This document shows, piece after piece, positions 1 to 64,000 of a stretch of 64,000 nucleotides of DNA (position 1 is its first letter; every line of letters starts with the position of its first letter). The notes beneath the pieces were generated by a model. The model had not been told where the DNA came from, ran no database searches, and worked only from the letters and a program-made list of their open reading frames with translations. The stretch comes from Candidatus Woesearchaeota archaeon (lineage in GTDB: Archaea; Nanobdellota; Nanobdellia; Woesearchaeales; GW2011-AR4): the NCBI GenBank assembly GCA_016185945.1, contig JACPMR010000004.1, forward strand, positions 1 to 64,000, in the 5' to 3' direction. The position numbers and the translations under genes are program-made.

Positions 1-83
1 CCCACACTTCGCATGGGAAATTTCCTCTGCACTCAGTTTGCCGCCAATGTTATTTTTCGCTCCTAACGCTGATTGCACTTCGT
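1..83 (+). repeat. Cassette-border site S0 (left part cut by window edge)
   Basis: Positions 1-17 form a hairpin, CCC and GGG around the loop ACACTTCGCAT, which matches the hairpin at 54958-54981. It is followed by a GTTATTTT box and by the recombination-site-like motif 56-83: arm TTCGCTCCTAA, spacer CGCTGA, then the next cassette. This is the first of about a dozen similar sites here. The stem probably continues left of the window. Confidence 0.6.
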
Positions 84-320
84 GCTTGCTGCATTTGCCA
101 AATGAACTAAAGAAAAAAACTTCTCCTTCGCAAGGCTCAGTATTATCTTTTTACCAAAAGTGTATCCATATTCTTCTGGAGGTGGTTGCATAAATGCTCC
201 AGCATCTTGAAGTAGCTGTTCAACGGGACTCTTTCTAGGTGCATTAATGTAAACAATTGTTGTTATCACAAGTATAATTATTAAACTTGAAATTAAGATT
301 ATTTTTTTGGTTGGTGGCAT
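63..320 (-). CDS. Small single-pass membrane protein, unknown function
   Basis: An 85-residue protein read from the start giving MPPTKK; a longer frame opens at 383, but the inner start places one hydrophobic segment (about residues 8-25, rich in I, L and V) right after a short basic N-terminus. A short polar tail with a PPPEEYGY stretch follows. I recognise no family. The last codons run into the cassette-border repeat S0, so the tail may be border sequence rather than selected protein. It lies opposite to the other genes of this accessory zone. Whether it is expressed is uncertain. Confidence 0.4.
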   Translation of the reverse strand: MPPTKKIILISSLIIILVITTIVYINAPRKSPVEQLLQDAGAFMQPPPEEYGYTFGKKIILSLAKEKFFSLVHLANAASTKCNQR

Positions 321-397
321 TAATATTATGCTGAATATCCTCAGAATATAATTTTTTCTTAAAATTTTACAAAAACCAAGCAATTAAAACCAAAACA

Positions 398-405
398 TTT
401 ATATA
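398..405 (+). promoter_or_regulatory. TATA box of the toxin-antitoxin pair at 430
   Basis: TTTATATA is centred about 28 bases before the ATG at 430, with no Shine-Dalgarno sequence between. This is the spacing expected for a leaderless archaeal transcript. Confidence 0.6.
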
Positions 406-429
406 CATGTATATCCAAGTATCTACACA

Positions 430-672
430 ATGGAAGATATTTATTTCCAGGGAAAGCCAATTATAATCAAAGTCCATGCTGTTAAAAGAGCAATACAAAG
501 AGAAATTGCCTTTCCAGACCAAGTATATGATGTTTTGCAAACAGGCAAAGTAAAAAGATTCGGAAAGCATGGCATAAAGTTCATTAAAAGAAGCAAAGAA
601 GGCTCAATAATCTGTGTTGGTGAGGATTTAGGTTATTGTGTTATTATCAAAACAATAGAGCGAGGTAATTAA
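430..672 (+). CDS. DUF4258-type toxin-like protein
   Basis: An 80-residue protein with the pattern of DUF4258 proteins: an N-terminal strand, HAVKRAIQREI helix, a strand-turn GKVKRFGKHGIKF, and a final strand ending CVIIKTIE. DUF4258 proteins are small, often the toxin partner of zinc-finger or AbrB antitoxins, and are thought to resemble the RelE/MqsR RNase fold. It starts leaderless behind the TATA box at 398-405. The next gene begins two bases after its stop and looks like the antitoxin. Toxin activity is inferred from family and partner; no catalytic residue can be named with certainty. Confidence 0.65.
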   Translation: MEDIYFQGKPIIIKVHAVKRAIQREIAFPDQVYDVLQTGKVKRFGKHGIKFIKRSKEGSIICVGEDLGYCVIIKTIERGN

Positions 673-674
673 AA

Positions 675-983
675 ATGAAATGCCCAATATGTCAAAAAGG
701 AAAAATGGAGAAGAAAAAAGATATTATGAAACAAGATGGAATAGAATTTGAAGCATATAAATGCTCAGAATGCGGAGAAGAGATTATGAACATGAAGCAA
801 CTGAAAGTTTTAGCAAGTAAATATAGAAAATTAAGACATGCAAAAGATATAACATTTGCTAAATGGGGCAACAGCATTGCTGTAAGAATTCCAAGCGATA
901 TTGCAGAAGAATACAATATTTCCGCTGGAAAACACGGAACATTAACTAAAGACAAAGAAGGAATAAAAATAATTCCAACATAA
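675..983 (+). CDS. Antitoxin-like zinc-finger plus AbrB/MazE-type protein
   Basis: A 102-residue two-domain protein. Residues 1-45 hold two CxxC pairs (CPIC and CSEC), like the YgiT/MqsA N-terminal zinc finger that binds a toxin. Residues 60-102 contain KWGNSIAVRIPSDIAEEYNI, the hallmark of the SpoVT/AbrB (MazE) DNA-binding domain. It is cotranscribed with the DUF4258 gene just upstream, so the pair reads as toxin then antitoxin, as in mqsRA. In MqsA the DNA-binding half is an HTH domain; here it is AbrB-like, an interesting swap. It probably represses its own promoter. Confidence 0.75.
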   Translation: MKCPICQKGKMEKKKDIMKQDGIEFEAYKCSECGEEIMNMKQLKVLASKYRKLRHAKDITFAKWGNSIAVRIPSDIAEEYNISAGKHGTLTKDKEGIKIIPT

Positions 984-1061
984 AAGCTACTTCTTGCCAT
1001 TTCTGTTTTCCTAGATTGCTCACTTTGTTCGCTGAATGGATCCGGACTTCAAATTTACTTC

Positions 1062-1143
1062 TCGGACGAAACTTTTGAGAACTTCGTAGCTCAAAGGCAT
1101 TTAACAGCGCACATAAGTTAGCGCAGTTTTTAGATTTGAGAAA
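1062..1143 (+). repeat. Cassette-border site SA
   Basis: Hairpin TTTGAG (1074-1079), loop AACTTCGTAG, CTCAAA (1090-1095), preceded by CGGACGAA. The core motif is 1094-1110: arm AAGGCATTTAA and spacer CAGCGC, followed by ATAAGTTAGCGC. The 17 bases at 1127-1143 recur as an exact inverted copy at 1489-1505, so the gene between is bracketed by inverted repeats. Confidence 0.6.
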
Positions 1144-1195
1144 AAAAGAAAAAGCGAATCAAAATGTTTATATATTTCACAATAACTATATATTT

Positions 1196-1444
1196 ATGGG
1201 TAAACTTGGGGCATTAAAAGTAGCAATAAGAACTGGTGAATGGAAACCAATCTTGGGTATATTCTTAACCTTAGGTTCACTTGGATGCCTAATTGCAATC
1301 ATTGTTGCATTTACAAAGAAAACAGATATGATGGAAAAGAACAAACCATTAAAAGATGAAGAATTAAAACCTTATGCAATCAAGTATGGTATTATGGGTG
1401 TTCTTATATTAATTTTTGGATTATTATTTTTATTTGTATTCTGA
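1196..1444 (+). CDS. Small two-helix membrane protein, unknown function
   Basis: An 82-residue protein with two predicted membrane helices, about residues 20-38 (ILGIFLTLGSLGCLIAIIVAF) and 62-82, joined by a polar KKTDMMEKNKPLKDEEL loop. A frame opens earlier at 1136, but a TTTATATA-like stretch near 1163-1170 places a leaderless start at the ATG at 1196. It is the only gene between border sites SA and SB and is flanked by the exact 17-bp inverted repeat 1127-1143/1489-1505. No family recognised. Confidence 0.5.
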   Translation: MGKLGALKVAIRTGEWKPILGIFLTLGSLGCLIAIIVAFTKKTDMMEKNKPLKDEELKPYAIKYGIMGVLILIFGLLFLFVF

Positions 1445-1488
1445 TTGGCTTTTTCATACTTTAGTCTGCTTCGCAGATATTTATCCTA

Positions 1489-1579
1489 TTTCTCAAATCT
1501 AAAAACTTTTCGTAACGAAATTTCCAAGAACTACGTAGCTGGCAAAGAATATAACAGCGATTAGTTGCAATTGGCGGGC
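1489..1579 (+). repeat. Cassette-border site SB
   Basis: Begins with the inverted copy of 1127-1143, then the loop AACTACGTAG at 1529-1538 with a weaker stem. The core motif is at 1544-1571: arm AAAGAATATAA, spacer CAGCGA, right arm TTAGTTGCAAT. TTGGCGGGC at 1571-1579 has its inverted partner at 2074-2082 on the far side of the next gene. Confidence 0.6.
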
Positions 1580-1641
1580 TCGCTTCAACACTCCTTGAAG
1601 TCATAAGAAGATTTATATAATTAAACCATTCTTATTATAAT

Positions 1642-2067
1642 ATGAACACCAAAAAAATATTGATTATTATTGGAGTAGTAATTATCTCGCTTTTTGTTCT
1701 GAATGAATTGCGATTTGTTGTATGGGGTGCTTATGGTGTTCCTAAACAACCAAGCAGACCTAATTGTGGCGAAACAAGATATAAATATAATGTAGAAATA
1801 AATTCAAAGCAGGAATTTCTAAATCTTATTGAAAGTTGGAAAAATGTGACAAGTAGTCAAGTTGGACAAGAAGCTTTCTATGTAATTCAATGGTTTAAAC
1901 ATGGACAATATAATCTGAATGATGTCAGTATTAGAGAACCTATCTCTTTATTATTCAGAGAAAAAATCTATAGTGTATCCATAAAAGACATAAATGAACC
2001 ATGTGATATTGATTTGGAAATAAGCGAAAGCGGACTTGTAGCAGTAAGAGGCTGTTGTGGTATATAA
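1642..2067 (+). CDS. Hypothetical protein with N-terminal membrane anchor
   Basis: A 141-residue protein. Residues 4-20 form one hydrophobic helix (KILIIIGVVIISLFVLN); no clear signal-peptidase site follows, so the soluble part (residues 30-141) is probably held outside the cell by an uncleaved anchor. It contains five cysteines, three near the end (RGCCGI and EPCDI), possibly disulfide-bonded. A TTTATATAATT box about 30 bases upstream fits a leaderless start. It is alone between border sites SB and SC. Function unknown. Confidence 0.5.
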   Translation: MNTKKILIIIGVVIISLFVLNELRFVVWGAYGVPKQPSRPNCGETRYKYNVEINSKQEFLNLIESWKNVTSSQVGQEAFYVIQWFKHGQYNLNDVSIREPISLLFREKIYSVSIKDINEPCDIDLEISESGLVAVRGCCGI

Positions 2068-2073
2068 ACGCTC

Positions 2074-2216
2074 GCCCGCCAACTTTGATTTTTTGCCTTC
2101 GGCATCGTTGCACTAAAAATCAATCCCTAACGGGAGAATGTAACACCAATTAGTTTCAATTAAATTTAAGTTTCCAAATGGGAATTCTCTCTAATTTGAA
2201 AGGGGCAAAAAAACAA
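2074..2216 (+). repeat. Cassette-border site SC and left inverted repeat
   Basis: GCCCGCCAA (2074-2082) is the inverted partner of 1571-1579. The core motif is 2133-2160: arm GGAGAATGTAA, spacer CACCAA, right arm TTAGTTTCAAT. The following 2161-2191 pairs with the other side of the two-gene cassette: 19 bases at 2161-2179 match inverted at 4223-4241, and 12 bases at 2180-2191 match at 4181-4192. The rest of the gene-free stretch to 2341 shows nothing else I recognise. Confidence 0.6.
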
Positions 2217-2341
2217 AAGATTTAATAGACAGTTCATTAAATGTATCTTTCTAGGAGATATTATGATTAGAAAACTATCGCAGGTGTTTAATGGGTTGGA
2301 TTTGAAATAACGATTTAAGAAGCAGTCAGAACTGTAGCTCT

Positions 2342-3175
2342 ATGGGGGAATTAAAAATGGGAAAATACGATCATTCAGGAAAGATTGGGATTTTAGGAAT
2401 AGTTTATATGCTTATTTTTGGTATTGCAAGTGCCTCGCTATTTGGAATGCTCTACTCGTATCTTATTCATTTTATACCCTTTCCTTATATTAACTTCTTC
2501 ATTACACTGGGTTTTGGTATCATTGTAGGTGTTGCTACTGGCTATGGTGGCAAATTAGGTAAAATCAGGAACAATAAGGTTATGTTAATTGGCGGTCTGT
2601 TAACTGGAATTATAGCATTATATTGCTCATGGGTTGGTTATATTTTTGTTACATCGGGGTCTGAAATATGGTTATTAAATCCAGCATCAATCCTAACAAT
2701 GGCAAAAGTTGTCGCAGCTATGGGTCCTTGGAGTATTTTTGGAATTACCTTTAAAGGTGCTCTCTTATACTTTGTTTGGATAATTGAAGCACTAATAATA
2801 GTTGGAACATCAACTCTAGTTGCAATGGCGTATGCCTCAAATTCAATTTTTTGCGAAAAATGTAATAAGTGGTTAAAGCATAAAGAAACTATTTCTCATC
2901 TAGAACCTTTAAAAAATCTAGATATTCGAATAAAGCAATTTCAACAAGGTGATTTCTCCTCATTGTATGGGCTAAAAAAAGCTAAGAGTAATGTCTACAC
3001 TGAATTGGAAATTCAACATTGTCATTTATGCAAAGAACAATATTTCCTTACTGTTAAATTAATAGGTGTTAATATTGACAAAGATGGAACAGAAAAGAAG
3101 AAAGAATCAGAGATAGTTAAACATACAACAATTAGTGCTTCAACATATAATCATCTCAGTAAATTAAAAAAATGA
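2342..3175 (+). CDS. Multi-pass membrane protein with cysteine-rich cytoplasmic tail
   Basis: A 277-residue protein. About five membrane helices cover residues 15-165. The tail has a CEKCNKWLKHKE motif (about residue 180) and a second pair, CHLCKEQY (about residue 230), together resembling a zinc ribbon split by about 50 residues. A second ATG 15 bases downstream has a GGGGG run about 8 bases before it and could be the true start. The stop overlaps the next start by four bases (ATGA), so the two are translated together. Similar proteins occur as uncharacterised membrane proteins; function unknown. Confidence 0.6.
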   Translation: MGELKMGKYDHSGKIGILGIVYMLIFGIASASLFGMLYSYLIHFIPFPYINFFITLGFGIIVGVATGYGGKLGKIRNNKVMLIGGLLTGIIALYCSWVGYIFVTSGSEIWLLNPASILTMAKVVAAMGPWSIFGITFKGALLYFVWIIEALIIVGTSTLVAMAYASNSIFCEKCNKWLKHKETISHLEPLKNLDIRIKQFQQGDFSSLYGLKKAKSNVYTELEIQHCHLCKEQYFLTVKLIGVNIDKDGTEKKKESEIVKHTTISASTYNHLSKLKK

Positions 3176-4068
3176 GTATAGGGCCACAATTAGGTGGGGG
3201 ATTTAAACTGTTAGTTGATTCTGTAAAAGTTTTATTCAAAGAACCAATCTTTTTGGTGCCTATTTTTTTTAGTTGGATATTAGTAAGTGCTACCATATTG
3301 TATGTAAGATATTATCTGCCTGAAGGGATGATATTCATCACAATTTTTGGTTTTATATTTCTTATGACTATGATTATCTCTCTAGCAAATATTGTGATGC
3401 TTGAGTTTATGGAACAAATTGAAACAGGTAAGAAAATTTCTTTTTCAAAAGCTATTAAAGAGGCAGTTTTTTTAGACCTGCTAAAAGTAATTCCTGTTGC
3501 ATTAATCTGGGCAATTGTTTGGTTCATTCTATTGGTAATAAGAATTCTCACAAGTAAAAAGAAAGAAAGAAGTTCAAGACCAGAGCCATCAATGCAAGAT
3601 GCTGCAATGGCCTTAGGGGGAGATAAGCCATTTAGCTGGTGGGGGCTTGGGTTAGATCTTATTGAAAAAGTTGTCAGAATGTTTATTTTCTTGTCTTTAC
3701 CTGCTATCGCATGGGAAAATAAAGGGCCATTTTCAGCATTTAAAAAAGCATTTCAGATTGTAAGGAAGCATCCACTTCAATTCTTAACAACTTATACCTT
3801 AACGGGTGTTGTTGCTTTGATAATGGGTGTACCCTTAGTTATTATCTTTAGCCTAGCGCACGGAGGTGTCTCCTTTCCACCAGTATTCTGGACAATAGTG
3901 ATTATCTATATATCTATAATCTGGACATTAGGCATTTACTTAGAGCAAATGTCAGTTGGGCTGTTATATCTTTGGCATTTAAAGTGGGTTAAAAATGGAA
4001 GTAAGGGGGATTTGTCATCAGTTAAAAAACCTGACTTATTGGATGATATCCGCGAGTTGAAAGTCTAA
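3172..4068 (+). CDS. Multi-pass membrane protein, DUF6159-like
   Basis: A 298-residue protein with about six membrane helices. The start, LLVDSVKVLFKEPIFLVPIF, and the central KGPFSAFKKAFQIVRKHP are the pattern of archaeal and bacterial proteins annotated DUF6159 or glycerophosphodiesterase membrane domain. A basic, serine-rich cytoplasmic loop lies near residues 125-150. It is translationally coupled to the gene before it, and the pair forms one cassette between sites SC and SD. Role unknown; a partner in one membrane complex is a fair inference. Confidence 0.6.
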   Translation: MSIGPQLGGGFKLLVDSVKVLFKEPIFLVPIFFSWILVSATILYVRYYLPEGMIFITIFGFIFLMTMIISLANIVMLEFMEQIETGKKISFSKAIKEAVFLDLLKVIPVALIWAIVWFILLVIRILTSKKKERSSRPEPSMQDAAMALGGDKPFSWWGLGLDLIEKVVRMFIFLSLPAIAWENKGPFSAFKKAFQIVRKHPLQFLTTYTLTGVVALIMGVPLVIIFSLAHGGVSFPPVFWTIVIIYISIIWTLGIYLEQMSVGLLYLWHLKWVKNGSKGDLSSVKKPDLLDDIRELKV

Positions 4069-4128
4069 CATTTAGTAGTGTAAAATAGTTATTTGAGGTT
4101 AGATAATTTCTTAAAATTTAACGAATAA

Positions 4129-4300
4129 TGTTTTTTTCTTGCCCTTGTGTATTTCCTTTAAAGCTCTTCGAGCTAGATTGGAGAGAATTCCCTAAAGTAT
4201 AGTCTCGCTAACGCTCGAAATTATTTGGAAACTTAAATTTAACTTTGCGGACGAAACTTTTCAGAACTTCGTAGCTGATGGAGAAACTAACATGCAATTA
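4129..4300 (+). repeat. Right inverted repeat and cassette-border site SD
   Basis: Inverted partner of 2161-2216 in three pieces: 4129-4146 (weak), 4181-4192 (12 exact) and 4223-4241 (19 exact), with a 30-base insertion at 4193-4222. Then CGGACGAA, a TCAG/CTGA hairpin with loop AACTTCGTAG (4261-4278), and the core: arm GGAGAAACTAA and spacer CATGCA (4280-4296). Confidence 0.6.
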
Positions 4301-4314
4301 ACCGGTTTATTTCT

Positions 4315-4476
4315 TGTCAAAAACCACCCATCACAGATGGGTGGCATGAATACTTTTGGCTATACAATCAAGTGGTTTTGGACACTACAAAATTCCACTT
4401 ATTGATGGGTGATTTTTGAGCATCGCGAAAATCAAAGATTTTCGGGATCCTAAAAATGCTTTGCATTTTTATGACA
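4315..4476 (+). repeat. Paired-hairpin element, copy 1 (enlarged)
   Basis: Starts TGTCAAAAACC and ends GACA. CACCCATCA (4325-4333) pairs with 4403-4411, and there are two more hairpins (4426-4444 and 4451-4471). TTTTTGAGCAT precedes the second half, as in copies 2 and 3, but the GAGCATGCTC palindrome is altered and the first loop holds an inserted hairpin. Confidence 0.55.
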
Positions 4477-4516
4477 TCCAAATTCCATGCAATATGCTTG
4501 TAACGCATAAACCACT

Positions 4517-4612
4517 TGTCAAAAATTCCATGTATTTTTTATATATTAATGGAATTTTTGAGCATGCTCAGAAATCGCAACTATTATAAAATGTATATTG
4601 CGATTTCTGACA
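4517..4612 (+). repeat. Paired-hairpin element, copy 2
   Basis: TGTC (4517-4520), 10-bp stem 4521-4530/4550-4559, palindrome GAGCATGCTC (4560-4569), 11-bp stem 4570-4580/4598-4608, GACA (4609-4612). TGTC and GACA can close the structure. Copy 3 at 42656 keeps the constant parts but has different, still complementary stems. It ends the first accessory zone, just before the core gene secE. Confidence 0.65.
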
Positions 4613-4690
4613 TATGAAACATAAGTGGGGTTTTGATGTTTAAATCCAATTTCAACAAGTTTTTTAAACTATTATATTTTTCTGCATTGC

Positions 4691-4888
4691 ATGGAACAGC
4701 AAAACACAGCATCATGGGCTTACAAGTTTAAGTCATTCACGAGGGAGTGCTTAAGGGTTCTTAAAGTGACAAGAAAGCCGGATGCTATTGAGTTCAAAAC
4801 CATAGTCAAGGTTAGCGGTTTGGGAATTTTGATAATCGGCTTGATTGGGTTTATTGTGCAGATGATTAAGCTGCTGTTTTTTAAGTAA
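4691..4888 (+). CDS. secE: Preprotein translocase subunit SecE/Sec61-gamma
   Basis: A 65-residue protein of the usual length for archaeal SecE. It has an amphipathic N-terminal helix with the FTRECLRVLKVTRKPDAIEF segment that lies on the cytoplasmic face, then one membrane helix (about residues 41-63). It clamps the SecY channel in the Sec translocon. It precedes spt5 by 90 bases, the conserved archaeal secE-spt5-rpl11 order. A TATA-like TTATATTTT lies about 15-20 bases upstream. It is the first core gene after the accessory zone. Confidence 0.9.
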   Translation: MEQQNTASWAYKFKSFTRECLRVLKVTRKPDAIEFKTIVKVSGLGILIIGLIGFIVQMIKLLFFK

Positions 4889-4978
4889 ACTTTATAAAGG
4901 GGTTATATATCACAATGCTTAAATTCTGGTTCTTTTCTTGATTAGGAGGGAGCTAGTTTCAAAATCTAAAGGATAAAA

Positions 4979-5485
4979 ATGTCAAGAGAAGACGAGACAA
5001 TATTTGCGTTAAGAACTACGGCAAACAGGGAAGACCAGGTTATGGACTTTGTTACAAGCAATGCCATAAAGAAAAAAATTGATGTGTACTCTGTAATACG
5101 TCCTCATGGCATGCGCGGCTACATTTTCATTGAAGCAGCAACAAAAACAGATGCAGAGCAGGCTGCCTTCAACATTCCCTATGCAAGAGGCATATTGTCG
5201 CAGCCGGTAAAATACTCTGAAATTGAGCACATGTTAGAGCAGGTAAAGCACGAGATGAACATACAAAAAAATGACATTGTTGAAATCATCTCAGGCCCGT
5301 TCAAAAGAGAAAATGCAAAAGTCACAAGGATTGACAAGGCAAAAGAGGAAGTTGTTGTTGAACTGCTTGAGGCAGCAGTACCTATTCCTATAACTGTTAA
5401 GATGGATGCTGTGAAAGTCATAAGACGTGAAACAGAGACAGCTCCTGCAGAAGAGGAAACTGGCGAAGAAGAGCCGTCTTTGTAA
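4979..5485 (+). CDS. spt5: Transcription elongation factor Spt5 (NusG family)
   Basis: A 168-residue protein. Residues 7-90 form the NGN domain, including the HGMRGYIFIEA segment that touches the RNA polymerase clamp. Residues 97-150 form the KOW domain, with KNDIVEIISGPFKRENAKV. A short acidic tail follows. Spt5 with Spt4 closes the polymerase cleft and aids processivity, and its KOW domain can link to ribosomes. It sits between secE and rpl11 as in most archaea. The length is slightly above the usual 145-155 because of the acidic tail. Confidence 0.95.
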   Translation: MSREDETIFALRTTANREDQVMDFVTSNAIKKKIDVYSVIRPHGMRGYIFIEAATKTDAEQAAFNIPYARGILSQPVKYSEIEHMLEQVKHEMNIQKNDIVEIISGPFKRENAKVTRIDKAKEEVVVELLEAAVPIPITVKMDAVKVIRRETETAPAEEETGEEEPSL

Positions 5486-5552
5486 AGATTTTTAAATCGA
5501 TGTTAGTTACTTTTATCAATTATCTCAATAGAAAAACATTAATTAAAAATAT

Positions 5553-5716
5553 TTCAATCAACTTCGCTTCCCAGCATCTGAAAAAATAACTTGGGAACCC
5601 CGCTCAGGAAAGTTGCCTAGCTGTTTTAAATAAATAGGCGCCGAGGAGAAGCACAGAAGAAAGCTACCTCAACTGCGGAATGCCGAGGCGCACTATAATT
5701 TGCGAAGCGGATTGAA
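5553..5716 (+). repeat. Dispersed structured element E1
   Basis: A 164-base intergenic element with ends TTCAATC and GATTGAA and an inner closing helix CTTCGC/GCGAAG. It shares CGCTTCCCAGCATCTG, GGGAACCC and GCTCAGGAA with E2-E4, and its last 36 bases are identical to those of E2 (10565-10600). It lies between spt5 and rpl11. It could be a small RNA or a MITE-like repeat. Confidence 0.6.
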
Positions 5717-5751
5717 ATTAATGACTTAAAATAATACAAAATCAAACAAAA

Positions 5752-6549
5752 ATGTCAAAGGAAAAAGTCGAAGTCCTGGTTGAAGGCGGAAAGGCAACTG
5801 CAGCTCCGCCACTTGGCCCGGCTCTAGGACCTATGGGAGTTAATATTGGGCAGGTTGTTTCTGACATTAACAAGAAAACATCTTCATTTGCAGGGATGCA
5901 AGTGCCTGTTAAAATTTTCATAGACAAGGAAACAAAGCAGTACGAGATTGTTATAGGAACGCCTCCAGCTTCCGGATTAATAAAGAAAGAAGCAAATCTC
6001 GAGAAAGGCTCTGGCAAGGCAAAGCATGAAATGGTTGCCAATCTTTTAATTGAGCAAGTTATCAAGATAGCAAAGATGAAGGAGACTGCCACATTAGGCA
6101 AGTCATTGAAGGAGAAAGTAAAGGAAATCATCGGAACATGCCAGTCAATGGGAATTCTTGTAGAAGGAAAGCCGGCAAAGGAAACTTTGAAGGACATAGA
6201 TGCTGGATTGTTTGACGAGGAAATAAGGCTTGAGAAGACAGAGCTTACAGCAGAGGAGCTTGCAAAGCTTGAAGAGGAGAAGAAGAGATTGGCAGAAGAG
6301 CTTGCAAAGAGAAAGGCAGAATTCGAGAAGATTGCCAAGGAGATTATTGCGCAGATGGCTGGCAAGGCAAGGGGAGAAATTAAGGCAAAGCTTGTGTTAG
6401 CCGGCATTCCGGATGAGATGATTAAGGAATTGCTGCCAATAGAAGGTGCAGCAGCCGCAGCAACAGCAGCAGAGGCAAAGCCGGCAGCAGGAGCAGCGCC
6501 GGCAGCTGAAAAGAAAGAAGCCCCGAAGAAGGAAGAGAAGAAGAGATAA
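5752..6549 (+). CDS. rpl11: Ribosomal protein L11 with long C-terminal extension
   Basis: A 265-residue protein; archaeal L11 is usually about 160. Residues 1-140 are ordinary L11: VLVEGGKATAAPPLGPALGPMGVNI at the start and the RNA-binding C-terminal domain with KEIIGTCQSMGILVEGK. Residues 150-230 add a charged, helix-forming Glu/Lys/Ala region, and the end is an Ala-rich then Lys/Glu-rich tail reminiscent of stalk-protein hinges, but without the MGFGLFG end of P1/L12. L11 forms the base of the factor-binding stalk. The usual downstream rpl1-rpl10-rpl12 genes are absent; the next gene runs the other way. Confidence 0.93.
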   Translation: MSKEKVEVLVEGGKATAAPPLGPALGPMGVNIGQVVSDINKKTSSFAGMQVPVKIFIDKETKQYEIVIGTPPASGLIKKEANLEKGSGKAKHEMVANLLIEQVIKIAKMKETATLGKSLKEKVKEIIGTCQSMGILVEGKPAKETLKDIDAGLFDEEIRLEKTELTAEELAKLEEEKKRLAEELAKRKAEFEKIAKEIIAQMAGKARGEIKAKLVLAGIPDEMIKELLPIEGAAAAATAAEAKPAAGAAPAAEKKEAPKKEEKKR

Positions 6550-6576
6550 AGATTTTGATATTACTTTATATTATTA

Positions 6577-7644
6577 TCAAGCGGCTATCGCCTCCTTCTC
6601 CATTATCGGTAATAGGCTTGCCTCCTCCCTTAAAACCATCTGAAGTAAAACGCGTAAGGCTTCTGTATTCCTGAAGTCTTGTCGTGGGATTTGTTGAATC
6701 ACTTGCTCAAGCTGTGCTATTTTTTGTCCAATTTGAGTGAATTCTGAATTAGCTCTAATTTCTGGTTCGTTTCTCAGCAAAAGCAACAAATTATTCAGAG
6801 AAGTCTTAACCTGCTCAAGTTCATCTCTTAACTTCTTTAGGACTAACTCCAAATCCTGTTTTATCTCTTCGAGTGAAGCATCCGCTGCATCAACCAGCTT
6901 ACAAAACTCTATGACTAGAAATAACAAATTTTGTCTTATTTCACCGCTCTGGATTTGTTTTATGATTCTATCAAGTACCTGATTTAATAACTGAATTTTT
7001 TCGTTTAATTTCCTAGCTTCGTTCCTTGTTTTTCTGTATGCTTTTCGTCTTGACCACCATATCCTAAACGAAAATGCTGATACATTGACAGGGTATCCTC
7101 CTCTTTCAAGCCTCAAGTCTGATAGCTCGTCTTTTCTTATACTTTTCTGTAAGTCATAAAGCATTTGATACAACTGACCTTTGAATATCACTACCTCCCT
7201 TCGCGGAAATTTAAGCTCGTTTGCTCTTTTATCAAGCCCTGCAAAAACAACCTCTACATCAGTAAGTTCTTTCTTGCCTTCACGCTTGCTGCTTATAAGT
7301 GATTGGTCAATTAGTTTCAATGCGTCCAGAAAATAGGCTTCAACTATTTTCCATTCTGCCACGAAGCTCAGCATGAATTCCTGAAGCTTCCTTTCAAATT
7401 TGATTCTTGCTCTTTCCATTTTAGCAGGGTTTTTCTGCTTTACATTTGAGTATTTTTGATATATTCCTGCAAGCTTATCAGCATTGTATCTTTTCTTTAT
7501 CCGCTTTAAAGCTACTCGCAAAGCCCTGTCCCTTCTCCTTCCCTTTATAGCATCGACTAATATTATTCCGGTGTAAGAACGCAGATTCATTCCTCTAAAC
7601 CATACATCAGGAACTATGCTGTAAAAAAAATCCCAAAATCCCAT
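6577..7644 (-). CDS. Coiled-coil protein, unknown function
   Basis: A 355-residue, strongly helical protein, rich in Leu, Glu, Lys and Arg. The N-terminus is hydrophobic and aromatic (MGFWDFFYSIVPDVWFRG) and may dip into the membrane. Residues about 35-100 are basic and residues about 210-330 show heptad-like spacing of leucines. No catalytic motif or family recognised. It is a single gene convergent with rpl11, with 27 bases between their stops. A TTTAA-rich promoter lies around 7670-7680. Confidence 0.65.
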   Translation of the reverse strand: MGFWDFFYSIVPDVWFRGMNLRSYTGIILVDAIKGRRRDRALRVALKRIKKRYNADKLAGIYQKYSNVKQKNPAKMERARIKFERKLQEFMLSFVAEWKIVEAYFLDALKLIDQSLISSKREGKKELTDVEVVFAGLDKRANELKFPRREVVIFKGQLYQMLYDLQKSIRKDELSDLRLERGGYPVNVSAFSFRIWWSRRKAYRKTRNEARKLNEKIQLLNQVLDRIIKQIQSGEIRQNLLFLVIEFCKLVDAADASLEEIKQDLELVLKKLRDELEQVKTSLNNLLLLLRNEPEIRANSEFTQIGQKIAQLEQVIQQIPRQDFRNTEALRVLLQMVLREEASLLPIMEKEAIAA

Positions 7645-7714
7645 CTAAATCAAAGTAATTAAGCTTATGGCTAATATTTAAACCTTTCTAATCATTTAAA
7701 ATCTGGTCTGTTTT

Positions 7715-8119
7715 TTACTCCAACCTTCTTAAAAATCCTTTCAGGTTCAAAACCCGAAATTTATCAAATTTCCTGGATTTTAAGAAATGTCTATTTTCTG
7801 TTATTAAATAATTTGCATTTATACGCTCACAAAAAGCTGCTAGTGCAATATCACCTTTTTTTAAACCGAGTTTTTTGTATTTCTCTATTAAATCATTTGG
7901 GATCTGTTCTGTGATAACCTCAAATCTAGGATTTTTCAACATGTTGAAAAAGTCTTTAATAGACTCTTTTCTTATATTCCTAAGTACTTCTTGAACAATC
8001 AAATCAGTTAAGAGAAATTTTATCGCTTTGTAGTCCAACAATTTCAACATGTCACTAGATTTGTTACCAAAATAGAAAACATACTCGTTACTGTCCAAAA
8101 CCAATTTTAACTCAACCAT
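7715..8119 (-). CDS. vapC: PIN-domain RNase toxin (VapC-like)
   Basis: A 134-residue protein of PIN-domain length. Acidic residues sit at the expected places: LDSNEY near residue 9, a glutamate in IVQEVLRNI (about 44), GDIALAAF (about 96) and the LITENRHF segment (about 105-115). PIN toxins cleave RNA, often tRNA, using Mg2+. The start overlaps the end of the antitoxin-like gene at 8112-8411 by eight bases, which is the usual VapBC coupling. The actual RNA target is unknown. Confidence 0.85.
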   Translation of the reverse strand: MVELKLVLDSNEYVFYFGNKSSDMLKLLDYKAIKFLLTDLIVQEVLRNIRKESIKDFFNMLKNPRFEVITEQIPNDLIEKYKKLGLKKGDIALAAFCERINANYLITENRHFLKSRKFDKFRVLNLKGFLRRLE

Positions 8120-8411
8120 AAATAAACTTAAATTTTTCTTCCCAAAGCTGCTCCCTCGTCTTTCTTAGTCTCTTTATAATATCTTCTTGAGCAAGTTTTG
8201 AAGTATCAAACCCTTTATGTTTTTCCTCTTTAAACCATTTTCTCAGTATTTTCATTTTCTCTATCTGAGATTTATTTAACTCAATTTCATCTTTAATGCC
8301 TTCTCGAACTAGCTCAGAAAAATTGGAGTATAAGCCTTCCTCTATCAAAATCTTTGATTTCTCAACAAGCTTCTTTGGTAGTGTTATATTGATTCTTTGG
8401 ATTTCCGACAT
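8112..8411 (-). CDS. vapB: Ribbon-helix-helix antitoxin (VapB-like)
   Basis: A 99-residue protein starting at MSEIQRINITLPKKLVEK, a typical ribbon-helix-helix strand followed by a helix with NFSELVREGIKDEI. A frame opens six codons earlier, but the inner ATG fits the RHH start. The C-terminal part is charged and would wrap the toxin. It precedes and overlaps the PIN gene. As with other RHH antitoxins it should bind its own promoter; AATACACACCCAATACACAC just upstream is a tandem repeat that could be the operator. Confidence 0.8.
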   Translation of the reverse strand: MSEIQRINITLPKKLVEKSKILIEEGLYSNFSELVREGIKDEIELNKSQIEKMKILRKWFKEEKHKGFDTSKLAQEDIIKRLRKTREQLWEEKFKFIYG

Positions 8412-8447
8412 AATACACACCCAATACACACTAATATTTAAATCTTT

Positions 8448-9284
8448 CTACTCCCTCAAAATCTGGTCTGTCCTTTTAAATTCCAAATTCATTCCTTTCA
8501 GCAAATCAACAATTCTCTGCTTTTCTGTTCCCAGCCCCTTCCAGTCCAAAACAACAAAATCAATTTTTTCTTTTGTTTTTTGTATTGATTGTTTTATTAG
8601 ATTTTCATCCAATTTTTCCAGCAGATATTTCGGACAGATATGGGAAAATGCAACGTCTGTCCTTAAAATTATTTTGTTAAAGCTAAAACAGTAGTGTGGG
8701 CCGCCTATGCCGATTGCAACTTTGTAATTTGAATTTTTGCTGTCAAGCGCATTTATTATCGTTTTAGCAATTACCTCTCCATTCAGTTTATCATTCCACT
8801 CCCTTTCCGTGCTTCCAATCTCAACAAAAACTGCTGGCTTTTCAACATAAGGGCCATGATGTGTTGCCTCCATTGTTAGTTCATAGTTTGTATCTTTTGC
8901 GATATTATTTAATTCAACAAAAAGATTTTTCAATAAAACTGCTGACGAAAAGCAAAGCTTTCCTTCTTCTCCCCCTAATTCCGCCTTGTCCCAGTTGCCT
9001 ATTGAATGCACTGCAAAGCTCGGCGTGTTTTCTTTTGAACGATGCTTTGAGGCAAAAATAAATAAATCGGCATCGATTTTCTTGTCAACTTGCTCAGAAT
9101 GGATTAATTCATTGTTTGTCAAATAAAGTCTTATTGCTTTGTTTGTAATCTTGTTATATTGAAAAACATCATTATTATCAAATTTTTCATCAATTTTTTC
9201 AAAATCAAATAGCTCAATCAAACTATTCCTTATATTGATTCCCGCAGAGTCTTTTGAAGAAGCTATGATTGCTGTTTGCTGCAT
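8448..9284 (-). CDS. dtdA: D-aminoacyl-tRNA deacylase (DTD2 type)
   Basis: A 278-residue protein matching the archaeal and plant D-aminoacyl-tRNA deacylase DtdA. It has the central MEATHHGPYVEKPAVFVEIGSTEREW segment, FASKHRSKENTPSFAVHSIGN, and the GIGGPHYC stretch. The enzyme removes D-amino acids (and aldehyde adducts) wrongly linked to tRNA and uses zinc. Length is normal. It stands alone between the VapBC pair and the DUF218 gene. Confidence 0.92.
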   Translation of the reverse strand: MQQTAIIASSKDSAGINIRNSLIELFDFEKIDEKFDNNDVFQYNKITNKAIRLYLTNNELIHSEQVDKKIDADLFIFASKHRSKENTPSFAVHSIGNWDKAELGGEEGKLCFSSAVLLKNLFVELNNIAKDTNYELTMEATHHGPYVEKPAVFVEIGSTEREWNDKLNGEVIAKTIINALDSKNSNYKVAIGIGGPHYCFSFNKIILRTDVAFSHICPKYLLEKLDENLIKQSIQKTKEKIDFVVLDWKGLGTEKQRIVDLLKGMNLEFKRTDQILRE

Positions 9285-9339
9285 AATAACTAGAATTTTT
9301 AATTAATTTATAAGTTTAATTACTTGGCTTAATTGGCGG

Positions 9340-9975
9340 CTAGTAAAATCTCCTCCTAAATTCATGCGGAATACTTTTATATAATTCATTAACATCAAAC
9401 AATCTTGCCTCTATCGCAGCAGAATCTCCACGCTTAATATCATCACCAAAATTTCTTAGAAACCAGTCAAGATTTCTTTCTTCTCTCTCTAGCCACCAAG
9501 AATTGTTGTCAAGAGGGGTAGCAACTCCTGCAAATTCTGTTTTGAAATCTGGGCCTAACACCTTATCGTAAATAATTCGGCATCTAGGTACGTGAAAATT
9601 GCTAGTTACTATTACATTGTTTTCCCATCTCTTCGGCTTTAAAAACATCTCTTTAACATAATATGCTTCTCCTATTGTATCCCTTGAATATGGCTGAATA
9701 AGAATTTGTTCTAAAGGAACACCTTGTTTTAAGGCATATTCTGCCATTAAAAGTCCGTGAAACATTTCCACCCCATATGACAGATAATAACCGCCTTGAA
9801 TATATCCGCTTCCTCCATTCATTATAACAACATCAGCAACACCTTGCCTAAAAAGTTCTATGCCTTTGTCAACTCTCTGGTTTGACTCCCCTGTTAGTTG
9901 CAGGTTTGGAGTTATATCCCTTGAAAGTACAATGATTGAATCTTTTCTGTCCATATCAGTTTGTATCACATTCAA
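9340..9975 (-). CDS. DUF218 (YdcF/SanA-like) protein
   Basis: A 211-residue protein with the DUF218 fold: IIVLSRDI at the start, RVDKGIELFRQGVADVVIMNGG, a YSRDTIGEAYYVKEMFL segment and VIVTSNFHVPRCRIIYDKVLG. The S-R-D-T and S-N-F-H signatures are the family's conserved active-site region. Members such as E. coli YdcF bind SAM or act in envelope maintenance. No signal peptide or membrane helix, so it is cytoplasmic here. The initiation codon may be at MDRKDS, seven codons in. Substrate unknown. Confidence 0.8.
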   Translation of the reverse strand: MNVIQTDMDRKDSIIVLSRDITPNLQLTGESNQRVDKGIELFRQGVADVVIMNGGSGYIQGGYYLSYGVEMFHGLLMAEYALKQGVPLEQILIQPYSRDTIGEAYYVKEMFLKPKRWENNVIVTSNFHVPRCRIIYDKVLGPDFKTEFAGVATPLDNNSWWLEREERNLDWFLRNFGDDIKRGDSAAIEARLFDVNELYKSIPHEFRRRFY

Positions 9976-10075
9976 TCATTTAAATCTTTCTATTATTAAC
10001 TACTAATAAGTTAATAAAATTTTAGAAGTACGCAAAAAAGTCCACTAAAGGCGACAAAGCCAGACACCCAAAAAT

Positions 10076-10182
10076 AAATAAGTATTTAAATAAGTAATAA
10101 AATAAGTAATTATCTTTTAATAATCTTCTGTTTAAAATCACAAAACTTATAAATAAGTAAATTTTTAAGTATAAAAATAAGT
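10076..10182 (+). promoter_or_regulatory. AATAAGTA iteron cluster (probable operator)
   Basis: Six or seven copies of AATAAGTA or close variants lie between 10076 and 10182, ending at the start of the AbrB-like gene at 10186. The direct repeats cover its promoter, so autoregulation by the product is likely. Confidence 0.5.
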
Positions 10183-10185
10183 AAA

Positions 10186-10383
10186 ATGGCTGAGTTCCGA
10201 AGAAAGCTGTACAAAAGGGGTTCTAGCTTTGAGACTACAATTCCAATGCCTTTGATTCTCATGCTTGACAAGAATAAGAAGTACAATGTAGTATTCTTTT
10301 ACGATGAAGAATCAAACAAATGGTATATTAAATTTGAAGAGCAAGGAGGTGAGAAAAAGGGTTTAGACAAAAGATTGGAATAA
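10186..10383 (+). CDS. AbrB/SpoVT-like small regulator
   Basis: A 65-residue protein. MAEFRRKLYKRGSSFETTIP resembles the first strands of swapped-hairpin (SpoVT/AbrB) DNA-binding domains, followed by a hydrophobic LILMLDKNKKYNVVFFYD. The C-terminus is charged. The ATG lies at the end of the AATAAGTA repeats and the gene is probably leaderless, so it may bind those repeats itself. The next 250 bases hold element E2, and the following genes may or may not share its promoter. Confidence 0.6.
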   Translation: MAEFRRKLYKRGSSFETTIPMPLILMLDKNKKYNVVFFYDEESNKWYIKFEEQGGEKKGLDKRLE

Positions 10384-10432
10384 AAGCAATTTCAATAATC
10401 AACAACGAAAACACCAATAAAAAATAAAATAA

Positions 10433-10600
10433 TTCAATCAATGTCGCTTCCCAATATCTGCAAAGGTTATGTGGGAGCCCAGCTCAGGAATTTTTGCCTG
10501 AATGCAGCAATAAATAGATAGGCGCGGAGGAGGAGCACAAAGGAATGTTACTTCCATAGCAGACTGCCGAGGCGCACTATAATTTGCGAAGCGGATTGAA
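10433..10600 (+). repeat. Dispersed structured element E2
   Basis: A 168-base element of the same family as E1, with TTCAATC and GATTGAA ends, CGCTTCCCA near the start, and the same 36-base 3' end. It lies 46 bases before the gene at 10646. Confidence 0.6.
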
Positions 10601-10645
10601 AAATTAAAAACCAATTAAATATAAAAAATAATGAGGTGAAAGCAA

Positions 10646-10984
10646 ATGAGCAGGCGCTTTGAAGATGTTATGGATATCTTGGATTACAACGAGCTGATGC
10701 GCTTCAAGAATGACTTGGACAGCGGCGCAATAACACTGAAAAAATTGCTTGAAGAGAAAATCAAAAATAAATTAAAAGAGCATGAAAAAGTCTGCGCAAC
10801 TTGCTCAAGTGAATTGAATTTCTACAAGACAAACAACTACACCTTAATCTTTGGTCCAGACGACTTCAAGAAAAAGGCAAGCTTTTGCGGATTGGACTGC
10901 TTAGAGTACTTCCTGATTAAATTAAAAAACATGAAAATTAAGCAAAAGGAAGACAATGTAAGCAATATGGATAGATATTTGTAA
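10646..10984 (+). CDS. Small protein with two cysteine pairs, unknown function
   Basis: A 112-residue protein, helical at the N-terminus. Residues about 50-95 carry CATC and, some 30 residues later, CGLDC, which could bind one zinc ion. GAGGTG eight bases before the ATG is a good Shine-Dalgarno sequence. Its stop is directly followed by the ATG of the next gene, so it probably belongs to the 10646-14020 operon of surface proteins. I recognise no family. Confidence 0.6.
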   Translation: MSRRFEDVMDILDYNELMRFKNDLDSGAITLKKLLEEKIKNKLKEHEKVCATCSSELNFYKTNNYTLIFGPDDFKKKASFCGLDCLEYFLIKLKNMKIKQKEDNVSNMDRYL

Positions 10985-10985
10985 A

Positions 10986-12107
10986 ATGCAGAATAAGGTA
11001 AATAAAAAATCACAAATAGGAATTTACTTTTTGCTAGGCTTAGTTATACTAATAGGCTTTGGATTTGTATCTTATATAAAAAATAATAAAATCAAGGAGG
11101 CAGATGTTCAAGAAGTTAGCCAAATACCATTTGATATTGAATCAATTGGCTTATATACAGACAATTGTGTCAAGGATACTGGAAAGAAAGCATTAATCCA
11201 TATAGGTAAACATGGAGGTTATTATAATTTAAAAAAGCCATATTTATTTGACGAAAACTTTAAGCTTCCTTATTATGTTGAAAAAGGGTTGGATTTTTCG
11301 CCATCCGTTAATGATATAGAAGCAGAGATTTCTAAATATATGGATGCTAATTTACAGTCTTGTATTAACAATTTTGATGAATTTAAAAAGCAGGGTTTTG
11401 ATATAAAGCAAGGAAAACTTAAATCTAATACAATTATAGGTTTGGATTCTGTTTCTATAAATGTAAATTTTCCTGTTGTTACCAAGAAAGGTGATGCTCT
11501 AATCAGTCTGAATGATTTCAAAACAGTCGTTGATTTGCCATTGTTGAGAATACATAACATCAGCAGAGAGATTGTCAAAGAGCAGATTCAAAACCCAAAT
11601 TCTGTATGCATAAGTTGCTTGTATGATTTAGGGGAAGAAAATAACCTTAATGTTGATGTTGTAAACTATGAAAATACCTCATCTTTGGTGTTTGAAATAA
11701 GTTATTTTAATGTAACTGAAGATAATATTATCAAATCTCCTTATAATTTTACCTTTGCAGTCAGGCTATTTGATGTTTCTTGTGAGAATTTTGCTGGTGT
11801 TGATGACTCTTACTTCGTAGAGCAATGCGCTGAAGAAAGGATACGAAGTTCTACTCAAGAAATTCAAATCCAAGAAGTGCCTGATTTGCAGGCAAAAGTC
11901 GGACAATTGTTTAATTATAGGATTATCGCGATTGGCAAAAATCTGAGATTTGAAGATTATACTGAATTGTTCGATATAAAGCAAGATGGAAATATAGAGT
12001 TTATTCCAACAATTGAACAGATTGGAAACCATAGCATTTGGGTTAATGTTAAGGATATATTTGAACGGGAAAGTTTTGTAAATTTTAATGTTGAGGTGTT
12101 TGGATGA
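10986..12107 (+). CDS. Pilin-like signal secreted/anchored protein
   Basis: A 373-residue protein. It starts with a class III (type IV pilin-like) signal: KKSQIG followed by the hydrophobic helix IYFLLGLVILIGFGFVSYI. The mature part is polar, with paired cysteines (CISC, and DVSCEN), and ends with a region (residues about 300-373) that looks like an Ig/cadherin-like repeat, with QVGQLFNYRI-like start and GNHSIWVNVKD end. Its stop overlaps the start of the next gene by four bases. It is probably part of the cell surface. Many DPANN archaea encode similar proteins; function unknown. Confidence 0.65.
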   Translation: MQNKVNKKSQIGIYFLLGLVILIGFGFVSYIKNNKIKEADVQEVSQIPFDIESIGLYTDNCVKDTGKKALIHIGKHGGYYNLKKPYLFDENFKLPYYVEKGLDFSPSVNDIEAEISKYMDANLQSCINNFDEFKKQGFDIKQGKLKSNTIIGLDSVSINVNFPVVTKKGDALISLNDFKTVVDLPLLRIHNISREIVKEQIQNPNSVCISCLYDLGEENNLNVDVVNYENTSSLVFEISYFNVTEDNIIKSPYNFTFAVRLFDVSCENFAGVDDSYFVEQCAEERIRSSTQEIQIQEVPDLQAKVGQLFNYRIIAIGKNLRFEDYTELFDIKQDGNIEFIPTIEQIGNHSIWVNVKDIFERESFVNFNVEVFG

Positions 12108-14020
12108 AAAGGAAAATTTTAGTTATTCTTGCTATGGTTTTTTTATTTAATATCATCCTAACCTATTCACAAACTCAGGATGTGAAAGCTATCCCAAGTT
12201 GTTCTGATCCTACTAAAATAACTGAGCAATGCTACTCTAACACAAATTCTTATCTCGATTCAAAATTCTACCAGAATTCTGACCCAAAAAAATGGAACTT
12301 TAGAGATCCTAACTTTGACTATAACAAGATACCAGTCAATAAATACAAAGAATTGCCTTATGATAATCCAAATCTTGACCATTCAAAATTAAATCCGAAT
12401 AAGTACATAGCAGCATTTGGTTGTCCTAGTTGCAGTTTTAATTTGTTTAAACAAGTTAGATATTCTAAAAATGGTGTCTTTCATCCCAAAACTGGGTTTG
12501 CAAGAGTCCCAACTGGTTACCCCCCATCTACATTATTTATTTCACGTGAAGAGGGAATCTTTATAGTAATGCCACAAAAAATAGATGAAAAATTCAAGTT
12601 AGATACATCAGACATAGGTAGTGCAACTATAGTGACAACCTTATACAATCGTAACCAAAAAATAACTCTATCTAATGGTGCAGCTATAAAAGGATGGATT
12701 GGATTTTCTAACAATCATCCATTTGTACCAAAAAATTTTGAATTAATAGTAGATGGAGTAAAAATTAAACCAAAAGTTGATGTTGCCTTATATTTTGATG
12801 GTAGAGAGCATCAAGGAAATTATGTTTCATTTGAAGGGCAAAAAAAATTAATAGCAGCTGGAAATAATTTTGATTTGGAGTTCACACCCGAAAATAAATT
12901 AGTCAAAGTATTCTATGAGCCAAAAATAAGAGAACTTGCTCAGCGTGATATATTAACAATGTCAGTTGGTGATGGAATTTCCAAATCTGGAAAAATCTCA
13001 TTCATAAATCGGGAAGATCAAAATCTTTTGTCATTATTGAATGTTAAAGGATTCCTAAGGATACGTAATGACGGTAGTGAAACGACGGTTGATGGCACGA
13101 AAGTCAAGCAAAATCTTATTCAAATATCTCTTACAGAATTTTTTCAGGATATTGTCTTAGATTTTACTGATGCAGTATCAATGCAAATGGTAGTTGAAGA
13201 AGATTTAAAAAAAGTTTATACATTTGATGAGAAGCGTAGCATAAAAGTAATGAGTATAGAGCAAGCGAGAAAACTTGATTTATTGAGAGAGAATATACTA
13301 AAACAACATAATGTTATTTTGACTGGATTTTTCGATGAAAATTCACTTACAGATTTTACTAAATCTCTTAAAAACATAAAGGAAAGATTAGGTATAGATT
13401 TTTTCGCTTTTGAAAGAATTAAAGGTAAAAAATTAGAGGTATTTGAATATCTCCAAATAGAGAAGAAATATGGCGTAGCAACGGCACATTCTGAAGAAGC
13501 TATAATAAGATGGGTCCTTGATACAAGAACAAGAAATGATATATTAACTTCTCGTCGATATACAAATAAGGAACTTGATTTTAGCGAAGCATTTACTCAT
13601 GAAGTTGGGCATATTTTATTTTCAGATCAATCAATCGTTCAGAGAATTATAGCGAAGAGCGCCGAATATAAAATGACTCAATTTAGTTTGGGTGGAAGCA
13701 CATTGTTGCCTAGTGACATTATATCAGCCTTGGTCAATAGGCTTGCAGGTAGGGATACCTTACTTCTTTTTCCAACATTCTCCTCGCTCAGAAATATAGA
13801 CGAATTTATAGGGGAAATTTTTTATACAATGGTGCATAGACCACAATGGTTTACTGATCCTTCTGAGGGATTATGCATTAAAAATCAAGAAGGGGCAGAC
13901 TGTCCTAAACTAGAACCGCCTGTAAGTGCTGGAGTTCTTAAGAGAAGACAAGCATTTAGGGAAATAATACTCGAAGAACTACAAAAAAGGTATAAAAATG
14001 AGCAAGCGGCTAAAAAATAA
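12104..14020 (+). CDS. Secreted HExxH metalloprotease-like protein
   Basis: A 638-residue protein with a signal peptide (residues 1-22, KRKILVILAMVFLFNIILTYS). The middle (about 150-330) is strand-rich and resembles a FecR- or Ig-like region. HEVGH at residues 499-503, inside SEAFTHEVGHILF, is the zinc-binding motif of many metallopeptidases; a glutamate in FIGEIFYTMVH near residue 567 is a candidate third ligand. It overlaps the preceding gene by four bases. Substrate unknown; it may process surface proteins, host material or cell-wall components. The family could not be named. Confidence 0.65.
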   Translation: MKRKILVILAMVFLFNIILTYSQTQDVKAIPSCSDPTKITEQCYSNTNSYLDSKFYQNSDPKKWNFRDPNFDYNKIPVNKYKELPYDNPNLDHSKLNPNKYIAAFGCPSCSFNLFKQVRYSKNGVFHPKTGFARVPTGYPPSTLFISREEGIFIVMPQKIDEKFKLDTSDIGSATIVTTLYNRNQKITLSNGAAIKGWIGFSNNHPFVPKNFELIVDGVKIKPKVDVALYFDGREHQGNYVSFEGQKKLIAAGNNFDLEFTPENKLVKVFYEPKIRELAQRDILTMSVGDGISKSGKISFINREDQNLLSLLNVKGFLRIRNDGSETTVDGTKVKQNLIQISLTEFFQDIVLDFTDAVSMQMVVEEDLKKVYTFDEKRSIKVMSIEQARKLDLLRENILKQHNVILTGFFDENSLTDFTKSLKNIKERLGIDFFAFERIKGKKLEVFEYLQIEKKYGVATAHSEEAIIRWVLDTRTRNDILTSRRYTNKELDFSEAFTHEVGHILFSDQSIVQRIIAKSAEYKMTQFSLGGSTLLPSDIISALVNRLAGRDTLLLFPTFSSLRNIDEFIGEIFYTMVHRPQWFTDPSEGLCIKNQEGADCPKLEPPVSAGVLKRRQAFREIILEELQKRYKNEQAAKK

Positions 14021-14163
14021 CCAAAATGCATTATAAAACTATTGAGCAAATCTATAACAAACCAACAACATTTATTTTCTATATAGGAAGTAAGTATTAA
14101 TAGTAAAAATCATACCTAAAAAATAGGAAAATATATAAATAAATATAATTTATTACCAAATAA

Positions 14164-14277
14164 ATGGTAAAAATTGAAACTTTATTAAGCGAAGGAAAAA
14201 TAAGCAAAATCAGCGAATTAGAATTAAAAAGATACGTTGACTTTTTTGAAAACTCTTATAAAGAGTTATTGAAATGA
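14164..14277 (+). CDS. 37-residue protein coupled to nucleotidyltransferase
   Basis: A very short gene, ATG at 14164, product MVKIETLLSEGKISKISELE and on to ELLK. Its TGA overlaps the ATG of the nucleotidyltransferase gene by four bases (ATGA). TTATTACCAAATAAATGG and an AATATATAAATAAATA box about 30 bases upstream give a promoter. It could be a small antitoxin-like partner or only a leader peptide. It is included because of the coupling and the promoter. Confidence 0.45.
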   Translation: MVKIETLLSEGKISKISELELKRYVDFFENSYKELLK

Positions 14278-14834
14278 TTGCCTCAATATTTAATAAGGAT
14301 GTTTTGGAAGTATTGACTTTATTTTCAGTATCGCCAGGCTCGAAATTCCTGAGGAAGGAATTAAAAGAAAGGACAAAATTAAATAATATAAACTTGGATA
14401 ATGCAATAAACACTTTATTAAACTCTGATTTAATCAAAAAGGAAAAAAGATTTTTGCTATTGAATTTTGACAATGCCAAAGAAATAATCAAAGTAGTATC
14501 GAATGAATATAAAACATTAAGGGAACTGCCATTTGATGCTTATTTTTCAGTTATTAATATTATCTTTCACTTAAGCAAATTAAAAGGCATTCATGCTTAC
14601 CTCTTTGGAAGCTACGCAAAATTAGTTTATAAGGAAACTTCAGACATTGACATAGCAATCGTATCTGATAAAATAACTGCAAATGAAAAAAAAGAGATTA
14701 ATAGATTAACACGAAAATTAGAAACAAGATATAGAAAAAAGATTGAATTCCATTATTTTGGAATGAATTTTTACAAGAACAAAAAAGACCCTATTGTGCA
14801 GGAAATAATAAAAAATGGGGTAAGATTGATATAA
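14274..14834 (+). CDS. Winged-helix plus MNT-type nucleotidyltransferase
   Basis: A 186-residue protein. Residues 10-65 look like a winged helix (LRKELKERTKLNNINLDNAINTLL). Residues 105-180 form a minimal nucleotidyltransferase: GSYAK at 112-116 and TSDIDIAI with aspartates 124 and 126, the metal-binding pair. MNT domains often act as antitoxins or toxins with HEPN partners by adding AMP to a partner protein or to tRNA. No HEPN gene is next to it; the only coupled gene is the 37-codon one upstream. Confidence 0.75.
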   Translation: MIASIFNKDVLEVLTLFSVSPGSKFLRKELKERTKLNNINLDNAINTLLNSDLIKKEKRFLLLNFDNAKEIIKVVSNEYKTLRELPFDAYFSVINIIFHLSKLKGIHAYLFGSYAKLVYKETSDIDIAIVSDKITANEKKEINRLTRKLETRYRKKIEFHYFGMNFYKNKKDPIVQEIIKNGVRLI

Positions 14835-14858
14835 TAAGTTAAAACAAACCAAATAAAA

Positions 14859-17489
14859 ATGCACCACAAACCCATAGAACAAGTTTTAAGGGAATTAAAA
14901 ACCTCTGAAAAGGGTTTAAGCCAGAAAGAAGCAGAAGAAAGATTAAAGCAATACGGCCTGAACGAAATAAAAGAAGGAAAAAAAGTTTCTCCGTGGGAGA
15001 TTTTTCTCAACCAGTTCAAAAGCATTGTAATCTGGATTCTTATTTTTGCGACAATAGTTTCAGGATTTCTTAAAGAATATATTGATGCAATTGTTATTTT
15101 GATTATTGTAATATTGATTTCTGTTCTTGGTTTTTTTCTTGAATACCGCGCGGAAAAGGCGATTGAAGCCCTTAAAAAATTGACTTCATTGAAAGCAACT
15201 GTCATCAGGGACGGAAAAAAACAGGAGATTGATGCAAAGGAGATAGTGCCAAGCGACATTATAGTTCTTGAAACAGGCGACAAGGTTCCTGCTGATGCGC
15301 GTTTGATGGAAGTCTTTAATCTTCAAACTCAGGAAGCTGCCTTGACAGGCGAATCCCAGCCTGTTAAGAAAAACACAGATGTTCTGCCTGAAAAAACCCC
15401 AATAGCAGACATGAAAAACGCGGTTTTCTCTGGCACTATTGTTGTGTCCGGAAGAGCAAAAGCAGTTGTCACGGCAACAGGAATGCAAACTGAAATCGGC
15501 AAAATAGCTGCGATGATAGAAGAGGTGAAGCCAGAGCCAACTCCTTTGCAGAGAAAGATGGACAGCCTAGGGAGCCTGATTGGCAAAGTTGTGATAGCAA
15601 TAGCTGTGGTAATATTCATAGTCGCAGCCATTTTCCAAAAGAAATCCGTTCTTGACAACTTTATTGTTGCAGTTGCAGTTGCCGTAGCTGCAATTCCAGA
15701 GGCTTTGCTTGCAATTGTCACTATGGCGCTTGCAATTGGCACTCAACGCATGCTCAAGCGGAATGCACTGATAAGAAGACTGCCGAGCGTTGAAACATTA
15801 GGAAGCACTACCGTAATTTGCAGTGACAAGACAGGCACTTTGACAGCAAATGAAATGACTGTCAAAAAATTGTTTGTAAACGGGAAAATTATAGAAGTAA
15901 CTGGCGTTGGCTATGAAACAAAAGGGCAATTTCTATATAAGAATAAACCAGTCGATGTCGAAGAGGTAGAACTTCTTCTTAGGATAGGTGCATTAAACAA
16001 TAATGCAGACTTGAAGAACGACAACTTAATAGGAGATCCTACTGAAGGCTCTTTGATTGTAAGCGCTGCAAAAGCCGGAATGATAAAAGAAGAGCTTGAG
16101 CTTGAATACCCAAGAATTGACGAGATAGAATTCACAAGCGAAAGAAAGATGATGACTACAATTCACAAGCATCATGGCGAAAATCTTTCTTATGTCAAAG
16201 GCGCTCCAGAAGTAGTGCTAAAGCTGTGCAATTACATCTGCATTAACGGAAAAGCAAAAAAATTGGCGGAGGAGATGAAAAAGGAAATTCTTGAAGTCAA
16301 CAAAGAATTTGCAGATGATGCATTAAGGGTTCTTGGCTTTGCCTGCAAGACAATTGTCACGGACAAAGAGCCGGAAAAAAATCTTATTTTTGTCGGCTTG
16401 CAGGGAATGATTGACCCGCCAAGGGAAGAAGTCAAAGTGGCAATCGAGAAATGCAAAAAAGCTGGAATCAAAGTTATTATGATTACAGGCGACCATGAGA
16501 TAACCGCAAAAGCTGTTGCAAAAGAAATCGGCTTGAGCGGAAAAGTTATCACAGGGCATCAGCTCGATGAAATAAAGAATCTGGAAGACTGGGTTGAGGA
16601 AGTCGCAATATTTGCAAGGGTAAATCCGCAGCATAAAATAAAGATTGTTGATGCGTTGAAGAAAAAGGGGCATGTTGTTGCAATGACCGGAGATGGAGTA
16701 AATGACGCGCCTGCATTAAAGAAAGCAGACATTGGCATTGCAATGGGCGTTACAGGAACAGATGTAAGCAAGGAAGCGTCTTCAATGATTTTGACTGACG
16801 ACAATTTTGCATCTATTGTCAATGCTGTTGAGGAAGGCAGGGGGGTTTATGACAACATAAGGAAGTACATTGGATTTTTATTGTCAGGCAACATAAGCGA
16901 GGTTTTAATCATATTCTTTGGCATTATACTTGGCTTGCCGCTTCCTTTAACTGCAACACAGATATTGCTGATAAACCTTGTAACTGACGGCTTGCCTGCA
17001 TTGGCATTAAGCGCAGATCCGTACGAACCGAATGCAATGTCAAGAAAGCCAAGGGCATTAAACGAGCCGATATTCAAAGGACTAAATCCCTTCCTTGTGT
17101 ATTATCCAGTAGTCATGACAATTATGGCATTGTCAATCTTTAGCTGGTTCTACTTTGTAAAAGAAAACCTATTGCAAGCGCAGACAGCTACTTTCTTAAC
17201 CATAAGCATGTTTGAGCTTTACCAGGCATTGGCATCAAGGTCAACAATTTATCCTGCATTTAAAGTAGGGATTTTCAAAAACAAGCTTTTGATTTTAGCT
17301 GTTTTGAGCTCATTTATCGTTATTATAACCTCGATATTCGTGCCATCTTACGGCAGGTTTTTGGACATGGTGCCTTTGGGATTTGCCGAGTTCATGTTTA
17401 TTATATTGATATCGAGCATTGGCGCAATAATAATTGAGGTATCCAAGTACATCAAAACAAAAAATGAAGTTATCGAGATTAACATTTAA
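14859..17489 (+). CDS. P-type cation-transporting ATPase (P2/Ca2+ type)
   Basis: An 876-residue P2-type ATPase. The N-terminal cation ATPase domain (LSQKEAEERLKQYGLNEI) is followed by TGES in the actuator domain (about residue 165), the phosphorylated aspartate 323 in SDKTGTLT, the KGAPE nucleotide-binding motif, the GDGVNDAPAL hinge and NLVTDGLPALAL in M6. Ten membrane helices fit. The M4 motif is PEALL, near the PEGLP of Ca2+ pumps. M6 resembles SERCA-type pumps, so Ca2+ (or Mn2+) export is likely but not certain. Single gene. Confidence 0.92.
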   Translation: MHHKPIEQVLRELKTSEKGLSQKEAEERLKQYGLNEIKEGKKVSPWEIFLNQFKSIVIWILIFATIVSGFLKEYIDAIVILIIVILISVLGFFLEYRAEKAIEALKKLTSLKATVIRDGKKQEIDAKEIVPSDIIVLETGDKVPADARLMEVFNLQTQEAALTGESQPVKKNTDVLPEKTPIADMKNAVFSGTIVVSGRAKAVVTATGMQTEIGKIAAMIEEVKPEPTPLQRKMDSLGSLIGKVVIAIAVVIFIVAAIFQKKSVLDNFIVAVAVAVAAIPEALLAIVTMALAIGTQRMLKRNALIRRLPSVETLGSTTVICSDKTGTLTANEMTVKKLFVNGKIIEVTGVGYETKGQFLYKNKPVDVEEVELLLRIGALNNNADLKNDNLIGDPTEGSLIVSAAKAGMIKEELELEYPRIDEIEFTSERKMMTTIHKHHGENLSYVKGAPEVVLKLCNYICINGKAKKLAEEMKKEILEVNKEFADDALRVLGFACKTIVTDKEPEKNLIFVGLQGMIDPPREEVKVAIEKCKKAGIKVIMITGDHEITAKAVAKEIGLSGKVITGHQLDEIKNLEDWVEEVAIFARVNPQHKIKIVDALKKKGHVVAMTGDGVNDAPALKKADIGIAMGVTGTDVSKEASSMILTDDNFASIVNAVEEGRGVYDNIRKYIGFLLSGNISEVLIIFFGIILGLPLPLTATQILLINLVTDGLPALALSADPYEPNAMSRKPRALNEPIFKGLNPFLVYYPVVMTIMALSIFSWFYFVKENLLQAQTATFLTISMFELYQALASRSTIYPAFKVGIFKNKLLILAVLSSFIVIITSIFVPSYGRFLDMVPLGFAEFMFIILISSIGAIIIEVSKYIKTKNEVIEINI

Positions 17490-17514
17490 ATATCCAGATT
17501 TATTTCTATTGCTT

Positions 17515-19500
17515 ATGGCAGATATAAAGCAGATATGCGCTGAGATACTGGAAGAAGCGAAGAAAAACAACATACAAAGCAAATATGAGCTAAATCAGAT
17601 TAAACTAAGAATTCTGAATAAATCTAAGCCTAATGGCAAATTAAAACGAATCCCTAAAAACGCTGACATTTACTTTGCCGCCTCTGAAGAAGACAGAAAA
17701 AAATTCAGGAATTTGCTTTCCCTGAAGCCCGTAAGGACAATAAGCGGCGTTGCGCCGATTGCATTGATGTCAGAGCCGTATCCTTGCCCGCATACAATGA
17801 AAGGCATCGGCCCTTGCACTTACTGCCCCGGCGGTCCTGGCTCTGTTTTTGGCGATGTTCCGCAAAGCTATACAGGAAAGGAGCCATCAACAAGAAGGGC
17901 AATAAGGAATAATTATGATCCTTACTTGATTGTTTTTAATAGATTAGAGCATTATGTTGCAATGGGAAAAATTCCAGATAAAGCCGAAATAATTATTCAA
18001 GGCGGGACATTCACCTTTTTTCCCAAAGCTTACCAGGAATATTTTGTGAAATATGCTTTGAAGGCAATGAACGATTTCTCTAAAATGTTTTTTGATAATA
18101 AAGGAAATTTGAATATTTTAAAGTTCAAAAAATTCTTTGAACTGCCAAGGATTTTAAGCGAAGAAGACAACAGGACAAAAAGGGTGCAGCAAAAATTATT
18201 GCATATAAAAAATCTGGATTTGAACGATTTGGAAGTTAGGGGGAAAGTTAATGAAATGTTTTTTAGTGATTTTGATGGTATTATTTTTAAATTAGGTAAT
18301 GCGTTAGGGAGGATAGGAAATAATCAAAAAAATGAAATCAATGTGTCAATACAAAACACATCACTAAATTTAATTGAAAATAAAATAGAAAATCCAAACA
18401 TTCTGGCAATCAAAAAAATCCAGCAAAAATTGAATGCAGAAAATAATCCAGATATTTCTTTAAAGCAAACACAAAAAGAAAATGAAACTTCATTCATAAG
18501 ATGCGTTGGCTTGACTATAGAGACAAAAAGTGATTTTGGCAAGCTTTTCCATGGAAATTTAATGCTTGAATTAGGCTGCACAAGAGTAGAAATTGGAATT
18601 CAATCAATTTATGACAATGTACTTTCTGCAACAAATCGTGGCAACACAGTTGCTGACAACATAGAGTCAATAAGGATTCTAAAAGATTTAGGCTTTAAGA
18701 TAAACTGCCATTATATGCCAGGGCTTCCCAAAACGACAAAAGATATGGACTTGCATGGCTTAAGGCAATTGTTTGAAAATCCCGATTACAAGCCCGATAT
18801 GCTGAAAATCTATCCTTGCATGGTGATGGAAGGGACAAAGCTTTACGAAGATTGGAAAGCTGGCAAGTTTATTCCATTAAATACAAAAGAGGCAGCAGAG
18901 ATAATTGCAGAATCTAAAAGATTTTTTCCCGAATTCGCGAGAATTACCAGAATACAGCGCGACATACCTACCTATATGACAGCAGGTGGAGTTGACAGAA
19001 CTAACTTAAGGCAATACATTAAGAAATTATGCGCAGAAAAAGAAATCAAATGCCGATGTATCAGATGCAGGGAAGCAGGGTTAAATTTTATTCACAATAG
19101 GGAGATTAATCTAGAAAATCTTAGAATAAAAATTATCGAATACGAAGCCTCGCATGGCAAAGAGTTCTTTATAGCTGCTGAAGATAAAGAAGCAGATGTT
19201 TTATTCGGTTATTGCAGATTAAGATTTCCTTCACAATCCTTGAGGCAGGAAATAACAAAAGATTCTGCTTTAATTAGAGAACTGCATGTGTATTCTGCTG
19301 CTGTCCAGATAGGGAAGAAGTCGGAAGAAAGCTTCCAACATCGAGGTATAGGCAAAAACCTTTTGATGAAAGCAGAGGAAATTGCAAAACAAAATGGCAA
19401 AGACAAAATGGTTGTTATTTCCGGGATTGGAGCTAGGGAATATTTCAGAAAGTTTGGTTATGAACTAGAAGGGGCATATATGGCAAAGAAATTATCTTAA
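17515..19500 (+). CDS. elp3: tRNA uridine-34 carboxymethyl synthase Elp3, with insertion
   Basis: A 661-residue protein; Elp3 is usually about 520-550. The radical SAM part begins with YPCPHTMKGIGPCTYCPGG, whose three cysteines hold the 4Fe-4S cluster. The C-terminal 150 residues are a GNAT acetyltransferase domain (ELHVYSAAVQIGKKSEESFQHRGIGKNLL). It makes carboxymethyluridine at tRNA position 34. The extra length is mainly an insertion of roughly 100 polar residues (about 190-330) after KAMNDFS. An upstream frame exists, but the ATG at 17515, behind an ATTTAAATA box at about 17483, fits the family start. Confidence 0.92.
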   Translation: MADIKQICAEILEEAKKNNIQSKYELNQIKLRILNKSKPNGKLKRIPKNADIYFAASEEDRKKFRNLLSLKPVRTISGVAPIALMSEPYPCPHTMKGIGPCTYCPGGPGSVFGDVPQSYTGKEPSTRRAIRNNYDPYLIVFNRLEHYVAMGKIPDKAEIIIQGGTFTFFPKAYQEYFVKYALKAMNDFSKMFFDNKGNLNILKFKKFFELPRILSEEDNRTKRVQQKLLHIKNLDLNDLEVRGKVNEMFFSDFDGIIFKLGNALGRIGNNQKNEINVSIQNTSLNLIENKIENPNILAIKKIQQKLNAENNPDISLKQTQKENETSFIRCVGLTIETKSDFGKLFHGNLMLELGCTRVEIGIQSIYDNVLSATNRGNTVADNIESIRILKDLGFKINCHYMPGLPKTTKDMDLHGLRQLFENPDYKPDMLKIYPCMVMEGTKLYEDWKAGKFIPLNTKEAAEIIAESKRFFPEFARITRIQRDIPTYMTAGGVDRTNLRQYIKKLCAEKEIKCRCIRCREAGLNFIHNREINLENLRIKIIEYEASHGKEFFIAAEDKEADVLFGYCRLRFPSQSLRQEITKDSALIRELHVYSAAVQIGKKSEESFQHRGIGKNLLMKAEEIAKQNGKDKMVVISGIGAREYFRKFGYELEGAYMAKKLS

Positions 19501-19698
19501 ACACTGTTCTCCTTTTATCTTCAAATATTGTTGTGGAGTAAGCTTAGAATTCTTTGCATTCTTCATAATAGAATTAATCAAAATATTTTGCTGTTTGCTC
19601 CATTCTTTGTCTGAGTGAGTTCTGACATACTCTGCCCAGTACTCGACAAAATTCATTCTTTCTTCTCTGTTATCTTTTCCCGGTTTTAGCCATTTCAT
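19492..19698 (-). CDS. Small protein downstream of nucleotidyltransferase
   Basis: A 68-residue protein, polar and helical (WAEYVRTHSDKEWSKQQNILINSIM). It starts inside the 3' end of the AbiEii-like gene, overlapping it by 29 bases, and its own end overlaps elp3 by nine bases on the opposite strand. The coupling suggests a partner of the nucleotidyltransferase, perhaps the second half of a toxin-antitoxin pair. No family recognised. Confidence 0.55.
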   Translation of the reverse strand: MKWLKPGKDNREERMNFVEYWAEYVRTHSDKEWSKQQNILINSIMKNAKNSKLTPQQYLKIKGEQCLR

Positions 19699-20263
19699 TT
19701 TCTATCAGCTTTTTGTATTCTTCTATCCTTGATTTATTTATTTCCTCTTTAAATAATTTTTCTATATGGCTTGCGTCTTCCAAATCTTTATCTGACTTCA
19801 GATAATATCGCTTGAAAGCAATTTGCCTCTCCAAAGAGGATATTTTTAGTTCTTTATCCTTTATTATTACTTTTAAAGTGTCTTGTAACGCTCCTAAATC
19901 CAGTATTTTTCTTGCAAACTTTATCTCAAAGTTAGGGGTTGTTTGAGGTTCTAAAGCAAACCTTATTGCCAAGCCATCTTTTAAATAGTCATATAATTCA
20001 TCTGGATTTTCACCATTCAAGCACCAATACCACTTTTTTTGTAAATCTCTGTATAAAGCTTTAAATTTTTGCTTGTCCAACTCTTTAATAAAGACATCAA
20101 TATCCTCTGTTGTTCTTGACCTTCCCAACAATATCGCGACATAGCCGCTGACAATAACATAATCAGTGTGTTTTTTTAAGATATTTATAAATTCAAAAAC
20201 AAGCTTATCCAGTTCGTTTATTTCCTTGTCAAGCTTTATGGTGTTTTTGCTTATGAATTCCAT
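19670..20263 (-). CDS. AbiEii-like nucleotidyltransferase
   Basis: A 197-residue protein of the nucleotidyltransferase type seen in AbiEii/DUF6036 proteins. VSGYVAILLGRSRTTEDIDVFI (about residues 39-60) has the G-R-x-T-x-D-I-D-V signature, with two metal-binding aspartates. FALEPQTTPNFEIKF and SSLERQIAFKRYYLKSDKDLEDASHIEKL match the helical C-terminal part with the family's KDxxDA-like motif. AbiEii toxins work with AbiEi antitoxins, but in archaea many stand with small unknown partners, as here with 19492-19698. Confidence 0.75.
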   Translation of the reverse strand: MEFISKNTIKLDKEINELDKLVFEFINILKKHTDYVIVSGYVAILLGRSRTTEDIDVFIKELDKQKFKALYRDLQKKWYWCLNGENPDELYDYLKDGLAIRFALEPQTTPNFEIKFARKILDLGALQDTLKVIIKDKELKISSLERQIAFKRYYLKSDKDLEDASHIEKLFKEEINKSRIEEYKKLIENEMAKTGKR

Positions 20264-20447
20264 AAATAGTGGGTATTTTGTTCGTTTAATAAATTTGTGG
20301 AAAAGAGTTGGTTAAGCGTCATTATATCAATAGTTATAAAAATTTAAAAAACAAGAACAGATTTAGTTGGTATAACACTGAATAATAAAAATTTCAACCA
20401 ATACGAGAGCTTCCTTGGATTTTATACACATTAAAAAATGAAATCAA

Positions 20448-20600
20448 GTCAATCACTAAAACGAGAGCGACTTTGCTAAGGTAAGCAAAAAGAAAGTGAA
20501 CTGCTTTTGCAGATGCACTATCTATACTAGTGATAAAGTGCAATAGTAGAGGCTGTGGTTCTCTCATCACAAAAGCAGTTTCAGGGAAGCCCTATTTTTG
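20448..20600 (+). repeat. Dispersed structured element F1
   Basis: Begins TCAATCACTAAAACGAGAGCGAC and ends with a block (20548-20592, GAGGCTGTGG through CAGGGAAGCCC) about 80 percent alike to 29471-29515 in F3. CTGCTTTTG pairs with CAAAAGCAG. A second partial start, TTCAACCAATACGAGAGC, lies at 20393-20410. The rest of the 20264-20737 gap is AT-rich promoter sequence for 20738. Confidence 0.55.
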
Positions 20601-20737
20601 AATTAAAAAGTTTAATGACTTACCAATAGGGGGTTAATTCATTGTATATTCTTAAAATTTCTTTAATATTGCTGATTTTGCATATTTCAATCGTCTTTTT
20701 CAAAAAATTTATATACCTACTCTTTGAAGGTAAAATC

Positions 20738-21058
20738 ATGGGTTTATTGATGCGGAAAAAGAGGGCTCAGGGTATCTCTATCAATGCAATAATAATAGCT
20801 GCACTTGCCTTGGTTGTTCTTGTTGTGTTGTTTGCTGTTTTTACAGGAAGGTTTGGGATTTTCAGCAGAAGCTTGAATGAGTGCACTGGCACCTGCACGG
20901 TAAAGTCGCTGTGCACACCGCCCAGCGCAGTGTTGCCGGATAAAAGTTGCGGCGGAAAAGAAGGGGTTGTGTCAAGCAAAGATTCTTACGGCGGCTTAAT
21001 TATAGTGGACGTAAGCCCAAAATCCAATGAGATAGTATGTTGCTTGAAACTAAGTTAA
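20738..21058 (+). CDS. Type IV pilin-like small protein
   Basis: A 106-residue protein starting MGLLMRKKRAQGISINAIII. RKKRAQG before a long hydrophobic helix (residues 13-33) is an archaeal class III signal peptide, so it is probably cut by a prepilin peptidase and assembled at the surface. The mature part has six cysteines. TTTATATACC at about 20709-20717 gives a leaderless start at 20738. It is followed directly by the lipase-like gene (stop at 21058, next ATG at 21060), so the two are co-expressed. Confidence 0.7.
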   Translation: MGLLMRKKRAQGISINAIIIAALALVVLVVLFAVFTGRFGIFSRSLNECTGTCTVKSLCTPPSAVLPDKSCGGKEGVVSSKDSYGGLIIVDVSPKSNEIVCCLKLS

Positions 21059-21059
21059 A

Positions 21060-23183
21060 ATGCAAATAAAAAACAAATTTATTTTGTTTATTGTATTTTT
21101 ATTATTGCCTTCCGTAGCTTATGGGATTGTCGCAGAAAGCGGAGAGGGCGGAGGCGTAAGTTTGGAATGGCTATTAAGCGCAGAATATGTGACAAAAAAT
21201 TTTGAGGTTGTTGAGATAAAACGTTCGCAAAATAAACCTTCAGAAACAGAATTAGCAGAGTTTGAAAGAAGAATGTTAACACTTGAAGACTTTGAAAAAA
21301 GAAGAACACAAAGCAAAGTTGCTCCAAAATGTTTTATTGGGTTTTGGGTTACTGACACGAATATTTTTCCAGTTGCGGCAAATGAGCCGTGCAAGTCCAA
21401 GATTCTCAAGTATTTTGAGGAGAACCGTGACAAATTGGGGTTAAGGGTGGAAGGATTGATATACGACTTGGAGCTCGGACCGCCCAGTTTGAAAGAAGAT
21501 CTTGCAAATTACAAGTTAATAACCTTTTATCAAAGCGAGACTCCTACGCCCCAGGAACTGCAAGAGCTTCAGGAGCAGGTTAATGTCATTTCTCCTCCCG
21601 AAATAACTGGAAAACCAACATGTTACGTCGGCGTGATTTATGTCAAAGATAAATCCATTTTTATTATGTCCAATAGCGCAAAATGCTTAACCAGAATTGC
21701 AGACCATATTTCTGAAAATTACAATAAAATAAACACCAGAGTACTAAAGCTTCAGACAAACCACGAATATCAAGCGATACTTGTGCTCATAAAAGAGGAG
21801 ATATCTAATGCTTTTGAAAAATGGCAATTTGCTGAAAAGGATGCAGGTGGAGTCAATTTACCGGGTTTTAGGGTAGAGCCGGAAAAGAATCCTAATGGGC
21901 AGCCGTATACTGGGTTGATTGGCGATGGCGAGAACACTTTAACCTTTAATATATTCCTGCCAAAAGAGAAAAACCAATTTTTAAAAAACCAATTTTTAAT
22001 TGTGTCCCAGCCCGCAATAGGCGGCATAAAAGAAGATGAAAGCTTATTCAAGCAAGGGCTTGTCAAAGTAGTTTATCAGTCTCCAAAACTATGCTCGATT
22101 GCAAGCAGCTCAGAATCCATTACTGTTGAATTATGGGAAAAGCTCCTGTTCGGAAGAGAGAGGCGTATAGACTCAAAAACAGTCAGATTCAACATTTATA
22201 GAATACCGATTTTACTGACAGCTGGTCAGTGGGAAAAAAAGGATTCCTATGAAAATATGGCTAAATTCTTGAGGGGCAAGTATGGTTTTAATAAAAACTT
22301 GATATTTGTCTTTGACTATTATTCATATAACCTCGATAGAATAGAATCTCTTGCTCAAAGGCTTGATAGATTCGTAAAAGGGATTAATCAGGAAATTTCA
22401 TCAAGCTCGGATATAAAACCTGGAAAGATAGACATGATTGCGCACAGTATGGGCGGCTTAGTTGCAAGAAGCTATATTGAAAATGACAATTTGCAGGGCT
22501 ATAAAAATGTAAATAAGCTTATTACACTTGGAACGCCGCATACAGGAGCTGACATTGCACAAATATTATGGGATGGTTGCCCAAATCTGCAGTATGATGG
22601 GCCGCAAACATGCCAACAGCTTCTGGAATTTTTGCAGGCTATGAGAAAGCTTCCGCCGCCATTTGGCCCGTTCACAGAGGATTGGGGCTTGCTAGGGCCG
22701 TCTGTAGTTCAGATGGTTCCGCATAGTGGATTTTTAAAAGCACTGAACGAAAAACAGAGATTGCACGAAGACAAAATTACATATGTTTTAATTGCAGGCA
22801 CAAAACAATGGATTGTACCACAGACGCGACTTTTTGTTAGCCCCCTATTCCGAGAAGCTTTGGAAATTCTGAAGTCAGGCCAGCTAAGGGTTACACGCCA
22901 AGCCTTAGGCACACCCACCGTAATTGATCAAGATCTTGAGCGTTATTTTATAAGGTTTGTGAATGCTATTAGTGATCCAAACGCCGATGGTACAGTGTCT
23001 ATTGACAGCGCAAAAGGGATTGGAGTATTTGAAAAAGCCAAAAGCTTAGATTACCCATTCCACCACGGCAAGCTAGTAAAAGAAGGAATGTATGAAAATA
23101 TATACAGAGAGCTTAAAGATTGCCCAGGCGAAAGCCAACAACTTGTCCAAACAAAAAAAGAACCAATAATAATTCCAAAATAA
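21060..23183 (+). CDS. Secreted alpha/beta hydrolase (lipase-like)
   Basis: A 707-residue protein with a signal peptide (NKFILFIVFLLLPSVAYG). The N-terminal 350 residues hold two similar repeats, each with a CFIGFWVTD- or CYVGVIYVKD-like strand. The C-terminal half is an alpha/beta hydrolase: IDMIAHSMGGLVARSYIE carries the nucleophilic serine (about residue 468), TLGTPHTGADIAQ is the lid region typical of lipases, and FHHGKLV near the end is a candidate histidine. Substrate probably an ester or lipid. Co-transcribed with the pilin-like gene. Confidence 0.8.
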   Translation: MQIKNKFILFIVFLLLPSVAYGIVAESGEGGGVSLEWLLSAEYVTKNFEVVEIKRSQNKPSETELAEFERRMLTLEDFEKRRTQSKVAPKCFIGFWVTDTNIFPVAANEPCKSKILKYFEENRDKLGLRVEGLIYDLELGPPSLKEDLANYKLITFYQSETPTPQELQELQEQVNVISPPEITGKPTCYVGVIYVKDKSIFIMSNSAKCLTRIADHISENYNKINTRVLKLQTNHEYQAILVLIKEEISNAFEKWQFAEKDAGGVNLPGFRVEPEKNPNGQPYTGLIGDGENTLTFNIFLPKEKNQFLKNQFLIVSQPAIGGIKEDESLFKQGLVKVVYQSPKLCSIASSSESITVELWEKLLFGRERRIDSKTVRFNIYRIPILLTAGQWEKKDSYENMAKFLRGKYGFNKNLIFVFDYYSYNLDRIESLAQRLDRFVKGINQEISSSSDIKPGKIDMIAHSMGGLVARSYIENDNLQGYKNVNKLITLGTPHTGADIAQILWDGCPNLQYDGPQTCQQLLEFLQAMRKLPPPFGPFTEDWGLLGPSVVQMVPHSGFLKALNEKQRLHEDKITYVLIAGTKQWIVPQTRLFVSPLFREALEILKSGQLRVTRQALGTPTVIDQDLERYFIRFVNAISDPNADGTVSIDSAKGIGVFEKAKSLDYPFHHGKLVKEGMYENIYRELKDCPGESQQLVQTKKEPIIIPK

Positions 23184-23221
23184 GCTTAACTTTTATATTA
23201 TAGCACTATTTCTAGAAGAAT

Positions 23222-24187
23222 ATGAACCAACAATCCATCCAAAAACAAATCACCTTCAAGCCCAAATTCATCGAGCGCTACTCAAAGCTTACAGATTGGG
23301 AAGAATTCAGGCAATGCTCTTTATCTTTCCTAAGGCGCTCTATAAGAGTCAACACCCTGAAAATCACCATTAAAGAGCTAAAAGAGCGCTTGGAAAATAA
23401 ATGGAACTTGGAGCAGATTCCATGGTGCAGGGAAGGGTTCTGGATTGAGCATTCCAAAAAGGAAAGAAGAGACATTGGAAATTTGATTGAGCATTCTTTG
23501 GGCTATTTCTATACTCAGGAAGCAGCATCAATGATTCCTCCAATTGTACTTAACCCAAAGCCAAATGAAGTTGTTTTGGACATGGCGGCATCGCCTGGAA
23601 GCAAGACAACACAGATAGCGCAGTACATGCAGAACACAGGCATTTTGATAGCTAATGACTACACAATTGAAAGGATGAAGCCATTGTCAATAAACTTGCA
23701 GAGATGCGGAGTTACAAACTCGATAATAACTTTAATGGAAGGGCAATGGTTCAGGAAATCAGGGATAGAGTTTGACAGAGTGCTTGTAGATGCGCCTTGC
23801 TCGGGCACAGGCACAATAAGAAAAAGCCTCAAAACCATCGGCATCTGGAATCCTGACATGGTAAGAAGGCTTGCAATAACCCAAAGGCAGCTGATTGAAA
23901 CTGGGTTTAATCTGATAAAAGAAGGAGGAACTTTGGTTTATTCAACCTGCTCTTTGGAGCCGGAAGAAAATGAAGAAGTTGTCAATTATCTAATAAACAA
24001 GTATGAAAATGCAAAACTGGAAGAAATTAATCTTAACTTGAAAAAAAGTCCTACAATCCTTGAGTTTGAAGGAAAACAATACAATGAGGAAATCAATAAA
24101 TGCCTGAGGATATGGCCGCAGGATAATGATACCGAGGGATTTTTCGTGGCAAAGCTCAGAAAGTACTCAACCAGAACTCCAAAATAA
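23222..24187 (+). CDS. NSUN/RsmB-type RNA 5-methylcytosine methyltransferase
   Basis: A 321-residue protein of the NOL1/NOP2/Sun family. VLDMAASPGSKTTQIAQYM is the SAM-binding motif I, VDAPCSGTGTIRKS carries the motif IV cysteine and TCSLEPEENEEVV the motif VI catalytic cysteine. It methylates cytosines in rRNA or tRNA. No PUA domain, as in archaeal short forms. A TTTATATTATAGC box about 28 bases upstream gives a leaderless start. Exact target position unknown. Confidence 0.93.
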   Translation: MNQQSIQKQITFKPKFIERYSKLTDWEEFRQCSLSFLRRSIRVNTLKITIKELKERLENKWNLEQIPWCREGFWIEHSKKERRDIGNLIEHSLGYFYTQEAASMIPPIVLNPKPNEVVLDMAASPGSKTTQIAQYMQNTGILIANDYTIERMKPLSINLQRCGVTNSIITLMEGQWFRKSGIEFDRVLVDAPCSGTGTIRKSLKTIGIWNPDMVRRLAITQRQLIETGFNLIKEGGTLVYSTCSLEPEENEEVVNYLINKYENAKLEEINLNLKKSPTILEFEGKQYNEEINKCLRIWPQDNDTEGFFVAKLRKYSTRTPK

Positions 24188-24460
24188 ATGTTTATTTTTT
24201 ATTCTTTCATTTACACTTTCAGGATAGAATATCCAACCTATCTTTCCTTCGCTGTCAACAGATACTTTTCCAGAATATAAAAGATAATCGATAATAACAC
24301 AAAATGTCTGATACATCATCTTTTTAGGCAATTTCTGCCACAGCTCTTTTTTCTTGTACTCCCCATCATGTTCTTTAATGAATTTCTCAACCATTAGAAT
24401 AGTGTCTAGCCTAGGGAATCTTAACACTTCTTTGTCTGGTTTTTTAAGTAAAATTGGCAT
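24167..24460 (-). CDS. Small winged-helix-like protein
   Basis: A 97-residue protein with a helix-rich pattern RLDTILMVEKFIKEHDGEYKKKELWQKLPKKMMYQTFCVIIDYLLYSGKV, then a strand turn SVDSEGKIGWIF, which looks like a winged helix. The ATG abuts a perfect palindrome at 24461-24476, which could be its own operator. Its end overlaps the NSUN gene by 21 bases. It is divergent from the RelE-like gene at 24556 and may regulate both. Confidence 0.6.
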   Translation of the reverse strand: MPILLKKPDKEVLRFPRLDTILMVEKFIKEHDGEYKKKELWQKLPKKMMYQTFCVIIDYLLYSGKVSVDSEGKIGWIFYPESVNERIKNKHLFWSSG

Positions 24461-24476
24461 TATATCAATTGATATA
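24461..24476. promoter_or_regulatory. 16-bp perfect palindrome between divergent genes
   Basis: TATATCAATTGATATA touches the start codon of the winged-helix-like gene and lies 80 bases before the RelE-like toxin gene. It is a likely binding site of a dimeric repressor. The TATA box AGTATATAAATA follows at 24482-24493. Confidence 0.45.
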
Positions 24477-24555
24477 ACTATAAGTATATAAATATTTTGT
24501 TGCCACTGGACATCTTCGCATGAAATTTATAAACTAGCAATTAATTGGATAGTAA

Positions 24556-24864
24556 ATGAAACTACCATCAAAAATTCAATTTGCAGATGAGAAAGTAAAG
24601 AAAGCTTTTGAAGAATTAAGCCACTCTGATGAAAGAGGATTGTATAATTGGTTAGTGCAAGCTTTTAAGAATATTGAAGGGAACGCTTTCTGTGGCATTC
24701 AGATACCCAAAAAACTTATACCGAAAGAGTATCTTAAAAAATACAACATTCACAATTTGTGGAAATACAATTTGCCAAATGCTTGGAGATTGTTGTATTC
24801 AATAGAAAGTAATGGAATCATAGTCATTTCTATAATTCTTGAATGGCTTGATCATAAAGAATAA
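24556..24864 (+). CDS. RelE-like toxin
   Basis: A 102-residue protein of a RelE/ParE-like archaeal family: VKKAFEELSHSDERGLYNWLVQAFKNI helices, then IPKKLIPKEYLKKYNIHNLWKYNLPNAWRLLYSI and a final ILEWLDHKE. The N-L-W-K-x-x-L and W-R-L-x-Y pattern and the W-x-D-H-K-E end are characteristic. Such toxins cut mRNA at the ribosome. No classical antitoxin adjoins on the same strand; the divergent gene at 24167-24460 is the only candidate. Confidence 0.75.
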   Translation: MKLPSKIQFADEKVKKAFEELSHSDERGLYNWLVQAFKNIEGNAFCGIQIPKKLIPKEYLKKYNIHNLWKYNLPNAWRLLYSIESNGIIVISIILEWLDHKE

Positions 24865-24889
24865 GAACGAAGATTTAAATATTAAAATC

Positions 24890-25414
24890 CTAAGCCCTTC
24901 CCTTGACAGCCCTGCCATTCATCTGCAGCTCCTTTATCTTTGTCCTTAAGAAATCAATCGTCTTTGTGTTGTCCTGATGGTTCAGGATGCTGCCGCACTC
25001 AGGGCACCTGTATTCCAAGTCAACTGCCTTCTCAAATCCAACTCTTACGCAGGCATTTGGGCAAAGATAAAAATTGCCAAGATTTGCTTCTTCTTCCTTT
25101 AACCTTACAGTGTATTTGGCAAGCTTTTCCTTGGTTGTCTTGTCAAGCAAGTCCTTTATCTTTTTCTTGTTGAACGTCCAGTAGCTTATGTACCACCCCT
25201 TCTGCCTGTCCTTTTTCCTGTAATAAGTCACAAGGTTATGGTTATAAAGCCTGTAAAGGATGTTCCTGACATCATGTATGTCCCTGTCTACCTTTTCAGC
25301 AATCTTGAAGTCAGAAATGTTCTTCTTGTCCTTCAAGTACTCAATTATCTTGATAGAATCCTCTCCAATTACTTCCTTAACTGTGTCGTATATTTTTTGG
25401 TTGGTTAGCTTCAT
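24890..25414 (-). CDS. tfe: Transcription factor E (TFIIE-alpha homologue)
   Basis: A 174-residue protein. Residues 1-100 form an extended winged helix with DRDIHDVRNILYRLYNHNLVTYYRKKDRQKGWYISYW. Residues 113-142 form a zinc ribbon (CPNAC and CPECG). It helps open promoter DNA with TBP and TFB. Length matches archaeal TFE. Two short frames overlapping it are shadows. Confidence 0.95.
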   Translation of the reverse strand: MKLTNQKIYDTVKEVIGEDSIKIIEYLKDKKNISDFKIAEKVDRDIHDVRNILYRLYNHNLVTYYRKKDRQKGWYISYWTFNKKKIKDLLDKTTKEKLAKYTVRLKEEEANLGNFYLCPNACVRVGFEKAVDLEYRCPECGSILNHQDNTKTIDFLRTKIKELQMNGRAVKGRA

Positions 25415-25933
25415 TTTTACCCTTAAAGTAAGTATCCCACTCTTTTAAGGCAAAGTGCAGAAGAAAAGAGGTGATTGAAAAACTCCTACACCTCCTTAAA
25501 AGGTGGGATAAATTAAAAATATGATTATCCCTATCAGTATTTCCACACTCTGACCCTTCCACCCCGTTTTACCCTCTCTATAGAGGAATTAAACTCTTTA
25601 GTTTATGAACATTATCTGCAATAGGTTTAGAAGGCTATTGCAGTCATTAAGAGCACCTGTCATATATAAAGTTTGCGATATCCTAGTATATATGTTTAAA
25701 AGTATATATTCTATAGAATAGGTTATATTTAAAGGTTTCGTTTTTGCGAAGCAAAACAAAGCCCAGAAAATCCAAAAGATTTTCTGGACTACAAAAGCAA
25801 AGCTTTTGTCGGTTTCGCTGCTTTCGGTTTTTAGTCCCTATTTTTATATAATTTTTATAAAAAGGAAGGTGATTAATTAAATTAGTCAATTTTTGCTTAA
25901 CTTTTTATATAAAACAATATTTCCAGAGCAAGT
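25415..25933. other. Gene-free stretch with hairpin cluster
   Basis: This 519-base gap is the shared promoter region of tfe (left) and the Nudix gene (right). Three strong hairpins lie at 25738-25758 (GTTTTTGCGAAGCAAAAC), 25769-25791 (CAGAAAATC with GATTTTCTG) and 25793-25811 (ACAAAAGCAAAGCTTTTGT). The sequence CTCTCTATAGAGG at 25575-25587 is palindromic. No RNA family recognised. Confidence 0.4.
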
Positions 25934-26356
25934 ATGCCAAAAGAAAAAAGCTGCGGAGCGATTGTCTTCAAGAGGCAAAAGGACGGCTCTGTCAAGTACC
26001 TTCTCCTTCATTATGAGGCAGGGCACTGGGATTTTCCAAAAGGTAATCAGGAAAAGAATGAGAAAGAAGAAATGACCGCTGCCCGCGAAATAAAGGAAGA
26101 GACGGGCATTGAGGACATTGAGTTTGTTGATGGCTTCAGGGAGGAAATAAAATATTTCTACAAAAAGGGCGAAGAAACTATCTTCAAGGAAGTTGCTTTC
26201 TTTCTTGTGCAATCCGCCACAGATGAAGTTGCTTTGTCAAAAGAGCACATTGGCTATGCATGGGTTAATTACGAGCATGCGATGAAAAAGCTGACTTTCA
26301 ACAACTCGAAGGAAGTTCTGAGAAAAGCAAATCAGTTTTTGTATAAGAAAGGGTAA
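25934..26356 (+). CDS. Nudix hydrolase
   Basis: A 140-residue Nudix protein. The Nudix box is G at residue 36, then KEEMTAAREIKEETGI with the REUxEExGU core, all metal-binding glutamates present. KEKSCGAIVFKRQKDGSVKYLLLHY at the start is typical of diadenosine tetraphosphate (Ap4A) hydrolases, which remove alarmones. A TTTTTATATAAAAC box about 25-30 bases before the ATG gives a leaderless start. Confidence 0.9.
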   Translation: MPKEKSCGAIVFKRQKDGSVKYLLLHYEAGHWDFPKGNQEKNEKEEMTAAREIKEETGIEDIEFVDGFREEIKYFYKKGEETIFKEVAFFLVQSATDEVALSKEHIGYAWVNYEHAMKKLTFNNSKEVLRKANQFLYKKG

Positions 26357-26374
26357 TAACAACAAATTAAAAAA

Positions 26375-26603
26375 TTCAATCCCGAGAGCGACTTTTGGAT
26401 TCAAAGCAAGAAGAAAGTGAACCGCTTTTAATTCTGGTGCTATAAGCTCAAGTCATCAAGCACAACAGAATTAGGCGGGGCACCCAGTGGCATGCGAGTG
26501 AGCTTCGTTCGACCTGAAAAGCGAGCTTGCGAGCTTTTCTCGCAAGCAACAGCGAACTCGCTCACAAGTCACTCACTTGGAACAGAAAATGGGTCGCTGA
26601 TTG
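26375..26603 (+). repeat. Dispersed structured element F2
   Basis: TTCAATC and AGCGAC at the start pair with GTCGCT and GATTG at the end (26593-26603), closing a structure of about 229 bases. The middle contains GCATGCGAGTGAGC with later GCGAACTCGCTCAC and an AAAAGCGAGC/GCTTTTCTCGC hairpin, also partly present in E3. It fills the gap before hicB. Confidence 0.55.
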
Positions 26604-26643
26604 TTGTTTTTAATTGAATAATGGAGTAATCCACTAAAAATTT

Positions 26644-26659
26644 AATTTATCGATAAATT
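26644..26659. promoter_or_regulatory. 16-bp perfect palindrome upstream of hicB
   Basis: AATTTATCGATAAATT overlaps the probable TATA region about 30-45 bases before the hicB ATG. HicB antitoxins bind such operators, so autoregulation is likely. Confidence 0.5.
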
Positions 26660-26688
26660 TTTAAATACCTTCAACCATAAACTAAATT

Positions 26689-26898
26689 ATGACAAGAAAG
26701 TATACTATAATAATAGAAAAAGATGAAGCTGGTTGGCTAGTTTCTGAAGTAGTTGAGTTGCCTGGCTGCCATACACAAGCCAAGACAATAGACCAGTTGA
26801 TTGAGAGAACTAAAGAGGCGATAAGGGCTTATCTTGGGGATTCTGAAGAAAAAGATATTTCTACTGATTTTATAGGCATACAGCAAATTGAGGTATAG
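26689..26898 (+). CDS. hicB: HicB-like antitoxin
   Basis: A 69-residue protein with the HicB fold: YTIIIEKDEAGWLVSEVVELPGCHTQAKTIDQLIERTKEAIRAYL. The P-G-C-x-T-x-A pattern is diagnostic. It lacks a separate DNA-binding tail, being a short form. It lies three bases upstream of the toxin gene hicA, so the order is antitoxin then toxin. It blocks HicA and, with it, represses the operon, probably through the palindrome at 26644. Confidence 0.88.
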   Translation: MTRKYTIIIEKDEAGWLVSEVVELPGCHTQAKTIDQLIERTKEAIRAYLGDSEEKDISTDFIGIQQIEV

Positions 26899-26901
26899 TC
26901 A

Positions 26902-27132
26902 ATGGCAAAGTTGCCTAAATTGACAGGTAAAGAGTTAGGCAAAATAATAGAAAAATTGGGATTTGTATTTGACCATCAAACTGGAAGTCATCTTGTTTAC
27001 AAGCATCCTGATGGAAGAAAAACTACGGTACCTCATCACTCTAGAGAGGAGATTGGTCCGGGTTTATTGACCAAAATTATCAAAAGAGATTTGCAGATTT
27101 CAAGGGATGATTTCTTTAAATTACTGAATTAA
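26902..27132 (+). CDS. hicA: HicA-like mRNA interferase toxin
   Basis: A 76-residue YcfA/HicA protein of double-stranded RNA-binding fold. GSHLVYKHPDGRKTTVPHHSREEIGPGLLTKIIKRDLQIS carries the catalytic histidine (residue 30) in the G-S-H motif. It cuts mRNA without need of the ribosome. Length and order behind hicB are typical, so the system looks intact. Confidence 0.9.
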   Translation: MAKLPKLTGKELGKIIEKLGFVFDHQTGSHLVYKHPDGRKTTVPHHSREEIGPGLLTKIIKRDLQISRDDFFKLLN

Positions 27133-27182
27133 ACCTTGTACTCACTAAAAATTTAAATACCCAAATATCAAAATCCCTTTCT

Positions 27183-28895
27183 ATGAAAAACCTTGAGGTT
27201 GCAGGGCTTCTGAATGAAATAGCTGATTATCTTGAATTCGCAGATGATACTTATAGGGTTAGGGCTTACAGGAAAGCAGCTTTGGTTATTGAAGGGCTTT
27301 CTGAAGACATTGTACAGGTTTGGCAGGATGGCAGATTGGAGGACTTGCCTGGAGTAGGAGAAGGCATAGCCAAGAAGATTGATGAATTCCTAAGAGAAGG
27401 CAGGCTGAAATATCTTGATGAATTAAAAAAAGAAACCCCTGTTGACATGGAGGAGCTTGGCGCAATTGAAGGCATTGGCCCCAAAACAATATTCAAGCTC
27501 TACAAGCAACTTAAAGTGAAGAATGTTGCCGGCTTGGAAAAGGCTGCAAAGCAGGGTAAAATACAAAAAATTGAAGGGCTTGGCCCTACTGTTGAGCAGA
27601 ACATACTGAAAAGCATAGAGTTTGCAAGAAAAACAAAGCAGAGGGTGCCTCTTGGCTTTGCATTGAGCAGCGCAGAGGAGGTTGTCAAGTTCCTGAAAAC
27701 ATTAAAAAGCGTTGACAAGGTGAATGTTGCCGGCTCAACAAGGAGAATGAAGGAAACAATTGGAGACATCGACATTCTTGCAACATCAAAAGCTCCTGAG
27801 AAGGTTGTGGAGTTCTTCGCTAAAATGCCCGATGTAAGTGATGTTCTTGCAAAAGGCCCGACAAAATCTTCTGTAAGGTTGAAGGAAGGCATACAGGTTG
27901 ATTTAAGGGTGCTGGACGACAAAATCTTTGGGGCTGCCTTGCTTTACTTCACAGGCAACAAGGAGCATAACATAATTTTAAGGAAGATTGCGATTGAGAA
28001 AGGGCTGAAGCTTTCCGAGTACGGATTGTTTGACAAAAAAACAGACAAGCTTGTTGCAGGCAGGACAGAAGAAGAAGTGTACAAAAAACTCGGAATGGAT
28101 TACATTGAGCCCGAGATGCGAGAAGACGAAGGCGAGATTGAATTAGCCCAGCACCACATGCTGCCAAAATTGATTAGCTATAATGACATTAAAGGCGACT
28201 TGCAGATGCACACAAAATGGAGCGATGGCAACAACACAATTGAAGAGATGGCAGTTGCAGCAAAAAAACTCGGGCATCAATATATTTGTATAACAGATCA
28301 TACGGGTAAGCTGGCTATTGCTCATGCTCTGGACGAAAAACAAATCCATGAGCAGAGAAAAGAGATTGAAAAGACAAACAGGAAATTAAGCGGCATTAAA
28401 GTTTTGCAGGGAATTGAAGTCAATATAAAAGATGATGGGACTTTGGACATGCCTGACAAGGTGCTTAAGGAGCTTGACATTGTTGTTGCTTCAATACACT
28501 CAGGATTCAAGAATCCGAAAGAAAAGATAACAAGAAGGATGCTCAAGGCAATGGAAAACGAGAATGTTGACATTATTGCGCATCCAACCGGAAGATTAAT
28601 TACAAAACGCGAGCCCTATGAAATTGAATTGGATGCTGTTTTTGACGCTGCAAAGAGAACAGGCACGATAATGGAAATCAATGCCTATCCCGAAAGACTG
28701 GACTTAAGGGACTATAATGTAAGGGCTGCTGTCAAGGCGGGAGTAAAGCTTGTTATAAGCACAGATGCCCATAATGCAGACCAGCTTCATTTCATAAAGC
28801 TGGGAATTGGAACTGCAAGGAGAGGATGGGCAACAAAGAATGACATTATCAACACAAGAGGCTTGAAGGATATGATGAGGATGTTGAAAAGATAG
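27183..28895 (+). CDS. polX: DNA polymerase X with PHP domain
   Basis: A 570-residue PolX. Residues 1-150 contain helix-hairpin-helix motifs (LPGVGEGIAKKIDEFL and EGIGPKTIFKLYK). The palm has the metal aspartates in GDIDILATS and QVDLRVLDD. Residues 335-570 are a PHP phosphoesterase domain (GDLQMHTKWSDGNNTIEEM, ITDHTG, DIIAHPTGRL, STDAHN), giving 3'-5' exonuclease activity. It fills gaps in base-excision repair. This is the bacterial/archaeal PolX architecture, full length. Confidence 0.95.
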   Translation: MKNLEVAGLLNEIADYLEFADDTYRVRAYRKAALVIEGLSEDIVQVWQDGRLEDLPGVGEGIAKKIDEFLREGRLKYLDELKKETPVDMEELGAIEGIGPKTIFKLYKQLKVKNVAGLEKAAKQGKIQKIEGLGPTVEQNILKSIEFARKTKQRVPLGFALSSAEEVVKFLKTLKSVDKVNVAGSTRRMKETIGDIDILATSKAPEKVVEFFAKMPDVSDVLAKGPTKSSVRLKEGIQVDLRVLDDKIFGAALLYFTGNKEHNIILRKIAIEKGLKLSEYGLFDKKTDKLVAGRTEEEVYKKLGMDYIEPEMREDEGEIELAQHHMLPKLISYNDIKGDLQMHTKWSDGNNTIEEMAVAAKKLGHQYICITDHTGKLAIAHALDEKQIHEQRKEIEKTNRKLSGIKVLQGIEVNIKDDGTLDMPDKVLKELDIVVASIHSGFKNPKEKITRRMLKAMENENVDIIAHPTGRLITKREPYEIELDAVFDAAKRTGTIMEINAYPERLDLRDYNVRAAVKAGVKLVISTDAHNADQLHFIKLGIGTARRGWATKNDIINTRGLKDMMRMLKR

Positions 28896-28909
28896 AATTT
28901 TTAATTTTT

Positions 28910-29182
28910 TTATTTATTTCGCCTCAATAAATCATATACTTCTTTTGCAAGTTTTTTATATCTAGTTTTTGGTCCTGCAAGCTCAGGAGAAAACATTTTC
29001 TGAAAAAGATCATAAATTTCTTGTGTAAATTCATTTAAATTATTGCTGCGCTGAAATCTTGGAATTAATCTTTCAATTTCAGGGTCATATTCATCAAAGT
29101 TAGTTTTTTCATCTTCGTAAATACCTATAGGATCGTGTTTATTAAAAATCGCTCTTAATTTATTTTTCAATTTTGAGTTCAT
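28910..29182 (-). CDS. Small hypothetical protein
   Basis: A 90-residue protein, polar and helix-rich, with a central DEYDPEIERLIPRFQRSNNLNEFTQEIYDLFQKMF and a C-terminal YKKLAKEVYDLLRRNK. I recognise no domain. Its coding region is convergent with polX, and a TTATATAACC/TATATAAATT promoter element lies just upstream, supporting expression. Confidence 0.5.
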   Translation of the reverse strand: MNSKLKNKLRAIFNKHDPIGIYEDEKTNFDEYDPEIERLIPRFQRSNNLNEFTQEIYDLFQKMFSPELAGPKTRYKKLAKEVYDLLRRNK

Positions 29183-29313
29183 ATCATATGTTAAGACAGA
29201 GAAGTATATAAATTATGTAGATGAATATCAATAAAACCCACAACCTTTTTATATAACCTATAATCTTTTTGGTTTATAACTAAAAATTTAATGGAGTAAA
29301 AAAATTTCCAATA

Positions 29314-29525
29314 AAATCAAAAAAATACTAGAGCGACTTTTATATTCACAGTATCAAAAATCCTTTGGATTTTTGGAACTTCCGAAAATGTGAAGCATTT
29401 TCGATAGCGTGAAAAAAGTAATCCGCTTGTGCTTCAGGCACTTTATCCTAAGCTTATAGTGCGAGAAGAAGTGGCTGTGGCTCCCTTATCACAAAAGTAG
29501 TTTACAGGGAAGCCCGTTGATTGAA
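29314..29525 (+). repeat. Dispersed structured element F3
   Basis: Has GAGCGACTTT near the start, two hairpins (AAAATCCTTTGGATTTT and CGAAAATGTGAAGCATTTTCG), the 3' block 29471-29515 alike to F1, and ends GTTGATTGAA. It occupies the gap between 29183 and the GAPDH gene; the rest of the gap is AT-rich. Confidence 0.55.
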
Positions 29526-29589
29526 ATAAAAAATAATCATTGTTTTTAAAAAATTAAAATAAATTTATCAAATCAAAAAGGGTGGTTTT

Positions 29590-30582
29590 ATGGTTAATGT
29601 AGCAATAAACGGCTTTGGAAGGATTGGCAGATTAGTTCTTCGTGCAGGCATTAAATATAAAGACATAAACTGGGTTGCTGTGAATGACATAACAGATGCA
29701 AAAACCTTGGCGCATCTTTTCAAGCATGATTCTGTTTATAGAAGATACGAAGGCAAAGTAGAGTATACAGACGATTCTTTGATTATTGACGGCAAAAAAA
29801 TAAAGGTTTTATCGATTCTGGATCCTTCAAAACTTCCTTGGAAAGACATGGAAATTGATGTTGTTGTTGAAAGCACTGGCAAGTTCACAGACAGAGAAGG
29901 CGCACAGCAGCACTTGAATGCAGGCGCAAAGAAAGTTTTGATAAGCGCTCCTGCGAAAAACCCTGACATTACGATTGTCATGGGCGTTAATGAAAAGATG
30001 TATGACAAAAATAATCACCATATTGTTTCAAATGCTTCCTGCACAACAAACTGCCTTGCTCCTGTTGTAAAAATCCTTCATGACAATTTTGGAGTTAAAA
30101 GGGGATTCATGACAACAATTCATGCTTATACTGCAGACCAAAGATTAGTGGATGCTCCTCACAAGGACTTGAGAAGGGCAAGGCATGCTGCTTTGTCAAT
30201 CATACCGACAACAACAGGCGCTGCAAAGTCAGTTGCTGAGGTTATTCCAGAATTGAAAGGAAAGCTTGATGGGTTAGCTTTCAGAGTGCCTGTTGCAACT
30301 GGCTCAGTTACTGACTTTGTATGTGAGCTTGAAAAAAGCGTCACAAAAGAAGAGATAAACAAAGCATTTAAAGATGCGGCAAGCAAGCTGAAAGGTATTG
30401 TTGAATATTCAGTTGAGTCATTGGTTTCTGCTGATATTATAGCAGACCCGAATTCTTCCATATTTGACTCTGAGCTTACAAATGTTATAGGTGGCAATTT
30501 CGTAAAAGTCATTGCATGGTACGACAACGAATGGGGCTTCAGCGAGAGGATGATTGATGTGATTAAATTGGTTGGGAAATGA
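29590..30582 (+). CDS. gap: Glyceraldehyde-3-phosphate dehydrogenase, bacterial (class I) type
   Basis: A 330-residue phosphorylating [17 protein letters not shown] binds NAD(P), [12 protein letters not shown] holds the catalytic cysteine at residue 151 and WYDNEWGF lies near the end. This is the bacterial/eukaryotic class, not the archaeal class II enzyme, which suggests old gene transfer and is seen in several DPANN and haloarchaeal lineages. AAAGGGTGG before the ATG is a Shine-Dalgarno-like site. Its TGA overlaps the next start. Confidence 0.95.
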
Positions 30583-31220
30583 ATTATAACCTAAATAAAT
30601 GGCTAAAAGAATTCTCATTTTACAAAAAAAGAATATTTATCTCGCTAATTCTCCTTGTTATTGCAGCAATTGCCAATTTTTACTTCAGCAACTACACTTC
30701 AAAAGTCGAAACCTCCACTGTTAACGACCTTATATTAAATTTAATTCCTCCTATAGACTTAACACCTCTTTTCATACTAGGCTGGTGGGCTCCGTTCTTC
30801 TTGATTTTTGTATTCCCTTTATTTGCAAGGATACATAAGTTTCACGAGGCGGTTTATCACTTTAGCCTGCTTGTGGTTGTCAGGAGCATTTTCATTTCCT
30901 TAACCCATCTTAAAGTGCCGGCGGATGCAATACAGGTGTCCCTGCCTAAGCCGCTTAACTGGCTATACTTCCAGAACGATATGTTTTTTTCAGGGCATAC
31001 TGCCTTTATTCTGATTGGGTTTTTTGTGTTTAAGCACGAGAAGATCAAATATCTCTTTCTTGTCTTATCAATTATAATGGCGTTTACGGTTCTGGCAATG
31101 CACCAGCATTACAGCATTGACGTATTTGCCGCATATTTCATAACCTATGGAACATTCAAGATTGGCGAATGGCTCAGGGAAAAATTGAGCAAAACAGGAA
31201 TCAAGCGTTATCTACTTTAA
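30579..31220 (+). CDS. PAP2-like membrane phosphatase
   Basis: A 213-residue protein with about six membrane helices. FFSGHTAF and [17 protein letters not shown] are the catalytic histidine motifs of the PAP2 family, in the arrangement of the PAP2_C group (sphingomyelin-synthase-like). It probably removes phosphate from a lipid. It is coupled to gap by a four-base overlap, though no metabolic link is evident. Confidence 0.8.
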
Positions 31221-31231
31221 CAATATCCATT

Positions 31232-32236
31232 ATGTATAAAATAAAACAGCTCCCAGAGGATTTCACAGTAAAAGAAATAAGTAATGTTAATATTCAAAAT
31301 AATGGATTGTATTCTTATTTTATTCTCAAAAAAACTAACTATACAACAATTGACGCATTGCAAATTTTATCAAAGAAGTTCAAAATTCAATTAAAGCATT
31401 TTGGGTTTGCAGGGAACAAGGACAAAAATGCAGTAACAGAACAAAAAATATCAGTCTTAAAGGGAAGCAAAAAATTTGAAAATATTGGATTAAAAAATAT
31501 TGGATTGAAATATTTGGGCAATGGCAATGAACCGATTTCTTTGGGAGATTTGGAAGGTAATGAATTTGTTATTGTAATAAGGAATTTAGACGAAAATAAT
31601 ATCAAAAAAATAAAACAATCACAAAATAAAAAGCTAAAAATTCCGAATCTATTTGGCCCTCAAAGATTCAGCAAAAACAATCATCTGGTTGGAAAAAGCA
31701 TAGTAAAAAGGGATTTTAAGAAAGCAGTTGGATTATTGCTGGAAAATAATGGAAATATTGAAGATGAAATAAAACAATATATTGAAAAAAACAAAAACAA
31801 TTACATTGAGGCATTGAGATTGATTCCGTTAAAAACAAGAAGATTGTTTGTACACTCTTACCAGTCATATTTGTTTAACAAAATTGCTGAGGAACACATA
31901 AAATACAATAAAAACTATACCAAAAAACTAAAAAACATTAAAATTCCAATAGTTGGGTTTGATTTTGAAATAAACTCAATAAAAAATAAACCTCAAAAAA
32001 ACATTATCAAAAAAATAATCGGCGAAGAACAAATAGCTCCAAGGGATTTCATAATAAACCAGATTCCTGAACTCTCTTCAGAAGGCGGCTTCAGGGATTT
32101 GTTTTTTGAAACAAAATTCAAGATTGTGGAAATTGCAAATGATTATTTAAATCAAAACAAGCAAAAAATAAAAATTAATTTTACTTTGCCGAAAAGCTGC
32201 TATGCTACTGTTGCTTTGGAATTCTTTCTTCCATAA
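31232..32236 (+). CDS. truD: tRNA pseudouridine-13 synthase TruD
   Basis: A 334-residue TruD. GFAGNKDKNAVTEQ at about 58-71 contains the catalytic aspartate 64. GNEFVIVIRNL and PNLFGPQRFSKNNHLVGKSI are the TRUD-domain landmarks. It isomerises U13 in tRNA. The ATG at 31232 gives MYKIKQLPEDFTVKE, the family start, although a frame opens at 31169 inside the PAP2-like gene. The 3' end overlaps adk by 32 bases on the opposite strand. Confidence 0.92.
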   Translation: MYKIKQLPEDFTVKEISNVNIQNNGLYSYFILKKTNYTTIDALQILSKKFKIQLKHFGFAGNKDKNAVTEQKISVLKGSKKFENIGLKNIGLKYLGNGNEPISLGDLEGNEFVIVIRNLDENNIKKIKQSQNKKLKIPNLFGPQRFSKNNHLVGKSIVKRDFKKAVGLLLENNGNIEDEIKQYIEKNKNNYIEALRLIPLKTRRLFVHSYQSYLFNKIAEEHIKYNKNYTKKLKNIKIPIVGFDFEINSIKNKPQKNIIKKIIGEEQIAPRDFIINQIPELSSEGGFRDLFFETKFKIVEIANDYLNQNKQKIKINFTLPKSCYATVALEFFLP

Positions 32237-32858
32237 TCTTAACCGCTTCCTTGAAAACCTCTTTTGGCTTCTTTGAAGCATCGACATCAACAAGCAGTTT
32301 TTTCTTTTTGTAATAATCAACTAACGGAGATGTTTCCTGCCCATAAACTTGTATCCTTTTCCTTACAGTTTCCGGCTCATCGTCCTTTCGCATTACAAGA
32401 GGGCTGCCGCACTTGTCGCATACATCTTTCTTCTTCGGCTTCATTGTAATGAGATTATACATTGCTCCGCATTTGCTGCAGTTCCTTCTTGCAGTCAGCC
32501 TTTCAACAATAGTTTCTTCAGAAGCGACAAGATTTAAAACCAAGTCTATTTTTTTCTTGATTTTCCACAAAGCATTTTCAAGAAATTCTGCTTGGTCTAA
32601 AGTCCTTGGATAGCCGTCAAGTATAAAGCCGTTTTTGAAGCTGTCTTCCCTTAGCGCCTTCTCCACTATCTTGTTCACAACCATGTTAGGCACAAGCAAT
32701 CCTTTCTCAACATAGTCCTTTAGCTCGCTGTTGCCGCTTTTTATCTCGTTCCTAAAAATATCCCCTGTAGAAACATGTGGGATTTTGTATTTATCGGAAA
32801 TCATTCCAGACAAAGTTCCTTTCCCGACTCCAGGCGGGCCAAAAATCAGCAGTTGCAT
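32205..32858 (-). CDS. adk: Adenylate kinase (zinc-lid type)
   Basis: A 217-residue adenylate kinase of the bacterial-like long class. LLIFGPPGVGKGTLSGMI is the P-loop, DGYPRTLDQAE the substrate clamp, and the lid has CSKCG and CDKCG cysteine pairs that hold zinc. It balances ATP, ADP and AMP. It differs from the archaeal AdkA of Methanococcus. It lies directly after gene 32860-33330 on the same strand. Confidence 0.95.
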   Translation of the reverse strand: MQLLIFGPPGVGKGTLSGMISDKYKIPHVSTGDIFRNEIKSGNSELKDYVEKGLLVPNMVVNKIVEKALREDSFKNGFILDGYPRTLDQAEFLENALWKIKKKIDLVLNLVASEETIVERLTARRNCSKCGAMYNLITMKPKKKDVCDKCGSPLVMRKDDEPETVRKRIQVYGQETSPLVDYYKKKKLLVDVDASKKPKEVFKEAVKIMEERIPKQQ

Positions 32859-32859
32859 T

Positions 32860-33330
32860 TTACCCGAGATAGCCTACATCCTCTTTTATATCGACTTCTT
32901 CATTCCAAGAAGCCCTCATCTTCTTTATATACATTAGTAATTCTTTTTTTAATTCTTTCCAGTCATCAAAAAAGCGGTTAATAAAATCAACTTCTTCCTT
33001 TTCATCATGGTTCAAAGCAACCTCTATTGACTGCCTGTTATAATCCATAAGCTTCCTGTATAAGTCATACATCTTATTCTTTTCAGTGTCGCTAAAATTT
33101 CTTGTTTCATGCATTGCATAAAGATTTGAAGTATCTGGCTGCAGAATCTCCTCAAGCATTGTTGTGTAGAAATCAAGCTTTTCGGCAATCCTTCTGACTA
33201 TGGCTCTGAGCAGAAAGTTTGTCTCTTCCAAATCGCTTATCTCAAACTCAAAGTCAAAATCCTTGAATTCTGGAAGCTTGTGCTTTTTCCTAAGCTCGTT
33301 ATATTGTTTTTCTATTTCGTTGCTGGGCAT
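32860..33330 (-). CDS. Hypothetical acidic helical protein
   Basis: A 156-residue protein, acidic and helical, with NEIEKQYNELRKKHKLPEFKDFDFEFEISDLEE at the start and an HDEKEEVDFINRFFDDWKELKKEL stretch. It ends one base before the adk start, so it is probably co-transcribed with adk. I recognise no domain; similar proteins appear among conserved hypothetical proteins of DPANN genomes, but this is from memory. Confidence 0.6.
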   Translation of the reverse strand: MPSNEIEKQYNELRKKHKLPEFKDFDFEFEISDLEETNFLLRAIVRRIAEKLDFYTTMLEEILQPDTSNLYAMHETRNFSDTEKNKMYDLYRKLMDYNRQSIEVALNHDEKEEVDFINRFFDDWKELKKELLMYIKKMRASWNEEVDIKEDVGYLG

Positions 33331-33347
33331 TTTATTTTTAGTTAAAA

Positions 33348-33465
33348 GCCTCCGGCCGGAGTTGCACCGGCGACCTCAATCCGGTCATTGGACCTGCGGA
33401 TGGCTTGCAGCAGCTACAAGTTTCGGCTAGACAATCCGCCGCAATAGCTGCTATGCTACGGAGGC
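33348..33465 (-). tRNA. Intron-containing tRNA with long variable arm (Leu or Ser type)
   Basis: Acceptor stem GCCTCCG/CGGAGGC (33459-33465 with 33348-33354), T arm 33355-33371 with loop TGCAACT, and anticodon stem GCGGA/TCCGC (33435-33439 with 33396-33400). The loop between is 34 bases, so an intron of about 27 bases is present, holding a CTTGTA/TGCAAG hairpin. The 23-base stretch between anticodon and T stems indicates a class II tRNA. I could not fix the anticodon: no single splice position gives an obvious Leu or Ser anticodon. Confidence 0.8.
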
Positions 33466-33551
33466 GTTCTAAAAAAGTTAAGGTTTAGAAGTCAATTTAA
33501 ATAAGTTTTGGAAATAAATTCAACACAATAATCCAGCATTGAAATAAAATT

Positions 33552-33743
33552 AAATCAAAAAATATTCGCTTCCCAGCATCTGCAAAGGTAATATGGGAAC
33601 CCAGCTCAGGACAGTGGCATGCGAGTGAGCGAATCACTCGCTCACAAATCACTGCATGAGTTTTATTGAATAGATAGGCGAGGTGAGGTTTAATGGCAGA
33701 AAAAACCGAGCCGAGCACTAAAATTTGCCGAAGGCGGATTGAA
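33552..33743 (+). repeat. Dispersed structured element E3
   Basis: Shares CGCTTCCCAGCATCTGCAAAGG and ATGGGAACCCAGCTCAGGA with E1/E2 and ends GGCGGATTGAA. A GCGAGTGAGCGAATCACTCGC hairpin (33621-33641) is inserted in the middle, as in F2. Confidence 0.55.
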
Positions 33744-33769
33744 AATTTAATTAAGAATTATATTAAAAT

Positions 33770-34366
33770 TTATTCCTCCCATCCGAACTGTCTCGGGAAG
33801 AACGGCTCTGGAACTGGTATGAATGTTCTTAACTGCAGATATTGCTTTATCTTGTTTTGTATCCTGTAGACATCGCGCCAGAGCTCTTTTTCTCTCTTTT
33901 CCAGCTCTGTATGTATCACTCTTTTCTCATAAAGCGGCTTTATATATTTCAGAAATTTGTGGTTTTCCCATTCATTATTGTAATCCAACTCCATTCTGGC
34001 TCTAAAAAACATCTCTATTTCGCCTTTTTGCACGTTCATTTTTTTGCCTTGATGAACAACTTCCACTGTTTGGAGGTAAACAACATGGGCGTCTATATCG
34101 AGCTTATTCCTTATATAACCGCTATACTTTCCCTCAAGTAATTTCTTGGCGCGCCACCAGAACCAAACCTCTTTTCCGCCTCGATGAATTCCGCGCTGGT
34201 AAACATTTTCAGAATAGAGTGTTTCTACGTCAGCATGATCTGAATCGCCTTCCATGCCCAGCCATCCTTCTTCAAGAAGAAGCTCATGAAGCATTATGTA
34301 TAAGTTTCTCAAAGAAAAAACATCACTATATTTGACTTTAAACTCTGGGATTGATATTTCTCTCAT
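33770..34366 (-). CDS. Conserved-looking hypothetical protein
   Basis: A 198-residue protein, starting at MREISIPEFKVKYSDVF (a frame opens eight codons earlier). It is rich in aromatic and charged residues, with strand-like stretches LDIDAHVVYLQTVEVVHQGKKMNVQKGEIEMFFRARMEL and a helical C-terminal third. I recognise no named family. It is a single gene divergent from the GTPase at 34460. The AT-rich gap holds both promoters. Confidence 0.6.
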   Translation of the reverse strand: MREISIPEFKVKYSDVFSLRNLYIMLHELLLEEGWLGMEGDSDHADVETLYSENVYQRGIHRGGKEVWFWWRAKKLLEGKYSGYIRNKLDIDAHVVYLQTVEVVHQGKKMNVQKGEIEMFFRARMELDYNNEWENHKFLKYIKPLYEKRVIHTELEKREKELWRDVYRIQNKIKQYLQLRTFIPVPEPFFPRQFGWEE

Positions 34367-34459
34367 GACTAATTTCCTTGAAAAATTCATTTATAAAGCT
34401 TTCTATTTGTCGCTATAATTTTGGAAAATTTTTTAATGAAACCTTGTTTAGAAGTTCCT

Positions 34460-35656
34460 ATGCTAATAGGAATCGTCGGCAAGCCAAACTGCGGAAAGAG
34501 CACATTCTTCAAGGCGCAAACCCTTGCAAATGTGGAAATAGCAAATTACCCTTTCACAACAATCCATCCTAATCGCGGAACAGGTTATGTACGAGTCGAT
34601 TGCGCAGACAAAGAATTCAATGTTAAATGCAAACCAAGATTCGGGTATTGTATTGGGAACATTAGATTTGTGCCTGTCGAACTTCTTGATGTGGCTGGAT
34701 TGGTTCCAGGCGCCCATGAAGGCAAGGGCATGGGCAACCAGTTTCTTGATGATTTGAACCAGGCAGATGTCCTTATACACATAATAGATGTTGCCGGCGC
34801 AACAAGTGAGAAAGGCGAATCAGTCACGCCTTTAAGCTACGACCCCGCTAATGACATTAAGTTTCTTGAGCACGAGCTAGATATGTGGTATTTGAGGCTG
34901 ATAGAAAAAGGCTGGGACAGGTTTGCAAGAAGTGTAAACCAGGAGAAGCCCGAGCTGAACAAAGCAGTTGCCAAGCAGCTAAGCGCATTAAGGGTGAATG
35001 AAAAGTTGATTGAAAAAGTGATGCAAAAACTAAAGCTTGATTCAGACATAATGAAATGGGACAAAGCTGCATTAATGAGCATTGCGACATTGCTCAGGAC
35101 TGCGACAAAGCCGATGATAATTGCATGCAATAAAATAGACGTAAACGGAGCAGATGAAAATTTTGAGAGGCTAAAGCAGGAATTTCCGCAGCATTTGCTT
35201 GTGCCTTGCAGTGCAGAAGCAGAGCTGGCATTAAGGGAAGCGGCAAAGCACGGCTTGATAAGCTATGCTTCAGGCGACACTGATTTTGAGATTGTAGATG
35301 AGTCAAAACTGAATGAAAAGCAGAAAAATGCGCTGGAATTCATAAAGACAGGGGTGCTCCAGAAATACGGCTCTACAGGAGTGCAGAAAGTGCTTGACAT
35401 GGCTGTTTTTGAGCTTTTGAATTATATTGCGGCTTATCCTGTGGCAACAAGCAAACTGACTGACAAGGAAGGGAATACATTGCCTGATTGTTTCTTAGTG
35501 CCAAGGGACATAACTGCCGTAGAATTTGCATTTAAGGTTCATACAGACATAGGCAATAATTTTATAAAGGCAATAGACCAAAAGACTAAGCTTGTCATTG
35601 GAAAAGAGCATAAATTAAAACATAGAGATGTCATAGAGATTATAACCGGCAAATAA
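34460..35656 (+). CDS. ychF: YchF/Obg-family GTPase
   Basis: A 398-residue protein. LIGIVGKPNCGKSTFFKAQT is the P-loop, LLDVAGLVPGAHEGKGMGNQFLDDLNQADVLIHIIDVAGA holds switch II, and CNKID gives guanine recognition. The C-terminal 70 residues are a TGS domain (DITAVEFAFKVHTDIGNNFIKAID). Family members bind ribosomes; bacterial and human YchF prefer ATP, while archaeal forms keep the NKxD motif. The inner ATG at 34460 is the family start. Confidence 0.9.
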   Translation: MLIGIVGKPNCGKSTFFKAQTLANVEIANYPFTTIHPNRGTGYVRVDCADKEFNVKCKPRFGYCIGNIRFVPVELLDVAGLVPGAHEGKGMGNQFLDDLNQADVLIHIIDVAGATSEKGESVTPLSYDPANDIKFLEHELDMWYLRLIEKGWDRFARSVNQEKPELNKAVAKQLSALRVNEKLIEKVMQKLKLDSDIMKWDKAALMSIATLLRTATKPMIIACNKIDVNGADENFERLKQEFPQHLLVPCSAEAELALREAAKHGLISYASGDTDFEIVDESKLNEKQKNALEFIKTGVLQKYGSTGVQKVLDMAVFELLNYIAAYPVATSKLTDKEGNTLPDCFLVPRDITAVEFAFKVHTDIGNNFIKAIDQKTKLVIGKEHKLKHRDVIEIITGK

Positions 35657-35695
35657 CCATTACTTTTATAAACCCAAATTTAAAACTTCTACTTT

Positions 35696-35890
35696 GCGTC
35701 GGTGGTCTAATGGCTATGACTCGAGCCTTCCAAGCTCGGTATCCGGGTTCAAAACAACGGCGAAGAAAAAGCAGATTAGAAAGGGCGTTAAAAACAACAA
35801 GCGCGAGAGCGGCTTGTCGATAAATGCACTAAAAAGCCGCTTGCATCAAAGCCAAACAACTTCATCGTTATGGAATTCCCGGCCGACGCA
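35696..35890 (+). tRNA. tRNA-Gly (TCC) with intron in the T loop
   Basis: Acceptor GCGTCGG/CCGACGC, D arm GTC/GAC, anticodon stem CGAGC/GCTCG with loop CTTCCAA (anticodon TCC), T stem CCGGG/CCCGG. After TTC (35748-35750) the T loop is broken by about 123 bases; AATT at 35874-35877 completes TTCAATT. The mature tRNA would be 72 bases. Inside the intron, GCGGCTT and AAGCCGC form a hairpin, and AACG/CGTT near the borders may form the splicing motif. Confidence 0.85.
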
Positions 35891-35891
35891 T

Positions 35892-36461
35892 TTATTTTTT
35901 AATTTCTGTTACTGTTTTTGTTGTTTGCTTGACAATCTTCTTGGAAGGCGCCTTTGCTTTCACGGCTGGCTTTTTATGAATTATTTTTTTGCCTGATTTT
36001 CTTGCCCTAAAAGAGCCCGCTTTCTTGGGAGCAATCAACTTTAATTTCTTAATATCGCCTTGCGATTTTTTTAATGCAGAATTAAGCTTCTTTTCTTTGG
36101 CTGAATATTTTTTTGAAGCTGCAAAAAGCTTCCTTATAGAAGAGTCGTGGCTTGAAATTTTTCTTGCTGTTTCCTGCTGTTTTGACAAAATATTGTTTAT
36201 GCCTTTGCCAAGGGAGTTTATCGACTCTATTGAGCCGGATATTGACTTGCCTATTACATCAATTTTTGATTGGGCATTTAAATTAAGATTATTTTGCATG
36301 CTTATATCTGACGCATTCTTGTATGTTTGGCTTTCCATATTTGATAATTCACCCTTAATCGCAGAGATCCCTGATTCTATGGAAGAAAGCCGGGCATCTA
36401 TGTGCTCCAGCCGGTTGTTAATGCCTGATATGTCTGCTCTGACAAACCTGAAGGACTCCAT
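35892..36461 (-). CDS. Coiled-coil protein with basic tail
   Basis: A 189-residue protein. MESFRFVRADISGINNRLEHIDARLSSIESGISAIKGEL begins a long coiled coil (about residues 5-110), followed by an Ala/Lys-rich tail (from about 130) with SFRARKSGKKIIHKKPAVKAKAPSKK, which is DNA-binding-like. I chose the ATG at 36461; an upstream TTG would add 19 residues. TTTAAATATTTATA at 36533-36547 is its TATA region. A nucleoid role is conceivable but not shown. Confidence 0.55.
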   Translation of the reverse strand: MESFRFVRADISGINNRLEHIDARLSSIESGISAIKGELSNMESQTYKNASDISMQNNLNLNAQSKIDVIGKSISGSIESINSLGKGINNILSKQQETARKISSHDSSIRKLFAASKKYSAKEKKLNSALKKSQGDIKKLKLIAPKKAGSFRARKSGKKIIHKKPAVKAKAPSKKIVKQTTKTVTEIKK

Positions 36462-36603
36462 TGTCTTTGATTTATGAACCAAAAAATCCTTTCTTAACCC
36501 CAATGTACACCACTCCAAAATGGCAAAAAAGGTATAAATATTTAAATGTTGTGTATTTTTATGCCCAAATAATTTTATAAAGGAAACTCAAATAGCGTCA
36601 AAT

Positions 36604-37293
36604 ATGCTAAGTATAGTGATTCCAACTTTAAATGAGGAAAAATATCTGCCGAAATTATTGAGCTCAATCAAAAAGCAGAATTTCAAGCAAAAATACGAAG
36701 TAATAGTTGCAGATGCGAACTCAAAGGATTCAACCAGAGACATAGCAAATAGGTATGGGTGCAGAATAGTTAAAGGAGGCAATCATGCTGTAGGCAAAAA
36801 TAATGGTGCTAGAGCAGCTAAAGGGGACATCTTATTAATAATTGATGCCGATGCAGTGATGCCCAAAAAATTTTTAACAAAGAATTTCCAAGAATTCACA
36901 AAAAAAAACTTGGACGTTGCATCTTGCTACATAAAACCAATTGATGGTAAATTCATCGATAAAATCACCCACATAATATTTAATTCTTTTTGTTTTTCTT
37001 TTAAGAAAATTAATCCAGTTGTTCCTAGCCTTTGCTTTTTTGTCAAAAAAAATTTCTTCTTCAAAATTGGTGGTTTTGACGAAAAAGTTCCGTGGTTCGT
37101 TGACCTCGATTTTGCTAATAAGCTTCCAAAAGATACTAGGTATGATATTCTCCCAGTAAATGTTAATGTTTCTGTAAGAATGGCGGAAAGACTCGGAAGA
37201 TTCAGACAGGCAAGAATATTTTTTTTATTAGGACTGCTTAGAATTATAAAAAGAAATTATTATGGAAGCTACAACTTGAAGGAGAGAAAATAA
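36604..37293 (+). CDS. Glycosyltransferase family 2
   Basis: A 229-residue GT2 protein. LSIVIPTLNEEKYLPKLLSSI is the nucleotide-sugar-binding start, VIVADANSKDSTRDIANRYG follows, and IIDADAVMP carries the DxD-like metal motif. It transfers sugar to a lipid or protein acceptor. A C-terminal hydrophobic basic segment (IFFLLGLLRIIKRNYYG) may tether it to the membrane. It is followed 24 bases later by a membrane protein gene that may be a partner. Confidence 0.88.
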   Translation: MLSIVIPTLNEEKYLPKLLSSIKKQNFKQKYEVIVADANSKDSTRDIANRYGCRIVKGGNHAVGKNNGARAAKGDILLIIDADAVMPKKFLTKNFQEFTKKNLDVASCYIKPIDGKFIDKITHIIFNSFCFSFKKINPVVPSLCFFVKKNFFFKIGGFDEKVPWFVDLDFANKLPKDTRYDILPVNVNVSVRMAERLGRFRQARIFFLLGLLRIIKRNYYGSYNLKERK

Positions 37294-37317
37294 ATAACGA
37301 GATTTTGTGCAGTCACT

Positions 37318-37890
37318 ATGAAGAAAAAAACATTAAACAACAAGTTGATTGCATCTAAATCAATATTTCTTAATATATTCATGCTACTATTGATTGTAAT
37401 CCTATTATTTTCGATGAATAAGGTTAAGGATTTCGGCAGTTTACTAATGTATATGTCTACGTTCGTGCTCATTTTGCATATATGGTTGGGTGCTCATTAC
37501 ATAATAAATTACCTAAAAGCCAAAGAAGATATAACAAACTATATTATTGATATATTTCTTTTAGCTTTATTACTAGTTGGAGTGTTATATTTTCAAAAGC
37601 TAGTAATATGGAGTATTATATTTGCATTGTTATTTACATTCGCCATTATAAAATATAGAATGATATACAATTCTTCTAACAATGATAAAATAAAAAAATA
37701 TATAACAATAAAAATAAGGAATGAAATTTCTGCTATATATCTTTTAACTTCTATGGCTGGATTAGCCTATATCTTCAGAAATAATAATATTATATTATTA
37801 CTATTACAAATTGCAACATTCTTTTTCCAGATTTTTTTTGTGATTTGGCTTATTTTTATTAAGAAAGTGTATGTGATATTTAATCGCTAA
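37318..37890 (+). CDS. Multi-pass membrane protein, unknown function
   Basis: A 190-residue protein with about six membrane helices separated by very short loops, for example IFLNIFMLLLIVILLFSMN and FLLALLLVGVLYFQKLVIW. No motif recognised. It follows a family 2 glycosyltransferase, so a role in surface glycolipid handling is possible. The 3' end overlaps the smc stop by four bases on the opposite strand. Codon use is very AT-rich compared with smc. Confidence 0.6.
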   Translation: MKKKTLNNKLIASKSIFLNIFMLLLIVILLFSMNKVKDFGSLLMYMSTFVLILHIWLGAHYIINYLKAKEDITNYIIDIFLLALLLVGVLYFQKLVIWSIIFALLFTFAIIKYRMIYNSSNNDKIKKYITIKIRNEISAIYLLTSMAGLAYIFRNNNIILLLLQIATFFFQIFFVIWLIFIKKVYVIFNR

Positions 37891-40800
37891 ATCTTCAAGC
37901 TCACTACTTGCGATACGCCATCTTGGTTCATTGAAACCCCGTAAAGTATGTCTGCCTCTGATACTACATTGTCATTGTGGCTTATCATTATGTACTGGGC
38001 TTTCTCAGCGTATTTTCTTATAAGCTTTGCAAGCTTCTCGCTGTTGTGCTTGTCCAATGCCGCATCAACCTCGTCAAGCACATAGAAAGAAGCTGGTTCG
38101 TGCTCCTGTATCGCAAAGATGAACGCCAAGGCAGTTAATGTCTTTTCCCCGCCTGAAAGCCCCCTTATGTCCAGAAACTTGCTTCCCGTTATCTTGACGT
38201 TTATCCTGACCCCTGCCTCAAAGGGATTTTCCTCATTTTCAATTACAAGGTTTGCCTCTGCCCCCTTTGTCGTAAGCATCCCGAAGAAGTTCTTGAAATT
38301 TTTATCCACAACCTCGAATGTCCCCATAAACAATTCCTTTTTCTTCCCTTCTATCTCATTCATCATGGCCAATACATCTCCCTTCTCCTTTCCGAGCTTT
38401 TCCTTCTTCTCCAAAAATTCATTGTACTGCCTTTCTGCCTCGTCATAAACTTCCAAAGCCCTCATGTTTACCGAGCCGATTTCCTCCCTCATCCTCTCAA
38501 ATTTTGAGATTTCATTTTTCAGCTGCTCTTCTGTCTTCTCCATGTCGAGCTTCACCCCTTCGTACTGCCCGAATTCCTGGTTTAATGCAGCTAATTGTGC
38601 GGCTATTTCAGCATTTTTTAGAGAGTTAAAATTAACCTTTATTTCTACTTGCCTGCTTTCCTCAATAAGCTTATCAATTCCAAGTTCATTCTTCTGTATT
38701 TCCTCATTTATTTGTCCCTGCTTGCCGAACAATGACTTGAATTTTGTATAGAACTCTTTTGCAAGATTCTCTTTCTCCTTGAGCAATAATTCTTTTTGTG
38801 AAATTGAATCCTGTAATCTCTTTTGTTCATTGTTGAAATCTTCCTCGTCCTTGTCAAGCTGCTTGAGTATTTTTTCCGTCTTCTCCTTGTCAGGCAGGAA
38901 TATGTTTATTATCTGCGCATCTATGTTCTTTATCTCAGAGCTTAGCCTTATTATCTCTTCGCTCAGCTGCTTGAATTTCTGCTCGAAAGTGTTGAGCTCT
39001 GCAAGCAATGTTGGGTCGTTGAGCTGCGCAATTGCATTCCTCAATTTTTGCTTTTCAATTTTTAGATTTGTCAATTCCTTGTTGCAGTCTGATATCTTGC
39101 TGATTATTTTATTTATTTCATTGTCAATGTCCTTTTCTTTTGATTGAAATGCCTTCTGCTGCTGCCTTGATGCCTCTGTGTCGCCTGTCTCTAAATGCAT
39201 TGAGGTTTCTGACTTGATAATCTCGCCTTCAAGGACTGCCTTTTTCTCCCTCAGCTCTGTTATTTTTGCCTCGTTCCCGCTTCTCCTTTTTTCAAGTACA
39301 GATATTATATTTTCAAGCTCCTGCACTTTTTTATCATTCTCTGCAATGCTTTCAGCTACTTCCCTTTCCTTGAATCCGAATGCCTCTTTCTTTCGCTCTC
39401 TAAAACCGCCGTGCATTGCCCCGCTTACCTCTGCAACATCCCCGTCAAGGGTGACAAACTTTGCCTTCCCAATGCCCAGTCTAGTCGCAGCATGTATGTT
39501 GTCAACAATTAATGCATCAGAAAAAACATAGGAGAATACTTTCTTGAATTTCTGCTCATAGGAAACTAAGCTTATAGCCAAGTCGTGCACTCCTTTCGCC
39601 CCCAACAGCTTTTTGGCTTCCTGGCTTGGCTCCTTTGCATTCAGCTTGTTCAACGGCAGGAATGTGGCTGTCCCCAGCCTGTTTTCCTTGAGGTAATTTA
39701 TAAGCTCTGCCGCAAGCTTGTCTGTCTCAACAACAATGCTTTTAATTCTTGATCCTGCTGCCATTTCAAGGGCAACGGCATATTTTGAGCTTACATTGCC
39801 TAGGTCGGCAATTGTGCCGTAAATTCCCTCCCTTTTGCCTTTAAGCTCAAGAATTTTCTTTACAGCCAAATCCCCTCTTGCTACTTCCCTTATTGTTATG
39901 TCTTTGGCTCGCAATTTTGCAAGCTCCTCATTAAGGTTATTTAGTTTTCTTCTTGCTTCGGAAAGCTGAATAGCCAAACTCGAGTCCTCGTCAAGGCATT
40001 TATTGAGCTCCAATGTTGTGCTCTTGAAATTCTGCCTCTTGTCCTTCAAAAGCTCCATCTGCTGCCTGTGCTCTCTCTCGACATCAATGACTTTCTGCAT
40101 CCTGTCTTCTATCAAGCTGATTTCGTGGTTAATCCTGTCTTTCTCTCTTATAAGATTGTGCTGGCTTTCCCTCAAGGAAGTCGTTTCTTTTTGCAGCTCT
40201 TCTGCCTTTTTGTCAATCTCCTCCACTTTTCTTTCTATATCAGCAATATTATCCATCTGGTTCTTTTCCTTGAACTTCAGTATCTTGCTGCTTATTGTTT
40301 CCCTGTCTTTATTCAGGGATTTAATCTGCCCCCCATAATCATCTTTTTCTTTTGTTAGTTGTATTATTCTGTTTTCCACATCTCCAATGCTTTCCTTCAA
40401 GTCATTCCTTCTCTGTTTTATCTTGCTCAGCTCGTTTTTTAGCGTGTCAATTCTTGAATTATGCTTTGTCAGGTCAATCTTCAATGTCTCGACTTCCTTG
40501 TTGAGCTTTACTTGCTCAATTTCCCCTTTCTCTTCAATTTCCTTTGATATTGCCTCTATCTGCCTTTTCTTTTCCTCGTTTTCCTGCTTTAATTTTGCAA
40601 TTTTCTCCCTTAAGGATTCAAGCTCCTTGCTGCCTGCATCTATCTTATCCTGTACCTGCCTTTTTTCAGCATCTTTCTTGTCAACCTGGATTTTCAAATA
40701 ACTTGCCTTGTATTTCTTTATGTTGTCAGTCATGTTCTTGTATTTCAATGCCTGGTCCCTGTCCTTCCTCAGCTCTTTAAGGTAAGTGCTTCTTTCTGTA

Positions 40801-41456
40801 AGGATTAAATCTGTTTCCCTTAAATGCTGCTCAACCTTCTCAAGTTCAATCATTGCCTTGTGCTTTCTCTCCTCATAGACTGAAATGCCTGCAATGTCCT
40901 CTATAAGCTTCCTCCTGTCTTCAGGATGCATCTCCACAAACTTTATTATGTCTCCTTGAAGTATTATGTTGTAGCCATCAGGGTCTATTTTTGCCAGTGA
41001 AAGAAGATTTGTTATCTGCTGCCTTGTCATTGCTTTGTCATTAATCTTGTAAATTGACTGCCCGTTCTGCCTTACAATCCTAGATATTTTTACTTCCTTG
41101 TCTTCTGTTGGGAACACCTTGCTTGTGTTGTCAAAGTAAATGCTTACCTCGCCATGCTTTGCCGGCTTTTTTGTTTTGCCGCCATTATAGATAAGGTTGG
41201 CTGACTTTTCTGCCCTTAAGTCCCTTGAGGAAGACTTGCCGAGAACAAAGCATAGTGCATCTAAGACATTAGATTTTCCAGCTCCGTTTGGGCCTAGAAC
41301 GCAGTTGAAATTACCTCCAAAGAGTATTTCAGTGTGCTTGGCAAAGGACTTGAACCCCTGCATGACTATCTTGTTTATCCTTGTTGCTTTTAATGCCTGC
41401 TCTGCTATTGCTATCTGGTGTATTGCTAGGTTATCGCTTGGAGCCTGTCCTTCCAT
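37887..41456 (-). CDS. smc: Chromosome segregation ATPase SMC
   Basis: A 1189-residue SMC. Walker A GPNGAGKS lies at residues 55-62, a long coiled coil runs from about 170 to 510, the hinge is about 525-680 (IYGTIADLGNVSSKYAVALEMAAG and glycine-rich parts), a second coiled coil follows to about 1030, and LSGGEKTLTALAFIFA and VLDEVDAALD close the ATPase head. It shapes and separates chromosomes with ScpA/B partners, which are not here. Full length and intact. Confidence 0.97.
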   Translation of the reverse strand: MEGQAPSDNLAIHQIAIAEQALKATRINKIVMQGFKSFAKHTEILFGGNFNCVLGPNGAGKSNVLDALCFVLGKSSSRDLRAEKSANLIYNGGKTKKPAKHGEVSIYFDNTSKVFPTEDKEVKISRIVRQNGQSIYKINDKAMTRQQITNLLSLAKIDPDGYNIILQGDIIKFVEMHPEDRRKLIEDIAGISVYEERKHKAMIELEKVEQHLRETDLILTERSTYLKELRKDRDQALKYKNMTDNIKKYKASYLKIQVDKKDAEKRQVQDKIDAGSKELESLREKIAKLKQENEEKKRQIEAISKEIEEKGEIEQVKLNKEVETLKIDLTKHNSRIDTLKNELSKIKQRRNDLKESIGDVENRIIQLTKEKDDYGGQIKSLNKDRETISSKILKFKEKNQMDNIADIERKVEEIDKKAEELQKETTSLRESQHNLIREKDRINHEISLIEDRMQKVIDVEREHRQQMELLKDKRQNFKSTTLELNKCLDEDSSLAIQLSEARRKLNNLNEELAKLRAKDITIREVARGDLAVKKILELKGKREGIYGTIADLGNVSSKYAVALEMAAGSRIKSIVVETDKLAAELINYLKENRLGTATFLPLNKLNAKEPSQEAKKLLGAKGVHDLAISLVSYEQKFKKVFSYVFSDALIVDNIHAATRLGIGKAKFVTLDGDVAEVSGAMHGGFRERKKEAFGFKEREVAESIAENDKKVQELENIISVLEKRRSGNEAKITELREKKAVLEGEIIKSETSMHLETGDTEASRQQQKAFQSKEKDIDNEINKIISKISDCNKELTNLKIEKQKLRNAIAQLNDPTLLAELNTFEQKFKQLSEEIIRLSSEIKNIDAQIINIFLPDKEKTEKILKQLDKDEEDFNNEQKRLQDSISQKELLLKEKENLAKEFYTKFKSLFGKQGQINEEIQKNELGIDKLIEESRQVEIKVNFNSLKNAEIAAQLAALNQEFGQYEGVKLDMEKTEEQLKNEISKFERMREEIGSVNMRALEVYDEAERQYNEFLEKKEKLGKEKGDVLAMMNEIEGKKKELFMGTFEVVDKNFKNFFGMLTTKGAEANLVIENEENPFEAGVRINVKITGSKFLDIRGLSGGEKTLTALAFIFAIQEHEPASFYVLDEVDAALDKHNSEKLAKLIRKYAEKAQYIMISHNDNVVSEADILYGVSMNQDGVSQVVSLKI

Positions 41457-41733
41457 GAGAATTCAGCTATGTTGGTGATATTTAAAGGTTATTGTTGTGT
41501 AAAGTGAAGTTGTTAAGTGTCCACTTTCAAAAATTAAAACAATCCGAGACCTATGCGCTCTCCTGAGTGGAGTAGGTAACCCTCGTATTAAAGTATTGCT
41601 TGATAGATACAAGATAACAAAACTGAAGTTGCGGAGTACCCTAACCTTAGGAAAGAACAAGGGTCACATATTGTTGGTATAAGATGTTAAATATGTATAC
41701 TTAATGATTTGACTTAAAATGTCGGTTTTTGGA
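41457..41733. other. Gap between smc and recombinase
   Basis: The 277 bases contain a CTCTCCTGAGTGGAG hairpin at 41558-41572 and several GC-richer patches, which could be a decayed RNA gene or the border of the accessory zone. I see no gene I can support. Confidence 0.3.
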
Positions 41734-42474
41734 TTAAATGAGATTTGCCAGCTTTTTTATATCTTTATTCGCTACATGCGTATAAATCTGAGTTGTCTGG
41801 AGATTTGAGTGCCCCAATAATTTCTGGATATGCCTAATATCTGCGCCTGCTTCCAGCAAATGTGTCGCAAAGCTGTGCCTTAAAATATGAGGAGTGACTT
41901 TTTTGCCTATTGCGGCTTTTCTGGCAGCCTTTTTAACAATTGTCTGCACTGTCCGCTTATCATATTTCTTGCCAAAATTGGAAAGGAAGACATATCCATC
42001 TTTCTTCAAGTTAAAATATTCAATAAAACTTTTCAGTTTTTCATGAAAAAATACTATTCTTTCTTTATCGCCTTTTGCTGTCTTAAGATGGATTGTGCCT
42101 CTTTGGAAATCAATGTCTTCCCATTTCAGATTGACTATTTCATTAGCTCTTATGCCAGAATAATAAAAAAACATCAAAACCAGCCTGTGCTTGATGTTCA
42201 GCGTTGATTCAAACAATTTATTCACTTCATCTTTATTCAAAACTACAGGAAGCTTTCCCTTGTTTTTTGCCAAAGGGATTTTCTCATCAAATTTCTTGTT
42301 CAGAACATTTTCATGGAAGAACTTCAATGCAAAGTAAGCTGACCTCATGTATGACCTGCTTTTGTCTGAATATTTCAGCAAGAATTCTCTTGGGCTTAAT
42401 TCAGAGTGGATAAAACTCCTAATTATTGATAAGTATGCTTTATCTGTTTGCTTTGAGTATTTCCTTAATCTCAA
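41734..42474 (-). CDS. Tyrosine recombinase (XerA/integrase-like)
   Basis: A 246-residue tyrosine recombinase with all key residues: R109 in SGIRANEI, a lysine in TAKGDKER, H196 and R199 in PHILRHSFATHLL, H222 in LGHSN and the nucleophile Y231. Residues 1-65 form a short core-binding domain. The insert before the H-x-x-R box that marks bacterial IntI is not seen. The start is a TTG behind TTTATATA at 42491-42498. It points away from the cassette zone, as integron integrases do. Inverted core sites lie at 42542-42569 and 54980-55007. Confidence 0.9.
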   Translation of the reverse strand: MRLRKYSKQTDKAYLSIIRSFIHSELSPREFLLKYSDKSRSYMRSAYFALKFFHENVLNKKFDEKIPLAKNKGKLPVVLNKDEVNKLFESTLNIKHRLVLMFFYYSGIRANEIVNLKWEDIDFQRGTIHLKTAKGDKERIVFFHEKLKSFIEYFNLKKDGYVFLSNFGKKYDKRTVQTIVKKAARKAAIGKKVTPHILRHSFATHLLEAGADIRHIQKLLGHSNLQTTQIYTHVANKDIKKLANLI

Positions 42475-42490
42475 TTCTTCCGATAAAGTA

Positions 42491-42498
42491 TATAAAAA
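42491..42498 (-). promoter_or_regulatory. TATA box of the tyrosine recombinase
   Basis: TTTATATA on the minus strand lies about 20 bases before the TTG start at 42474, fitting an almost leaderless transcript. The core site at 42542-42569 is directly upstream. Confidence 0.5.
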
Positions 42499-42541
42499 CT
42501 TCGCTTTAACTCATTTAACAAGCTATTAAACAGCAATTAAA

Positions 42542-42624
42542 ACTGCGTTTAATAGTTGTTAAAATCAATTTTTGAGTTGCCGACGATAAAGTTGCCGGTA
42601 AACCGTAAATTCTTTAGTTGCTGC
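42542..42624 (-). repeat. Recombinase-proximal core site and left outer inverted repeat
   Basis: ACTGCGTTTAA, spacer TAGTTG, TTAAAATCAAT (42542-42569). Read on the minus strand it gives GATTTTAACAA, then TTAAACG, the same as at 54983-55002. TTTTTGAGTTGCCG (42569-42582) and CGTAAATT with AGTTGCTGC (42604-42624) are inverted copies of 54931-54944 and 54914-54930, so they open the 12 kb inverted-repeat bracket. Confidence 0.65.
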
Positions 42625-42655
42625 CTTCGTTTAATCTCACAGAAAAAATAAAAAA

Positions 42656-42751
42656 TGTCAAAAACCATCAAGATTTATTATAATTTGTTGTGGTTTTTGA
42701 GCATGCTCGAAAATCGTAAGTATTTGAAATTTATTTTTGCGATTTTCGACA
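42656..42751 (+). repeat. Paired-hairpin element, copy 3
   Basis: TGTC (42656-42659), stem 42660-42667/42691-42698, palindrome GAGCATGCTC (42699-42708), stem 42709-42716/42740-42747, GACA (42748-42751). Constant parts equal copy 2 (4517-4612), while both stems differ in sequence but stay complementary. It is present only on the left side of the 12 kb bracket. Confidence 0.65.
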
Positions 42752-42767
42752 TGTGAAATAATTCTTA

Positions 42768-42864
42768 TTGTCACATAACAAAGCTTAAACAAAATTTTTT
42801 ATTATAACTAGCGTAATCGGGGGGCTTTACGAAACGATAAACTGAAACTGAATCGGGGGCTAAC
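42768..42864 (+). repeat. Core site and left inner inverted repeats of the 12 kb block
   Basis: Core: TTGTCACATAA, CAAAGC, TTAAACAAAAT (42768-42795), a candidate attI-like site. TTTTTTATTATAAC (about 42795-42808), GTAATCGGGGGGCTTTA (42813-42829) and AATCGGGGGCT (42851-42861) are inverted at 54893-54906, 54843-54858 and 54809-54819. Confidence 0.6.
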
Positions 42865-42915
42865 TGATTACAATAAAAGCAAAATTTATATTCAGGAGTC
42901 GTTTAACCGCAAAAT

Positions 42916-44400
42916 ATGGAGCAAGTTTCACCTGCAAAATTTTTGGAATATGCAAGATTCAACTTTAACCAATTGAAAGATGGAAACCAAGAACGAGTAT
43001 TGATAAACACATATGGATGTATCGCCAAGGGATTTCACGCTCAAGTTGACCAGTTAATTGAATATATAAAAATTCTAAAAAAGCCTAAATCAGAACTAAT
43101 AGAATTTCCAAATAAATTTGAATTTATTAAAAATACAAAATTGTTCGCACCTGACCAGATTCTTTTTTTGAATAAGTATAGAAATGATTTAGAACATAGA
43201 TATTTAGTTCCGCCAAAAGAAGTTGTTCAGTTATCATTGGGATATTTAGAATACTTTATAAGAGATTCAAAGGAATTTATGAGTATCCCTGCTAAAACTA
43301 TAAGAGATTTTATAGATAACAAACTTAAAGAATTAGATAAAAAATTAAGACATTCTGGTTCAAGGGAATCTACAATTGAAACATACCTCTGGCAAGCAAG
43401 GAAGTTCTTTAATTTCTTCGGAAAAAATCCAGATTTAATCAATAGTCAAGATGCAGATTACTATCTTCAAAAAATGATTGATGAGAAATACCCAGCTGGT
43501 CAAATACAGCATATAGAAGCGATTCTGTATTACATCTTTGAAAATATACTAAACAAAAAATGGGAAAAAGGAGCAAAGAGACCTCAAATTCATCATAAAA
43601 AACCACCATTTATTGACAAAGGGATGATGGATAAAATAGTGAAATATGCACCAAGTTTACGAGATAAACTGATTATAAAAGTAATACGCAGTGCAGGATT
43701 AAAAACAGGAGAATTAATCAAGCTTAAAGTTAGAGATATCAATAAATTAAATCTATCCAGCGAGGAATTAATGTTAATGAAGAAGTATATTGGTAATAGA
43801 AAAGATGGAAATTTATTCTTAAGCAATGTTGGAAAACCTTTAGGTCATAGAGGAATACAAAACTTATTCATATCAATTTCCAAAAAAATAAATAAGAGAA
43901 TCACAAGTGAAATGGTTAGAAAGAGCAATCCTCATGTGAGATTTGAAATAGTTGGAGGGAAAAGGAGCTTTTCAAAAAAACCAAGAAAAATTTTATTACA
44001 AGATGAACTCCTCACAGAGCAGGAAGTACTAAAAATAGCAAAGCACGTTCTTGATGAAAGGAAAAGAGACTATTTCTATTTTGCTTTTCATTTAGGGATT
44101 GGTTTAAATCAATTTAAGACCATAAAATTTGAAGACATAAATTTTAACAATGGATTTATCAATGTCGCCCCAGCAAAACATTATAATTTTGATAAAATCC
44201 AGATTAGTGAAGAAATCACAAATAAACTAAAGGAATACTGCAAAAAATATCAAATCAAAAATGGGTTTTTGTTCCCACAAAGAAAAGAGACTATGAGGTA
44301 CCTTATGGAAAGTGCTGGTAAAGAATCTGGAGTTAGCCCAAAAAAACTAGGTTATGGTATTTTGGCAAATAGTAAGAAATTTACAGAATACTATAAATGA
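42916..44400 (+). CDS. HEPN-like domain fused to degenerate tyrosine recombinase domains
   Basis: A 494-residue protein. Residues 1-120 are helical and contain RNDLEH at 89-94, the R-N-x3-H motif of HEPN RNases. Residues 145-215 resemble a core-binding domain of tyrosine recombinases (SRESTIETYLWQARKFFNFFG). Residues about 230-330 (IRSAGLKTGELIKLKVRDI) and 360-490 (FHLGIGLNQFKTIKFEDINF) resemble catalytic domains, but the active arginine is replaced and no R-H-R-Y set remains. It is the first gene of the 12 kb block. It may bind the cassette sites without cutting, or be an RNase toxin. Confidence 0.6.
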   Translation: MEQVSPAKFLEYARFNFNQLKDGNQERVLINTYGCIAKGFHAQVDQLIEYIKILKKPKSELIEFPNKFEFIKNTKLFAPDQILFLNKYRNDLEHRYLVPPKEVVQLSLGYLEYFIRDSKEFMSIPAKTIRDFIDNKLKELDKKLRHSGSRESTIETYLWQARKFFNFFGKNPDLINSQDADYYLQKMIDEKYPAGQIQHIEAILYYIFENILNKKWEKGAKRPQIHHKKPPFIDKGMMDKIVKYAPSLRDKLIIKVIRSAGLKTGELIKLKVRDINKLNLSSEELMLMKKYIGNRKDGNLFLSNVGKPLGHRGIQNLFISISKKINKRITSEMVRKSNPHVRFEIVGGKRSFSKKPRKILLQDELLTEQEVLKIAKHVLDERKRDYFYFAFHLGIGLNQFKTIKFEDINFNNGFINVAPAKHYNFDKIQISEEITNKLKEYCKKYQIKNGFLFPQRKETMRYLMESAGKESGVSPKKLGYGILANSKKFTEYYK

Positions 44401-44433
44401 TGATATGGTACAGCAAAATCAACATTAAATAAA

Positions 44434-44919
44434 ATGATTCCGAAAAAGAAAATTGATTATTCAAAGCTTGCCAAGAACGCAGTTAATAATTTGAAAAAGA
44501 TAAATGAATTGGCTAAAAAATTCTCCAAATTTGAATCCACAAAAGGCGTTCAGAAAGAATTGGACGAAATCCTTAAAATTTCTGATGCCTCAAGATACAA
44601 AGGCAATGACAGAAAAACTTATACTGAAATTTGTGAATCCTTCACAACATTACAGGAAGATTTGGAAGAGATTGATATGCTAACAAGCGACACAATAAAA
44701 AAGCTGAACAAGCTTCCGGAAGAAGTAAAGAAAGACATTTATTATACGACAGGAATTGATGAGGTTGAAGAATCCGACCAAGGCATTTCAGAAGATAGGG
44801 CAGAGCTTCTGGAAACAATGCTGGCATTAGTGGAAGAAGTAATGGAAGAATCGGGCAGATATTTTAATCTTGACAGGGAGGAATATGTTGAGTTTGAGGA
44901 TGAGATAAGGGAGTTATGA
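44434..44919 (+). CDS. Acidic helical protein, unknown function
   Basis: A 161-residue, very acidic protein, helical throughout (KKINELAKKFSKFESTKGVQKELDEILKI; later DRAELLETMLALVEEVMEESG). It has no recognised motif. It starts 33 bases after the HEPN-recombinase gene on the same strand, so it may be an inhibitor or adaptor for that protein; a DNA-mimic role would fit its charge but is speculation. Confidence 0.5.
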   Translation: MIPKKKIDYSKLAKNAVNNLKKINELAKKFSKFESTKGVQKELDEILKISDASRYKGNDRKTYTEICESFTTLQEDLEEIDMLTSDTIKKLNKLPEEVKKDIYYTTGIDEVEESDQGISEDRAELLETMLALVEEVMEESGRYFNLDREEYVEFEDEIREL

Positions 44920-45028
44920 GAATTGGGGCTAGCGATAGTCTCGCTTTGCAGGGAAAATAATTCCAAAATACAACTAAAACAATAATATTTATATATATTT
45001 GTGCATATTTGTATTAAGAGAGTTAAAA

Positions 45029-46897
45029 ATGGAAGCTTTAAAAAAATTAATTGAACCTAAAGATAAGAGTGTCAGAGAGGTATTAGATAACATTAAATAC
45101 TCTATTGACTTTTTCCAAAGAGAATATACTTGGGAGAGAAAACATGTTGAACAACTAATTATTGATTTAACAGAGAAATTTTTTGCAAATTATGAAAAAA
45201 ATGACCATCATTATAGAGAAGAAGTTGAAAACTACACAAGATACTATTTGGGTTCAATCTTATTGTGCTTAAAAGATGGTAAAAAGTCAATTATTGATGG
45301 GCAACAAAGACTAACAACTGTTACTTTATTATTAATATACTTAAACAACTTACAAAAAGGGAAAACTTCTGAAATAAAAAAAGTTTCGGAATTAATATTT
45401 TCAGAAAAATTCTCCAAAAAATCTTTTAATATGCAAGTAGAGGATAGAGCAGATTGTATGGAGGCGTTATATAATGGAGAAGATTATGACCCTAATGGGA
45501 AAGGAGAATCTGTTAAACATATTGTTGACCGCTATGAAGACATTAATGAGTTATTTCCAGATGACCTCAAAGAAGAAGCTCTTCCTTATTTTATAGACTG
45601 GTTAATGGAATATGTAGTTTTTGTTGAAATTACTACTTATTCTGATGATGATGCATATACAATTTTTGAAACTATGAATGACAGGGGAAAAAGCTTAACC
45701 CCTACTGATATGCTTAAAGGGTATATTTTAGTCAACGTTGCAGGAGTAGAAAAGAAAGATAAAATTAATGAATTCTGGAAGAGTTCAATATTTGAATTAA
45801 AGAAGATAGAGGAAACTGAAGATTTAGACTTTTTTAAAGCGTGGCTGAGGGCAAAATATGCTGAAACAATCAGACCTGGAAAGAAAGGAGCAGAGAATGA
45901 AGATTTTGAAAAAATAGGTTCGCGATTTCATAGTTGGGTAAGGGATAATAAAGAGAAATTAAATTTAGTTGTTAGTGATGACTTCTATAACTTAATTATG
46001 AAATATTTTGCTTTTTTTACTAAATTATATTTAAAAATATTTGAGGCAACTGATAAGCTGATTGATAAATTTGAATCAATTCATTTTATTGAAGAAAGAG
46101 GTTTAGCATTGTCCATTTATTTTCCTTTACTTATGGCTCCTGTGAAGCCTGATGATACCGAAGACAAAATTGATAAGAAACTTCAACTTGTGTCTTATTT
46201 CTTGGAAATGTTTGTGGTTTTTAGGTCCATTAATAGAAGGAATTATTCTCATAGTGGAATTAGATACACAATGTATAACTTGGTTAAGGAAATAAGAAAT
46301 AAGTCAATTGAAGAACTTGCACAAATACTAAAAAGTAAAGTTAGAGAATTTGAAGATAGGTTAGATGGAATGAAAAGTTTAGTTCTTCATGGGCAAAATA
46401 GACGATTTATAAGATTTCTTTTAGCCAGAATTACAACGCATATTGAAAATCAATCTGGGATACCAACTAAATTTAACAATTATGTTGATCCAGATTTAAA
46501 AAAACCATTTGAAATTGAGCATATTTGGGCTAATAGTTTTGAAGAACACAGAGACGAATTTGAGCAAAGAGATGAATTCGAAAATTTCCGAAATTCAATA
46601 GGTGCTTTACTTTTAGTTCAAAGAGGATTTAATCAAAGTTATGGAGATTTATCTTACGAAGAAAAATTATCTCATTACTATGGACAGAATCTATTAGCAA
46701 AGTCGCTTAATCAGCAATGTTATGATAGAAACCCAAATTTTATTAATTACATCAAAAATAGTAATCTCCCTTTTAAATATCATCAGCATTTCAAAAGGAA
46801 AGATATTCTTGATAGAATAGAACTTTATACAGCAATCTGTGAAGAAATTTATAATATTGAGAAGTTTGATTTAATTGTTTCAGGAAACGAGGAATAA
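45029..46897 (+). CDS. DUF262/DUF1524 (GmrSD-like) protein
   Basis: A 622-residue protein. DUF262 spans about residues 10-230, with SIIDGQQRLTTVTLLLIYL (the DGQQR nucleotide-handling motif). DUF1524 spans about 450-600, with PFEIEHIWAN, a histidine-centred nuclease motif, and FNQSYGDLSYEEKLSHY. GmrSD enzymes are NTP-dependent type IV nucleases that cut modified phage DNA. It starts leaderless-like behind ATTTATATATA at about 44987-44997; a frame opens ten codons earlier. It heads a four-gene run to 49191. Confidence 0.85.
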   Translation: MEALKKLIEPKDKSVREVLDNIKYSIDFFQREYTWERKHVEQLIIDLTEKFFANYEKNDHHYREEVENYTRYYLGSILLCLKDGKKSIIDGQQRLTTVTLLLIYLNNLQKGKTSEIKKVSELIFSEKFSKKSFNMQVEDRADCMEALYNGEDYDPNGKGESVKHIVDRYEDINELFPDDLKEEALPYFIDWLMEYVVFVEITTYSDDDAYTIFETMNDRGKSLTPTDMLKGYILVNVAGVEKKDKINEFWKSSIFELKKIEETEDLDFFKAWLRAKYAETIRPGKKGAENEDFEKIGSRFHSWVRDNKEKLNLVVSDDFYNLIMKYFAFFTKLYLKIFEATDKLIDKFESIHFIEERGLALSIYFPLLMAPVKPDDTEDKIDKKLQLVSYFLEMFVVFRSINRRNYSHSGIRYTMYNLVKEIRNKSIEELAQILKSKVREFEDRLDGMKSLVLHGQNRRFIRFLLARITTHIENQSGIPTKFNNYVDPDLKKPFEIEHIWANSFEEHRDEFEQRDEFENFRNSIGALLLVQRGFNQSYGDLSYEEKLSHYYGQNLLAKSLNQQCYDRNPNFINYIKNSNLPFKYHQHFKRKDILDRIELYTAICEEIYNIEKFDLIVSGNEE

Positions 46898-46898
46898 A

Positions 46899-47045
46899 AT
46901 GGAATCAAAAAACATTACATTGAGGGTTAATTCAGATTTATATGAAAATTACAAAGAATTTTGCAAGAAAAAAGGATTACTAATATCACGACAGTTCGAG
47001 ATCATGATGGAAGAACAATTAAAAAAAGAGAGAGGGAAGTTTTAA
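46899..47045 (+). CDS. 48-residue ribbon-helix-helix-like protein
   Basis: A short gene missed by length cut-offs: ATG at 46899, two bases after the previous stop, and TAA at 47043-47045, two bases before the methyltransferase ATG. The product starts MESKNITLRVNSDLYENYKEF and ends in a charged helix, the pattern of a ribbon-helix-helix DNA binder. It probably regulates the restriction genes around it. Confidence 0.65.
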   Translation: MESKNITLRVNSDLYENYKEFCKKKGLLISRQFEIMMEEQLKKERGKF

Positions 47046-47047
47046 AT

Positions 47048-48100
47048 ATGGCAAGAGAGGGTTCAGTCAAATACATACACAATGCAAAGAGCAATAAGAA
47101 TGATGAATTCTACACTGTTCTTTCTGATATAGAAAAAGAACTGAAGCACTACAAAAATCACTTCAAAAATAAAGTAGTTTATTGTAATTGTGATGATCCT
47201 TTTGAAAGTAATTTCTTTAAGTTTTTTGCTGCTAATTTTATTAATTTTGGATTAAAAAAACTTATTGTGACTTCTTATGGTGGATCGCCCATCATTGGTA
47301 GTCAATTACCTTTGTTAGATATCAAGGGAATAAATGGTAAAGAGCCCATTAAAATCGAAATAAATAAAGTAGATGATTATAATAAAGATGGTTCTATTGA
47401 TTTATCTGATGTTCAATTATTATTAGAACGTGATGCGAATACATCAGCACCTCTTAAACAAGGAGGAGATTTTCGTAGTAATGAATGTATTGAATTGCTA
47501 AAACAGGCCGACATTGTTGTTACCAACCCGCCTTTTTCATTGTTCAGAGAGTACGTAGGACAACTTATGAAATACAAAAAAAAGTTTTTGATTATCGGAA
47601 CTTGGAATGCGATTACTTACAAAGAAATTTTTCCTCTAATAAAGGATAATAAAATATGGATTGGCATAAATAGTAATCGTAATTTTTCAGGTTTTATCGT
47701 GCCAAAGCATTATCCATTAAGTGGAACAGAAGCTCGCATAGATGAAAATGGAAACAGAATAGTCTCTTCTAACAATACTTGTTGGTTTACAAATCTGGAT
47801 ACTCATAAGCGTCACGAAAAATTAATTCTATATAAAAAATACAACAAAGCCGAATATCCAAAGTATGATAATTGTGATGCAATAGAAGTTTCAGAAACCA
47901 ACAATATTCCTATTGATTATAAAGGTGCAATGGGTGTTCCTATTACTTTTATGAATAAATATAATCCCAACCAATTTGAGATTCTAGGTTTAGATGACAA
48001 TGGACTTGTTTATCCAGAATGGAGAGGACGAGGGCCATCTTTAAATGGTAAGACAATTTATCGAAGAATTATAATTAAAAATAAGGATGTCAAAAAATGA
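47048..48100 (+). CDS. EcoRI-family adenine DNA methyltransferase
   Basis: A 350-residue protein of the EcoRI methyltransferase family. AKSNKNDEFYTVLSDIEKELKHYK and VVYCNCDDPFESNFFKFFA are the family's start. VVTNPPFSLFREYV is the NPPF catalytic motif IV, which methylates N6 of adenine. The ATG at 47048 gives the conserved start; a longer frame overlaps the RHH gene. It overlaps the following DUF262-HNH gene by four bases, so the two form a modification/restriction pair. The recognition site cannot be read from the sequence. Confidence 0.9.
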   Translation: MAREGSVKYIHNAKSNKNDEFYTVLSDIEKELKHYKNHFKNKVVYCNCDDPFESNFFKFFAANFINFGLKKLIVTSYGGSPIIGSQLPLLDIKGINGKEPIKIEINKVDDYNKDGSIDLSDVQLLLERDANTSAPLKQGGDFRSNECIELLKQADIVVTNPPFSLFREYVGQLMKYKKKFLIIGTWNAITYKEIFPLIKDNKIWIGINSNRNFSGFIVPKHYPLSGTEARIDENGNRIVSSNNTCWFTNLDTHKRHEKLILYKKYNKAEYPKYDNCDAIEVSETNNIPIDYKGAMGVPITFMNKYNPNQFEILGLDDNGLVYPEWRGRGPSLNGKTIYRRIIIKNKDVKK

Positions 48101-49191
48101 AAGTAGAATTGCATAAAATCCCGATAAAAGATGTAGTAAAAGATTACAAAGATAGTGCTGAAGAGGGTGTAACAGCCTACGGTGGAAAACTAGACATTCG
48201 TCCTAAATATCAAAGAGAGTTCGTATATAGAGATAGGCAACGAGACGAAGTAGTTGAAACCGTAAGGAAAAATTTTCCACTGAACATAATGTATTGGGTA
48301 AAAAAAGCTGATGGAAGTTTTGAGGTCTTAGATGGACAACAAAGAACCATAAGTGTTGCTCAATATGTGGCAGGAGACTTTTCAATAAACGAGAAATATT
48401 TTCATAGTTTAACAAAAGATGAACAAAATCAAATCTTAAATTATGAATTAATGATCTACTTTTGTGAAGGAAAAGAAAGAGAAAAATTAGATTGGTTTAA
48501 AATTGTAAATATAGCTGGAGAAAAATTAACGGATCAAGAACTTCTTAATGCCGTATACACAGGAACTTGGCTTTCAGACGCTAAGTTGCATTTTAGTAAA
48601 ACAAATTGCGCAGCACATTCTTTAGCTGGTGATGGGGGACAATTGATGAACGGTTCACCAATCCGACAAGAGCTCTTGGAAACTGTATTGTCATGGATTA
48701 ATGATGGAAAAATTGAAGAATATATGTCTAAACATCAACACGATAAAAATGCAGATGAATTATGGGAATACTTCCAAAAAGTAATTGAATGGGTAAGAAA
48801 GACTTTCCCAAAATATAGAAAAGAAATGAAAGGGATTGAATGGGGGGAGTTATATAATAAGTTCAAGAATAAAAAATTAGATTCAAAAAAACTAGAAACA
48901 GAAATATCTGAATTAATGCAAGATGAAGACATTACAAACCATAAAGGTATATATCTTTATGTTTTAACTAGGGACGAAAGATATCTAAATATTCGAGCAT
49001 TTACAGATAAGCAAAAAAGAAAGGCGTATGAAAGACAAAAAGGTATTTGCCCCAAATGTAAAAAACATTTCAAAATAGAGGAAATGGAAGCAGACCATAT
49101 CAAACTTTGGAGCGAAGGCGGAAAAACAATAGATGAAAATTGTCAAATGTTATGTAGAGATGACCATAGAGAAAAATCTAGTAAAAAATAA
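48097..49191 (+). CDS. DUF262-HNH endonuclease
   Basis: A 364-residue protein. Residues 1-230 hold a DUF262 domain (KYQREFVYRDRQRDEVVETV and FEVLDGQQRTISVAQYV). Residues 315-364 hold an HNH nuclease with a zinc ribbon: CPKC, EADHIKLWSEGGKT and NCQMLCRDDH. It is translationally coupled to the EcoRI-family methyltransferase, so it is probably the restriction subunit that cuts unmodified DNA, maybe with NTP use by DUF262. The pairing is inferred from context. Confidence 0.85.
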   Translation: MKVELHKIPIKDVVKDYKDSAEEGVTAYGGKLDIRPKYQREFVYRDRQRDEVVETVRKNFPLNIMYWVKKADGSFEVLDGQQRTISVAQYVAGDFSINEKYFHSLTKDEQNQILNYELMIYFCEGKEREKLDWFKIVNIAGEKLTDQELLNAVYTGTWLSDAKLHFSKTNCAAHSLAGDGGQLMNGSPIRQELLETVLSWINDGKIEEYMSKHQHDKNADELWEYFQKVIEWVRKTFPKYRKEMKGIEWGELYNKFKNKKLDSKKLETEISELMQDEDITNHKGIYLYVLTRDERYLNIRAFTDKQKRKAYERQKGICPKCKKHFKIEEMEADHIKLWSEGGKTIDENCQMLCRDDHREKSSKK

Positions 49192-49409
49192 GATATAATC
49201 ATTCTTAATAAATTTCTTTTACAAAGTAAAAGTCAATATGTGCATAGCACCAGCCCCCTCTCTCGTATTTAAAGTAAGTAAAAATTTTGGTCAAATGAAG
49301 TGAATCTTTAAATTAATGTTTTCATTTTTTACTCGGCACAACCATAACCTTCTCAGTCTTAAAAAAACTCTCAGAAACCTTTAAATATAATATCCTTCCA
49401 GATATAGCC

Positions 49410-49679
49410 ATGCTCATCGAATTCATCCTCGTTGGAGTTCTCGGAGGATTAGTTAGAGCCTTGTATGGCCTCCTCAAAGCCATTAATGACGGAGCACTCA
49501 TAAATAAAGGATATTTCTTTATCACCTTAATAATCTCAGGAGTTATTGGCGGATTATTAGGCACGGTCTTCAATACTGATTATAGAATCACCTGTTTAGC
49601 TGGTTATGTTGGCACAGACATTTTGGAAAATGTTTTTACAGGCGTAATGCCTAAATCAATAATATTAAAGAAAAAATGA
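49410..49679 (+). CDS. Small membrane protein A of a paralogous pair
   Basis: An 89-residue protein with three membrane helices (LVGVLGGLVRALYGLL, FFITLIISGVIGGLLGTVF and a weaker third). CLAGYVGTDILENVF near the end resembles FLAGYAGLDLIEGYY in the next gene, so the two are ancient duplicates. It overlaps that gene by four bases. The pattern resembles phage holin-like or prophage membrane proteins but no family can be named. Confidence 0.55.
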   Translation: MLIEFILVGVLGGLVRALYGLLKAINDGALINKGYFFITLIISGVIGGLLGTVFNTDYRITCLAGYVGTDILENVFTGVMPKSIILKKK

Positions 49680-49945
49680 ACGAATTAATAATATCAGCAG
49701 GATTTGGAATTTTAGGCGCAATAGTCAGAGTTTTAGTGGTTTCATTACAGATTACTCAGCTAAAAAAGAAGATTGCCTATTCTGGATTTATGGTTTATGC
49801 AGTAGTTGTTTTAGCTGTTGGTGCATTTTCAGGAATTGTATTAAGCTATGGGAAAGTATTAAGCTTCTTGGCGGGATATGCTGGGTTGGACTTAATAGAG
49901 GGGTATTACAAGGTGTTTAAGAAGAGACAGATAAAGTTCAAATAG
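49676..49945 (+). CDS. Small membrane protein B of a paralogous pair
   Basis: An 89-residue protein with three membrane helices, and the shared LAGYxGxDxxE motif near residues 68-78. It begins within the stop of the preceding gene (ATGA) and ends ten bases before the convergent Cas4-like gene. Two related membrane proteins made together suggest a heteromeric channel or anchor, possibly the effector part of a defence module; this is inference only. Confidence 0.55.
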   Translation: MNELIISAGFGILGAIVRVLVVSLQITQLKKKIAYSGFMVYAVVVLAVGAFSGIVLSYGKVLSFLAGYAGLDLIEGYYKVFKKRQIKFK

Positions 49946-49954
49946 AACATATAT

Positions 49955-50578
49955 TTATTGATATCCAACTGAATATTTACATCTCTTTGTCTGGTGTAAT
50001 ATACAGGCATTGCATTTTGCCGGAATTTCACAAGTCTTAGGTTTTACCTCTTTTCGAAGAAGCTTTTTTATCCTACCAATCACTTCTAAAACACTTTTTT
50101 TATTATCCTCTGTATATTCTTCTCTCCAAACTTCGGTATTTGTGTCTCTATCCCTAATTATAGAGTATATCTTCTTGTTTATCTTGAAGTTTGATTCAAA
50201 TAAGAGGCAATATGCCCATACCTGCCTACGAGCCCCCATATAAGGTTTCGCACGTGGCTTATCATCTATCACATAAACATTATTAGCATCTATTCCCAAC
50301 TCATCAATGACGCCTAACAATACAAAATCCTCAAATTCCTTCTTTAGGGGGATCTCCTTTGTTATAGTATATTTTGTACTTTTAAGGAATTCTTCCTTAG
50401 TAGTAGGCACTGCAACCTTTAAGAATTCGCTTTCTTTTTTTTCATGAATTTCATTGCCCCTTATCATTGCAGTGGTTTTTGGGATCTCTTCACCTAAAAC
50501 ATTCTGAAAGTACCATTTATATTCGCAATATTCATGGTCATTAAGCCATGATGCTTTTATTGGTAAAATTTCATTCAT
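49955..50578 (-). CDS. Cas4-like PD-(D/E)XK nuclease
   Basis: A 207-residue protein, starting at MNEILPIKASWLNDHEYCEYKW (a frame opens 13 codons earlier). RGNEIHE, GVIDELG, VIDDKPRA and QVWAYCLL are the H-D-(D/E)xK-QxxxY set of RecB/Cas4 nucleases. One N-terminal cysteine in CEYKW and CNACILHQTKRC at the end could hold a 4Fe-4S cluster as in Cas4. There is no CRISPR array or cas1 nearby, so it acts outside adaptation, probably with the helicase gene 51218-54328. Confidence 0.8.
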   Translation of the reverse strand: MNEILPIKASWLNDHEYCEYKWYFQNVLGEEIPKTTAMIRGNEIHEKKESEFLKVAVPTTKEEFLKSTKYTITKEIPLKKEFEDFVLLGVIDELGIDANNVYVIDDKPRAKPYMGARRQVWAYCLLFESNFKINKKIYSIIRDRDTNTEVWREEYTEDNKKSVLEVIGRIKKLLRKEVKPKTCEIPAKCNACILHQTKRCKYSVGYQ

Positions 50579-50656
50579 GCTGACTATAAGTATGTATTTC
50601 TTTATTAATATTATCAAACTAAATAATCCATTAAGTGACGCAAAAATTGATAAATA

Positions 50657-50664
50657 TTTATAAA
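50657..50664 (+). promoter_or_regulatory. TATA box of gene 50689
   Basis: TTTATAAA lies 25-32 bases before the ATG at 50689, and no ribosome-binding site is present. This is the reason for choosing 50689 over the earlier start. Confidence 0.5.
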
Positions 50665-50688
50665 CTTAAAGATATTTTCCTATATAAA

Positions 50689-51216
50689 ATGACTCAAAGT
50701 GAAAGGCAAGAGATGTTTAAAGGTGGAGGTGGTATTCTATTAAGAGAACCTGCGGCAATAATCAAATCTCAATCTGGAGGCACCTCAAAAGCTATTACCA
50801 AGAAAGAGCCAGATTTAGATTTTAGAAATCAGATTAATAGTTCAATTAGAGCGTTAATAATTAACTCTGAAAGGTTCAGAAAAATAAGGTCACTTGTGGA
50901 TATAGATGTTATGGACAAAAAAAATATATTAAGAAATACTGAAGAATTCAAATTTCTTGGGCTAATTCCCACAATCGAAGTAGATGAATGCTTCTTCAAT
51001 GATTTAGTAGCTCCATGCCAGCAAACCAAAACCATTAGCTATTACCCAGCTGATAAAGTTTTGAAGATAATAAAAGAAGAATATAAGGGCATTGAAATTG
51101 AGTTATTATCCAAACAAACACTTATTGATACTCAAAAACCAAAAAAGGAACAGACCAATAATGAGGGTGTTGTTTCAAATATTCTGAAAGGGTTTAAAGA
51201 ATGGTGGGAAAAATAG
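50689..51216 (+). CDS. Hypothetical protein between nuclease and helicase
   Basis: A 175-residue protein. Residues 1-45 are low-complexity and probably unstructured (EMFKGGGGILLREPAAIIKSQSGGTSK). The middle is mixed helix and strand (INSSIRALIINSERFRKIRSLVDIDVMDKK), with two cysteines (DECFFND, APCQQTK). No family recognised. Its stop codon is one base from the stop of the convergent helicase gene. Position between a Cas4-like nuclease and a helicase suggests one functional module. Confidence 0.5.
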   Translation: MTQSERQEMFKGGGGILLREPAAIIKSQSGGTSKAITKKEPDLDFRNQINSSIRALIINSERFRKIRSLVDIDVMDKKNILRNTEEFKFLGLIPTIEVDECFFNDLVAPCQQTKTISYYPADKVLKIIKEEYKGIEIELLSKQTLIDTQKPKKEQTNNEGVVSNILKGFKEWWEK

Positions 51217-51217
51217 A

Positions 51218-54200
51218 TTAAATGTCTTCCCTACCAAACCGCTTATCATAATTTGACCTTAATGCTAACCACACATCCACTGCCCAGCCTTCTTTAATTG
51301 GTACTCTTACAACTTTTTCTAACCACTCCAAAGAGTGATTGGCTTTGAATGTTTTGTTCATGATTAAAGTCTTGCACAAATCCACCCCATAAGATTCAAA
51401 CATTGATTTCGGCATATCATCTATTTTCTTGATAATCTCTTGTTTCTTTTCTTCACTTGTATTAAGAGATAGAATATCAAAATACTGACGAAGGTCAATT
51501 TTGAGGAGTCCTTCAAGCTTTTTCTTATAACGAATATGCTTCTCAAGTTTCTTTAATTTTACTTGGCTGACAAAAGCCATATAATTGACGATGCTTTCAG
51601 GTTTAGTATTTTTTGTTACCTCTCCAAATTTATCTATTTTGGTACGGAGTTCTTCTTGTTTGTTTATCTGAGCTACTTGCTCAATAAATTTTTGTCCATC
51701 TTCTTCTAGAAATATTACCAGCTGTTTTCTTATTTGATTAACAGTTTTTTGATTCAAACCGGAATTAGCAAATTCGTTCTTGACATAATCATTAAGTGAT
51801 GGAAATATCTTTCTTGCTTCAGTCTTCAGTATTGGGTCTTGCAATTTTTCAAGTAGAGATTCTTTAATAATACTTAAATCAATGATCTTGTAGAGTTCAT
51901 CAAGTTTATGATCATATTCTTCCTCTTCTGATAAACTGTCATACCCAATGTCTGCCTCAATTATTTGATTTTCAATTCTACCAAATGTGTCTATTAAACT
52001 CTTGAATTCTTCTCCTAATTGTTTGTTCTCATGGAGGTATTCCATAATATCTTTATCGTAATATGCTCCGCATGAATCCGCCTTATACGCCCCTAATTGT
52101 TTTAGTAAACCTATCCTTTTATTCAATGATTCCCTATTCGTCCCCTTCGCTCCAATTATATGGGCATATTTTTCATCATGGAGGTCACTATAGTAATTTA
52201 AATCTGGCCTCACAGTTCCAATAATGATTAGTTTGCATTTTGCTCTTGTAACGGCAACATTCAGAATCTTATAGTCTTGTAAAATCTTTGGGTCGCCAAC
52301 TCCAGTGTAGGATGTGATATCAAAGATTATTATATCTTTTTCCCTACCTTGAAATTTATGCACTGTGCCAACTTCTAAGTCTGTCATAAGCATATAGGTT
52401 TCGGCTTTTATGAGCGCCTTATTGACGGGATCTTCCTTGATTTTGTCTCGTAAATAAGGGTCTAAAGAAGGATTTTCGTATAGGTACTTCCTAATTAATT
52501 CTACTTGGTCGTTATATGGTGCTATGACTCCTATTTTTTCACGGTATTCTGGTTCAGTTTTTGATTGGCTATAATAAATAGCCTCAAGATACCTTTTTAG
52601 TAGTATTATGGTTATCGCTGCTTGTGCAATATGGAAGTATCTCATTTGCCGACCAGGAAATTTGTCTGCCCAATCCTTATTAGAGCTATACTTTAATTTA
52701 TAAGGAAGAGATACTAAATCAATCCAAACTACTCTCTTTTTTGGATCAATAACATCCTTTACAAGATTATTATCAAAATTAATCTTGGAAAGAAAATTAT
52801 ATTTTTGTAATTGATACTCTGTAATCTTTGTATGTAATATGTTGTTATAGAACATATCATTGGAGAATTTAATAATCTCAGGGTAAGAACGGTGTTGGCA
52901 AATCAATTTCACAAGAGCACTAGATTTAGTAGTATTTAAATATAGAACCAAATCCGAGAAGAATGATTTTTCTAAATGCTCAATCTCACCACTAGTCAAA
53001 CCGTTCCTTTTAAGGTACTGTTTTACATTGTCATCTAAAAACGGATTTAATTGGTAAGCATCCCCTATCAATAACATTTTCTGAGTCTTTGCTGCTACTA
53101 GCATTATTTTAGAGAATTCAATCATTGAGCATTCATCAATTATAGCTAAATCAAATTCAAAATTATCAAATAATGGTGTGCCTAGTTTGTCTAAAGTAGC
53201 TCCAACTATATTGTGCTTTTTTATTATATCTATCTTCAATTCCTTTTTGTCTTTCCTTTTCTTCGAAAGGCACACAGTCTTGACATCTTTGAGCCTAATT
53301 CTTTGTTCAAAAGCAACACGAATCATTTTCTCTCTCAAAGATGCCTCCTCTTTTAATAGCACAGCAAAAACATTATCAACAGCGACATTTGTGAAAGAAG
53401 TTACAAGTATTTTCATTTCAGGTTTTAATTTAATTAGCTGTCTAATTATTTCTACCGTAGTTTTCGTTTTTCCAGTTCCGCCAGGACCAGTAACGGCAAG
53501 AACGTAACCATCGGGATTATTATAAATTTCAATTGTTTTTTTTACAACTTCTTTTTGCTCATTATTTAGGTCATCAATAAACTGAATATCACTAGTTCCA
53601 GTTGGTTCATAAATACCTATTTCTGGTAAGCCTAATGCACCATCGGTGTAAATATCTGTAAGTAAGCTCCTAAATTTTTTGTATTTTATTGGATTATCGA
53701 TAATTAGATTCATATGCCTTTGGATATTGCTAAATAAAAATCTTACATCTTCTTCAAGGATTAGCCTAGCCCTATTCTTAGTTACTAATTTTGCCTGTTT
53801 GGTATCTAGTATTTCTACACAAACCTTGTCTCCCCTAACAAGAAATATCATACCCAATGCAGAAAACTCAGATAAAGATTTTCCTTCTGGTAACACTCCC
53901 TTTAAACGGATGGAAACTATGGTTCCACTCCTTATTCTTCTATCTTCCACATCATAATCCAAGAAAGTTGCTTCAAGTACATTTGCATATATATCTTCTA
54001 TAACAATCTCATAAATAGTTTTTCTTAGTGGCCTGTATTTTTGCATTAATCCGATATACCTTATGAAAACATCTATATACTTAATTTGAACCTTAAATTC
54101 TGCTTCAGCCTTTAAGATATCTTCAAATGAAACTTCAAATTCTTCTCGCTTTGTATCATCATATAACACCGAATAGGCTTCGTTCACCAGCTTGAACTGT

Positions 54201-54328
54201 TCTTCAGCATCAGGTTGGTCATTTATGTCTGGGTGGTATTTTTTGGCGAGATTTAAGTAAGCTTTCTTGATATCTTCTTTAGAACATCCCTTTCTTAATC
54301 CTAATATTTCATAATAATCCCATGCCAT
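51218..54328 (-). CDS. J-domain protein fused to UPF1-like SF1 helicase
   Basis: A 1036-residue protein. Residues 3-65 are a complete DnaJ domain ([21 protein letters not shown] with HPD at 32-34). Residues 250-780 form a superfamily 1 helicase: GPGGTGKT (281-288), IIDECS (397-401), [20 protein letters not shown] and NVAVTRAK, nearest to the UPF1/Dna2/DUF2726-type group. Residues 790-1036 are helical and unassigned. J domains recruit Hsp70, so this links a nucleic-acid motor to chaperone action, an uncommon arrangement. Confidence 0.88.
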
Positions 54329-54353
54329 TTTTTATAAGATATACATTCCTATT

Positions 54354-54635
54354 TTAAAATATGTCTCTAATTAGGCAACAAACAATTTGACTATGTCTAT
54401 AGAGAAATTGGCCCCCCTTCTTACTAAAAATCTTCTTCCTTGTAAGAATCTTCTCTTCCCTTATCTTCTTGGGCCTTCCTCTTGTTTCACGAACATGCTC
54501 AGCTTCTATAAACAGTTTATCCCGCAACATTTCTAAGATAACTTCCTGTATTGAAGTGTAAGAATACTTTTGCTTTTCAGCTTCCAATTTATGAAGAATT
54601 GGTTCAGGTACAGATAATAATATTCGCTTTGCCAT
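54354..54635 (-). CDS. Small ribbon-helix-helix-like protein
   Basis: A 93-residue protein. KRILLSVPEPILHKLEAEKQKYSYTSIQEVILEMLRDKL resembles a ribbon-helix-helix domain with strand then two helices. A basic RGRPKKIREEKILTRKK (AT-hook-like GRP) follows and then a more hydrophobic end that may be out-of-frame extension. It lies upstream of, and on the same strand as, the J-domain helicase and may regulate it. Confidence 0.6.
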   Translation of the reverse strand: MAKRILLSVPEPILHKLEAEKQKYSYTSIQEVILEMLRDKLFIEAEHVRETRGRPKKIREEKILTRKKIFSKKGGQFLYRHSQIVCCLIRDIF

Positions 54636-54768
54636 TTTGCTATGTTATCAATATATATCAAATTATATAATAATATATCACTACTATTTAAGCTTTATGC
54701 TTTTTAAAAGACGATAAACATAACTAAACTAACTAAAAATAAAGAAAAAATAATAAATGATTAATTAT

Positions 54769-54859
54769 GCTATTCTTCGCCCCCGAACCCTAAAGAATAG
54801 CCAAAACGAGCCCCCGATTCTGAACTACTGACGAAAACAAACTAAAGCCCCCGATTACG
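54769..54859 (+). repeat. Right inner inverted repeats of the 12 kb block
   Basis: Hairpin GCTATTCTT/AAGAATAGC (54769-54777 with 54793-54801), then AGCCCCCGATT (54809-54819) and TAAAGCCCCCGATTAC (54843-54858), inverted copies of 42851-42861 and 42813-42829. Confidence 0.6.
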
Positions 54860-54892
54860 AATAGATAGACTGCTTCGCAGTAATATATGGTA

Positions 54893-55195
54893 ACGTTATA
54901 ATAAAAAACTACTGCAGCAACTGAATTTACGGCAACTCAAAAACTCTGCGGACGCAGTTTTCCCACACTTCGTATGGAAAAAGATTTTAACAAGGGTTAA
55001 ACGGAAAAATCGGTCGCTATGCTAATTTTCCAAGAAAATTCCCGATTTTTCCCAAATGCCAATCCATCTCTGAAAATTTTGTCAGGAGTGAAAAATGTGG
55101 GTTGCCTCATTTTTCCTCGCCAAAATTTTCGAGGGATTGCCACTTCGTTTAACCCTATAAGTTATACGCAATTTTTTCGGGGGCTAACGACTAAA
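54893..55195 (+). repeat. Right outer inverted repeats and border site S1
   Basis: GTTATAATAAAAAA (54893-54906), GCAGCAACT and TTTACGGCAACTCAAAAA (54914-54944) are inverted copies from 42569-42808. Hairpin TTTTCC/GGAAAA (54958-54963 with 54976-54981). Core AAAGATTTTAA, CAAGGG, TTAAACGGAAA (54980-55007). Then a conserved block with GGGTTGCCTCA (55098) and CTTCGTTTAA, ending GTTATACGC at about 55166-55174. CGGGGGCT follows and pairs with 56768-56782. Confidence 0.65.
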
Positions 55196-55252
55196 ATAGG
55201 GGCACACTCAAAACGAATAATATAAATAGTAGAACCTTTTGAATATGAAAAT

Positions 55253-55471
55253 ATGAGAGGTGGTCTATTAATTGCAGGTGCTGTAATAATATTTCTAGGA
55301 TTTCTTTTAACAGTTACAATTATTGGGGCTATTCTTGGCATACCTTTGATAATTGCAGGAGCTATTGTGTTTATTCTGGGATTATTTTTGTCTCCTACCA
55401 AACAACAAAATCAAATAATAATCCAACAACATGTCGGAGACAAACATGTTAAAAGTAAAAAAGAAGATTAA
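55253..55471 (+). CDS. Two-helix membrane protein
   Basis: A 72-residue protein with two glycine-rich membrane helices (residues 4-24 and 28-46, GGLLIAGAVIIFLGFLLTVTII and GIPLIIAGAIVFILGLFL) and a short polar tail. The shape matches DUF-type small two-TM proteins often annotated as hydrophobic/stress proteins. It is the first gene in a cassette with nested inverted repeats on both sides; the next gene starts 34 bases later on the same strand. Confidence 0.5.
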   Translation: MRGGLLIAGAVIIFLGFLLTVTIIGAILGIPLIIAGAIVFILGLFLSPTKQQNQIIIQQHVGDKHVKSKKED

Positions 55472-55505
55472 AACTCATCATTAAATAAATAACTTTTATT
55501 CTACT

Positions 55506-55928
55506 ATGAGCATTAGAAGAGGGAAGCTGGGGGAATATAGAATAATTGTAGAATTGTTAAAAAGGGGCTATAATGTTTTTGAGGTTGTAGATGATAATGA
55601 AGGCATAGACTTTGTAATAAGATTACCAAATGGTAGGTACATTGAGATACAAGCAAAATACAAAAAAGATGGGTATTTTAATCAGTTTTATATGAGGAAA
55701 GAGCCAAGCGATAATTATTTTTTTATATTTTATTGGGCTGATGAAGACCACTTTTGGATTGTTCCCTCAAAGGAAATTAAGGAAAAAGCAAGTTATCAGC
55801 AAGATGGTGTGTGGAAAAATACCTATACAATAAACCTAACAAGTGGTGTTCAGAGAGAAACTTTTAAAGATTACAAAGACAAATGGGATTTATTAGAAAG
55901 AGAAGTTGAAAAACAGGTAAAGGAGTAG
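55506..55928 (+). CDS. PD-(D/E)XK nuclease-like protein (DUF4365-like)
   Basis: A 140-residue protein. GKLGEYRIIVELLKRGYNVF, then GIDFVIRLPNGRYIEIQAKYK: the E, D and E-x-Q-x-K set matches a PD-(D/E)XK nuclease of the group annotated as group I intron endonuclease-like or DUF4365. WIVPSKEI follows, also typical. It could cut DNA or be inactive binding protein. Adjacent genes on the other strand form a toxin-antitoxin-like pair. Confidence 0.7.
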   Translation: MSIRRGKLGEYRIIVELLKRGYNVFEVVDDNEGIDFVIRLPNGRYIEIQAKYKKDGYFNQFYMRKEPSDNYFFIFYWADEDHFWIVPSKEIKEKASYQQDGVWKNTYTINLTSGVQRETFKDYKDKWDLLEREVEKQVKE

Positions 55929-55929
55929 A

Positions 55930-56310
55930 TTATACCACAGCTTCACAAACCAATTCAGAATTAGGCAATTTCTGGTTTATCTGTTGAGAAATAATTGGGT
56001 TCTTTTCAACAATCTTGTTTCTAACTTTGATTTGAAATACCAATCTTATTTCTATAATATTTTCATGAACATTAATATTAAACTGCCAATTTGGTATATT
56101 CAATAAACTTTTCTTATCAATATTTAGATATTCAGCAGCATCAAATATTTGAATTCCAGTCAAAAATCCTTCTTTATCTACATCTACTACCAAATTATCT
56201 AATAATTCAATAGATTTAACATATTCCCTATCCTTTACTTTAAAAAATAGTATATCATGTTTGTAATCATAATCAACTTCTCCCTTTCCTTCTAATTTGT
56301 TTTGAGTCAT
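55930..56310 (-). CDS. DUF2283 protein (probable antitoxin)
   Basis: A 126-residue protein with DUF2283 in its middle: DYDYKHDILFFKVKDREYVKSIEL, then LLDNLVVDVDKEGFLTGIQIFDAAEYL. DUF2283 proteins often pair with small DUF4258- or BECR-like toxins. Its start lies two bases after the stop of the upstream gene 56312-56644, so the order is toxin-like then antitoxin-like. Function as antitoxin is inferred. Confidence 0.7.
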   Translation of the reverse strand: MTQNKLEGKGEVDYDYKHDILFFKVKDREYVKSIELLDNLVVDVDKEGFLTGIQIFDAAEYLNIDKKSLLNIPNWQFNINVHENIIEIRLVFQIKVRNKIVEKNPIISQQINQKLPNSELVCEAVV

Positions 56311-56311
56311 T

Positions 56312-56644
56312 TTACAATCTTGGTACTTGTGTTTTATCTGGTAAATAAAATGTAACTATCTCAATTTTATTTGGTTGAATATCAAGCATTAGTCTTAAAA
56401 CCTCGTTTTTGCTGTAATCGTAAAATACTGCATAATTTCCGTTAAACTGGATGCCAACCAATACAGGTATTTTAGCTGATAAATACTCTTTAAGTACTTC
56501 ATCTTTAAAAATCTTTCTCTGCTTTTCGCTTAAACGAAAAAATGTATGGTCAGTAGTATTAATTTGGTCTTTTGTGTAATTTTTAATAATATTAAGAAAA
56601 GCCTCTACTTCCACCTTCTTTTCTATTTTATGCCCCTTTACCAT
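56312..56644 (-). CDS. Possible DUF4258-like toxin paired with DUF2283
   Basis: A 110-residue protein: DHTFFRLSEKQRKIFKDEVLKEYL, then strands PVLVGIQFNGNYAVFYDYSKN and VLRLMLDIQPNKIEIVTFYL. The helix-then-strands layout resembles small RNase toxins of RelE-like shape. Evidence is the pairing with the DUF2283 gene; no catalytic residue can be named. It lies within the same cassette as 55253-55928 but on the opposite strand. Confidence 0.45.
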   Translation of the reverse strand: MVKGHKIEKKVEVEAFLNIIKNYTKDQINTTDHTFFRLSEKQRKIFKDEVLKEYLSAKIPVLVGIQFNGNYAVFYDYSKNEVLRLMLDIQPNKIEIVTFYLPDKTQVPRL

Positions 56645-56714
56645 TACATTATATGGACTGAGCTATAATTTAAAGATTTTTCCATAAAAGAGCCCCGATT
56701 CCTGATACTTTTGA

Positions 56715-57005
56715 GAGTGTGCCCCTTAATGCAGTTCTTTATTGCTCACTTTATTCGCTTGATTGAAACGAGCCCCCGAAAAAACTTTGCTTTCAGCAAC
56801 CACGTTGCACTTTCGCATTCGCTCAGGGCGCTAAACAGGGGTTTTACGATTCGCTCCTTGCAGTCGCTCATCCAAATTGAATTTTCATCTCTGATTTCAG
56901 CTCTGTTCCGTTAAATTTTGTGGGTTGCCTCAAAATCGAGGGAAAAATTTTCGAGGGCGTAGGACTTCGTTTAATTCTATAAGTTATACGCAATTTTTGC
57001 GAACA
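56715..57005 (+). repeat. Cassette-border site S2
   Basis: TTTTGAGAGTGTGCCCC (56715-) and AGCCCCCGAAAAAA (56768-) are inverted copies of 55180-55215, nested in mirror order around four genes. Core AGGGCGCTAAA, CAGGGG, TTTTACGATTC (56825-56852), then GGGTTGCCTCA (56922) and CTTCGTTTAA leading to GTTATACGC. This long gap shows no gene. Confidence 0.65.
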
Positions 57006-57108
57006 CCTAATTAATAGAAAGGAAAGGGGACTTAATCCAAATTACTATCCCTTAAGAGTAGTAATAACAGCAAAGTTTATAAATGATTGAATTTATCAAT
57101 ATAGATAT

Positions 57109-57888
57109 ATGGCAGAAATAAATGACCAAGAATTAAGAAGATTTCCAGATTTATCTTTAGAAGAACAAATACAACTTTATGATTCTATAAGAGCTTCTGG
57201 TAAAACTCCAGAGAGAGAATTACTCCGAGTTTCTGAATCAACTCCTCATGATTTTGTTAATATTAGAAGCGATCCTAATTGTCCAATGGACCAAGCTATA
57301 TACAAGGTTAGAAAAGGACATATCGTCATGGCAGAATATGAGGTTGCAAGAAGTGGAATTAGTAGGGCACAAGCAGGATTTATTGGAGAAGTGGTAATGG
57401 ACAGCCTGCAAAAACCTGGACAGGTAGATTTAATGCATTTTCCAAAAGGATTAGAGTATTTAGAAAAAGCAGATTTAAGTGATCCAAGGATTGCTGCAGA
57501 TGCAAGAAAAAGTCTTTTGGAAAGTGCTTTAAGTGATCCCGAAGCACAAAGACTATTTACAGATACTGAAAAATATAGTCTAATATATGGGCTTGCAAAT
57601 GATAGATACTCTAGAAAGACTAGTGTTGGAATTGTAGAAGAACCTCCATCAGGATTTAATGATGGTTTGTTAAGATTAAGCAGAGGTGTAGAAATTGATA
57701 TGTCAAATATTAGATTAATTCATATTATTGGAGTTGATTCAAGGGTTGCAGAAGCACAAAGAAATTACGCACAGAGAGGAGACAGAGTTGAAGTTCTATT
57801 TCAAGGTAATTGGTATCCTGCAACAGTAATTGATACTTCTGCATCAAGAAATGCTATTGGAGTAAGATGTGATCAAAAAGTTCGTTAA
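57109..57888 (+). CDS. Hypothetical protein, leaderless
   Basis: A 259-residue soluble protein without recognised motif. N-terminal helices (ELRRFPDLSLEEQIQLYDSIRASG) are followed by a mixed middle with NCPMDQAIYKVRKGHIVMAEYEVARSGISRAQAGFIGEVV. The end (GDRVEVLFQGNWYPATVIDTSASRNAIGVRC) looks like a small Tudor/SH3-like barrel. A TTTATAAA box about 30 bases before the ATG supports expression. The last 35 bases overlap a truncated PIN gene on the other strand. Confidence 0.55.
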   Translation: MAEINDQELRRFPDLSLEEQIQLYDSIRASGKTPERELLRVSESTPHDFVNIRSDPNCPMDQAIYKVRKGHIVMAEYEVARSGISRAQAGFIGEVVMDSLQKPGQVDLMHFPKGLEYLEKADLSDPRIAADARKSLLESALSDPEAQRLFTDTEKYSLIYGLANDRYSRKTSVGIVEEPPSGFNDGLLRLSRGVEIDMSNIRLIHIIGVDSRVAEAQRNYAQRGDRVEVLFQGNWYPATVIDTSASRNAIGVRCDQKVR

Positions 57889-58057
57889 AATCTTCTTCTG
57901 TTCTTTTTGTTTTACCTTTAAGGTAATCATTGTATTTCTTAAATTCTTCAAAAATAAATTCTGGCGCATAGAGGGTATGCTTAAATAAAATATCAGAAGT
58001 TCCACTTTCTTTTAGCAAAGCCGCAAAAAGAATATTTGAATCTATTACTAAATCCAT
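57854..58057 (-). pseudogene. Truncated PIN-domain toxin (VapC remnant)
   Basis: A 67-residue fragment matching only the first half of a PIN protein: MDLVIDSNILFAALLKESGTSDILF, then APEFIFEEFKKYNDYL. The first acidic residues are present, but the second half with its other metal ligands is missing. The frame stops where it meets gene 57109-57888. Probably broken by cassette rearrangement. Its VapB-like partner directly upstream is intact. Confidence 0.7.
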
Positions 58058-58059
58058 GA

Positions 58060-58284
58060 TTAAGCCTTTCTGTATCTTTTCGCCAGATTTTTGTTTAATT
58101 CCCTTCCTAATCTCAATGCGTCTTCTTCAGTCAGAGTGCTATCAGATTTAAATTTTCTTAAAAATTCCAAATCCTTTATTCTCTGCATAAAGGCTTGCCT
58201 TGCTACCTCAGACCAGTTCATTTCTGGAAATTTTTCCATCTTATTTTTCAGTTCTGATGGCACTGCTAAAGTCATTGTTGTCAT
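58060..58284 (-). CDS. vapB: VapB-like antitoxin
   Basis: A 74-residue protein: TMTLAVPSELKNKMEKFPEMNWSEVARQAFMQRIKDLEFL, a typical archaeal VapB with ribbon-helix-helix N-terminus, and a charged toxin-wrapping tail. The partner PIN gene two bases downstream is truncated, so the antitoxin may be an orphan. ATATGTGTAAATATGTATAATATG with TATA elements precedes it. Confidence 0.75.
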   Translation of the reverse strand: MTTMTLAVPSELKNKMEKFPEMNWSEVARQAFMQRIKDLEFLRKFKSDSTLTEEDALRLGRELNKNLAKRYRKA

Positions 58285-58399
58285 AGTCTCGACCTCCGAT
58301 ATGTGTAAATATGTATAATATGTTTAAATATATAAACTTTACGATTTTAGCCCCAACCCTTCACCCTTTTATTTGATTAGGCTTACGCCATTTAAGATA

Positions 58400-58667
58400 C
58401 GAGACTTTCTCAACTCTTCGGACGAAGTTTGCCAGAACTACGTAACTGGCAAAGAATATAACAAGGGTTAAACGGAAAAATCGGTCGCTAAAGCTAAAAC
58501 GCCAAGCGTTTTCCCGATTTTTCCCAAATGCCAATCCATCTCTGAAAATTTTGTCAGGAGTGAAAATTCATGGGTTGCCTCAAAAATCCTCACGAGGAAA
58601 AAATTTCGAGGAGAAAAACTTCGTTAAATTCCGATGTTATATTCAATTATTACTCGGGGTATGGGGC
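58400..58667 (+). repeat. Cassette-border site S3
   Basis: CGGACGAA, hairpin TTTGCCAG/CTGGCAAA (58428-58435 with 58446-58453) around loop AACTACGTAA. Core AAAGAATATAA, CAAGGG, TTAAACGGAAA (58451-58478). The next block repeats 54997-55110 closely, with GGGTTGCCTCA at 58572. GGGGTATGGGGC (58656-58667) is inverted exactly at 59142-59153. Confidence 0.65.
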
Positions 58668-58715
58668 TTGAAATAGAAAGTTTAATTTAGTAGATTCCAA
58701 ATATATCTAAAAAAA

Positions 58716-59135
58716 ATGGATAAGCAAATTGTAAAAGATACAAAACTGCTATACAAAATGTCTTATCATATGGCTACAAGTCTTTTGAAACAATTTCAAG
58801 AATTTCATCCATTGACAGCATTTATTGATAAGGAAGGTAAATCTAGTTACCTAAACATATTTGAGGGAAATGAGTTTCCAAATTCAAAAAAATTGGTACA
58901 AAAATATACTAAATTTTATAAAAAAGAATCGAAAAAATATAGGGCAGTTTCTATAATATATAATACTACAGTTAAAGAACCTAGTGGTAAAGCTAAAGAC
59001 ACAGTAATAATATCAATCCACCATAAAGGAGGTTACTCTAAAGTATTTCATGTACCCTACAAAATAATATCCAAAAATAAAATACATTTTTATAAAACTG
59101 AAAGTGCCGAGCAAAAGAGCTATATTTTTTCTTAA
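58716..59135 (+). CDS. Hypothetical protein in a one-gene cassette
   Basis: A 139-residue basic protein: KLLYKMSYHMATSLLKQFQEFHPLTAFIDKEGKSSYLNIF, then strands YRAVSIIYNTTVKEPSG and DTVIISIHHKGGYSKVFHVPYKII. No family recognised. It is flanked by the exact 12-base inverted repeat 58656-58667/59142-59153, so it is a single-gene cassette. Very lysine-rich and AT-rich. Confidence 0.5.
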   Translation: MDKQIVKDTKLLYKMSYHMATSLLKQFQEFHPLTAFIDKEGKSSYLNIFEGNEFPNSKKLVQKYTKFYKKESKKYRAVSIIYNTTVKEPSGKAKDTVIISIHHKGGYSKVFHVPYKIISKNKIHFYKTESAEQKSYIFS

Positions 59136-59141
59136 TTAATT

Positions 59142-59236
59142 GCCCCATACCCCTCCGTCATAACTCTGCTTGCGCAGGTCATCCCCACTCCGCTTCGCTC
59201 GTAGGGCTGACTCGCTAAACAGGCATTAACAGACTC
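59142..59236 (+). repeat. Cassette-border site S4
   Basis: GCCCCATACCCC (59142-59153) closes the previous cassette. Core: GACTCGCTAAA, CAGGCA, TTAACAGACTC (59209-59236). The GCTTCGCTCG stretch before it replaces the usual hairpin. The gap to 59389 shows CTTCGGCTGAAATTTAAG, a weak version of the CTTCGTTTAA block. Confidence 0.5.
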
Positions 59237-59389
59237 CGAAAAATGAGCCCTACTCTAAAGGTTTCCTTCTCATTTTTCGTCGTCCAAATTTTTTCTTCGG
59301 CTGAAATTTAAGTCTATTATTATCCAATCACCCACCCAGACGGCGCGCGAAAACGATAACTTAATAAATCAAGATATTAATTTAGTTTT

Positions 59390-60184
59390 ATGAAAGTAAC
59401 AAAAAATGGCAAATTCTTTTTTGTAAATTCTTTTGAGGGTTCGTTTTTTAATAAGTTGAAGCGGGCTTTAGTAAATTTCTTAATGAGTTTTCTTATCGAC
59501 TCTTTTTGGGAAAAAGTTCAAAATAACAACTGGGAAAAAGAAACTTATAACATATTTGATAATTTCTTGGATAAAAACAATTCTTACATTGATATTGGTG
59601 CTTGGATAGGGCCAACTGTTCTTTATGGGTGCCAACTTTCAAAACATTGTTATGCTATCGAACCCGATTTTGTAGCATATCAATCATTAAAATCAAACAT
59701 TGAGTTGAATAAAAATTTAATAAATAAGATTACTCTCTATAATGGAGCAATATCAAACATAACTGGAAAAATGGCTATTTCCGCAAGGTTTGGTTTGGGA
59801 GATTCTATGTCTTCAGTATTAGAAAGGAATTCTGATGACATTCTTTTTGTAGGATGTTTAAAATTTAATGATTTTATAAATCGGTTTAAAATAAATGATT
59901 GTAATTTTGTAAAAATTGATGCCGAAGGTGCAGAAGTTCTTATTTTGCTTTCTATGTCAGAATTTATAAAACAAAATAAACCAACAATTCATCTTTCGTT
60001 GCATCCATTTCTTTTTAAGAATTTAAGAGAAGATTCAAAGAAAATCTTAAATACCCTTAAGTTATATAAAAATGTTTATGATAATCGGGGGAATATTTTG
60101 AATTACAGGGAGATTGAAGAAAAACTTTTGAATAAAAAATTATTTGATATTGTTCTGACGGATTTAAATTGGAGTAAGAAATAA
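59390..60184 (+). CDS. FkbM-family methyltransferase
   Basis: A 264-residue protein. SYIDIGAWIGPTVLYGCQLSKHCYAIEPDFVAYQSLKSNIELN is the SAM-binding site of FkbM-type enzymes, and CNFVKIDAEGAEVLIL their conserved K-I-D-x-E-G motif. These methylate sugars or small molecules; a surface glycan is the likely target. A possible membrane-binding stretch lies at the start (KRALVNFLMSFLIDSFW). It is the last gene of the array. Confidence 0.88.
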   Translation: MKVTKNGKFFFVNSFEGSFFNKLKRALVNFLMSFLIDSFWEKVQNNNWEKETYNIFDNFLDKNNSYIDIGAWIGPTVLYGCQLSKHCYAIEPDFVAYQSLKSNIELNKNLINKITLYNGAISNITGKMAISARFGLGDSMSSVLERNSDDILFVGCLKFNDFINRFKINDCNFVKIDAEGAEVLILLSMSEFIKQNKPTIHLSLHPFLFKNLREDSKKILNTLKLYKNVYDNRGNILNYREIEEKLLNKKLFDIVLTDLNWSKK

Positions 60185-60229
60185 CGTGAGCCGTCCCCCA
60201 TCCTAATTTTGGAGATTTAAATTTCTTAA

Positions 60230-60400
60230 CGCCGAAGAAAAAACTCACTCCTTTCAGTCGTGCCACATTGCATTTTCGCCTTCGGCTCAGGTCGTTGAAC
60301 AGACATGTCAAGCGTTAAATGCAATTCGAAAACCCGCCTATCTTTGATAGTAAACCGTAAATCCCTTTTAGTTGTCGCCTCCGTTGAACTTCATAAGAAA
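60230..60400 (+). repeat. Cassette-border site S5, end of the array
   Basis: ATTGCATTTTCGC and GGCTCAGGTCGTTGAA resemble S2. Core AGGTCGTTGAA, CAGACA, TGTCAAGCGTT (60289-60316), then GTTAAATGCAATT. GTAAACCGTAAAT, TAGTTGTCGCC and CCGTTGAACTTCATAAG (about 60347-60400) match 42599-42640 in the same orientation, so the whole second zone has this sequence at both ends. Confidence 0.6.
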
Positions 60401-60426
60401 ACAAGAGATTAGGAAATGCTTCTCAT

Positions 60427-61041
60427 CTAATCAATAGCTTGTACGTTAGGCACTTGTCCAAGCTCCATATAAAGTGTAAAGTGTTTCACTAGTTTATTAT
60501 TATCTTCATTTGACTCACGGATTTCCGAGCTGGAATCCACAGTTGCGCTTACCTCATAAGTCGCACCAAGTTCTCTGAGGTAAACGGGATATAACCAGGC
60601 TCCGCCGATTTCTTCCCCAGGCATAAGCACCTTTCCTCCCTCAATCCATGTTCCTCCCCATTTTGGTGAGAATTTTCTATTAGTACGCTGTAGGTCGCCA
60701 TCATATCCCGGGGCAGTCACAAGAATGTTGAATGGGCGCGACACAGGAGCTGTGCCGATATTCTTAATAATTACTGCTACCAAGTATTTATAACCGTACA
60801 CCCCTTGTATGCTCTCTGCTGTCCTGGACACAATTATCCTGCTTACGATAAGATCTGCGCCATGAGCACTGCTTCCGCCAACAACGTTTCCGCCAACAGT
60901 GGCAGCCCTGTTATTATCAAAAAAACCTTGAACAAGAATGATTATTAAAACAAGAATTAGAACAACAATAACGCCATTCATCCAATGATGGCTGGGATGT
61001 TGTGTGTTGCGTTTTTCAATTATGGTCTTGCTACGTTTCAT
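60427..61041 (-). CDS. Membrane-anchored CARDB-domain protein
   Basis: A 204-residue protein. One membrane helix (about residues 24-41, VIVVLILVLIIILVQGFF) anchors it. The outer part (about 65-195) is a CARDB-type beta-sandwich: ADLIVSRIIVSRT, YLVAVIIKNIGTAPVSRPFNILV, ATVDSSSEIRESNEDNN. The E-S-N-E-D-N-N turn is diagnostic and often binds calcium. CARDB domains mediate adhesion on cell surfaces. First chromosomal gene right of the accessory zone. Confidence 0.85.
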   Translation of the reverse strand: MKRSKTIIEKRNTQHPSHHWMNGVIVVLILVLIIILVQGFFDNNRAATVGGNVVGGSSAHGADLIVSRIIVSRTAESIQGVYGYKYLVAVIIKNIGTAPVSRPFNILVTAPGYDGDLQRTNRKFSPKWGGTWIEGGKVLMPGEEIGGAWLYPVYLRELGATYEVSATVDSSSEIRESNEDNNKLVKHFTLYMELGQVPNVQAID

Positions 61042-61200
61042 ATTATCGCCTCTTTTATTTTACAATTACTTTAAAGGTATTTAAATATTTCTTTTTAAAA
61101 GCCTGCGACGGAGACCCCAAGCCCCAATTTTCTCCATCCCTTTTTCAGATAAATATTTATACTACCTGCTCCAAAGCACACATAAACAGGGGTGGTAGGC

Positions 61201-61713
61201 ATGGACGATTACAAGAATATTATTTCTCACATTGACATAGACAGGAGTTTAGAAGCCATTGAGTATTTCTCTTTTAACGGCATTGACGGTGAAACAATCT
61301 CTGAGTTCAGCAATGACATTGAAGGAAGCAATGACTCGATTGAGTTGCATCTTGTCAAGTCAAGGGCATACAAGGAAGCGTTGATTTTAACCCTTAAGAA
61401 AAGCAACGGCGCCTACAACGAGGCATGGAGAGATTTCCTGAAGGAGGAGCAGAAAACATTTGGCGGAAGCAAGATTTTTTACATCAACAACGAATGCAGC
61501 AAGCTGCTTGTTTTGTCATTGCCAAACGAGATGAGGAACAAGATGAACATGGCAATCACAAGATTGAACAAAATCAATGACAAGATAACAAGGATAAATT
61601 CAAGGATTAAAAAGGAAAATCTTGATTTGTACGAATCGAGAATCAAAACAAAGGACACAAACAAGAAGAAAGATGACATTATCAATTTTATAAACCAGAA
61701 TTTGAAAGTTTAA
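61201..61713 (+). CDS. Hypothetical protein, helical
   Basis: A 170-residue protein starting at MDDYKNIISHIDIDRSLEAIEYFSF; an ATG-like start three codons earlier is less likely because GGGGTGGT sits about 5-10 bases before 61201. Mostly helical with a charged C-terminal coiled coil (RLNKINDKITRINSRIKKENLDLYESR). No motif recognised. TTTATACTACC at about 61158 is a likely TATA region. Confidence 0.6.
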   Translation: MDDYKNIISHIDIDRSLEAIEYFSFNGIDGETISEFSNDIEGSNDSIELHLVKSRAYKEALILTLKKSNGAYNEAWRDFLKEEQKTFGGSKIFYINNECSKLLVLSLPNEMRNKMNMAITRLNKINDKITRINSRIKKENLDLYESRIKTKDTNKKKDDIINFINQNLKV

Positions 61714-61746
61714 GATTTGTTTTTAATTAACTAACTAATATAACTC

Positions 61747-61898
61747 TTCAATCAATAAACGAGAGCGTCCTTTGAAAGCAATCATAATAAGGAGACCAGC
61801 TTTTTCTGCGGCACTTTTAAGTCAAGGGATATGGTGCAACTTTCCTGAGCTGGGTTCCCATATAACTTCTGCAGATGCTGGGAAGCGAAGTTGTTTGA
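61747..61898 (-). repeat. Dispersed structured element E4
   Basis: On the minus strand it reads CGCTTCCCAGCATCTGCAG, ATGGGAACCCAGCTCAGGAAAGTTGC, the E-family start. On the plus strand its beginning, TTCAATCAATAAACGAGAGCG, matches the start of F1. It therefore links the E and F groups as one family in two orientations. Confidence 0.6.
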
Positions 61899-61919
61899 TA
61901 TATTTTTTATCGAATTTTT

Positions 61920-62954
61920 TCAAACCATTCCCTTAAATCTTCTCAAGAACTCATTAAAATGATATGTCTTAATATTCAATCCGCAGGCATGCTCGTGCCC
62001 GCCGCCATAACCATCTAATCCAACTAAAGCTTTCTCAATAATTGGCGGCAAAATAATTTTTGTTGAGCGCAAGCTGCACTTCATCTCGTCATTCTTCTCC
62101 CTTGCAATGAGGATTATTTTATCCGGATGCTTGTAAATCGCCTCGTTTGACAATTCGCTTGTGAAGCTTGACTTGTCATCCTTATAGGTAAATATTGCGA
62201 TTTTATCGTTGGATTTCTCAATCGCCATTAAGCTTTCCTTGCGCAATGGCTCAAAAATCTTGTTTACATATTCATACCTTTTATAAATAAATTTTCCTTG
62301 CGCTGTCTCCTGATTCAGTATCTCATAGGGGCTTTTTATTCTTGTCAAAATTTTAATCAATTTCATGACTTCCTCTGTCCTGCCTTTCAATACAAAAGAA
62401 AATATCTTGACAAGCTCCCCGAATTTAGTGTTATAGATTATGTCGCCTGCTGTCTTGTACGGCTTGTCTATCAAATCAGGAAATTCTTTCTTGAAATCGC
62501 TAAGAAAAGGCGGCAAAAACCAGTCTGCTATGCAGCCAATTGCTGCAATCCACAAATCATTCCCAACAACTTGATAGCACATATAAGAAGTAGGATGATT
62601 GTCTTCCCAGTTTGAAATTCTTGGGTTAAAGTATTTAACATTATCCATCTTGAATGGGCCGTGATGGTCCACCCATACAACAGGGACTTTGACTTCATCC
62701 AGAAATCCCTGCTCTACAAGTGCAACATCAAGTATAAATATCTTGTCCGGCTGGTATTCAGTGACCTTGTTCAGGAAAACAGCGCTCAATTTAGGCGCTG
62801 TCTTGACAATTATGCCTTTGCCTTCCTGCTTGTAGCGGTAAAATTGAAGGAACGAGCACAATCCATCCTGGTCGTCATCAAAGAAAATCAACGGCTTTTT
62901 GCAGTTGTCTAGATGCTCCCTTATTTGCTTGATTTGAATGTGTGATAATGCCAT
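61920..62954 (-). CDS. DHH-family phosphoesterase (RecJ-like)
   Basis: A 344-residue protein. PLIFFDDDQDGLCSFLQFYRY holds the first DHH motif (DxDxDG type) and VPVVWVDHHGPFK the DHH motif; GLDGYGGGHEHACGLNI near the end is the DHHA1 glycine-histidine motif. These enzymes break down nucleotides or single-stranded nucleic acids; archaeal RecJ-like forms join the replication GINS complex, but this short form could also be a nanoRNase. Intact. Confidence 0.88.
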   Translation of the reverse strand: MALSHIQIKQIREHLDNCKKPLIFFDDDQDGLCSFLQFYRYKQEGKGIIVKTAPKLSAVFLNKVTEYQPDKIFILDVALVEQGFLDEVKVPVVWVDHHGPFKMDNVKYFNPRISNWEDNHPTSYMCYQVVGNDLWIAAIGCIADWFLPPFLSDFKKEFPDLIDKPYKTAGDIIYNTKFGELVKIFSFVLKGRTEEVMKLIKILTRIKSPYEILNQETAQGKFIYKRYEYVNKIFEPLRKESLMAIEKSNDKIAIFTYKDDKSSFTSELSNEAIYKHPDKIILIAREKNDEMKCSLRSTKIILPPIIEKALVGLDGYGGGHEHACGLNIKTYHFNEFLRRFKGMV

Positions 62955-62963
62955 TTTGCAAAG

Positions 62964-64000
62964 TCAAAGTCTAGGAAGATGCCCTACTTTATAAAACAAT
63001 AACCATTTTGAATCAACTTGGACTGGCGCTGGATCACAAATTATTGTATTTGAGTCTGGCTTTAATCTGTTGCCTCCATCATTATTCCAGTTAACCCCAT
63101 CGGATGTTGTGGCGCTTCTGATTTCACCAAAAGCACAAAAAAACTGGCGCCATAGATTTTCTCCAACATTTATGGTATTTGAAACAGAGCCCTGCTCCCT
63201 AATAATTTTTTCATACTTGAAAATTAAGCCATCTGATGAAAGGGCAGCGATAAGTCTTGGACCTTGTGCAAGATACATAAGCCACTTGTCACCAATCTTT
63301 GCAATATCGGGGTCTGTTATTTGAGGATACTCAAATCTAAATCCTTCTTCTTCCTCAAAGTGGATGCCATCGGAAGACAAAGCGCTATGAACCCTGTTTT
63401 TGGATTGGGTGTCAATGATTCCAGGTTGTTGTGGAGCTGGAAAGACAACATAGTACAGCCTTATTCTTCCATCAGGCAAAAACACTGCTTCTGGGTCTGC
63501 GCCGCTTGCAAATTGCCTTGGGCTTTTCAACTGCAATGATCCTTGCTGCCATGCTTCACCATTGTCGTCAGAAATTGCAACCATCAAGCCAGACTTGCTG
63601 CGTCTCGCTCCATCAACTGCATAAACTATTATGCGTCCATTCGGCAGTTTAACTATATCTGGCACTGATGCCTTATCGAAAACTACACCTTCTTTTTTCT
63701 CAAAATTTAAGCCATCATCTGAATGGGCAACAAAAACTTGGTGATAAAACGGCCCATTGGGATCATTGAAAGGGTCAAAAGTCACAGGTGGATTGTCAAA
63801 CTCCAAATCTTTCGCCTTAGTTTGAGGCTGAGGTGCAATGATTTCTTTCTCTTCGGGCAATGGTGGTATTTTTTGAGGTATGCTTGTTTCTTCCTCTGTT
63901 TTTTGAGCAGGCTGTTCTTCAGTTTCTATTGATGATGCTGTCTGCTTCGTAGTAGAACAACTGCTTAAAATGAGAAGGATTACTGACAAAAGTACGAAAA
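62964..64000 (-). CDS. Lipoprotein with glycosidase-like beta-propeller (5' end outside window)
   Basis: At least 341 residues. The visible start SVILLILSSCSTTKQ is the end of a lipoprotein signal peptide with lipobox L-S-S-C, and the frame stays open to the window edge, so the start codon lies outside. After a Pro/Glu-rich linker, repeated blades (VFVAHSDDGLNFEKKEGVVF; VHSALSSDGIHFEEEEGF; IAALSSDGLIFKYEK; ATTSDGVNWN) form a five-bladed propeller like GH43/GH32-type or sialidase-like (Asp-box) proteins. Enzyme activity is uncertain. Confidence 0.75.
   Translation of the reverse strand, partial: FVLLSVILLILSSCSTTKQTASSIETEEQPAQKTEEETSIPQKIPPLPEEKEIIAPQPQTKAKDLEFDNPPVTFDPFNDPNGPFYHQVFVAHSDDGLNFEKKEGVVFDKASVPDIVKLPNGRIIVYAVDGARRSKSGLMVAISDDNGEAWQQGSLQLKSPRQFASGADPEAVFLPDGRIRLYYVVFPAPQQPGIIDTQSKNRVHSALSSDGIHFEEEEGFRFEYPQITDPDIAKIGDKWLMYLAQGPRLIAALSSDGLIFKYEKIIREQGSVSNTINVGENLWRQFFCAFGEIRSATTSDGVNWNNDGGNRLKPDSNTIICDPAPVQVDSKWLLFYKVGHLPRL

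Follow-up and report, generated by a model that had tools for sequence, protein, structure and literature searches.

A tRNA-Gly(UCC) gene of a Woesearchaeota archaeon, a member of the DPANN archaea and not of the Thermoproteales, is interrupted in its T loop at position 59/60 by what is, with high confidence, a 123-nt archaeal bulge-helix-bulge (BHB) intron; judged from sequence, the gene is the sole detected and functional gene for this tRNA, and the intron interior has probably been enlarged by a hairpin repeat. The gene lies at positions 35696-35890 on the forward strand of the window, the 64,000-nt stretch of DNA that was analyzed, with a GTPase gene (34421-35656) just upstream, and the tRNA gene is followed by a T-rich stretch (Table 1). 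A sequence-only reading of the window had described a tRNA-Gly(TCC) whose stems become perfect once 123 T-loop bases are removed, and direct reading agrees: the acceptor stem (GCGTCGG/CCGACGC), D stem (GTCT/TGAC), anticodon stem, and T stem (CCGGG/CCCGG) are all intact, as are the anticodon loop CTTCCAA with anticodon TCC and A73, and exact removal leaves a canonical mature tRNA of 72 nt with the T loop UUCAAAU. As expected from an interrupted T loop, ARAGORN called no tRNA at these positions, and Rfam gave only a partial, subthreshold tRNA match of 20.9 bits. A 100-aa open frame running through the tRNA and the intron crosses the tRNA exons and was therefore dismissed as coincidence.

Table 1. 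Features of the interrupted tRNA-Gly(UCC) gene in the window, and rtcB loci of relatives
Feature	Position	Strand	Remarks
TATA-like box TTTTATAAA	35664..35672	+	Roughly 28 nt before the 5′ end of the mature tRNA; putative, from sequence and archaeal promoter spacing
Exon 1, tRNA-Gly(UCC) positions 1-59	35696..35753	+	Ends TTCAAA
BHB intron, 123 nt, position 59/60	35754..35876	+	
Exon 2, tRNA-Gly(UCC) position 60 to A73	35877..35890	+	
BHB central helix, 5′ strand UUCA	35748..35751	+	Pairs with 35871-35874 (UGGA)
BHB central helix, 3′ strand UGGA	35871..35874	+	
5′ bulge AAA	35752..35754	+	Cut after second A
3′ bulge AUU	35875..35877	+	Cut after U at 35876
Intron helix, 5′ strand AACG..GAAG	35756..35765	+	Pairs with 35860-35869
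Intron helix, 3′ strand CTTC..CGTT	35860..35869	+	
Match to two intergenic repeats of congener G004 (84-85% identity)	35789..35827	+	
Intron hairpin AGCGGCTT/AAGCCGCT	35808..35841 (arms 35808-35815/35834-35841)	+	Probable variant or remnant of dispersed hairpin repeat
rtcB loci of relatives	L358-L360, L363, L367, L370, L391-L394		

Several pairs of cuts would leave a 7-nt T loop. The BHB rule (a 4-bp helix, two 3-nt bulges, and a cut after the second bulge base) selects one, 35753/35754 and 35876/35877, so the T-loop location and the length of the sequence-only reading are right, and its junction between TTC and AATT moves to after TTCAAA. Folding the borders, a check that reading had proposed, gave a BHB with four of four pairs in the central helix UUCA/UGGA, one of them G-U, and with bulges AAA and AUU on opposite strands at the splice sites. 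The exon helix is CCGGG/CCCGG, and the longer intron helix has 8 of 10 inner pairs; next to the bulges, the outer helix pairs at 4/4 and the inner at 4/5, where a C-A mismatch adjoins the 5′ bulge. With this mismatch and the G-U central pair, the motif is slightly imperfect. Among 20,000 dinucleotide-preserving shuffles of the intron, four of four central pairs arose in 0.98%, and none of the shuffles also reached 8/10 inner pairs. RNAfold of the precursor tRNA predicted both the inner helix and the body of the tRNA (z = −2.69); in the minimum-energy fold, the T-loop ends are open and the short central helix is absent.

In the proposed pathway, the precursor would fold so that T-loop UUCA pairs with UGGA at the intron 3′ end, leaving the two bulges; the tRNA-splicing endonuclease would cut after the second base of each, and RtcB would join the exon ends into the continuous T loop, probably with release of a circular intron. 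The genome encodes both enzymes. One endonuclease gene was found, coding for 197 aa with PF02778 and PF01974 (G000:C9, L162), and over-threshold matches number at most one in nearly all of 39 relatives (two in G012, at contig ends); these searches may have overlooked a partner subunit that has diverged. The closest solved structure is 3iey_A, and we take the nearest solved relatives to be this Nanoarchaeum equitans alpha subunit and Methanocaldococcus jannaschii EndA. At the place of a long insert in 2cv8, the enzyme has the short stretch YGELLDDGRAQLSLIE, and the Crenarchaea-specific loop linked to relaxed splicing appears to be absent. Rich non-canonical introns go here with an apparently simple enzyme, but most of the introns keep the strict motif. 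The RtcB ligase (PF01139) is encoded by a gene that is itself interrupted.

The introns of relatives were located by spliced alignment of a mature tRNA-Gly to their loci, an automatic procedure in which a few weak alignments may be misassigned. Among 70 genomes with a Gly-UCC gene, chosen by similarity to that gene so that the fractions are not an unbiased census, about 33 have a 59/60 intron (13-192 nt) and 23 are intronless; 20 genomes have a D-loop intron, 24 an anticodon-loop intron, and 9 an insert scored at 53/54. Intronless orthologs align exactly over the 59/60 junction. A T-loop intron, which the sequence-only reading had called unusual, is so only outside this lineage, being common in Woesearchaeales; its description as long for a tRNA intron holds in that 123 nt lies near the top of the published range of 11-129 nt (PMC4090602), but relatives reach 192 nt. 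At a fixed register, 34 introns at 59/60 formed 121 of 136 central pairs, against a mean of 60.8 and a maximum of 78 in 2,000 shuffles, and 22 of the 34 had all four pairs (shuffle mean 1.0). The corresponding figures were 32/32 for the 53/54 introns (n = 8) and 62/64 for the 20/21 introns (n = 16). Two relatives, G004 (L165, G004:C74) and G020 (L256, G020:C26), have four introns in a single tRNA-Gly(UCC) gene, in the D loop, in the anticodon loop, at 53/54, and at 59/60; their 59/60 motif is weaker, with 3/4 central and 1/5 inner pairs. Placed on a tree of the GTPases from 30 genomes, the 59/60 label requires eight changes and is no more clustered than shuffled labels. The window intron would be one of a lineage-wide set of BHB introns that have been gained, lost, and transposed.

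Targeted searches and sampled stretches of the same genome (G000) revealed more such genes. A pattern search with inspection of tRNA context by eye found T-loop interruptions in eight further tRNA genes, and searching for longer introns added a tRNA-Glu, bringing T-loop introns to at least 10 tRNA genes with the window gene included; a further tRNA at C9:124684 looks alike. An intron family ACAGCTTTTTT...AAAAGCTGGYGAAAG occupies the T loops of different tRNAs within each of three genomes (G052, G032, and G034) and is also present in G033 and G020, which shows that introns move, as was described for Thermoproteales introns by Fujishima 2010 as summarized in PMC4090602 and PMC4033280. No full-length second copy of the window intron was detected in its own genome, where its matches are short and weak. 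Nearly identical T-loop introns (TTCTCTCAGNAATGAGATGAAT) are seen in several different tRNA genes (G000:C2:2530, C2:2988, and C9:124684, and also L296 in G018). An apparent tRNA-Ser T-loop intron (G000:C8:22531-22612; L270, L271, L274, L279, L280, L304, and L305) has a core, GAGCTTYGCTTGTTGCCTGACTTAACA, conserved genus-wide, which may be an intron-encoded small RNA. With introns allowed, ARAGORN also calls a tRNA-Asp(GTC) on the reverse strand of the window (33347-33465) and gives it an intron of 27 nt; since the gene spans 119 nt in all, it may carry a second interruption.

The interior of the window intron resembles repeats dispersed elsewhere. Its match to two G004 intergenic repeats has E values of 9.4e-6 and 3.3e-5, and longer copies of the repeat in the genus carry a palindromic core. 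The window's own genome has dispersed copies of a short form, ACGAGAGCGACTT-N-AAAGTAAYCCGCTT, which recurs within the tRNA-Glu T-loop intron; pieces of this hairpin repeat, some enlarged by the palindromic core, lie at window positions 20461, 26414, 29415, and 35803 and at L371, L376, L381, and L390. The GCGGCTT/AAGCCGC hairpin noticed in the sequence-only reading is present as AGCGGCTT pairing with AAGCCGCT, and the window copy, a partial match only, is probably a diverged or internally deleted version of the repeat. The 10-mer GCGAGAGCGG, in which that reading saw a resemblance to the start of its F elements, has one exact and one near match in the window, no more than chance; the repeat signal emerges only with longer sequence and other genomes. 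The suggestion that a mobile element had been captured holds in part, in that the interior resembles a dispersed repeat found also in the tRNA-Glu intron, but the ends that determine splicing are ordinary BHB sequence. Because of these ends, the repeat looks like cargo, and the intron is probably an ordinary BHB intron in which a hairpin repeat landed when it was already spliceable, supplying the extra length.

That the whole intron is instead a mobile element which inserted in the T loop and was tolerated since it happened to be spliceable seems unlikely, though this reading accounts for the interior match to dispersed repeats, and the ACAGCTTTTTT...AAAAGCTGGYGAAAG family shows that whole-intron transposition does occur in this order. 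The repeat similarity, however, is confined to the interior and leaves out the BHB-forming ends; the introns at the same site in the close relatives G006 (21 nt) and G005 (31 nt) are free of the repeat, favoring an older short intron that was later enlarged; and a full-length second copy, as noted, was not found in the genome.

A disrupted pseudogene, the tRNA having been destroyed by the insertion, is extremely improbable. The failure of ARAGORN and Rfam to call a tRNA would fit it, but the exon stems are all perfect, the insert makes a BHB at the correct register, and orthologs have introns of different lengths at the same position. The sequence-only reading had named an intact second tRNA-Gly(TCC) gene, with this one not expressed, as the sign of a pseudogene, and neither Rfam nor BLAST with the gene found a second one in this genome, which is 90.7% complete and so leaves a small chance of another copy in the missing part; the sole other BLAST match is a Gly-CCC gene, which the genome has alongside Gly-GCC. 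GGA accounts for 44 of the 148 glycine codons in six window genes, and this heavy use, with no other Gly-UCC gene found, makes a dead gene unlikely. Retention of the intron for an encoded small RNA, such as a guide RNA, is a slim prospect: the internal hairpin is stable, and archaeal tRNA-Trp introns can hold box C/D RNA (PMC4090602), but no relative has a conserved version of the interior in its tRNA-Gly intron, and Rfam matched no family in the intron or elsewhere in the window. Woesearchaeota rRNA genes do have group I introns (PMC6125680), yet a self-splicing or decayed group I intron can hardly be credited here given the 123-nt length, the clean BHB ends, and the lack of a group I core by covariance model (Rfam).

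The gene for the splicing ligase carries introns of the same kind. The rtcB gene of this genome (G000:C4:25399-26757; L341, minus strand) has two inserts with in-frame stops. Removal of 33 nt by the BHB rule at TGGGGAT/ACGGTT (4/4 central and 5/5 inner pairs) brings back the WGYGFP motif that intact relatives have, and the same site is occupied by 30-31 nt in G002, G009, G012, and G024; the 12-nt insert of G000 showed no BHB at the tested register. Two other sites are occupied in further relatives. Around its active-site motifs, rtcB has up to four sites with BHB introns, and splicing by the rule restores the conserved protein at three. The mRNA encoding the splicing ligase would then itself need splicing. 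PMC7714728 names cbf5 as the sole previous case of an additional BHB intron in an archaeal mRNA, and our literature search found no report of one in rtcB. About 50 nt around the 12-nt insert are identical in rtcB of G000 (L341) and G005 (L360). The GTPases of these two species share 81% identity, and the rtcB identity hints at gene conversion or transfer in the recent past. In G019 (G019:C18:40122-42944) and G025 (G025:C23:14066-16891), the rtcB matches are split over one open frame of 992 or 1021 aa, which suggests an intein close to where the introns lie.

The structure of the window intron is of a known type; the surprise is the pattern across a little-studied lineage. We tentatively suggest, as a possibility somewhat short of even, that mobile non-canonical tRNA introns spread in Woesearchaeales in an independent burst like that of Thermoproteales and reached four in one gene, that the endonuclease is a single subunit without broad-specificity loops, that introns grow by uptake of hairpin repeats, and that BHB introns in the ligase mRNA feed back on the system. 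T-loop introns escape common tRNA finders, and Woesearchaeota genomes can therefore look tRNA-poor when the genes are present in interrupted form. Genomes with and without an intron can be paired many times over at a single gene that is often syntenic, which makes intron gain, loss, transposition, and growth traceable in this order. Since the only enzyme detected is an apparently loop-less single subunit and most introns adhere to the strict motif, Woesearchaeales also test the view that rich non-canonical introns accompany only heteromeric endonucleases with a special loop.

The non-canonical BHB introns of Thermoproteales (Sugahara 2008 and Fujishima 2010, as cited in PMC4033280 and PMC4090602) have the same structure and the same positions, 20/21, 53/54, and 59/60, and, in those accounts, likewise occur several to a gene and in similar form in different tRNAs, implying transposition. 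Woesearchaeales, as DPANN, are on the other side of the archaeal tree, and two of the relatives examined here, with four introns per gene, exceed the maximum of three given for Thermoproteales in a 2014 review (PMC4033280), as the longest introns exceed the published range. N. equitans, a DPANN relative with split and intron-containing tRNAs, supplies the closest solved endonuclease subunit, but its enzyme is heteromeric (3iey A/B), whereas searches of Woesearchaeales detected only one subunit gene in nearly every genome, and the window tRNA-Gly(UCC) gene is not split. Micrarchaeota (ARMAN), with the epsilon-2 endonuclease (PMC12397907 and PMC6379350), are likewise DPANN with introns at unusual positions; their enzyme is a three-unit fusion, in contrast to the 197-aa single unit found here. 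The archaeal cbf5 pre-mRNA intron (PMC2738675 and PMC7714728) differs from those of rtcB in gene, lineage, and sites, and the product of rtcB would be the ligase for its own message.
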